Of a stretch of 39,682 nucleotides of DNA, positions 1 to 39,682 are shown piece by piece. Origin of the DNA: Patescibacteria group bacterium (GTDB taxonomy: Bacteria; Patescibacteriota; Minisyncoccia; Phycocordibacterales; UBA2100); assembly GCA_021731295.1 (NCBI GenBank), contig JAKFXQ010000002.1:1-39682 (forward strand), given 5' to 3'. A model generated the notes under the pieces. It was given only the letters and a program-made list of their open reading frames with translations. It was not told where the DNA came from and made no database searches. Each line of letters opens with the position of its first letter. Position 1 is the stretch's first letter. The position numbers were made by a program, and so were the translations under genes.

Positions 1-21
1 ATACTTATCGCCGGAGTCGTT

Positions 22-285
22 GTGGTAGTCGCGTATTGGATTGCTGCGGGTCACGTTGGAGGCGACGCCGTCATGAACGGCGCCGGCTTGGCGGTTCTCA
101 CTGGCGCGTATTTCTTCGTCTGCCGACACATGGAACGGCAGGCACGCACCCCCGAGAACCACGAGATTGAGTCGCGGACCGCGCGTTGGATAAAACGTGC
201 GAAGATGAAGCACGCCAGTGGCCAACTCCTCACCGAAGAGGATTGCGCCGCCTTGCGAGCGAGTCGCGAAATCGATCTAAAATGA
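22..285 (+). CDS. small hypothetical membrane protein (87 aa)
   Basis: ORF with hydrophobic N-terminal half; followed by a strong GC hairpin at 303-327. Confidence 0.55.
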   Translation: MVVAYWIAAGHVGGDAVMNGAGLAVLTGAYFFVCRHMERQARTPENHEIESRTARWIKRAKMKHASGQLLTEEDCAALRASREIDLK

Positions 286-302
286 CGCATCCTCGCGTCC
301 TC

Positions 303-327
303 AGCGCCGGCCCCCGTGGCCGGCGCT
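303..327 (+). terminator. GC-rich hairpin, possible terminator
   Basis: AGCGCCGGCC-cccgt-GGCCGGCGCT, 10 bp perfect stem; weak U-tract. Confidence 0.45.
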
Positions 328-425
328 TCACGTGTATCACAGAGCGTTATCCACTTCTCGTCAATTGACACATGGCGCGCGAGGAATAGGATACGCGAAT
401 CCGTAGCAGCTGAGAAAGGGATAGT

Positions 426-1097
426 ATGGCGGACGGACAGGTTCTTTCGCTGGCAGTTTCAGGGCTTAGGTTCTCGGGACGAACCGAGCTCTACCAACAA
501 CTCGAACTCGTGTTGCCGAAGCGTTCGCTTCGGGGATGTGACTTCGTGTTCTTGGGAAACCCGTTCGGTCATCTGCGGCACCCCTTGCAATGGGTGCGCG
601 ATGGCCACAAGAAATACGGCGTCGCTCGGCTACTTGAATGCTGGGCGATGCTGGACGAGTTCACCGAGGATAAATGGTTGCCAGCGGTGAGGGAAAAGAA
701 AATCCCGATTATGGATGGGTGCGGACTGGATGCGGTCCTCTATGCGACTGCGTGTCTGGGATGCTCCCGCGATGATCAGGTTCTGGAATGGCACTATCGG
801 CTCGTCGACGGCAGGCTGCGTGGACAAGGAATTGCTCCGCCACGCTATATCGTCACGGCCTCGGATTACGATTCTCTGCTTCCCCGCTTGCGCGCGGAAA
901 AGATAATCGATCCAACGGTTGACGACACAATCGTACGGCACTTCATAGAGAAGGAGCGGGCAACCATTGACGGGTATTTCACTCATCAATCCCAGTTCAA
1001 GCCGTATACGTTACCGAGCGGCATTAGCTCTGCGGAGAGGCTCGAACGGGCAATTGCCTTCATCGACGCCACCGTGAGCGTAGCCAAAGCGGCATAA
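426..1097 (+). CDS. P-loop nucleoside/thymidylate kinase-like protein with degenerate Walker A
   Basis: N-terminal LAVSGLRFSGRTELYQQLE resembles a TMPK/dNK P-loop (GxxxxGRT); purine-rich GAGAAAGGG upstream of ATG. Confidence 0.5.
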   Translation: MADGQVLSLAVSGLRFSGRTELYQQLELVLPKRSLRGCDFVFLGNPFGHLRHPLQWVRDGHKKYGVARLLECWAMLDEFTEDKWLPAVREKKIPIMDGCGLDAVLYATACLGCSRDDQVLEWHYRLVDGRLRGQGIAPPRYIVTASDYDSLLPRLRAEKIIDPTVDDTIVRHFIEKERATIDGYFTHQSQFKPYTLPSGISSAERLERAIAFIDATVSVAKAA

Positions 1098-1112
1098 CGC
1101 ACACCAGTTCTC

Positions 1113-1142
1113 CTGCACGCCGGAATACAATCCGGCGTGCAG
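1113..1142. terminator. 12-bp perfect hairpin between two genes
   Basis: CTGCACGCCGGA-atacaa-TCCGGCGTGCAG; no U-tract on either strand. Confidence 0.35.
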
Positions 1143-1168
1143 AGAGAATCTACAACAATCACATTTGT

Positions 1169-2845
1169 ATGACGTTTGGAACATTCAAACAACTAATACA
1201 GGAAAATTGGAAATCGGGACTGACGGTCGCGCTCATTTCCGTACCGCTTTCCATTGCGCTTTCCATCGCCTCCGGCGCGGGTCCGCTCCCTGGCATAATC
1301 ACGGGCATTTGGGGGACAGCACTTGCAGCACTGTTCGGGAGCAGCAACTATAACGTTATCGGTGCTGCAGGCGCCCTGACGACCATTCTCTTTGCAGCCA
1401 CACTCGCGGCACCAGCGGGCCTCGGCGCTGCTGTGCTGCCATTCATGGCAATTGCGACCGGACTCATTGTTGCCGCTATTTGGCTGTTACGCTTTGATCG
1501 ATTTCTCTATTACATCCCGTCGAGCGTGATGTATGGATTCGCGGCCGGAGTTGCGGTACTCATTGCCGTCTCACAACTGTTCGACGCAACGGGACTATCT
1601 GCACTCAAGCGAACCGGACACTTTCTTGGCGATATGGAGCTTTTTCTCATGCATACAAGTGATATGCAGCTGCCAGCTGTGTTGGCTTTCGTCGCATTCC
1701 TCACATTCATATTGCTCTGGAAGCGGTACATCACATTTCTTCCTGCGGTCATCCCTGCCGCACTGCTCGGAATTATCGTAGGCTATCTCGAATCAGGCGC
1801 TGATCTCGGCCTTCTCTCGCTTGGTGAGAAATTCGGCGATATCGTGCCGACGATTGCCTTGCCGTTATCCTCCGCTTCCATGGTCCTCGTGATGAACCCA
1901 GCGACGCTCGTCTGGATATTTAAAGGAGCCCTGGTCATATCGCTGGTCGCCGTCCTTGAAACGCTTATTACGGCAAAAATAGGTGACAAGCTCACCAAGA
2001 CAGAATCAGATTCCCGTCGTGAAATCCTTGGCCTTTCGCTCGCCAATATCGGCTCCGGCATTATGGGAGGTCTCCCCGCCACGGGCGTCTTCATCCGCGC
2101 CGGCGCGAATATTAAGGCGGGAGCGACACATCGGACGTCCGCATTGCTTGCGGCAGTGTTCACCGCAATCATTGCCCTCGCTGTCCTACCCTTCTTTATC
2201 TATCTTCCCGTAGCGGTCATCGCCGCCATACTCACCAATACGGCACTGGGCCTCATCGAGATAGAGAAGTTTCGCGAGTACTGGATGCACGAGAAGGAAA
2301 GCTTTCTCATTGCCGTGGGCGTCGCTAGCGTTACCGTAATCGAAGACGCGGCCATCGCGGTACTCTTTGGTGCGTGCGCTGCACTGCTCATATTCGCCAA
2401 CAAGCTGAGCCGAGGCCGCATAGACCTCACCTATAACTACCCAGACGCATCGCATGCCACGGACCGTGGCGTCGCGTCCGTAGCACTGCCACAGCGCCCC
2501 GTCGACATTCTCACGTACAGTATCGCTGGGCACCTTGGATACATCGACAGCGAACGCCACGCGGCAAACTTCCGCCTCCTGGCTCGGTCCGGCTCGGTGC
2601 GCTCGGTTATCATCCGATTGCGCAATCTCTTTTCGATGGACTACGAGAGCCAGGAGATGCTCCGCGATGCTGTACGGGAACTCGCGCGACACAAGAAGCT
2701 CGTAGCATTCTCGTCTGCAAACGAGGAACTTGCCCGAGAATTGGCAAGTATCAAGGACATTCGAGCGAACACCATCGATGGAGACTATTCGTCGAAGACG
2801 GAACAGGTATTGCAGCGCATGCGTGAGACCCTCAAGAACACGTAG
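1169..2845 (+). CDS. SulP-family anion transporter with C-terminal STAS domain
   Basis: Multi-TM protein with SulP-like core (VALISVPLSIALSIASGAGPLPGIITGIWGT; ESDSRREILGLSLANIGSGIMGGLPATGVFIRAGANIKAGATHRTSALLAA) and STAS-like tail (SVIIRLRNLFSMDYESQEMLRDAV). Confidence 0.9.
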   Translation: MTFGTFKQLIQENWKSGLTVALISVPLSIALSIASGAGPLPGIITGIWGTALAALFGSSNYNVIGAAGALTTILFAATLAAPAGLGAAVLPFMAIATGLIVAAIWLLRFDRFLYYIPSSVMYGFAAGVAVLIAVSQLFDATGLSALKRTGHFLGDMELFLMHTSDMQLPAVLAFVAFLTFILLWKRYITFLPAVIPAALLGIIVGYLESGADLGLLSLGEKFGDIVPTIALPLSSASMVLVMNPATLVWIFKGALVISLVAVLETLITAKIGDKLTKTESDSRREILGLSLANIGSGIMGGLPATGVFIRAGANIKAGATHRTSALLAAVFTAIIALAVLPFFIYLPVAVIAAILTNTALGLIEIEKFREYWMHEKESFLIAVGVASVTVIEDAAIAVLFGACAALLIFANKLSRGRIDLTYNYPDASHATDRGVASVALPQRPVDILTYSIAGHLGYIDSERHAANFRLLARSGSVRSVIIRLRNLFSMDYESQEMLRDAVRELARHKKLVAFSSANEELARELASIKDIRANTIDGDYSSKTEQVLQRMRETLKNT

Positions 2846-2875
2846 GTCCCCGCGGAAATCTCTCAGTAAACAGCA

Positions 2876-2899
2876 AAGAGGGGCCGCGTGGCCCCTCTT
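2876..2899. terminator. terminator between convergent genes
   Basis: AAGAGGGGCC-gcgt-GGCCCCTCTT followed by tcattttc. Confidence 0.7.
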
Positions 2900-2925
2900 C
2901 ATTTTCTCTGTTTCCGCCCGTGCGG

Positions 2926-3156
2926 TCAGAACACGGTCTTCTTGAGAGCTTGGCACAATTCAATGCACTCGTCCCAACCCTCCAGAGCACACGGCATTTC
3001 TCCGGGCGCGAACGCCTTGCCGCCACTCTGTTTCGCGAGACTACAGGCTCCGATCAGCACTTCGATGTGATATCGCCCTTCGTCCCAAGGCATCTCAAGA
3101 ATTTTCAGGACGAGCGCGCGGAGTGCACGTTTCGTTTCGGGCTTCAGGTCAGCCAT
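2926..3156 (-). CDS. hypothetical protein (76 aa)
   Basis: ORF with SD-like GGGAGA upstream of ATG and a downstream hairpin. Confidence 0.6.
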   Translation of the reverse strand: MADLKPETKRALRALVLKILEMPWDEGRYHIEVLIGACSLAKQSGGKAFAPGEMPCALEGWDECIELCQALKKTVF

Positions 3157-3264
3157 CGGTTTCTCCCAAATAACAGAACGTGCGCATCATACAATGCGGT
3201 GCATATTCGTCAATAAAGACAATTTGTCTCTCGTCGCTTTTCTCGCAGGAACGGAGCTGCACTA

Positions 3265-3711
3265 TTACTTGCGAATGTCCGCAAACAATGCGACCACCTC
3301 CTCCTTGCCAACGCCGCGCACAATTTCGGGATTGAAACCGGAATCCTCAGCAAGATGCTCGATACGAAACTGCCTCTCGCGAAGCAGGTGCGGTAAATCG
3401 GTGCGCGACGCACCAATAACCACTCTTGGGATTTTTGCTTGAAAGATTGCTGCGGCGCACATGAGACACGGCTCGTTTGAGCAATAAATGACACAATCAG
3501 TAAGATTGTTACGATTCAGTGCCTTGCACGCATCATTCACCGCATGCAATTCAGCATGGGCAAGCACCGTTTTCTCATGCGCCTCACGACAACGATTCGC
3601 GGCTATCAACGTATCGCCTTGGAAAATCGCAGCGCCAAATGGCCATTCGCCATCTTGCTTGGCTTCCACTGCCTGGGCGATGGCGACACTCATCTTTTCC
3701 TCGTCGCCCAT
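3265..3711 (-). CDS. nucleoside/tRNA adenosine deaminase-like protein (CDA fold)
   Basis: HAELHAV and EPCLMCAAAI zinc/catalytic motifs. Confidence 0.85.
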   Translation of the reverse strand: MGDEEKMSVAIAQAVEAKQDGEWPFGAAIFQGDTLIAANRCREAHEKTVLAHAELHAVNDACKALNRNNLTDCVIYCSNEPCLMCAAAIFQAKIPRVVIGASRTDLPHLLRERQFRIEHLAEDSGFNPEIVRGVGKEEVVALFADIRK

Positions 3712-3715
3712 AGCC

Positions 3716-4951
3716 CTAGTACGACTTCAACTGCTTCGCCTTTTCGTGGAGACGGATGCGCTCGAGTGCTTTCGCTTCAATCTGGCGGATGCGCTCGCGG
3801 GTGACGCCGAACTCACGGCCTACTTCTTCAAGTGTGTAGCACACACCATCGTCCGTAAGACCGTTACGCATCTCAAGAATCTTGCGTTCCTTCGGGGAGA
3901 GTTCATTCAAAATAGAGAGCATTTGTTCAGAGAGAATGCGGCGGGATGCGTCCATGTCTGGCGTCGCTATAGTTTCATCCGCGATGAACGAGCCCAAGGT
4001 CGAGCGTTCGTCCTCATCATCACCAACCGGACTCTCCAAAGAGACAGTGTCCTGGCTAATTTTCTGGATAGTGTAAATCTTGTCGACATCCGTGCCCATT
4101 TCGGCGGCAATTTCTTCCGGCAATGGGTCGCGGCCGAGATGCTGGGAAAGCTCGCGGACCTTCTGTTTGTACTTGGCGATGGTTTCCACCATGTGGACGG
4201 GGATGCGGATGGTACGGGACTGGTCAGCGAGCGCACGGGTGATGGCCTGACGAATCCACCACGTAGCGTAGGTAGAGAACTTGAAACCCTTGGTGTAGTC
4301 GAACTTATCAACAGCCTTGAAGAGACCGAGGTTTCCTTCCTGAATCAAATCGAGCAGTGTCAAATCCGGTGAACGGTTGACATACTTCTTCGCGATAGAG
4401 ACCACGAGACGAAGGTTCGAACGCGCAAGGATGGAGCGCGCCTCGTCTTCCCCATTGAGAATGCGCTTGGCGAGTTCGCGTTCCTGCGATGCATTCAAGA
4501 GTGGATACTGGCCGATTTCGCGCAGGTACATCTGGACCGAGTCGTAGCTCGAATCGCCGCGGCGATTCTGCAACTTTTTCTTTTCAAGAATGTCATCCGC
4601 GATCGGATCCTCGAGCATGTTGCCGCCCTCAAGCACATCGATACCGGCCGCAGCAAAACGCTCGTACATTTCTTCTAAGAGGAGTATGTCGTCTTCTATT
4701 GTTGGGAACTCGCGCAACACGTCATCGAACGTGATGTACCCACGCTCCTTGCCGAGGTGAGTGAGCATCGTTACCTTCTCTTCCTTGCTGGCACCGCGGC
4801 GCAACGGGCGAACCATCGACGGCTTCGCGACCTTTGTGGATTTCACTGGAGCCTTGGCCTTTAGAACCTTCTTTGGGGCAGCCTTTTTGACGGCACGCTT
4901 CACTGCCTTCTTCTTTGCGACCTGCTTTTTCTTGGGTTTAGATTTTGCCAT
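3716..4951 (-). CDS. rpoD: RNA polymerase sigma factor RpoD (sigma-70)
   Basis: Regions 2-4 readable ([51 protein letters not shown]); start set at MAKSKPKKK rather than the longest ORF start. Confidence 0.95.
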
Positions 4952-5018
4952 GATGAGTTTACGGGGACGTAGAAGAAAAACCACCCCGTAGGGCTTGGTC
5001 GGAACTATACCGTAAACC

Positions 5019-6689
5019 TTACAGTTTGGCAATCTGGGCGCCGAGCGCCTGACACTCCTGTGATAGCCGCAGAACGGCTACTTCGTCACCCTGCGCCTCC
5101 GCCTCTTTGAGGGCCGCTGAGGCCTGTTTCAGCCGCTCGGAGAGCATATCCTTCTTAGTGCGATTCACCAGTGCCCGCCACTCCGTATCCAGATTCGAAC
5201 TTTTTCCATACAGGCGTTCAGCCTCAAATCGTAAGCGCTCCTGCGTCTGCTCATCAATGCTCACGAGCGAGAGTCGTTCGATACCCAAGTCCGTCTCTAT
5301 CGCTGACTGGAGCGCGTTCACATCTATTGCTGGTTTAGGGAGCGATGACTGCCACAAAAACAGTGCGAGGACGGGATCGAAGATGTGTTTCGGTTTCTCG
5401 ACTGCCTCGGCACTTTTAGAAACAGTGGCGGTACGCGGTACGTCCGCAAGACTCGCATGAATTGCGGCTTCAGAGACACGCAAACGTGAGGCAACTTCCT
5501 GAACATACTGCTCTCGCGCAATAGGGCTCTGCACCGAGCCCAAAAATGGCAGCACTATAGTCTCGACCGCTCGTCTGAATTGGTCGCGCTTCTGCATTCT
5601 TTCTTCAAGCACATCGAGGAGAAACGTTACGATGTCTTTCGCGTTCCTGATGACCGCTCGCCATTCATCCACGCCCTTCTCCAAGATTAAATCCGCCGGG
5701 TCCTTCCCTGTCGTGAGCGCCGCGACTTTCACGTTGAGGCCGTGAGAGAGTGCCACATGCGCGGCGCGCGTCGCGGCTTTAACACCTGCCTCGTCAGAAT
5801 CAAGCGCAAGCAGAAGATTCTCCGTCATACGCTTCACGAGCTTCGCATGATCCTCGGTGAAGGCTGTCCCCGAAACAGCGACGGTATTGGAGAATCCTGC
5901 CTCGTGCGACATCAAGAGATCCATCTGACCCTCAACCAAAATCGCAAAATTGTTCTTGCGCATGGACTGCTTCGCGCGGTCAAACGCGTACAACACATGC
6001 GACTTATGAAAGAGCGGTGTCTCGGCAGTGTTCATATACTTCGGCGCTTCAGGGTGAGCCTTCTCTCCGAACGTTCTCCCAGAGAACCCAATAATGCGGC
6101 CCACGGAATCCGAAATAGGAAACATGATGCGATTGCGAAATTTGTCCGACAGGGTTCCCTTCTCATTCTTGCGCGCCAATCCGCTATCAAGAAGCTCACG
6201 TTCAGAAAATCCCTTCTGCTTCAATGTGTCAGAAAGGTCGCTCCAGCCATCGCCTGCGTACCCAATGCGGAATGAGGCGATAGTCTCTTTAAGTCCACGC
6301 CTCGCAAGATAGGCACGCGCTGCAACATCGAGCTTTGACTGATAGTAGATAGTTGCAGCTTCAAGTGACTCATACAGTCGGTCAGTGTCGTCCTTTTTTT
6401 CACCACGCGTATAGGTGAGTGGCACGCCCGCGCGCTCCGCGAGCATTTTTAAAGCGCCCTTGAAATCCACGCCCTCAATCGCCTCAATGAAACTAAAAAC
6501 ATCACCCCCAACGCCACAGCCAAAACAGTGATAGGTGCCGCGCTCCGGAGAGACATGAAATGACGGCGTGCGTTCTGCGTGAAATGGGCAGCGAGCGCGC
6601 AGAGACCCACCAGCACGTTCCAATTTCACGTATCCGGAAACAACATCCACGATGGAGAGCTTCTCTTTGACTGCCTTCACCGTATCCAT
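5019..6689 (-). CDS. dnaG: DNA primase DnaG
   Basis: CHC2 zinc finger ([30 protein letters not shown]) and Toprim segment ([26 protein letters not shown]). Confidence 0.96.
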
Positions 6690-6695
6690 AGAGGC

Positions 6696-6701
6696 ATTAT
6701 A
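6696..6701 (-). promoter_or_regulatory. candidate -10 element (TATAAT), 6 nt before the dnaG ATG
   Basis: cgcttctgTATAATgcctctATG on the minus strand. Confidence 0.6.
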
Positions 6702-6729
6702 CAGAAGCGCTCTCGCGACGCTTTAAAGC

Positions 6730-6753
6730 GAAGAGCCTCGTGAGAGGCTCTTC
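6730..6753 (-). terminator. terminator downstream of the Nudix-like gene
   Basis: GAAGAGCCTC-tcac-GAGGCTCTTC then GCTTT on the minus strand. Confidence 0.6.
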
Positions 6754-6778
6754 AGACGTGCACAGCTGTGTCTGCGCG

Positions 6779-7267
6779 TTACGCTCCTGGACGCACCATG
6801 AGGCGCTGGTCCCGCTTACGCGGCAGATAGTGCCGTATCTCGGGCTTCGGCACCGTCATGATGCGATGCGTACCCGACGGACTTATGTGACACAAGGAGT
6901 CGTACTCCTCGTGGGTGAGTTCTGCGCTCACCGATGTCAGCTCTACGCCACCGGTCGCCAAAAGTGAACGAATCGGCGACGAGAACCGCGAGGTATCAAT
7001 AGCCAACCCTACTTCAAACCACGCGACCCTGCTTGCTGCTTGGTGCAGACGCTCTCCTTCGGCGATGCGCGTACCAGGAAGTTCCCAGTACGCATGCTCC
7101 GGCTTCTTCACGAGCACCAGCTCGCGATCGTCATACCACAAGATAATCACCGCGACTGATGTCGGGGGCGATACGTGTCTCTGCACGGCTTCCTCCGCGT
7201 TTTTCAGTTCTGGACCCAACGGTCCCGCACACATACTGCCTCGGCTCGAGGCAGCTGTGAAGGGCAT
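6779..7267 (-). CDS. Nudix-like protein with degenerate Nudix box
   Basis: TSVAVIILWYDDRELVLVKKPEHAYWELPGTRIAEGERLHQAASRVAWFEVGL aligns by eye to a Nudix box; internal start near 7234 possible. Confidence 0.55.
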   Translation of the reverse strand: MPFTAASSRGSMCAGPLGPELKNAEEAVQRHVSPPTSVAVIILWYDDRELVLVKKPEHAYWELPGTRIAEGERLHQAASRVAWFEVGLAIDTSRFSSPIRSLLATGGVELTSVSAELTHEEYDSLCHISPSGTHRIMTVPKPEIRHYLPRKRDQRLMVRPGA

Positions 7268-7297
7268 GCAAAAGGCCCCTTCTGGGGGCCTTTTGCA
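7267..7297 (-). terminator. terminator downstream of rpoC
   Basis: TGCAAAAGGCCCC...GGGGCCTTTTGCA, 13 bp. Confidence 0.8.
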
Positions 7298-7313
7298 GAG
7301 ACACGTGCGTGAA

Positions 7314-11024
<3,711 letters not shown>

Positions 11025-11033
11025 ATGCGTGAA

Positions 11034-14000
11034 TTAGTGAGAGCGAGACTCACGGCGCTCCTTCCTGATAAACGGTTCGGGCTGTTCGGAACCTTGGAAT
11101 TCGACGTCAATGCCGAGACCACGAAGGTGACGCACGAGGACGTTGAATGTTGCAGGAGTGTTGCTTTCGTTGATGCGCTTGCCGGAGACGATAGCATCGA
11201 AGGCGGCAGAGCGACCAAGAATGTCGTCGGACTTGTAGGTGAGGATTTCGCGGAGAGAATAGGCAGCTCCGTAACCGAGGAACGCCCAGACTTCCATCTC
11301 TCCCACGCGCTGACCACCGTTTTGTGCCTTGCCTCCGAGAGGCTGCTGGGTCGTAAGGCTGTACGGACCGATGGAGCGCATGTGGATCTTGTCTTCAACC
11401 ATGTGGTGCAGCTTGAGCATGTACTTCACGCCGACGGAGACCGGCTGTGCGAATGCTTCGCCGGTGCGGCCGTCAAAGAGGATGCGCTTGCCGTCCTCGC
11501 GGAAGCCTGCCTTCTTCAATTCCTCCATGATTTCTTCTTCGGTAGCGCCAGAGAATGACGGGACGACTGCCTGGTAGCCCAGAGAGTCAGCAGCCAGTCC
11601 GAGGTGCAGCTCGAGAATCTGACCGAGGTTCATACGGGATGGAACGCCGAGTGGGGTCAGAATCAAGTCAACCGGTTCCCCATTCTCATCGAATGGCATG
11701 TCCTCTTCTGGAAGAACACGTGAGATGACACCCTTGTTACCGTGGCGGCCGGCGAGCTTGTCACCTACTGAGATGGTGCGCAGCTGTGCGACTTCGATGT
11801 GTACGCGCTTGATGACACCACTCTCCAGCTGGTCGCCATTTTCGCGAGAGAACACTTTCACGCCGATGATGCGACCGCGCTTGCCACCGTCCATGCGAAG
11901 TGATGTGTCCTTCACATCCTTCGCCTTTTCACCAAAGATTGCGTGCAAGAGGCGCTCTTCTGGAGTGAGCTGTGTTTCGCCCTTTGGAGTAACCTTACCG
12001 ACGAGTATGTCGCCAGGACGGACTTCTGCACCGATGCGGACGATGCCGTCCTCATCGAGATTGCGGAGTTTGAATTCAGAAACGTTTGGAATGTCATGTG
12101 TTGTAACCTCCGGACCAAGCTTGGTGTCGCGAACGACGCAGACAAACTCTTCCATGTGAATGGAGCTGAACTTGCCCTCCTTTGCGAGCCGTTCCGAGAG
12201 GACGATGGCGTCCTCGTAGTTAGCACCGAACCATGGAAGGAATGCGACGCGGACGTTCTGTCCGACCGCAAGCTGACCGCGATCAGTCGTCGAGGCGTCA
12301 GCGAGGACCGCTCCGCGCTTCACCGTCTCGCCAACGGAAACGATTGGACGCTGGTGGAACGACGTGAAGCCGTTTGTGCGCATAAAGTTCACCAATGGAT
12401 ACTCCCGAGTTTTGCCGTCGTTGTTCTTCACCTTAATCATCCGTGCGTCTGCGTAGGTAACTTCCCCTGCATCTTCAGCGATGATGAGACGGCCGGAATC
12501 GCGTGCAGCAGTCGCTTCGATACCGGTCGAGACGACCGGAGCCTCTGGCACAACGAGCGGCACCGCCTGCTTAAGCATGTTCGAACCCATGAGTGCGCGG
12601 TTTGCGTCGTCGTTTTCCACGAATGGAATGAGTGCCGTACCCACGGAGAATGGCTGGTTCGTCGCGACCTCGATCAAATCAACGTCTGTGCGAGCGACCA
12701 TCGTCGGCTCACCGTGCTTGCGCACTTCAACCATTGCTGGAGTGAGTTTGCCGTCTTCGTCACGCGGGATTGCGGCGTGCGCGATGGAATACTGCTCTTC
12801 TTCAAGTGCGTTCAGGTAAACAATTTCTTTCGTTATCTTTCCCTTTTCGACTTTCGCATACGGCGTTTCGATGATCCCGAACTCGTTTGGACGCGCATAG
12901 AGCGACATGTGCAAGACGAGACCAATGTTCTTACCTTCAGGCGTGTGAATAGGACAAACGCGGCCGTAGTGAGACGAGTGAACGTCGCGCACTTCAAGAC
13001 CCGCGCGCTCCGAGGTCAAACCGCCGCGACCCAATGTCGAGAGCGTGCGAAGATGTTCAATCTCATCGAGCGTGTTGTACTGCTGCATCAGCTGCGAGAG
13101 CTGGTCGGTGGTGAAGAATTCACGGATGGATGCCTGGAAAGGACGCGGGTTGATGAACTTAACCGGAATTGCGGTTTCAGCGTCCACCATCGCCATACGA
13201 TCCTGAATGTTGCGCTTCATGCGCGAGAGACCGATGCGCATGCGCTGCTCAAGAAGCTCGCCGACGAAACGAACGCGGCGGAAACCGAGGTGGTCGATGT
13301 CGTCAGGTTCAGCGCCAGGCGTGGCGTTTGAATCTGCGATATGCGTGACAATCTTCACGATATCGTCAGACGAGAGTGCGGAGCGATCCAAATCAGCGCC
13401 CGTCGACTTCAAGCCGAAACGGCGATTGAAGTGGAAGCGGCCGACACGGGAAAGGTCGTAACGTTCCGACGAGAGAATCGTCGTTACGTGATCACGGGCG
13501 TTATCAGGCGTTGCAATGTCGCCATCGCGAAGGCGACGGTATATTTCAACACATGCCTCCTCAAGAGACTTGGCTGTGTCGTATTCGAGTGTCTTCACCA
13601 TCGCGTTGCGCGCATGTTCAGACTTGCCGAAGGCGGAGAGAATGTCCTGATCGCGGGTGAGTCCGAGGACACGCAAGAGCGATGTTACGGGGAAACGGCG
13701 CTTGCGATCGATCTTTACGTAGATGCCGCCATCCGGGTCTGATTCAATTTCAATCCAAACACCGCGCGCAGGGATGACTTTCGCCGAGAAGTACAAAGAC
13801 CCCTTCATGGGGACCTGTTCAAAGAAGACACCGTAGGAACGGGCGAGCTGTGGAACCACAATGCGCTCGACACCATTAATAATGAAGGTGCCGTGATCGG
13901 TCATGAACGGGAAATCGGTGAGGAAGATTTCCTGCTCCTTCTCTTCTCCGGTTGTCTTGTTCTTCAACTTCGCGACCATCGAGAGTGGTGCTTCGTAGGT

Positions 14001-14249
14001 GCGATTCGTCTTTTTCGCATAGTGCTCGTCCCAACGAACAGCACCGAATGCGAACTTGGTAAGTTTCAATTCAAACTTCTTCCCCGCGTGATCAGAGATC
14101 GGCGAGAATTCTTTGAAGACACGCTCGGCGCCCCCTTCGACAAACTGCCGGAAGGACTCGAGCTGTGATTCGACCAAGTTTGGAAGCTCCACGAGGGGCT
14201 TCTGATACCGCGAGAAATATTTCTGCGGGCGCGCTTTCTGTTTTGCCAT
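11034..14249 (-). CDS. rpoB: DNA-directed RNA polymerase subunit beta
   Basis: GRVCPIHTPEGKNIGL, GRHGNKGVISRVLPEEDMPF, GGKAQNGGQRVGEMEVWAF; start set at MAKQKARPQKYFSRY. Confidence 0.97.
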   Translation of the reverse strand: MAKQKARPQKYFSRYQKPLVELPNLVESQLESFRQFVEGGAERVFKEFSPISDHAGKKFELKLTKFAFGAVRWDEHYAKKTNRTYEAPLSMVAKLKNKTTGEEKEQEIFLTDFPFMTDHGTFIINGVERIVVPQLARSYGVFFEQVPMKGSLYFSAKVIPARGVWIEIESDPDGGIYVKIDRKRRFPVTSLLRVLGLTRDQDILSAFGKSEHARNAMVKTLEYDTAKSLEEACVEIYRRLRDGDIATPDNARDHVTTILSSERYDLSRVGRFHFNRRFGLKSTGADLDRSALSSDDIVKIVTHIADSNATPGAEPDDIDHLGFRRVRFVGELLEQRMRIGLSRMKRNIQDRMAMVDAETAIPVKFINPRPFQASIREFFTTDQLSQLMQQYNTLDEIEHLRTLSTLGRGGLTSERAGLEVRDVHSSHYGRVCPIHTPEGKNIGLVLHMSLYARPNEFGIIETPYAKVEKGKITKEIVYLNALEEEQYSIAHAAIPRDEDGKLTPAMVEVRKHGEPTMVARTDVDLIEVATNQPFSVGTALIPFVENDDANRALMGSNMLKQAVPLVVPEAPVVSTGIEATAARDSGRLIIAEDAGEVTYADARMIKVKNNDGKTREYPLVNFMRTNGFTSFHQRPIVSVGETVKRGAVLADASTTDRGQLAVGQNVRVAFLPWFGANYEDAIVLSERLAKEGKFSSIHMEEFVCVVRDTKLGPEVTTHDIPNVSEFKLRNLDEDGIVRIGAEVRPGDILVGKVTPKGETQLTPEERLLHAIFGEKAKDVKDTSLRMDGGKRGRIIGVKVFSRENGDQLESGVIKRVHIEVAQLRTISVGDKLAGRHGNKGVISRVLPEEDMPFDENGEPVDLILTPLGVPSRMNLGQILELHLGLAADSLGYQAVVPSFSGATEEEIMEELKKAGFREDGKRILFDGRTGEAFAQPVSVGVKYMLKLHHMVEDKIHMRSIGPYSLTTQQPLGGKAQNGGQRVGEMEVWAFLGYGAAYSLREILTYKSDDILGRSAAFDAIVSGKRINESNTPATFNVLVRHLRGLGIDVEFQGSEQPEPFIRKERRESRSH

Positions 14250-14452
14250 GGCAAGGTTGGTCTCCGCTCGCACGGAGATCGACTTCTTGTTCAGCTTATA
14301 AAAATCGGCCTCTTACAGCCGTCTTTTTTGCTCATTCAGAAACAAGCGCAACACAATCGATGCGAATGTGCAAATATGGTCGGAGTATAGCCGTGATTTG
14401 AACACTGTCAAGCGTCAAGACGAAGGTGTGGATAACTTTGCCCAAAACCGAA

Positions 14453-14475
14453 GGCCGTCGCGTGTCGCGACGGCC
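14453..14475 (-). terminator. terminator downstream of the 60-aa ORF
   Basis: GGCCGTCGCG-tgt-CGCGACGGCC; on the minus strand followed by TTCGGTTTT. Confidence 0.65.
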
Positions 14476-14502
14476 CGATTTCCCTGTTTAGGGAAGCCAA
14501 TC

Positions 14503-14685
14503 TTACTTCGCCCGCAGTTCCTCCAGATTCTCTGGAGTCGGCCGCTTGTCTTCTGCGGCCAGTGTTCGCAGTTCGTCCATGGTGACAGCGAGAGCGGTAC
14601 CATTGTCCGGCACAGGCCGGCGAACGTCTCGCGATGTCAGGTACCGAGGCTGAGAATCGTTCTGCGATGCTGGTTTCTTGAACAT
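14503..14685 (-). CDS. hypothetical protein (60 aa)
   Basis: Short ORF between two hairpins; coding not certain. Confidence 0.4.
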   Translation of the reverse strand: MFKKPASQNDSQPRYLTSRDVRRPVPDNGTALAVTMDELRTLAAEDKRPTPENLEELRAK

Positions 14686-14726
14686 TACGTTCCCCTAACG
14701 AAACACCCGTCGTACGGGCAGGTAAA

Positions 14727-14746
14727 ACCACGGACCATACCGTGGT
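14727..14746 (-). terminator. terminator downstream of trmD
   Basis: ACCACGG-tatggt-CCGTGGT followed by TTTACC on the minus strand. Confidence 0.65.
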
Positions 14747-14753
14747 GTCGGTA

Positions 14754-15398
14754 CTATAGCGTAATACCGCGCGTCTTCCACGAATCTATCTGTGCATGAT
14801 GACCCGACTTGAGGACGTCCGGCACGGTGTATTTCTTCTTCTTCCACAATAAAACGTCGGGGCGTGTGTAGACTTCGGGACTCGAAACACGATTGCGCTC
14901 GAGTGATTCAATTTTTCCCAAAACGCCCGGAACGAAGCGTGCAATGGCATCAACGAGGGTTGCCGCTGGTAGTTCGCCTCCCGTGAGAACATACGGGCCG
15001 ACGGAAACTGGTTTCGCTTTTAAAATTTTCGGTACGCGCGCATCAACGCCTTCGTACCGCCCACAGATGAATAGTATGTCCTTCTTTTTCGCGAGCTTTT
15101 TTGCCATTCCCTCGTCAAAGACAGGGCCGTCGGTCGCGAAGAAAATTTTCTCCACGCGTGTCTTCCCCTTCAGCGCCTTGTCCGCCGCTCGGAGCATTGC
15201 CTGCGGTTCTAAAACCATTCCCGGCCCTCCGCCATACGGGCGCTGGTCCACGCGCTTGTGCTTCCCTACAGCGAACTTCTTTGGGTCGTAGTACGAAACT
15301 TTTATGAGCTTCTTTTCGCGAGCACGCCCCAGTATCGAGCTCTGCAGATACGGCTCGATGGATTCAGGAAACAGCGTAATGATGTGGAAGTGAATCAT
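14754..15398 (-). CDS. trmD: tRNA (guanine-37-N1)-methyltransferase TrmD
   Basis: MIHFHIITLFPESIEPYLQSSILGRA, PYGGGPGMVLEPQ, CGRYEGVDARV, VGPYVLTGGELPA. Confidence 0.96.
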   Translation of the reverse strand: MIHFHIITLFPESIEPYLQSSILGRAREKKLIKVSYYDPKKFAVGKHKRVDQRPYGGGPGMVLEPQAMLRAADKALKGKTRVEKIFFATDGPVFDEGMAKKLAKKKDILFICGRYEGVDARVPKILKAKPVSVGPYVLTGGELPAATLVDAIARFVPGVLGKIESLERNRVSSPEVYTRPDVLLWKKKKYTVPDVLKSGHHAQIDSWKTRGITL

Positions 15399-15472
15399 GG
15401 TGCGGGCAAGAAAAAACGCCCGAGAGCTACGGCATACTACCGAAACTTCTCACGGACGTTTTTTCAGAGAGC

Positions 15473-15859
15473 TTAGACTTTCAGGTCGCCGATGACGTCA
15501 TCGAGTGAGCGGTCCTTTGGTGGTTCAGAGTAGAGTTTCTCGGTCTTTCGGTAGCTGCCATCATCGCGATTATCATCGTGTGGGTGGCCGCCGTCTCGGG
15601 ACGGGCGCTCGGAGCCTTCCGGCTCTTCAATTTTAAGGTTTACACGTGCGTCGTTCTTCATGCCGACGACACGAAGGACGGTGCGGATTGCCTTCGCGGT
15701 CGCGCCAGAGCGGCCGATGACCTTGCCCATGTCGTCCTTGTGAACGGCGAGCATGAGAAGAACGCCCATCTCATCAACGGTGCGCTTTATCTTTACGTCT
15801 TCCGGATGGTCGACAAGTGCTTTGATAACGAATTCGAGGAACTGTTGGTCTTGCTCCAT
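15473..15859 (-). CDS. khpA: KH-domain RNA-binding protein (KhpA/YlqC-like) with charged C-terminal tail
   Basis: FLEFVIKALVDHPEDVKIKRTVDEMGVLLMLAVHKDDMGKVIGRSGATAKAIRTVLRVV; adjacent to rpsP and trmD. Confidence 0.88.
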   Translation of the reverse strand: MEQDQQFLEFVIKALVDHPEDVKIKRTVDEMGVLLMLAVHKDDMGKVIGRSGATAKAIRTVLRVVGMKNDARVNLKIEEPEGSERPSRDGGHPHDDNRDDGSYRKTEKLYSEPPKDRSLDDVIGDLKV

Positions 15860-15943
15860 ATCATCGTGCTATCGGATAACTGCGTGCGGTTAGACACTCC
15901 TCGTACTCTACAAAGGATTTGGCGTGCGTCAACGAGAGGCTGT

Positions 15944-16309
15944 TTATGCCGCTGCCTCCTCTGCAGGTGCTTCAGCAGGTGCTGCGGCCACCGGTGCTGC
16001 CGGAGCTGCCGTCTTCTCTGGCTCTGCAGGCTTCGGCGCAGATTTCTTTGGGAGGACGTTAATCTTCTTTCCCGTCATGACGCCGGCGGATATGAGCATA
16101 TTGTGGACAGTGCCGGTCGGCTTCGCACCAACGGACATCCAGTACTTGATGCGTTCGTCATTCAAAACGCGCTGTTTGCTCTTGGGATTGTAGCTGCCGA
16201 CGTGCTCGACATACTTGCCGGCGCGAGCTGCTCGAGCACGCTCAACGACGACCAGTCGGTAAGACGGGTCGTTGATACGGCCGACGCGCTGTAAACGGAT
16301 CATTAACAT
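15944..16309 (-). CDS. rpsP: 30S ribosomal protein S16
   Basis: MLMIRLQRVGRINDPSYRLVVVERARAARAGKYVEHVGSYNPKSK, with Ala/Pro/Glu tail. Confidence 0.95.
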   Translation of the reverse strand: MLMIRLQRVGRINDPSYRLVVVERARAARAGKYVEHVGSYNPKSKQRVLNDERIKYWMSVGAKPTGTVHNMLISAGVMTGKKINVLPKKSAPKPAEPEKTAAPAAPVAAAPAEAPAEEAAA

Positions 16310-16317
16310 GTCGCAGG

Positions 16318-16323
16318 ACTATA
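16318..16323 (-). promoter_or_regulatory. candidate -10 element (TATAGT), 8 nt before the rpsP ATG
   Basis: cactggTATAGTcctgcgacATG on the minus strand. Confidence 0.5.
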
Positions 16324-16342
16324 CCAGTGAGCCTACGCGGGG

Positions 16343-17377
16343 TCAACCCTCGCGGTATTCTCGCTCAAACAGAGACCAGGTGGCTATAAAGAGCGCTGAA
16401 ATGACCGGACCAATGATGAGCCCGCTGGGACCAAAGGCGATGAGTCCCCCAAGGATGGAAAGCATGACCAGCGCATCTGACATTTCGAGGTCGCGCCCTA
16501 TCAGAAGCGGACGCAGCACGTTGTCTAATAGCCCGACGAGAAAGGCTCCGCCTATCCAGACCACCAGCGCTCCATACGTGTCCCCAAGAAGCAGAAGGAT
16601 GAGTCCCGTCGGAACCCAGATAATCGCGGGTCCAGCAGCGGGAACGAGCGCGAGCAATGCCATGAGAACCCCCCACAGAATCGGGCTTTGCACGCCCGCT
16701 ACGGCAAAGAGTATGCCTCCCACCAAGCCCTGTGCCATCGCAACGATAAGAGTGCCACGAAAGAGTGCCTGCACCGTACGAGAAAACCGCGCGAAGAGGA
16801 ACCGCGCTTTCCCATTTTCCAGCGGGAATGCCTTGAGAATCTGCTCGCGCATTTCCTCCCCGTTCCGCAAGAATATGAAAATGAGGTAGAGCATGATGAT
16901 GAGCTTCAATATGAACGCGGCAGCGTTCTGCCCTATCGTCAGAATTTGCGTCGCGATAGATGCGGAAACAGTGCGCCCAATTTCCACGATGCGCAGACGC
17001 AGTTCGTCCGGATTCACCTGCAGCGTTTCAAGTGAACTCGCCACGAACGGATGCGCCTCGAGACTGCGGATTTGATTCACTACACCTTGTGAGGAGAAGT
17101 GTGTGTAGGCGTCAATGGCTTCTTTCGCGACCAATGTGCCGACGCCAAATAGTGCGAACGCAACGAGCAAGAGAACGCACAGCAGCGTAATGATGGATGC
17201 GAGCAGTGGACGCCCGCCCAGTCGGCGCGTAAGTGATGATGAGACGGGATAGAAGAGTATGGAGAAAACAACGGCCCAGAGTATGGGCGTAAAGAATGGC
17301 CACAAGAGGACCCCAAAGGCTACGGTGACGGCGACGAGAAGGGCAAGAAACGAGCCGCGCTCCAGATGCTGCTGCAT
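16343..17377 (-). CDS. AI-2E family transporter / permease
   Basis: Multi-TM protein; GALVVWIGGAFLVGLLDNVLRPLLIGRDLEMSDALVMLSILGGLIAFGPSGLIIGPV signature. Confidence 0.9.
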   Translation of the reverse strand: MQQHLERGSFLALLVAVTVAFGVLLWPFFTPILWAVVFSILFYPVSSSLTRRLGGRPLLASIITLLCVLLLVAFALFGVGTLVAKEAIDAYTHFSSQGVVNQIRSLEAHPFVASSLETLQVNPDELRLRIVEIGRTVSASIATQILTIGQNAAAFILKLIIMLYLIFIFLRNGEEMREQILKAFPLENGKARFLFARFSRTVQALFRGTLIVAMAQGLVGGILFAVAGVQSPILWGVLMALLALVPAAGPAIIWVPTGLILLLLGDTYGALVVWIGGAFLVGLLDNVLRPLLIGRDLEMSDALVMLSILGGLIAFGPSGLIIGPVISALFIATWSLFEREYREG

Positions 17378-17425
17378 GCCGCCATGATACAGGCCTGCGA
17401 CTGACCTGCAAACAGCGCGGACGAA

Positions 17426-19603
17426 TTACTTCGCGACCTTGGTTGCCTCCTCAAGCTTCACCGAAAGAATCTGTGAGACACCGCTGTGATCCATCGTGAC
17501 GCCATAGAGTTCCCCCGCAGCGGCCATCGTCGCGCGATTGTGTGTAATGACGATAAGCTGACTCTGCTTCCCGAGCTCGCGAATCATGTCGGCATACCGT
17601 TTAGAGTTCGCTTCATCAAGCGCCGCGTCCGTTTCGTCGAGAATGAGAAACGGCGGCGGGTTGACCTGCGTCATCGCGAAAATCAGCGCAATAGAAGTGA
17701 GTGCGCGTTCGCCTCCCGAGAGAACCTCGAGCCCGCGAATCTTCTTGCGCGGCAACGAGACAGAGATGGAGAGTCCTGCGTACAATTCTTCTTCCTCAAC
17801 GACTTCCTCATCGTCCTCACTTCGCTTCCCTGTCCGCGGTTCCTCGATGTAGAGCTTCGCATCGCCGCCACCGAATAACTTGGCGAAGAATCCGCCGAGT
17901 GCCTCGTTGATTTTCTTCAAGCCGTCCTCGAACCGCTCATCTATCGTAATTTCCAGCTCGCGGATGATGCTCCTCAGCGATTCCGATGATGCCTCGAGAT
18001 CGTTGAGTTCTTTCGCGAGGAACTCATCGCGCTTACGCGTTTCTTCGTACTCGCGAACAATCGCATCCCCACCGCCAATACCGGCTTCCTCAATCTTTAT
18101 CTTCAGACGCTCAATCTCGCGACGACGCTTTTCCTGCTCGCGTCTATCTTCAGAAAGGGCGCCTTCAGGAATTGAATTACGGTCCCATCCAGCTATTGCC
18201 GACCCTACCAATGCAATACCTTCGCGCACCTCTTCTTCGAACCGCTGTCGCGCCGAGGAGATACGCTCGCGATCGCCACGCAACGAGATAAGTCGTGTCT
18301 GTGCTTCACGCAGTTTAGAGCGCGCCTCAACTTCTTCACGTTCCGCCGAAAAGCGCACTTCACGCGCCGTCGTAAGATCCGTGCGCAACGCTTCCAATTC
18401 TCCTGAGAGACGCACCTCTTCCGATTCTGCATGCTTGAGATTCTCCGTCAGACGCTCCACGTCGCGGCGTACCTCTTCATTCGTGACGGGCGCCGCGCCT
18501 TTGAGACCGTCTACGAACGCACGAATGCGTCCGCGCAACGTATCTATCAATCCGCGCAGCGTCTCATGATCCGCTTCAAGAGCTCGCTCGAGCGAGTCAT
18601 CGATATCGTGCATGAATTCACGCACGTGCGGCGCAGGCACAACGTGTTCTACCGTAATAGCGACCGCCTCCATCGCGCCTTCGGCGCGTCCCAGTTCACG
18701 GACAATCTCTTCGCGCCTCCGGCGAGCTCCAGAAAGTTCTCGCTGCAATTCCTCCAGTCGCGCAAGTTTCGTCGCATCCGCATTAACTTCCGGCGACTTG
18801 AGTGTGCGGACTTTCTGCAAGACTCCTTCAAGCTCGCGTACTTCCGCATCAACGACGTGAATCTCGTCCGTAAGGCGCACATGCTCCTGCGTTACCCATG
18901 CATGCTCGCGGGTCAGGTATTCAACGAGTTTCGCCGACAGCTCATCTTTCATCTCACGTGCCTTCTCAATCTTCTCAACTTGGGAGCCAAGAAATTTAAG
19001 ATGAGGCGCGAGTTCGCGACGAAGTGACCGCGTCTTCTCAATATTTTGTGCAGTCTCCTCAAGCTTTCGCTCGCTCTCCGCCTTTTTATGTTGGTACAGT
19101 TTGAGACCAAGCGCATCCTCCACCATTTCCCTGCGTTCCCGTGCCGGCGCATTCAATATGTAATCTGCCTGACCTTGGGAAATGATGTGGTAGCCCGAGC
19201 CGCCGATGTTCGCTCCAGCTAAGAGACGGATAACATCTTTCAATCTCACGAGCGAACCATTAAGGCGGTATTCGTTTTGCCCATCACGATGCACAACGCG
19301 CTCCACGATGACATCCGGGAAATCTAAATCGAGGAAACGCGACGTATTGTCGAATGTTACCGTGACTGCCGCTCGATTTTGTCGGGGCAACGCGGGCGAA
19401 CCGCCCCATATCAAGTCTTCGCCTTTGCGACTTCGCAGAGACTTCATCGACTGCTCGCCAAGAACAAACCGAAACGCCTCCGCAACGTTTGATTTGCCGC
19501 TCCCGTTTGGGCCGACGATAGATGCGATGGGCGACGTGAACTCAAGCCGGGTTTTCTTCCCGAATGACTTGAAACCGGTCAGTTCGACTGACTTGAGATA
19601 CAT
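17426..19603 (-). CDS. smc: SMC-family ATPase, compact (725 aa), no recognisable hinge
   Basis: Walker A GPNGSGKSN, signature LSGGERALTSIALIFA, Walker B PPPFLILDETDAALDEAN, short coiled coils. Confidence 0.92.
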   Translation of the reverse strand: MYLKSVELTGFKSFGKKTRLEFTSPIASIVGPNGSGKSNVAEAFRFVLGEQSMKSLRSRKGEDLIWGGSPALPRQNRAAVTVTFDNTSRFLDLDFPDVIVERVVHRDGQNEYRLNGSLVRLKDVIRLLAGANIGGSGYHIISQGQADYILNAPARERREMVEDALGLKLYQHKKAESERKLEETAQNIEKTRSLRRELAPHLKFLGSQVEKIEKAREMKDELSAKLVEYLTREHAWVTQEHVRLTDEIHVVDAEVRELEGVLQKVRTLKSPEVNADATKLARLEELQRELSGARRRREEIVRELGRAEGAMEAVAITVEHVVPAPHVREFMHDIDDSLERALEADHETLRGLIDTLRGRIRAFVDGLKGAAPVTNEEVRRDVERLTENLKHAESEEVRLSGELEALRTDLTTAREVRFSAEREEVEARSKLREAQTRLISLRGDRERISSARQRFEEEVREGIALVGSAIAGWDRNSIPEGALSEDRREQEKRRREIERLKIKIEEAGIGGGDAIVREYEETRKRDEFLAKELNDLEASSESLRSIIRELEITIDERFEDGLKKINEALGGFFAKLFGGGDAKLYIEEPRTGKRSEDDEEVVEEEELYAGLSISVSLPRKKIRGLEVLSGGERALTSIALIFAMTQVNPPPFLILDETDAALDEANSKRYADMIRELGKQSQLIVITHNRATMAAAGELYGVTMDHSGVSQILSVKLEEATKVAK

Positions 19604-19610
19604 GCCCGCT

Positions 19611-19616
19611 ATTGTA
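19611..19616 (-). promoter_or_regulatory. candidate -10 element (TACAAT), 7 nt before the smc ATG
   Basis: gcctgcTACAATagcgggcATG on the minus strand. Confidence 0.5.
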
Positions 19617-19624
19617 GCAGGCGG

Positions 19625-19957
19625 CTATGACTGCTTCGTCACGAGCTCTGCGACAAGTCGTTTATGTTCTGCCAATCCCTCACGCGCGGCCTGCGTCGCC
19701 ACCTCTTCCAAGTTGGGAACACATTTACGGACGAGCGCGGATACTGCCGCCTCGTCGCCTGCTTCCGTGAGTTTGTCGAGTTCCGCTCGTGCCTCTGCCG
19801 ACATGCGACGCATGACTTCGACGCTTGCACGCTTGAGCAGTACGTCGCTCACGGCGCCCATAATTTCTTCTTGTTCCGATACGTCCAAATGGCCGATGTT
19901 AAGTTCGGCGACAATGCGTTCTCGAAGTTGATTCTCATCAATAATTTTTGGTGTCAT
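19625..19957 (-). CDS. hypothetical helical protein (110 aa) upstream of smc
   Basis: ORF with SD-like ACGGGA upstream. Confidence 0.6.
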   Translation of the reverse strand: MTPKIIDENQLRERIVAELNIGHLDVSEQEEIMGAVSDVLLKRASVEVMRRMSAEARAELDKLTEAGDEAAVSALVRKCVPNLEEVATQAAREGLAEHKRLVAELVTKQS

Positions 19958-19985
19958 AGAATCCCGTTAGCCTGATAATATCATT

Positions 19986-21743
19986 TTACGCGCTGTAACG
20001 GCTGCGAAGTGTATTGATGATAGTCCCTACATCGTCGCCCTCGACCTTCAAGTACGCGACGAGCTTCGAATATTTCGGACCCTTACTCCCTTGTGCCTCA
20101 AGCTCCTTCGTGAGTAGTTCGAGGAATTCATCGTCGCCAATGACGCGCGTATTGACCCATTCGCAATCCACAAAGCGGACGTCGAGACCGTTCGCGCCTT
20201 GTACGATTACATCCTTATCAGTATTGAGGAGCTCCTGTGCGAAATCTGGATGCTCGACGAGCACGGCGCGAAACGCCTCGATAAATTGGAGTTTGACGGC
20301 CATTGGCGCATCAGTCATGCCCAACGCCTTTAGTACATGTTCGTTCATGAGCCCATCAAGACCATTGGTCGCGAGCGCGTCTCCTGGTTGTATCTGAATA
20401 TCGAGCGGGTCTTGCACTACCGTCGCAACACCGTCGGGAATAGTCTCGCCATCAAGCATCGCGCGTGGACGCGGCGCGGGCGCCTCTTGAGGTGGAGGCT
20501 CTGCAGGTACCAGCGGTGCTGGAGGCGCTTCCGGCAAATCTTCCATCGGCGGCACAGGGAAGGCACGTGGCATCCTGCGCGGATGCTCGAGTGGTTCTAT
20601 TGGCGGCGACGCAGCTGGTGGTTCTACACTTCCACGGCGGAGGGCTTCCTCAAGTTCTCGAACAGTGCGTTCGCACTCTCCAATCTTCTCTTCATAACCG
20701 AGTACTGTGTCTCCGCGATTGAGTCGTGATAATTCAGCTATGCGAAGCTGCGCCTCTGAAAGTTCATCAGTCAGGGTTCCCGCCCTATCTTCAGCAATCG
20801 CGCCTCGCGCGATTGCATCCCGCAACTGCTGTTGTATTTCAAATAACCGCTCGGAATATCCATCGATAGTAGCGGCGCGCTGCGTGAGCGCGTCCTGAAG
20901 CGGAGCGACGGCTTTCTCAATCTGCACGTCGCACATGGCGAGATGCGTCTTCGCCGCGGCTTTCATCGCTTCGGATTCGGTGCCACAAATTGTGTGCCAG
21001 AGCGAAGATATTTTCTGATAGAGCCAGCTACCACCTTCGGAAGCACGCTCGACACCTTGGTTGATGCCGCTCGTGACCGGCCCTTTGCCCCAACCACCAC
21101 TGTGAATTTCCGAGCCGATGTTGCCGATAATCGCACTCGATACAAGACTGACTGCCATCGGCGCGAACGTGCGCTCCTTATTGAGAGTTCGTACCTGCGC
21201 CTCCAGGTTCTCGCGCGTCGTACTCACATCCATACCGATTTTCTTCGCATCCTTTTCAAGCTTGCCGATGGATTTGCGTGCTTTGTGTCCTGTTCGTCCA
21301 GCCTGCGCCATCTTGTCTGTATGTTTCCACCCAAGCGCACTGCGCAACATGAGTGACGCGGCAATGCCGGCGCTACCGACACCAATAGCAGTGGCCCATG
21401 CGGGAGCAGTAGCGAGCCCTGCGGCGACTAACCCATATTTGACGCCAGAACCGGTCGCGAAGACAACAGCGGAACTTGCAATTGCTTTTCCGAGATAGTA
21501 TTTCGTGCGTTCCCACGTACTGCCTTTTATATATTCTTTATTGAAACCGAATTCCTTGGTGAGGACGTCGTCCAGCGCTGTCCCCTGCGCCTCCGCAGCA
21601 GAAAGTACTACCGAGCGCGGCACGGCTTCGCCAGTTCGCGTTGTATCCGGAGTTGCTCGTGCCGCAGTCGGTGTTGCAGGCGGCGCATCCGTGCCGTGCC
21701 TCCGGCGTCGCGATGCGTCTCCAGTCGGGAACTCTATCGCCAT
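19986..21743 (-). CDS. hypothetical membrane protein: hydrophobic segments, coiled coil, Pro-rich linker, C-terminal domain
   Basis: Long ORF; AIASSAVVFATGSGVKYGLVAAGLATAPAWATAIGVGSAGIAASLML; Pro-rich PPAASPPIEPLEHPRRMPRAFPVPP; -10-like TACGAT 6 nt before ATG. Confidence 0.75.
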   Translation of the reverse strand: MAIEFPTGDASRRRRHGTDAPPATPTAARATPDTTRTGEAVPRSVVLSAAEAQGTALDDVLTKEFGFNKEYIKGSTWERTKYYLGKAIASSAVVFATGSGVKYGLVAAGLATAPAWATAIGVGSAGIAASLMLRSALGWKHTDKMAQAGRTGHKARKSIGKLEKDAKKIGMDVSTTRENLEAQVRTLNKERTFAPMAVSLVSSAIIGNIGSEIHSGGWGKGPVTSGINQGVERASEGGSWLYQKISSLWHTICGTESEAMKAAAKTHLAMCDVQIEKAVAPLQDALTQRAATIDGYSERLFEIQQQLRDAIARGAIAEDRAGTLTDELSEAQLRIAELSRLNRGDTVLGYEEKIGECERTVRELEEALRRGSVEPPAASPPIEPLEHPRRMPRAFPVPPMEDLPEAPPAPLVPAEPPPQEAPAPRPRAMLDGETIPDGVATVVQDPLDIQIQPGDALATNGLDGLMNEHVLKALGMTDAPMAVKLQFIEAFRAVLVEHPDFAQELLNTDKDVIVQGANGLDVRFVDCEWVNTRVIGDDEFLELLTKELEAQGSKGPKYSKLVAYLKVEGDDVGTIINTLRSRYSA

Positions 21744-21764
21744 AGAAATATCGTAGCACGCATG

Positions 21765-22931
21765 TTATCGGGCGCGGGTAGAACCTGGACGCGCTGCTCT
21801 GTACTCAGCGATGTTCTGTTTCATTCTGTATGCTCGTGTGCCCCGCACCATGTCATCACCGGTCAAGTACAGTTCGAGCTGCTGAAAAATCTCCGTGCGC
21901 ATCGTTTCCGGAGCACGCTTGAGAGCAGCCTTCAAAAAGCGCTCGACGCCACGCCTATCGGACGCGCCACGCAGCGTTGCATTCAAAGCTGCTGTCAGTT
22001 CCTTCTTGTCTATCGCGTACTGTCCTCTGACGAGACGCCCGAGACGTCCACGTAATTGCGAAGCAAGTTCGTCCATCACCGCTGGCACGTACTCCGCCAC
22101 AAATTCCGCATCTTCAGCGATTTTCCATTTCTCCAAAACCTGCGCGACCTCACTTAATGCACGCGTGAAAACCAGTTTCTCCGTCGCTATCTTCTTCAGA
22201 AACGCTCGCTCCTGCTGATTCGGTCGCATATCCGGCGGTGTGATATCGGTCACATCGCGAAGCGCTCCTATTGCCGCGCGCACTTCTTCGGGATTGGTAA
22301 CCCCTACGAATGAGAGCTCGACCGCTATCACGCCGTCGACAACGTCCGGATCAAAACGTCGATACGCGTAGGTGAGTCCTTGTTTAACACGCTGTCCGAA
22401 CTCTCCGAACATGTCACTCAGCTGTGCAGTCGCATCTTGTGGCGCATGAACGGCGTTTGCGATTTGATTCGGCGCCTGTTGAACAGTAGGCGCAGTCGGT
22501 GGCGCTTGCTGAGGCGCAGATGCGGCGCTAGGCGCCTGTCGCGGCACTGCGTTGACTGCTGCTGCGGGCGGCGTTGCGGGACGAGCAGCGCGCGCCGGGC
22601 GCTGACCTCGAAGAATGCGCAGTGCCTCTGCAGCTTCTTCATAGCCATCGTATTGGTCGACGAGTGCTTGCTCCTCGGCGGTCAAAGTCCCTGTGCTTGG
22701 CACAGCGACGTGTTCTCGATACCCACGCTCCCATTCAGCCAGTTCATCCGGTGCCATACGCAACAACGCTTCTTTAATCTGTTCAGGTGCATTATTCCCA
22801 CCCCAACGAGGCGATTGAGCGAGATCAGAGAGCAACAAATTTACATCATTCGCTTGTCGTAGTGCCTCGGCCGCATCTCCTGACTCCTCATCGAAATCCG
22901 CATTCTGTGTTGGTGGCATTCTGTCCATCAT
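21765..22931 (-). CDS. hypothetical protein (388 aa), Ala/Pro/Gln-rich linker plus helical C-terminal domain
   Basis: Long ORF; -10-like TAGAAT 6 nt before the first ATG. Confidence 0.72.
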   Translation of the reverse strand: MMDRMPPTQNADFDEESGDAAEALRQANDVNLLLSDLAQSPRWGGNNAPEQIKEALLRMAPDELAEWERGYREHVAVPSTGTLTAEEQALVDQYDGYEEAAEALRILRGQRPARAARPATPPAAAVNAVPRQAPSAASAPQQAPPTAPTVQQAPNQIANAVHAPQDATAQLSDMFGEFGQRVKQGLTYAYRRFDPDVVDGVIAVELSFVGVTNPEEVRAAIGALRDVTDITPPDMRPNQQERAFLKKIATEKLVFTRALSEVAQVLEKWKIAEDAEFVAEYVPAVMDELASQLRGRLGRLVRGQYAIDKKELTAALNATLRGASDRRGVERFLKAALKRAPETMRTEIFQQLELYLTGDDMVRGTRAYRMKQNIAEYRAARPGSTRAR

Positions 22932-22961
22932 CCAAATATTCTAGCACCGCAAAATAGAAGA

Positions 22962-22987
22962 ACCCCGGGGCGCTGTGTCCCCGGGGT
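22962..22987 (-). terminator. terminator downstream of the 275-aa ORF
   Basis: ACCCCGGGG...CCCCGGGGT followed by TCTTCTATTTT on the minus strand. Confidence 0.7.
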
Positions 22988-23036
22988 CCAAAGTGACTAC
23001 TCTTCAGGCGCGAAGTGCACCCGTCGAGAAGTGTGG

Positions 23037-23864
23037 CTAGTTGGCCTTCGCGGCTCCGCGCTGAGACCTCTTTATCTCGGCACGCTGCCAGGCCTCCCAT
23101 GCCTGTTCGTCGAACTCCTCCTGCAGCTTACGACGCTCTGCGTCGTCAGCCGGCGGTCGCGCAACCGCAGTACCGTTTTCGTTCACGATGCGGTACAAGG
23201 AATCCGGCGTAGCGCCATGGACGATAAGCCCTGGGCTGTCCTCACGGACGACCCACAAGTCCTTCCTTCTCATGAAGACCTTGATGTCGCCCTTCGAGGA
23301 AGGAACGACAGTCGGCTTTCCTTCCATCTGCCACGCAATGTGGTAGTTGCGAGGCACGGCGTCCGGATTCCGGCCGGCGCCAGCGACGTGCTCTACTCCT
23401 CCCGTGCTCCCCGAACGAGACCGATCGAACGATCCGTGCGGGTGAAGGAGTGGGGTGCCATCGGGAGCCTGCGGCATACGCGCAAGAAGGCGCGCAACCG
23501 CAAACGCATCCCCGTACAGACCACTGTCGATCTGAACTATGACGCCACTGTTCTTACGCGGCGACGAAAGGAAATGCTTGCGCCCCTTCGCCTCCGTGCG
23601 CGTGGTTTCGACGTGTCCTCCGGTGATGACACGGCCCTCCGTCTTCGGCGGCATCTGTGGGATGCCGAGGATGACTTTGGACGATGCCCAGTCTCCGGGC
23701 ACCTCGAACATTTTTCTTCCACCGCGAGACACCGTCTCGCGAAGCTTCACCAGCGAGATGGACTTCACCGTCTCGCGGATAGACGGGTCCCACACCTCCT
23801 TGGACAGAATCCCAGGCTGCACGGCACCACGCTCAGGCGAAAAGTGGAAGCAGTTATTCTGCAT
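23037..23864 (-). CDS. hypothetical protein (275 aa)
   Basis: ORF with SD-like CGGGAG upstream and a terminator downstream. Confidence 0.65.
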   Translation of the reverse strand: MQNNCFHFSPERGAVQPGILSKEVWDPSIRETVKSISLVKLRETVSRGGRKMFEVPGDWASSKVILGIPQMPPKTEGRVITGGHVETTRTEAKGRKHFLSSPRKNSGVIVQIDSGLYGDAFAVARLLARMPQAPDGTPLLHPHGSFDRSRSGSTGGVEHVAGAGRNPDAVPRNYHIAWQMEGKPTVVPSSKGDIKVFMRRKDLWVVREDSPGLIVHGATPDSLYRIVNENGTAVARPPADDAERRKLQEEFDEQAWEAWQRAEIKRSQRGAAKAN

Positions 23865-24046
23865 TTGGGTACACTCCCGTTGCAGTTACGCCGGCTGAAT
23901 TCGGCTCGAGGCCGCCCCACACGCCGGGCCAGTGAGGTCGCAGTATTATACGTTCTTTTCGCTCTTTGTCAATCAGCGCTGTGGGCTAGTCCACAGAGTC
24001 ACAGCGTGGGACCGAAATATCGCGAAATATCGTGCATTATTAGCCC

Positions 24047-25828
24047 ATGAAGGATGAACCGCGACCAAGACAAGGCCACAAGGTTGAGAAGGACCTCCCC
24101 CGCCCTCTCCCAGAAGCTAAAGACGGTGCGCGACACTTGGACGACGCTCCATCACAAAGAACGCGCCCGACGGAAATCCATGCATCAATCAGCGACCCTA
24201 AATACGCTGACGTCCGCAAGGCGTTCGAGCGACGCAATGTCCCACTCTATTTAATGCCATACGCACTCGGACTCGATCAACCGCCCTCGAAAGAGTCTGC
24301 GCCGAATGTGTGGCACGACCTCGAAGCACATAACGTGCGCATGAATCTTGCGCTCGCTTCTTCGTACGAAAAACATCTCAAGCGTGCAAAGTCAGACAAG
24401 GAGCCCGAGTACGGAGAGGCGTGGCACGCCTCTGGTGAAGCATGGGATGCACAGGACCGCGAACGCGCTAAGAAAGCAGAGGCTGCCGGCACGCGACATG
24501 ACCGACTCCCTGCTGCGACGCCAATTGGTTCGTACGACATCCGACGCACAAAAGATTTGCCGCCAATGTCCGAAGAATTCCATCGGCGCTTGCGCGAATA
24601 CCCTGCCGCGGTGAACTACGGCATTTTGATGTTCACCCGTTCCCTGCGCGAATGGGAGTACACGGACGAACGCCTGCAAAAGTTTGCACAAATGTTCGCC
24701 GATAAAATTGAAGAAAAGGCATTCCGCGCAAACCCAAACGCGCGCGATAGAACGCAGTACGAAAATGCGTACTGGGCACTCCTCTCTCTCGGCTGCATAC
24801 AGGAACAATGGGACCGCAAAGGACGACGCACGTCACACCCCGAAGTGCGCGTGAACATGCCTGAAGTGGAGAAGCAGATGCACCGCTTCCTCTTGCTGGA
24901 AGAAATCCAGAGACTTGAGAAGGAGCAGACGAATGCTGATACGTCGCAGCGCGACGACATCCAGCACCGCCTCGCTGCCTTGCGCGCTGCACCTGCGTAT
25001 CAAGAAATATTCAATGAGTACGTAGCGGATGAGCGTGGCGCAGACGTCACCGCATTCGAAGAGAATCGCCCGACGACCATCGTCGAGGCGCTTGGTAACC
25101 GTCTCTACGTGACGGCATCTACATTACCTATCACTGAAGACGAGATTGATGCGGCCGTGGCGGATGATTCGCCGGAGGCTCCATCAACTGAACACTTGCG
25201 CGGCGCGCTACTACACAAACATCGCCTCCTTGGTCGTCTCCGCGCGAACCTGTCTCGCGACATAACAAGCGCTGACCGCGACATTGGGACTCTGCTGAAA
25301 TATCTCGCGGCCGAAGGCGTGTGGAATGACAGCGTTGAGAGTGGTTTCGATTTAATAATGAAGAGCGTTATCCAGAGCACACAAGAACTCGATAAAGTAG
25401 CCCAGCTTCTCCACGATGCGCGCAATGACGTTCGTTTCGGCCCCCAACATGCGTCAGTGTTTAAAACACACGAAGAGGCCTCAGTGAAATTAGGTGATAT
25501 GGTGCGCACGAGCAAGAAATACCTCCTCCGTGCATGGCACGCGCATCACACGCCGGAAGTCGGCGGCGCAGAGCTAGAAGCATCGCAGGAACTCGCGGAG
25601 ATGCTGAGTAACGAGCTGGAGTTCCTCAAAGACGAGGCCAAAGATAACGTCGCGGCACTCACGGCATTTCAAGACAAGATTACGTCTCTCGTTGAGCACA
25701 TGAGCGACATTGGTAGCCAACAAGACCTCGCCCGTGAACAGATAGTCATCAAGATGCGCCTCAAGGCCGCACTTGATGCACTCTCGACATATCTCGCCGT
25801 TATTAATCCTGACGCCACGAAAAACTAG
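24047..25828 (+). CDS. hypothetical soluble helical protein (593 aa)
   Basis: Long ORF; stop lies 1 nt from the next ATG (aactagtATG). Confidence 0.75.
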   Translation: MKDEPRPRQGHKVEKDLPRPLPEAKDGARHLDDAPSQRTRPTEIHASISDPKYADVRKAFERRNVPLYLMPYALGLDQPPSKESAPNVWHDLEAHNVRMNLALASSYEKHLKRAKSDKEPEYGEAWHASGEAWDAQDRERAKKAEAAGTRHDRLPAATPIGSYDIRRTKDLPPMSEEFHRRLREYPAAVNYGILMFTRSLREWEYTDERLQKFAQMFADKIEEKAFRANPNARDRTQYENAYWALLSLGCIQEQWDRKGRRTSHPEVRVNMPEVEKQMHRFLLLEEIQRLEKEQTNADTSQRDDIQHRLAALRAAPAYQEIFNEYVADERGADVTAFEENRPTTIVEALGNRLYVTASTLPITEDEIDAAVADDSPEAPSTEHLRGALLHKHRLLGRLRANLSRDITSADRDIGTLLKYLAAEGVWNDSVESGFDLIMKSVIQSTQELDKVAQLLHDARNDVRFGPQHASVFKTHEEASVKLGDMVRTSKKYLLRAWHAHHTPEVGGAELEASQELAEMLSNELEFLKDEAKDNVAALTAFQDKITSLVEHMSDIGSQQDLAREQIVIKMRLKAALDALSTYLAVINPDATKN

Positions 25829-25829
25829 T

Positions 25830-28800
25830 ATGGACGATTTCGAGAAACGAGCAGCAAACAGGCGTGCCGCGCTAGATAAAATCCATAATCTTCCTACCGG
25901 CTCACTCGGGCGTCCCGACTTAGCGGCGGCCGTTCAGGCGGCACAGAACATCGCGCCCGACGCTCAGCAGTCGGCACATGCAACTCCCTCTCCGGAATCA
26001 GCGCCAGCAGAAGCTCCCATCTCTTCAGTCGACGTATCTGAACAAGACACGAATGCGTTCATCGGCCTACTCGGAAAACAGGATGGCGCAACGGTGACAA
26101 CGACGGAGCTCTACGACGCGTACAGTGAATGGGCAGATGCACGAGGAAAAACACCAGTAGCTCCACCAATATTCCTCAATCAGCTCGCGAAGAAGGGACT
26201 TAAGCCAGGCCGCTTCGGAGGACGTCAGCGCATTAAGGGTGTCGTCATCCCGACGGCGGAGCAGATAGTGGCATCTACGAATCCGTCTATCGAAGCTCAA
26301 ACAAATACGGCCGCACAGGCGTTATCGCAATCCTTCGACACGTCTAAAGAACACGCCCAGAAAATGTCTGTCCTCTTCGAGGGTCGCGGCATTACCGATG
26401 CTGCAGCACTCGAAAAGCACATGGGCGAAATTGCAGCGAAGATGAAGGCGGCACAGGATGCTGCGCAGGGTCAAGACCCATCCGTAGGGGCGGCTCTCGT
26501 ACAGGAAGCCATCAAAGGCACCATAGTCGAAGACTTATCACGCGAATTTACGGGAAGTAAGCCCAACGAGCTCATTGGATTGCTTCTCAGTCATGCCGCA
26601 CATACCGGTGAAGTTCCCAAGAATGTCCGTGAACATCGTAAGACGGGGAAAACCGGCGATGTGCTTTTACGCAACGCGTGGGCGTCCAAAGGTGGCGAAC
26701 TTCTGACGAGCCTCATGAACATTGGGCCGGTTACCGCGGGCGTCGTGACTACTGCCCTCTCTATGGGATATGTGGGCATCGGCAGCGGCACTATCGTCCC
26801 TGTGGTGACCGCGCTCATCGCGTTAGACTTGATGACCAAGAACAGTATCCGCGGAAAAATTGCCGAGAAAGGCAGCGTGCGCAAAGGTGTCGGCGCGTTC
26901 ATCACACAACAACCGCTACGCGCGTTCTTGTACACGGTCGCCTCCGGAGCAGTTATCTACAGTTCTGGCAAAGCAGCCGTTCGCGCAGATTTGGACACGC
27001 TGCTGAATGCTGGTTCCGCGCGCTCCGTTCAAGAGAGTGCAAACAAACTGCGCGCCCCGCTTGAGGAATCGGCCAGGGTTATGGACAACTACGTTACCGC
27101 TATTGCCGCTCTCGAAAAAGCAGTTCCTGGTATCGAGAGTGGTCTCGGTATGGAGACGGAACTCGCCACGATTAAAGAAACAGGAATTCAGGTCAAGCCG
27201 GGCACACGCGAAGGCGAACCAATTTTCGGTCCACGTGCTGCTCAGAAATTCGCTATATTTCATGGCACCGTCCAAGAAGAACGCGTCCGCGCAGTGCTCC
27301 CGAATGTGTACATCGATGGCTCTGCCAAGGGAAAGGCAGTAGAAACGCTCGTAAAAAAAGCACTCGAAGGGCGACGGGCGCTGGGTCTTGTCGATGGTCA
27401 GCCCGTATCGGCGCGCGTCTCTGAACTCTGGCGAGCATATCTGTCTGCGACCGCCGATAAGCGCGCAGAGGCTCTTGATGTGATAAATGAGCTCGGCCGC
27501 ACCAGCGCGTCGTTGGGAAGCAGAACCTTTACGCAAAACATGGTTACGACCATTGTGCAGCCCTATTTCGAACTGGGAGAGTTTATAGACCAACTCAAAA
27601 GCGGTTCACAAGCCGGACTCGACCAAAAAAGGAAAGTCGAGTCTGCGGCTCGCCGTGCACTCGAGACTCTTGAAAAAGATTTTGCGGGGCGCCCCGAGTA
27701 TCGCCGATTAGTTGAGAGACTGGGTGTACCGGATGCGCCTACAGCAACCGAAGTCGCACCCACGGCGGAGCAAGGCCTGCAGGAGAAACAGCAGTTGGCG
27801 ATGCGCGTCCGCACTCTCTTCCAACAAATTGTAGAATCGTTTCAAGATTCCGAAGCGGCGCAACGCTATCTCACTATCATTGATCAGTGGTCGCGAGAAC
27901 TCCTCGGCGACGCCCACGGTGGAACAGCAGTTGATGCGCGTTATATACAGGAACGCTCTGACCGATTGAACGTGCTGTTTAAAGAGATTAATGCTGACTA
28001 CGCGAAAACCAAGCGGAGCGTAGATACCTTGGCCAAAGGCATCGAGAGACTCTTGCAGCAGGTAGACGAAGGCGTGGCGACGGAGGCTCCGCAATTCTCA
28101 CTCCCGCAAGTGAGCGTTGATGGTGCTATCCTGCCGGCACAGAGCATCCTGATGTCGAGCGAAGAACTGGCGACCTACCGTGCAAAACACGGCGATGCCG
28201 TCGCCTACAGCCGAATTGCAGGTGCCTTTGGTATTGCGGCGCTCCTCAACTTCTTCTTCCTGCTCATTACGATGCCCGCACTCGCCGCGAGCGGCAGACG
28301 CTCCAAAGTGGAGGTAGACGAAATGCTTCCTAAACTTTTGGGTGCAGCACGCACAAGAAGTGTGGCGCTCTCGGAATCCATAAATGCAATCATGTCGCCG
28401 TTCATAAAAATTTCTACGGGGGTCGCAGTGAAGCTCACGGATCCCGAGCAGATAGAATTTCTTATGCGCACGAGCGCGCGCGAGAAAGGTCGTCCTCCAG
28501 TTCCTGTCGCTGGTGCAGCATTCGACAAACAAGACCCATCGAACAACAGTGTGCAGGAATTTTCACGCGCGGTTGCCGACACCCTTGAGTTCTGGCAGCA
28601 AGAAACGGCGAGCTCGGTCGTGCGCGCGAACTTGTATGCGGATGCCGTGCGTTCTCTCGAAACGAAGAAAGGTCTCAATCAGCTTATCGATCGCGTCATG
28701 CCCCGCGGCTCCGAGTGGCTCGCAGGAAAATTGAATCCAGAGGATCAGAATCGTGTCGTCGCCCAAGCCATCGCTGACAGAGCGCGATTTCTCGAGCTGC

Positions 28801-29159
28801 GCCAGCGCTCAATACGCGAACTCACCAAAGGAATCCAAAGTCATCGCGACATGCCACCAGATCAGAAAGAAGCGCTCATCAAACACCTCGGTCAGCGCGA
28901 ACAGACAGACACGCAGGAACTGACGCATATTCGAACCGGACTACTTGCCCTTCCCGCATACAACGCGTGGTACGCATCCGAAAACCCGACACGAATCTAC
29001 GACGGCGCATCGAGCTCACGAGTGCGCATAGCGGTAAAATCAGGATTTAAAGACATTCCCCTGAATGAACTAAATCTCACGCCGGACGCTGGTCTGCTCG
29101 CGAACCTGTATTCTGATGCGCTCGCTGCAACCAAGCAGCCAACGAGCACCCAGCCATAG
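25830..29159 (+). CDS. large hypothetical membrane protein (~1109 aa) with N-terminal primase-C-terminal-like winged-helix segment
   Basis: Long ORF, start set at MDDFEKRAANRR; hydrophobic stretches near 26695-26835, 26915-26975 and 28206-28295; ELYDAYSEWADARGKTPVAPPIFLNQLAKKGLKPGRFGGRQRIKGV near 26047-26250. Confidence 0.75.
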   Translation: MDDFEKRAANRRAALDKIHNLPTGSLGRPDLAAAVQAAQNIAPDAQQSAHATPSPESAPAEAPISSVDVSEQDTNAFIGLLGKQDGATVTTTELYDAYSEWADARGKTPVAPPIFLNQLAKKGLKPGRFGGRQRIKGVVIPTAEQIVASTNPSIEAQTNTAAQALSQSFDTSKEHAQKMSVLFEGRGITDAAALEKHMGEIAAKMKAAQDAAQGQDPSVGAALVQEAIKGTIVEDLSREFTGSKPNELIGLLLSHAAHTGEVPKNVREHRKTGKTGDVLLRNAWASKGGELLTSLMNIGPVTAGVVTTALSMGYVGIGSGTIVPVVTALIALDLMTKNSIRGKIAEKGSVRKGVGAFITQQPLRAFLYTVASGAVIYSSGKAAVRADLDTLLNAGSARSVQESANKLRAPLEESARVMDNYVTAIAALEKAVPGIESGLGMETELATIKETGIQVKPGTREGEPIFGPRAAQKFAIFHGTVQEERVRAVLPNVYIDGSAKGKAVETLVKKALEGRRALGLVDGQPVSARVSELWRAYLSATADKRAEALDVINELGRTSASLGSRTFTQNMVTTIVQPYFELGEFIDQLKSGSQAGLDQKRKVESAARRALETLEKDFAGRPEYRRLVERLGVPDAPTATEVAPTAEQGLQEKQQLAMRVRTLFQQIVESFQDSEAAQRYLTIIDQWSRELLGDAHGGTAVDARYIQERSDRLNVLFKEINADYAKTKRSVDTLAKGIERLLQQVDEGVATEAPQFSLPQVSVDGAILPAQSILMSSEELATYRAKHGDAVAYSRIAGAFGIAALLNFFFLLITMPALAASGRRSKVEVDEMLPKLLGAARTRSVALSESINAIMSPFIKISTGVAVKLTDPEQIEFLMRTSAREKGRPPVPVAGAAFDKQDPSNNSVQEFSRAVADTLEFWQQETASSVVRANLYADAVRSLETKKGLNQLIDRVMPRGSEWLAGKLNPEDQNRVVAQAIADRARFLELRQRSIRELTKGIQSHRDMPPDQKEALIKHLGQREQTDTQELTHIRTGLLALPAYNAWYASENPTRIYDGASSSRVRIAVKSGFKDIPLNELNLTPDAGLLANLYSDALAATKQPTSTQP

Positions 29160-29174
29160 TTCACACAGTCAGTC

Positions 29175-29200
29175 TTTGGGGCCTCGAAAGGCCCCGAAGT
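29175..29200. terminator. terminator between convergent genes
   Basis: CTTTGGGGCCT-cgaa-AGGCCCCGAAG followed by TCTTATT. Confidence 0.75.
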
Positions 29201-29214
29201 CTTATTGTGCGATC

Positions 29215-29466
29215 TCACTGCGCAACGAGTGTGAGGCTGCCCATGAGCGTGAACCAGACCGCGGCAAGTACCGAGCACGCCACCATGGCCTTCACCTTAG
29301 GACGATCCATGTCCTCTAGGGACCAGAAAATACTCGCGACCGCGAGGCAGGAGGCGGCGGCGATGAAGCCGTAGTGCTCGGGCCATATCAGCACCAAATA
29401 AACCAGTACCACGAGAACGACGACGAGTAGAGTGGCGGTAATCGAATGCCGGAGCCTGGCTCCCAT
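29215..29466 (-). CDS. small hypothetical membrane protein (83 aa)
   Basis: Hydrophobic ORF (ITATLLVVVLVVLVYLVLIW); SD-like AAAGGAA upstream. Confidence 0.6.
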   Translation of the reverse strand: MGARLRHSITATLLVVVLVVLVYLVLIWPEHYGFIAAASCLAVASIFWSLEDMDRPKVKAMVACSVLAAVWFTLMGSLTLVAQ

Positions 29467-29538
29467 GACATGTTCCTTTCGGGCTAGAGGGAAGCTCTGG
29501 TGCCATTCTGCGTCAGGTGGTGCGTGAGCGCAACTCGA

Positions 29539-30225
29539 CTACCACCCCTTAGCTTTCAGTGCATTTTCCGCAGCAGCTTGTTCGGCCTCTTGCTTTGAGC
29601 GACCCTCGCCTTTCGCCACCTGTTCCCTATCGAGATACACACCGGTTACGAACGTCTTGTCATGGTCAGGACCTGACTGTGAGACCACTTCGTAGCGTGG
29701 CGTAATCCCCGCTTTCTCCTGCGCGAGTTCTTGGAAGCGACTTTTGGGGTCCTGCCACAAGCGCTTCGTGACAACATCATCAGTTTTGTGGAACAACTGC
29801 GTCCCTATGAACTCCTTTGCGACATCGTAGCCACCATCGAGATACAGCGCACCAATCAGCGACTCGAACGCATTTGCGAGAATGATTTGCCGCGCGCGAC
29901 CAGTGTCGCGTGCTTCCCCACGCGAGAGGAGGAGAAACTCGTTCATGCCGAGTTTCGTCGCCGCATCCGAAATGGAAATCGTGTTCACGAGTGCGGCGCG
30001 ATACGCGGTCAGCTCCCCTTCTGCTTTTTCCGGATACTTAGCAAAAAGGAACTCGGTGACAACAAGCTAAAGTACGGCATCGCCAAGAAACTCAAGGCGC
30101 TCGTTGTGCTCTCGCCCTGGGGCGCGATTTTCATTCAGGTAGGAACGGTGCGTGTACGCTGTCTCAATAAGCGCGCGGTTTTTGAAGGTATAGCCTATGC
30201 GCGCTTCAAACGGGGCAAAATCCAT
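29539..30225 (-). pseudogene. rnc: ribonuclease III interrupted by an in-frame amber codon (TAG at 30067-30069)
   Basis: Manual minus-strand translation from 30225: [99 protein letters not shown]..., continuing in the same frame as ORF 29539..29988. Confidence 0.88.
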
Positions 30226-30262
30226 AACGGCGAGGATACCTGAATGAGGCGCCCGACGCCAG

Positions 30263-31168
30263 TCAGCGCTTTTTCGCTAACAAATTGATGGCGGGAATAA
30301 TGATTTTCAGCGTGTCGTCGTAGAAATTGAGGCCACCGACTTGCGCGAGCGGAAACCACTGCGCATCGTCAAGCCCACCGGAGGGTCCGAGCTTTAATTC
30401 GCTGAATGGCGATTCTGCGAGGAAATACGTGACACGCTTGCGTTTCTTTCCGCCTTTGATGTTTTGGTCATTCGCGATGTATTCGTTCACGCCAAGCTCC
30501 TCTTGAATTTCGATATCGAGCCCCATCTCTTCTTTTATTTCTCGCGTCGCGCCCTGGCGCAAATCCTCTCCTTGTTCAATCTTGCCCTTGGAAATGGTCC
30601 AGTGGCCGAAAATGTCGTGCACAAATGCGAGATAGAAATCACCCTCGTGCTTCGCGTACACGACAGCTCCCGCCAGGTGTTCCACCGGCATCTGTTTCTG
30701 ACCGATGACTTCTTTGCGCTTGCCACCGTCTTCCTTCCCCGGCTCACCGAGTTCGATATAGACTGCACCTAAGACGCCATTTACAAACTTACTGGATGAT
30801 GCGCCACCAAAATTCTTCGCAAGCTCAATTGCTTCGTTGATGGCAACCTTTGGCGGTACTTGTGTTCTGTCTGCAAAGAGGAGTTCCGTGAGCCCAAGGC
30901 GCAAGACGTTTCGGTCTATTGCGGCGATTTTTTCGAGCGGCCACTCGGGCGCCGCCGCGACGATGACTTGGTCTATTTCTTTTTGTTTGGCAATGGCAGT
31001 TTTCAACAAGTCCTTCATGAAGGTCATGTCGCTCTCGCGGGTGCCAAACTCTTTCGCATAGTCGAGAAGTCGCGTTTCCGCGACTTCATTCGACATCAAA
31101 GGAGTAGACTGATCCCGTTCAAAGAGGACCTGTAGGACGACTGACCTCGCAAGGTGTCTGTTTGCCAT
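30263..31168 (-). CDS. nusB: NusB antitermination factor fused to a C-terminal Nudix hydrolase domain
   Basis: NusB part ([14 protein letters not shown]...[16 protein letters not shown]...[33 protein letters not shown]) and intact Nudix box [24 protein letters not shown]. Confidence 0.93.
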
Positions 31169-31239
31169 ACAACGCTAATGAGAGTGTATCACTTCTCGGA
31201 TTGTGAGAAGTGAACAAACGAGAGCGCGTGTGGATTGCG

Positions 31240-31509
31240 CTACGCTTTCTTCTCTTCGGTTTTGGAACTGGTCTCCTGACCTGAAGCACGCAGTGCTGTT
31301 GCACGACGCTTCGCGCGGCGCGCGAGACGCTTTGCGCGTGCCTCGACATCAATAACCTGGCGACCACGGTATTTGCCGGTGACCGGATTTACGCGGTGAC
31401 TCAAGTAGAGATTGCCTGCTTCATCCTTGGCAACCTGTTTGTTTGCCAATGCATGATGACTGCGGCGCTTCGCCGTCTGGGACCTATTCCTACGCATTCG
31501 TACGACCAT
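31240..31509 (-). CDS. rpmF: 50S ribosomal protein L32, cysteine-free form
   Basis: RMRRNRSQTAKRRSHHALANKQVAKDEAGNLYLSHRVNPVTGKYRGRQVIDV; start set at MVVRMRR. Confidence 0.88.
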   Translation of the reverse strand: MVVRMRRNRSQTAKRRSHHALANKQVAKDEAGNLYLSHRVNPVTGKYRGRQVIDVEARAKRLARRAKRRATALRASGQETSSKTEEKKA

Positions 31510-31546
31510 AGTCGGGGCACTATACCCCAATTTCTAGAAAATGGAA

Positions 31547-31568
31547 GCGGCCCCGTTCAGGGGGCCGC
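31547..31568 (-). terminator. terminator downstream of the 94-aa ORF
   Basis: GCGGCCCC...GGGGCCGC followed by TTCCATTTTCT on the minus strand. Confidence 0.65.
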
Positions 31569-31586
31569 CTCGAGCGCTCTGGGCGC

Positions 31587-31871
31587 TCATTTGCCTGGTT
31601 TTGAGGGATATTGTGGCTGTAACCCCCACAATGTTGCAGTCTCCGTCACCGCGTCATGAGCTCGGAATATCGCCTCGAGTTTTGAGTCTGCTCTCGGCGA
31701 AAACCGGCTATTATCCGTGGAACGACAGATCACTTCGACATCGCATCGAACGTAATCGTGCGGAGCGAAGTGCTTGCAGCACCTGCAGACGACGCGCTGT
31801 GCCTGATGGGGCGTAGCGTTCGGCAGATGCTTCTTTGCAACCTCACGTAACGGCTGGGTCTTGTCACTCAA
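31587..31871 (-). CDS. hypothetical protein (94 aa) with CRCC motif
   Basis: ORF with SD-like GAGGGGAG before a TTG start, terminator downstream. Confidence 0.45.
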   Translation of the reverse strand: MSDKTQPLREVAKKHLPNATPHQAQRVVCRCCKHFAPHDYVRCDVEVICRSTDNSRFSPRADSKLEAIFRAHDAVTETATLWGLQPQYPSKPGK

Positions 31872-31931
31872 GTGTGTAGCTCCCCTCGTTGCAGTCAGCC
31901 ATACCTATCCTGCGCCGGAAACGACTGGTCG

Positions 31932-32525
31932 TCAATGGACGAAGCTCGACCTGTGGATACCGGCAATCTGACCGAAGGAATGAATGGCACGACGATGGTC
32001 CAGGGTTCCGTAGCCTTTATGCTGTTCAAATCCGTACCGCTCGTGCGAGCCAGCCAACTCATCCATGAATCGGTCGCGCGACACCTTGGCAATGATAGAT
32101 GCGAGTGCAATTGCAGGGATATTCTCGTCACCTCGAATAAACGATTCTTGTTCCCACGCAGCGGAGAGCTTTAATCCGGCATCGAGAAGCACCTTCACCC
32201 GTCCCTGCGATATACCGAGCGATGATACGGCAACCGATGCCGCTTCATGCGTCGCATTCACGATACCTATAGAATCGATGGTTTCTGAGTCCACTAGTGC
32301 GTGCGCGTGGCGCAGGCGCCCATGCGCAACGATGTACTCATAGAGCGTGGCGCGCTGTTGCGCGGAGAGCTTCTTAGAATCACGCAACTTTGGTTGCCCT
32401 CGTTTTGTAACAAGCGCGAACACTTCATGCCAGTCGAAGTCTTCGGGAAGGAGAACGGCTCCGACGCAGACAGGACCGGCTAGTGCGCCTCGTCCCGCTT
32501 CGTCTACGCCGATATACCACTGCAC
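31932..32525 (-). CDS. rnhB: ribonuclease HII
   Basis: (V/M)QWYIGVDEAGRGALAGPV, LRDSKKLSAQQR, ALASIIAKVSRDRFM; GTG start at 32525 inferred, as the longer ORF upstream is not RNase HII-like. Confidence 0.93.
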   Translation of the reverse strand: MQWYIGVDEAGRGALAGPVCVGAVLLPEDFDWHEVFALVTKRGQPKLRDSKKLSAQQRATLYEYIVAHGRLRHAHALVDSETIDSIGIVNATHEAASVAVSSLGISQGRVKVLLDAGLKLSAAWEQESFIRGDENIPAIALASIIAKVSRDRFMDELAGSHERYGFEQHKGYGTLDHRRAIHSFGQIAGIHRSSFVH

Positions 32526-32588
32526 ACCTTCATCATACCGAACGCGCGGCCCACACTTTGGCAAGGGCGGTGGACAAGTCAACTCGGG

Positions 32589-32594
32589 TATAAT
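32589..32594 (+). promoter_or_regulatory. candidate -10 element (TATAAT), 6 nt before the dnaE ATG
   Basis: actcgggTATAATccgcgcATG. Confidence 0.6.
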
Positions 32595-32600
32595 CCGCGC

Positions 32601-35600
32601 ATGTCGCGAGATTTCCTGCACCTGCACACCCATTCTCACTATTCCCTTCTCGAAGCCCTCCCCAAAATTGAAGAGCTCGTTGCTGCGGCGAAAGCCGACG
32701 GCCAAAGCGCGCTTGCTTTGACCGACAACGGCAACATGTATGGTGCTATAGAGTTTTACAAAGAATGCGTGAAGCAGGGCGTGAAGCCGATTATCGGCGT
32801 CGATTTTTTCGTCGCGCCACGAACGCGGCACGACAAGGAACATAAAACAGACGAGAACCCCACGCGCCTCGTCCTCCTCGCGCGTGATGACGCTGGGTAT
32901 CACAACTTGATACAACTCGTGACCGCGTCTCACCTCGAAGGTTTCCACATAGACAGACCGCGCATAGACCGTGCGCTCATGCAAAAGCATTCAGAAGGTC
33001 TCGTCGCTCTCGTTCCTGCGCGCGACAGTGAATACATGCGCGCGCTGGAATCTGGTTCGCCCGATCGTGCCGAAGAATCTCTCCGTGCGCTGAAGGCAAT
33101 CTACGGAGAACATTGCTTCATTGAGCATTGCGTGCACCCAGAAATTGAAGGATTCGCGACGCGAATGAAATCTGCACTCGCACTGGCGGCACAGCTGAAG
33201 CTTGCGCCCGCCGCGAGCCAAGACGTCTCATATCTAGCGCCGGATGATGCAACTGCGCGCGAACTGGTCGACCATATTCGCACTGGTCGCACATTGAATC
33301 GCGACGTAGAAACCGCGCTCCCAGATTTGTCGTTCATGACACGGGAGCGCGCCCAGAACGTATTTTCCGAGTATCCCGATTCCATCGAGACTGCCGCGCG
33401 CATCGCAGAGATGTGTTCCCTGTCGCTCACGCTCGGCAAAGCAATTTTCCCCGAGTTCCCAATCCCTGCAGGCTCATCTGCTGACGCGGAATTGCTGGCG
33501 AAGGCGGAGAAAGGCATCACGGAACGCGGTCTTGCCGACACGCCAGAATTGCGCGCACGCATCGACCACGAGCTGAAAATCATCGCGCAAAAAGGCTACG
33601 CCTCGTACTTCCTCATCGTTTCTGACCTCCTAACGCATGCACGTGAAGACGGCATCTACACCAACACACGCGGCTCTGCTGCCGGCTCTATGGTGTCCTA
33701 CCTCTGCGGCATTACGACCGTGGACCCAATGGCGTTCCAAATGCCGTTCGAGCGGTTCCTCAATCCGGAACGTCCTTCGGCGCCGGATATTGATATGGAC
33801 ATCGCCGATAACCGTCGCGACGACCTTATCGAGTATGCGCGCCGTACCTATGGAGCAGACCATGTCGCGCAAATCGGTACGTTCGGAACCATGCTTGCGC
33901 GGGCGGCAGTACGCGACGTCTCACGTGCCTTGGGCTACTCCTACGGCCTCGGCGACAAAATCGCGAAAATGATTCCGTTCGGCAAACAGGGATTTCCCGT
34001 AACGATTGATAGCTCGCTCGACGAAGTTCCTGAACTCAAAGATGCATACAAGAAAGACCCCGAGGCGCGGGAAATTCTGGACCTCGCGCGGCGCGTCGAA
34101 GGCAATGCGCGACACGTAGGGGTGCACGCGGCAGGCGTCGTCATCGCACCGAAACCGGTGATTGACTACATCCCTATCCAGCTCGATCCGAAGGGCGGAA
34201 AGACGATTACGCAGTACGACATGTATTCCATCGCCGATGAGTACGGCGGCATCGGCCTTCTCAAGTTCGACTTCCTCGGTCTCACCAACCTTACCGTGCT
34301 CGCAGATTCCGTCGCGCGCGTAAAGCAACGCGTGGGCGCCGACGTTGATTTGGAGCGTATTTCTCAAGAAGACACAAAGGTCTACGAGATGCTCACGCGC
34401 GGCGAGACACTGGGTGTGTTCCAGATGGCGAGTAGCGGCATGACTGCGTATCTTAAAGAGCTACAGCCGACCGTCATTCATGATTTGAACGCCATGGTCG
34501 CACTGTATCGCCCCGGCCCAATGGCGTTTATTCCCGAATACATCGAACGAAAAAAGAATCCTGCTCGCGTCCGTTACCTAGACCCGCGCATGGAAACAAT
34601 ATTGAAGCCAACCTACGGCATTCTCATCTACCAGGATGACGTGATGATGATTGCCGTCGAGCTCGCGGGCTATTCATGGGGCGAGGCAGACAAGCTGCGC
34701 AAAGCGATGGGCAAGAAAATCCCAGAAGAGATGCGTGCACAAAAGGACCGATTCATCAAAGGCGTCATAGACCGTGGCATGAATCCAGCGACGGCAGAGG
34801 AGCTCTGGCAACAAATCGAGACGTTCGCCGCGTATGGCTTCAACAAAGCGCACGCAGCAAGTTACGGCAACCTCGCGTACAAAACAGCCTACATGAAGGC
34901 GAACTTCCCTGTCGACTATATGGCCGCGCTCCTCACAGCGGATTCCGGCGATGTCGAAAAAGTAGCGGAAACAATAGCTGAGTGCGTGCGCATGAAGCTT
35001 GCGGTAAAAGAGCCACGCATCAACGAGAGTTTTGGCACGTTTACCGTCGAAGACAACACGACGATTCGCTTCGGTCTCTACTCAATAAAAAACTTCGGCA
35101 CAGGCATCGCGGATTCGATTATCGCCGAGCGAACAAAGAACGGCCGATTCACCTCTATTGGTGATTTCATTTCACGAGTCACGGATAAAAACTTGAACAA
35201 GAAATCGCTTGAGGCTCTTATCATGTCTGGCGCCCTTGATGAATTCGCGGAACGCGGTCGCCTTCTCTCTAATATCGAGAACCTTGTTTCCCACCATCGC
35301 GAGCACACAAAAGTCTCGGCCTCACAGGATTCACTGTTTGGCGCAGGCGTTACGTCAGACGCGACTATCGAGCTCTCCCCTGCGCCAGCGGCGACACAAG
35401 AACAGAAGCTCGCGTGGGAGAAGGAATTGTTGGGCTATTACATCTCCGGTCATCCGTTGGACAAGTTTAAGGAGGCGCTCGCGAAACAGAAGTTCGACAT
35501 CAAGACGGCGAAAGAGACTTTCCCGCGCAACATCGAGACAGTGATTGCTGGGTACCTCGAAAGCACGCGTGTCCTCCTCACCAAAAAGGGCGACAAGATG

Positions 35601-35777
35601 ATGTTCGGCAAAATATCTGACTTCTCCGGCGACATTGAAATCGTCGTCTTTCCAAAAGCGTACGAGGAATACTCGGCGCTCTTCGCGCCTGGTTCCTGCA
35701 TTATGCTCAAGGGGAAGTTCTCCGACCGGAACGGCCAAGCGAGCTTCATTGTGGACAGAGTGAAAGCGATGGCTTGA
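32601..35777 (+). CDS. dnaE: DNA polymerase III subunit alpha
   Basis: PHP start LHLHTHSHYSLLEA; catalytic PDIDMDIADNRRDDLIEYARRTYG; GTFGTMLARAAVRDVSRALG; ALYRPGPM; C-terminal OB-like domain. Confidence 0.96.
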   Translation: MSRDFLHLHTHSHYSLLEALPKIEELVAAAKADGQSALALTDNGNMYGAIEFYKECVKQGVKPIIGVDFFVAPRTRHDKEHKTDENPTRLVLLARDDAGYHNLIQLVTASHLEGFHIDRPRIDRALMQKHSEGLVALVPARDSEYMRALESGSPDRAEESLRALKAIYGEHCFIEHCVHPEIEGFATRMKSALALAAQLKLAPAASQDVSYLAPDDATARELVDHIRTGRTLNRDVETALPDLSFMTRERAQNVFSEYPDSIETAARIAEMCSLSLTLGKAIFPEFPIPAGSSADAELLAKAEKGITERGLADTPELRARIDHELKIIAQKGYASYFLIVSDLLTHAREDGIYTNTRGSAAGSMVSYLCGITTVDPMAFQMPFERFLNPERPSAPDIDMDIADNRRDDLIEYARRTYGADHVAQIGTFGTMLARAAVRDVSRALGYSYGLGDKIAKMIPFGKQGFPVTIDSSLDEVPELKDAYKKDPEAREILDLARRVEGNARHVGVHAAGVVIAPKPVIDYIPIQLDPKGGKTITQYDMYSIADEYGGIGLLKFDFLGLTNLTVLADSVARVKQRVGADVDLERISQEDTKVYEMLTRGETLGVFQMASSGMTAYLKELQPTVIHDLNAMVALYRPGPMAFIPEYIERKKNPARVRYLDPRMETILKPTYGILIYQDDVMMIAVELAGYSWGEADKLRKAMGKKIPEEMRAQKDRFIKGVIDRGMNPATAEELWQQIETFAAYGFNKAHAASYGNLAYKTAYMKANFPVDYMAALLTADSGDVEKVAETIAECVRMKLAVKEPRINESFGTFTVEDNTTIRFGLYSIKNFGTGIADSIIAERTKNGRFTSIGDFISRVTDKNLNKKSLEALIMSGALDEFAERGRLLSNIENLVSHHREHTKVSASQDSLFGAGVTSDATIELSPAPAATQEQKLAWEKELLGYYISGHPLDKFKEALAKQKFDIKTAKETFPRNIETVIAGYLESTRVLLTKKGDKMMFGKISDFSGDIEIVVFPKAYEEYSALFAPGSCIMLKGKFSDRNGQASFIVDRVKAMA

Positions 35778-35989
35778 CGCCGCACGCGTACGCCTCTACC
35801 ATTCCGGAATCAGAGATTGCGTCGGCTACCACCCGACGGCCCAGGCGCCGCAGAGGCCTAATCTGATGAACGAGAGCCCGCACTTGCGGGAAGCTAGGTG
35901 GAACCGCGGCTTGTCTGCCGAAAGGCAGATCCAAGATCGCCCTGGCATGTGTGCGAAGCAATTCGTACAGATGCCAGGGCGTTTTTATT
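35778..35989 (+). promoter_or_regulatory. T-box riboswitch leader of thrS
   Basis: T-box motif AGGTGGAACCGCGG (TGGAACCGCG at 35899-35908); antiterminator GCTAGG (35893-35898):CCTGGC (35941-35946) and GCG:CGC around the TGGAACC bulge; overlapping terminator; thrS downstream. Confidence 0.93.
35938..35989 (+). terminator. intrinsic terminator of the T-box leader
   Basis: CGCCCTGGCAT-g-TGTGCGAA-gcaa-TTCGTACA-g-ATGCCAGGGCG followed by TTTTTATTT. Confidence 0.93.
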
Positions 35990-36005
35990 TACCTAACTAA
36001 AGCAT

Positions 36006-37250
36006 ATGTCAGAACATGAGATGAACGAGAGGGACCATAAGAAGCTGGGGCGCGAGCTCGACCTCTTCACCTTTTCCGACGTGGTCGGCAAGGGGCTTCC
36101 GTTGTGGACTGCGAGAGGCGCGGCTATTCGTCGCGAAATCGAGCGCTTTATCCAAGATGAAGAAATAAAGCGTGGATACAGCCACGTGATGACACCGGAC
36201 ATTGCGAAACTGGGTCTGTATGAAAAGAGCGGCCACTATCCGCACTATAAGGACTCGATGTACCCGCCGTTGACCACAGAGGAGGGCGAAAGCTTCATGC
36301 TCCGCCCGATGACGTGCCCGCATCACTTCGAACTCTATCTTTCGAAACCACACAGTTACCGCGAATTTCCAATTCGCTACGCGGAACTCGCGAAGCTCTA
36401 CCGCTACGAGCAGTCAGGAGAACTCATGGGGCTCCAGCGTGTGCGCGGCTTCTGTCTCTCTGACGCACACATCATTTGCTCGTCGGAAGAACAGGCGGTC
36501 GAGGAAGTTCACAAGGCGCTCGATTTGATTGAGTATGCAAACGGTGTCCTTGGCCTTCAGATGGGCAAGGATTACACCTATCGCCTCTCGCAGGGCGACC
36601 GAGCGAACACCGAGAAATACTTCAAGGACGACGCGGGGTGGGAGAAAGCAGAATCGCTCTTGCGCGAAGCGATGCAAAAACGCGGCGTGCCGTTCGTGGA
36701 AGCGAAAGACGAGGCGGCGTTCTACGGACCGAAAATCGACATTCAAATGAAAAACGTGAACGGCAAAGAAGATACCGCCTTCACGGTTCAGTACGACCTC
36801 TCATCGCCAATCAAATTCGACCTTACGTTCACGGGCGACGACGGAAAGCAGCATCGCACGTACATCGTGCATCGTTCCTCCATCGGCTCCATAGAGCGCA
36901 CCATGGCGTTTCTCATCGAGAAGTACGCTGGCGCGTTCCCGTTGTGGCTATCGCCGGAACAGGTGCGCATTCTTCCCATTTCGGAGAAGCATGTCGAGTA
37001 TGCGAACGAGGTAAAGCGTGTACTCAATGAGGCTGGAATCCGCGTGGAGCTCGACGCATCCAATGAATCCCTCGGGAAGAAAGTACGCTCCGTAAAGACG
37101 GAGAAGGTTCCCTACTGGCTCGTCTTGGGTGATCAAGAAGTAAGTACGGAGACAGTTACCGTCGAGCATCGAGAGAAAGGAAAAGTTGGGTCCGCAACAC
37201 TGCAGGAATTTGCGGTATCGCTGAAAGAAGAAATACGTACACGCGCATAA
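36006..37250 (+). CDS. thrS: threonyl-tRNA synthetase lacking TGS and editing domains
   Basis: Class II core from DHKKLGRELDLFTFSDVVGKGLPLW; MLRPMTCPHHFELY; GLQRVRGFCLSDAHIIC; IVHRSSIGSIERTMAFLIE; C-terminal anticodon-binding domain; 414 aa. Confidence 0.95.
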   Translation: MSEHEMNERDHKKLGRELDLFTFSDVVGKGLPLWTARGAAIRREIERFIQDEEIKRGYSHVMTPDIAKLGLYEKSGHYPHYKDSMYPPLTTEEGESFMLRPMTCPHHFELYLSKPHSYREFPIRYAELAKLYRYEQSGELMGLQRVRGFCLSDAHIICSSEEQAVEEVHKALDLIEYANGVLGLQMGKDYTYRLSQGDRANTEKYFKDDAGWEKAESLLREAMQKRGVPFVEAKDEAAFYGPKIDIQMKNVNGKEDTAFTVQYDLSSPIKFDLTFTGDDGKQHRTYIVHRSSIGSIERTMAFLIEKYAGAFPLWLSPEQVRILPISEKHVEYANEVKRVLNEAGIRVELDASNESLGKKVRSVKTEKVPYWLVLGDQEVSTETVTVEHREKGKVGSATLQEFAVSLKEEIRTRA

Positions 37251-37257
37251 AATGGCA

Positions 37258-37280
37258 CAGGACGGAGATGCTCCGTCCTG
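37258..37280 (+). terminator. terminator downstream of thrS
   Basis: CAGGACGGAG-atg-CTCCGTCCTG followed by TTC. Confidence 0.65.
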
Positions 37281-37289
37281 TTCACCGAC

Positions 37290-37586
37290 TCACGAATCTA
37301 TTGCTGCCGACGCTGCCGCGAAGAAAAGTACGCATCCTGCGACGCCTCCCGTCCACCCTGCCCCCATGACGATATAGGCAGCGAGACGCGGTTCTGACAC
37401 CTCGTAGAGGTAGTGCCCGGTCAGCCCGACCCAGATTGAGCCGTAGATAAGGACGAGCGACGTCGCAATCATCACCTGCCTAAACGTCAGCTCGACCTTG
37501 CCGAGCCGAAATATAAGATAGATGCCGATGATGGGCACGGCCGAAGCCCCGCCCCACATCAGCCACTTCACGAATTGGATTAGCAT
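37290..37586 (-). CDS. small hypothetical membrane protein (98 aa)
   Basis: Three hydrophobic segments; clear SD GGAGG upstream of ATG. Confidence 0.65.
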   Translation of the reverse strand: MLIQFVKWLMWGGASAVPIIGIYLIFRLGKVELTFRQVMIATSLVLIYGSIWVGLTGHYLYEVSEPRLAAYIVMGAGWTGGVAGCVLFFAAASAAIDS

Positions 37587-37668
37587 GGTGCCTCCACCGT
37601 TTGCTGCAGTTGCGCTTCCGTTCTATCTAGTACATCAGAGCCGCAGGACGCGCAAGGACCAGCAAAGA

Positions 37669-37691
37669 AACGCCGCCCATAGGGCGGCGTT
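37669..37691 (-). terminator. terminator downstream of the surface-protein gene
   Basis: AACGCCGCCC-ata-GGGCGGCGTT. Confidence 0.65.
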
Positions 37692-37712
37692 CCTCGGACC
37701 TCGGACCTCGGA
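37692..37712. repeat. three tandem copies of CCTCGGA
   Basis: CCTCGGACCTCGGACCTCGGA. Confidence 0.85.
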
Positions 37713-37718
37713 TTGACA

Positions 37719-39682
37719 CTAGTCTTTGAGAACGCGTGTCGTCATCATCGGCGCGAGTGCTTCCTCTTCTTCCTCATCGTCACGCGGCGCAGGACCGGAG
37801 ATTGGCGCGAAGAGTGCGAATGCATCTGCAAACGCATTCCTGCGGCGCTGCGTAATCATATACGCGCCGAATCCTGCGATGGACATCACCGAGAACGAGA
37901 ACGCCATGCCTGCGGCATTGTCTCCGAGACCGGTATACGGAATCTGCGAGAGCGACACGAACGGGTTCGCAATATTCACGATTGGGGGTGGAATATACGG
38001 AGGCGGCAGGACAACAGGCGGTTGATACGGAGGTGGTGGCGGAGGCGGCAAGACATGCTGCGTCTCACACGTCGCCGAGCCGCCAGAGCCATACACGGTC
38101 ATCACGTATTGCGAGTACTGGTGCATGCTGACTTCGCGCGATCCGGAGACCGAGACACTGCCGATGCCGTTGTTTATCGACGCAGACGAGGCGTACTGCG
38201 AGCCCCACGTCAGTGTCGCCTTGTTGTGTCCGTACCAACTTCCACCGTAATTCGAGAGTGAAATCCAGCACGATGGTGTCGGATTGTGATGTGGAGGCGG
38301 CGGTAGATGCTGCGTAAAGACCGTTGTCGCACACTGCGATGACTGCCCGTTGTGTCCGTAGACTGTCAGCGTGTACGTCTGCGTGCCGTAGATGTTGTAC
38401 GCAGTGTAGTTACCGTTTGTGGAAACGGACCCGACGTTCGTGAGCGACGCCGAAGAAGCGTTCTGCGAATTCCACGTCAAGTTCGTCGAACCGCCGTACG
38501 ATACTTGAGACGGATTTGCCCAAATGGAACAGCTTGGAGTCTGATGCGTGTCTGCGACGGTAATCGTCGTATGGCACTGGTTCGAACCGCCCGGACCGTA
38601 GACCGTCATGGTGTACGTGCGAGTAGACGCGATGTCTGAGGCCGTGCGTGTGCCCGAAAGCTGAACGCTACCGATGTTGTTGTCTATCGTTGCGGACGTC
38701 GCGTTGCCGGTTACTGTCCATTGCAAGACCGATGAGCCATATCGTTGCACATGAGACGGATTTGCCCACAGTGCGCACGATGGACGGTCGTGACTTTCCT
38801 CAACCACGACAGTGGTCTGACATTGTGCGGTGCCGCCCGAGCCCCATACCGTAAGTACATACGTTACCGTATTCCACAATGCGCCCGTCGAGCGCGAGCC
38901 GTCAATATCAACATTTCCGAACTGAGAGAGTGATGCCGAAGATGCCCGCTCGGAATTCCAACGAAGTGTGGTGGATTCCCCATTCGAAAGCGATTGCCTG
39001 TCTGCGTGAATGTCACACACGGGCGGATCATAATCAGGAATGTCGGTGACGATTATCTGAACGGAGCACTGCACAGAGCCACCACCGCCCGTAAACGTCG
39101 CCGTATATGTTTTGTTACTGTGGATAGGGCCGACCTCACGATTACCCGTCACCGACACGTCACCGATTCCGTTATCAATGGATGCCGATGTCGCGCCCGT
39201 TGAATCCCAATAGATGCGCGTTTTGTCGCCCTTGAAAATGTACTGCGGATCCGCCCACATCGCGCAGACAGGATCCTCGTGGTAGTACCCCTGCGAGTAG
39301 TACGAGGCCTCGGCGTAGTAGCCACCCTGATGGTAGTAGTCACCCTGGGTGTAGTAGCTCGCTTCAGCGTAGTAATCACCCTGCGAGTAGTACGTCGCTT
39401 CCGCGTAGTAGTTGCCTTGGTTGTAATAGTCACCCTGAGAGTAGTAGGCCGCTTCAGCGTATCCGCCTCCATCACCTCCACCATCGCCACCCGAATCACC
39501 ACCGGAGTCGCCGCCACTGTCGCCGCCACTGTCTCCTCCCGAGTCACCACCGGAATCCCCCTGTCCGAAAGCAGTGTTCAGCTGAATCGAACCAGTATCT
39601 ACGTATGAAAATGGAAGAGACGACGCCAAGAGAAGCGTCGCTGAGAGAAGTATGATAGCCGCGCCGACTGCCGCGCAGACGT
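37719..39682 (-). CDS. secreted/cell-surface repeat protein, 5' end beyond the window edge
   Basis: Frame is open to the edge, encoding a signal-peptide-like VCAAVGAAIILLSATLLLASSLPFSYVDTG; DSGG repeats, Y/Q/G-rich repeats, five Ig-like Cys-pair repeats, Pro-rich linker, IPYTG + TM + RRR + acidic tail. Confidence 0.85.
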   Translation of the reverse strand, partial: VCAAVGAAIILLSATLLLASSLPFSYVDTGSIQLNTAFGQGDSGGDSGGDSGGDSGGDSGGDSGGDGGGDGGGYAEAAYYSQGDYYNQGNYYAEATYYSQGDYYAEASYYTQGDYYHQGGYYAEASYYSQGYYHEDPVCAMWADPQYIFKGDKTRIYWDSTGATSASIDNGIGDVSVTGNREVGPIHSNKTYTATFTGGGGSVQCSVQIIVTDIPDYDPPVCDIHADRQSLSNGESTTLRWNSERASSASLSQFGNVDIDGSRSTGALWNTVTYVLTVWGSGGTAQCQTTVVVEESHDRPSCALWANPSHVQRYGSSVLQWTVTGNATSATIDNNIGSVQLSGTRTASDIASTRTYTMTVYGPGGSNQCHTTITVADTHQTPSCSIWANPSQVSYGGSTNLTWNSQNASSASLTNVGSVSTNGNYTAYNIYGTQTYTLTVYGHNGQSSQCATTVFTQHLPPPPHHNPTPSCWISLSNYGGSWYGHNKATLTWGSQYASSASINNGIGSVSVSGSREVSMHQYSQYVMTVYGSGGSATCETQHVLPPPPPPPYQPPVVLPPPYIPPPIVNIANPFVSLSQIPYTGLGDNAAGMAFSFSVMSIAGFGAYMITQRRRNAFADAFALFAPISGPAPRDDEEEEEALAPMMTTRVLKD
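39280..39463 (-). repeat. Tyr-rich low-complexity repeat region (YAEAxYYxQGDYYxQG)
   Basis: YAEAAYYSQGDYYNQGNYYAEATYYSQGDYYAEASYYTQGDYYHQGGYYAEASYYSQGYY. Confidence 0.85.
39461..39560 (-). repeat. 12-bp coding repeat encoding (DSGG)6(DGGG)2
   Basis: GDSGGDSGGDSGGDSGGDSGGDSGGDGGGDGGG. Confidence 0.9.

Follow-up and report, generated by a model that had tools for sequence, protein, structure and literature searches.

Most T-box riboswitches that act on transcription, or else those with a short Stem I, require an elbow-binding Stem I module or a Stem II, and for those of the terminator type the elbow-binding Stem I is said to be a general requirement (PMC7583486). The gene regulation of Patescibacteria is almost unknown, and a 2024 review speaks of riboswitches in the phylum merely as a possible future means of controlling expression (PMC11665869). 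None of the open-licence papers covered by our literature search links T-boxes to Patescibacteria. We analysed a window of 39,682 nucleotides (the whole stretch of DNA under study, from one MAG) in which the leader of the threonyl-tRNA synthetase gene thrS is almost certainly a transcription-terminating, Thr-specific T-box riboswitch, predicted to sense the charging of tRNA-Thr. A T-box controlling thrS had been proposed for this place in a first-pass annotation, and the proposal is borne out by covariation in 27 thrS leaders, by an ACC or ACG specifier and by U73 in tRNA-Thr.

The leader fills the gap between dnaE, whose stop codon ends at 35777, and thrS (Table 1). The encoded ThrS has the core and anticodon-binding Pfam domains only, without the N-terminal TGS/editing part, and its nearest relatives are from MAGs of Parcubacteria and Kaiserbacteria, in agreement with the Patescibacteria host that had been suspected. 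Same-genus relatives carry either the short form or one that is about 47% identical and often longer. Elsewhere in the window, at 24047-29159 and 37719-39629, there are long open reading frames of 593, 1128 and 636 aa with no NCBIfam or Pfam match. The -35 box of the leader promoter overlaps the dnaE stop codon, and the promoter ends six bases upstream of helix P1. In the 27 homologous thrS leaders the best match to a -35/-10 pair stops 5-13 nt upstream of P1 and agrees with on average 9.6 of the 12 consensus letters, where shuffles reach 7.2 (p <= 0.05 in 20 of the 27), the commonest form being TTGACA-17-TANNAT. Given this conserved promoter, the 5' end of the transcript most likely lies near 35809, that is at about P1, and not at 35778. 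An RNA that begins there is too short at its 5' end to hold a longer Stem I, and the leader indeed lacks a long Stem I bearing the AGAGA/GNUG elbow-binding loops.

Table 1. Features of the thrS leader and of thrS in the window
Feature	Position	Strand	Description	Evidence
Sigma-70-type promoter	35774-35802	+	TTGACG (35774-35779), 17-nt spacer, TACCAT (35797-35802)	
Helix P1, 5' strand	35809-35814	+	AUCAGA; closes the tRNA-reading domain	Covariation
GAUUG	35815-35819	+	Near-invariant; faces CUAA (35858-35861)	Alignment
Specifier hairpin	35820-35838	+	CGUCGG-CUACCAC-CCGACG; ultrashort Stem I, 19 nt	Covariation
Specifier codon	35828-35830	+	ACC (Thr), followed by purine A35831	Alignment
Variable hairpin	35839-35856	+	Within the P1-closed junction	Length differs among relatives
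Helix P1, 3' strand	35862-35867	+	UCUGAU	Alignment of 27 leaders
Purine string, Stem III, AA	35872-35892	+	Purine string GAGAG	RRRxG-stem III-AA motif of T-box discriminators
Stem III	35877-35890	+	CCCGC-acuu-GCGGG	
Antiterminator	35893-35946	+	A1 GCUAGG/CCUGGC, A2 GCG/CGC, apical arm 35910-35935	
Helix A1	35893-35898, 35941-35946		GCUAGG pairs with CCUGGC	
T-box core	35896-35908	+	AGGUGGAACCGCG	
T-box bulge	35899-35905	+	UGGAACC	UGGA (35899-35902) complementary to tRNA 3' UCCA
Helix A2	35906-35908, 35938-35940		GCG pairs with CGC	
Intrinsic terminator	35938-35990	+	19-bp stem (35938-35981), -36.3 kcal/mol; U tract UUUUUAUUU (35982-35990)	
thrS	36006-37250	+	Threonyl-tRNA synthetase, 414 aa	TIGR00418, 482 bits, profile 165-564 of 565

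Homologous leaders were sought at 80 named loci, fetched via ThrS from Parcubacteria and Patescibacteria records, and a motif scan together with reading of the loci gave a real T-box leader before thrS at 16 of them; motif matches due to chance, such as the one at L070, were set aside. A scan of the whole genome with the core pattern was useful at zero or one mismatch only, as at two mismatches the matches did not outnumber those of the reversed control. The shared order of the leaders is a promoter, UCAGA-GAUUG, a hairpin with the loop CUACCAA, the variable hairpin, CUAA-UCUGA and purines, followed by Stem III, AA, CUAGG-UGGAACC-GCG, CG(C/U)-CCUAG inside the terminator, the U tract and thrS. 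For ten relatives and the window, RNAalifold predicted P1, the specifier hairpin, Stem III and the antiterminator, with compensatory changes at 12 of 26 pairs. A covariance model, R1, recovered missed and more distant copies, and in the resulting alignment of 27 leaders to R1 standard pairs make up 96.4% of the pair cells, compared with 78.1% when shuffled and 33-48% (at most 47.9%) when slid by one to three columns. Double changes occur at 19 of the 26 pairs, and both sides have changed in 134 cells, where shuffles give 33. The covariation score is 0.578 compared with 0.214, and none of 500 shuffles reached the observed value. The 27-leader alignment leans towards the structure since it was fitted to it, but an alignment of 11 sequences made with MAFFT, which is not structure-fitted, agrees with the result. 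Covariation in related thrS leaders, which had been put forward as a check of the T-box, is thus present.

The part of the leader that would read the tRNA (35809-35867) is closed by P1, in which all six pairs have two-sided changes among the 27 leaders. The specifier hairpin has double changes at six of six pairs and 99.4% of its cells paired, and its loop of 7 nt holds the Thr codon. The specifier is ACC in 22 and ACG in five of the 27 leaders, with a purine as the next base in all 27, and it thus varies in the third codon base only. This fits Thr codons, because tRNA-Thr GGT and tRNA-Thr CGT, both present in the genome, read them; the constant AC might, however, be structural, and the specifier test therefore supports the reading and does not decide it. 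Between P1 and Stem III there is a linker of merely 7-19 nt in the 27 leaders. A K-turn is found at the base of Stem I in nearly all T-boxes, though not in all, and the conserved GAUUG/CUAA module sits at the place where it is expected, without clear tandem G-A pairs. We weighed a K-turn reading and did not adopt it; the module is probably a non-canonical one.

The 3' half of the leader has the discriminator motif RRRxG-stem III-AA as defined in PMC7583486. In all 26 leaders that reach that far, AA stands directly 3' of Stem III, and the core has a 7-nt UGGN-ACC bulge between A1 and A2. Helix A1 has 99.4% of its cells paired and double changes at three of six pairs, and its two strands change together (CUAGG/CCUAG becoming CUCGG/CCGAG), whereas the changes in A2 are one-sided only. 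The terminator with its U tract ends 15 nt upstream of the thrS start, and CGCCCUGGC is common to terminator and antiterminator. The first-pass annotation had put the T-box at 35778-35989, and its core, antiterminator, bulge, Stem III and terminator all lie where it had them, as does the mutual exclusion of the two folds, in both of which CCUGGC takes part. It had overlooked the tRNA-reading domain, and its 5' limit gives way to the RNA start at about 35809.

The whole leader folds far more stably than shuffled sequences (z -5.6). The minimum fold of the nascent RNA up to 35958 contains P1, the specifier hairpin, Stem III and the antiterminator; for the complete leader the terminator fold has -89.6 kcal/mol and the forced antiterminator -76.4 kcal/mol, a preference of about 13 kcal/mol. 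This predicted order of folds is what would be expected of a T-box of the terminator type. The promoter, the specifier hairpin, Stem III, the antiterminator, the terminator and a matching anticodon and discriminator base can be read from the sequence and its comparison with relatives; the binding of tRNA, the sensing of its charging and the switch itself would follow from established T-box biology. RNA polymerase would start at about 35809, and the ACC of the specifier loop would pair with the GGU anticodon of tRNA-Thr. In the uncharged state the free 3' UCCA of this tRNA would pair with UGGA in the bulge and hold the antiterminator, so that thrS is transcribed; in the charged state the antiterminator would not be stabilised, the terminator would capture CGCCCUGGC and transcription would stop before thrS.

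The UGGA bulge had led to the prediction that the discriminator base of tRNA-Thr is U, and this was found in all five tRNA-Thr genes of the genome, where U73 faces the A of the bulge. The tRNA genes were called by RF00005 and ARAGORN, which replaced a gapped tRNA-Thr pattern that gave no match. The tRNA-Thr genes that were read in relatives have U73 as well. Apart from tRNA-Thr, U73 was seen only in tRNA-Cys in this genome, and the A of the bulge is informative for that reason. Against the T-box reading we count the bulge UGGG in two relatives (L057 and L059), which can form only a wobble with U73.

The hairpin at 35938-35990 could be thought of as a plain terminator of dnaE that resembles a T-box by coincidence, as it is strong and positioned 3' of that gene. 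A conserved promoter does however intervene between dnaE and the hairpin, the antiterminator, Stem III and specifier hairpin covary in the 27 thrS leaders, and both codon and discriminator base match tRNA-Thr, so that we rejected this explanation as exceedingly improbable. Some amino-acid genes in Proteobacteria are controlled by leader-peptide attenuation, and an attenuator driven by translation of a Thr-codon-rich leader peptide has that general knowledge in its favour. It was also rejected and is hardly credible here, since the ACC is set in the loop of a covarying hairpin rather than within a series of Thr codons, and no part of the T-box discriminator motif is missing.

A relic T-box that has lost its control over thrS in this genome is very unlikely, if a little less so than the other two. 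It would fit the patchy distribution of the element on the ThrS tree, where the trait is scattered and changes state at least 14 times among 102 rows, in a tree that cannot tell gain from loss, and where the nearest relatives (L032 and L033) are without it. The absence of the element from many close ThrS relatives is also counted against the T-box reading as such. In the window copy, on the other hand, every pair is intact, as are the promoter, the codon, the bulge and the terminator, and the copy scores 98 bits with R1. A Thr-specific T-box that controls thrS remains by far the best reading. On the tree the trait accompanies the short as well as the long form of ThrS.

No Rfam family exceeded its threshold in a cmscan of the window, and for the thrS leader RF00230 gave no match up to E 10, where only chance ones (Srn266, microRNAs) appeared; the RF00230 match which had been suggested as a check therefore fails for this leader and counts against the T-box reading, whereas every further test favours it. 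The gathering score of RF00230 is 93 bits. At E 1e-3 it matches 44 of the 98 near relatives, without passing the cut-off in any, and relatives of the same type that it does detect reach 24-52 bits only. Across the phylum there are matches in 128 of 380 genomes, 13 of them above the cut-off. The standard model consequently detects T-boxes in the phylum, but most, notably those of the Thr type, fall below its threshold. Our R1 searches of Patescibacteria genomes gave matches in 20 of 96 relatives and in 19 of the 380 genomes. The 17 strongest among the relatives are all upstream of thrS on the same strand, and they include copies outside the training set and the second ThrS form. Across the phylum, the match has thrS downstream of it in the window, in G084 and, by tblastn, at nine more loci, and in G469 thrS follows as a later gene; the remaining seven matches, none above 39 bits, seem to be other T-boxes caught via the shared 3' domain.

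It had been suggested that a T-box in this host implies either horizontal transfer or a wider range of T-boxes. As RF00230 finds them in 128 of the 380 genomes, transfer need not be invoked, and the wider range, in line also with the scatter on the ThrS tree, is the better supported alternative, although single copies may have been transferred within the phylum. Some variants of the arrangement were seen along the way. Two T-box matches in G275 (C3:25376-25508 and 25541-25700) lie on one strand with 32 bases between them and probably form a tandem T-box; at L309 a Thr-type T-box is followed by a gene for a GNAT-like acetyltransferase and later by thrS, probably as an operon; and at L091 (2097-2412) an insertion of about 140 bases separates the specifier and discriminator domains.

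The genome has a second T-box, of the Trp type (G000:C3:12363-12517, also L001:1490-1700; RF00230 28.2 bits), with the specifier UGG in an internal loop of Stem I and the bulge UGGC, and its tRNA-Trp has the anticodon CCA and G73. This match gives independent support to the way specifier and discriminator are read. The gene after it shows a weak likeness to indoleamine 2,3-dioxygenase (PF01231, 20.2 bits, below the cut-off), and it would be strange for uncharged tRNA-Trp to switch on an enzyme that consumes Trp. In relatives, codons read by eye are UGG before trpE, UCG before serA, CCC before proA and AUC before ileS. T-boxes in Patescibacteria, mostly below the Rfam cut-off, precede serA, trpE, proA, ileS, aspS, proS, argS, tyrS and hisS (loci L125, L122, L123, L128, L140, L112, L136, L133, L219, L221, L231, L235, L246), and together they would form a broad amino-acid regulon across the phylum. 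A third of the sampled genomes match, with enzyme genes for Thr, Trp, Ser, Pro, Asp/Asn, Ile, Arg, Tyr and His downstream, and the sensing of uncharged tRNA therefore appears to be a widespread form of control in bacteria that are thought to feed on amino acids of their hosts.

In comparison with class I T-boxes (RF00230; glyQ, tyrS and thrS of Firmicutes), the leader shares the UGGN-ACC bulge discriminator, the purine string at Stem III, the competition between antiterminator and terminator, and a specifier codon that matches the controlled gene. It differs in that both a long IDTM Stem I and a Stem II are missing, in going unmatched by RF00230, and in carrying the specifier in an apical hairpin loop instead of an internal loop. 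The absence of both the elbow-binding Stem I module and Stem II is counted against the T-box reading. The glyQ T-boxes without Stem II are similar in that the Stem I domain joins Stem III and the antiterminator directly, but they keep the long elbow-binding Stem I. The class II T-boxes with an ultrashort Stem I (ileS, Actinobacteria; Sherwood 2015 via PMC7583486) also have an apical-loop specifier and no IDTM, but they are translational, with a hidden Shine-Dalgarno sequence, and have a Stem II with S-turn and a IIA/B pseudoknot, where our leader is a predicted transcription terminator with only the short linker, and with an outer helix P1 that encloses the specifier hairpin and a second, variable one. 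We place the leader among the T-boxes, since it shows all the defining features that were open to testing, and not in class II, since Shine-Dalgarno sequestration and the Stem II features are absent. A terminator combined with an apical specifier, and with neither IDTM Stem I nor Stem II, is not described in PMC7583486, and judged from its sequence such a T-box appears to be new. Because the elbow-binding Stem I is said to be required in general by T-boxes of the terminator type (PMC7583486), the reduced Thr type offers a natural way to test which parts a T-box needs to capture tRNA quickly. On balance we favour, with some reserve, that it is a minimal and distinct class of transcriptional T-boxes across Patescibacteria, with the apical specifier loop set in a small junction, without the two parts regarded as necessary for capturing tRNA, and with the variable hairpin or the GAUUG/CUAA module as a new contact to the tRNA.
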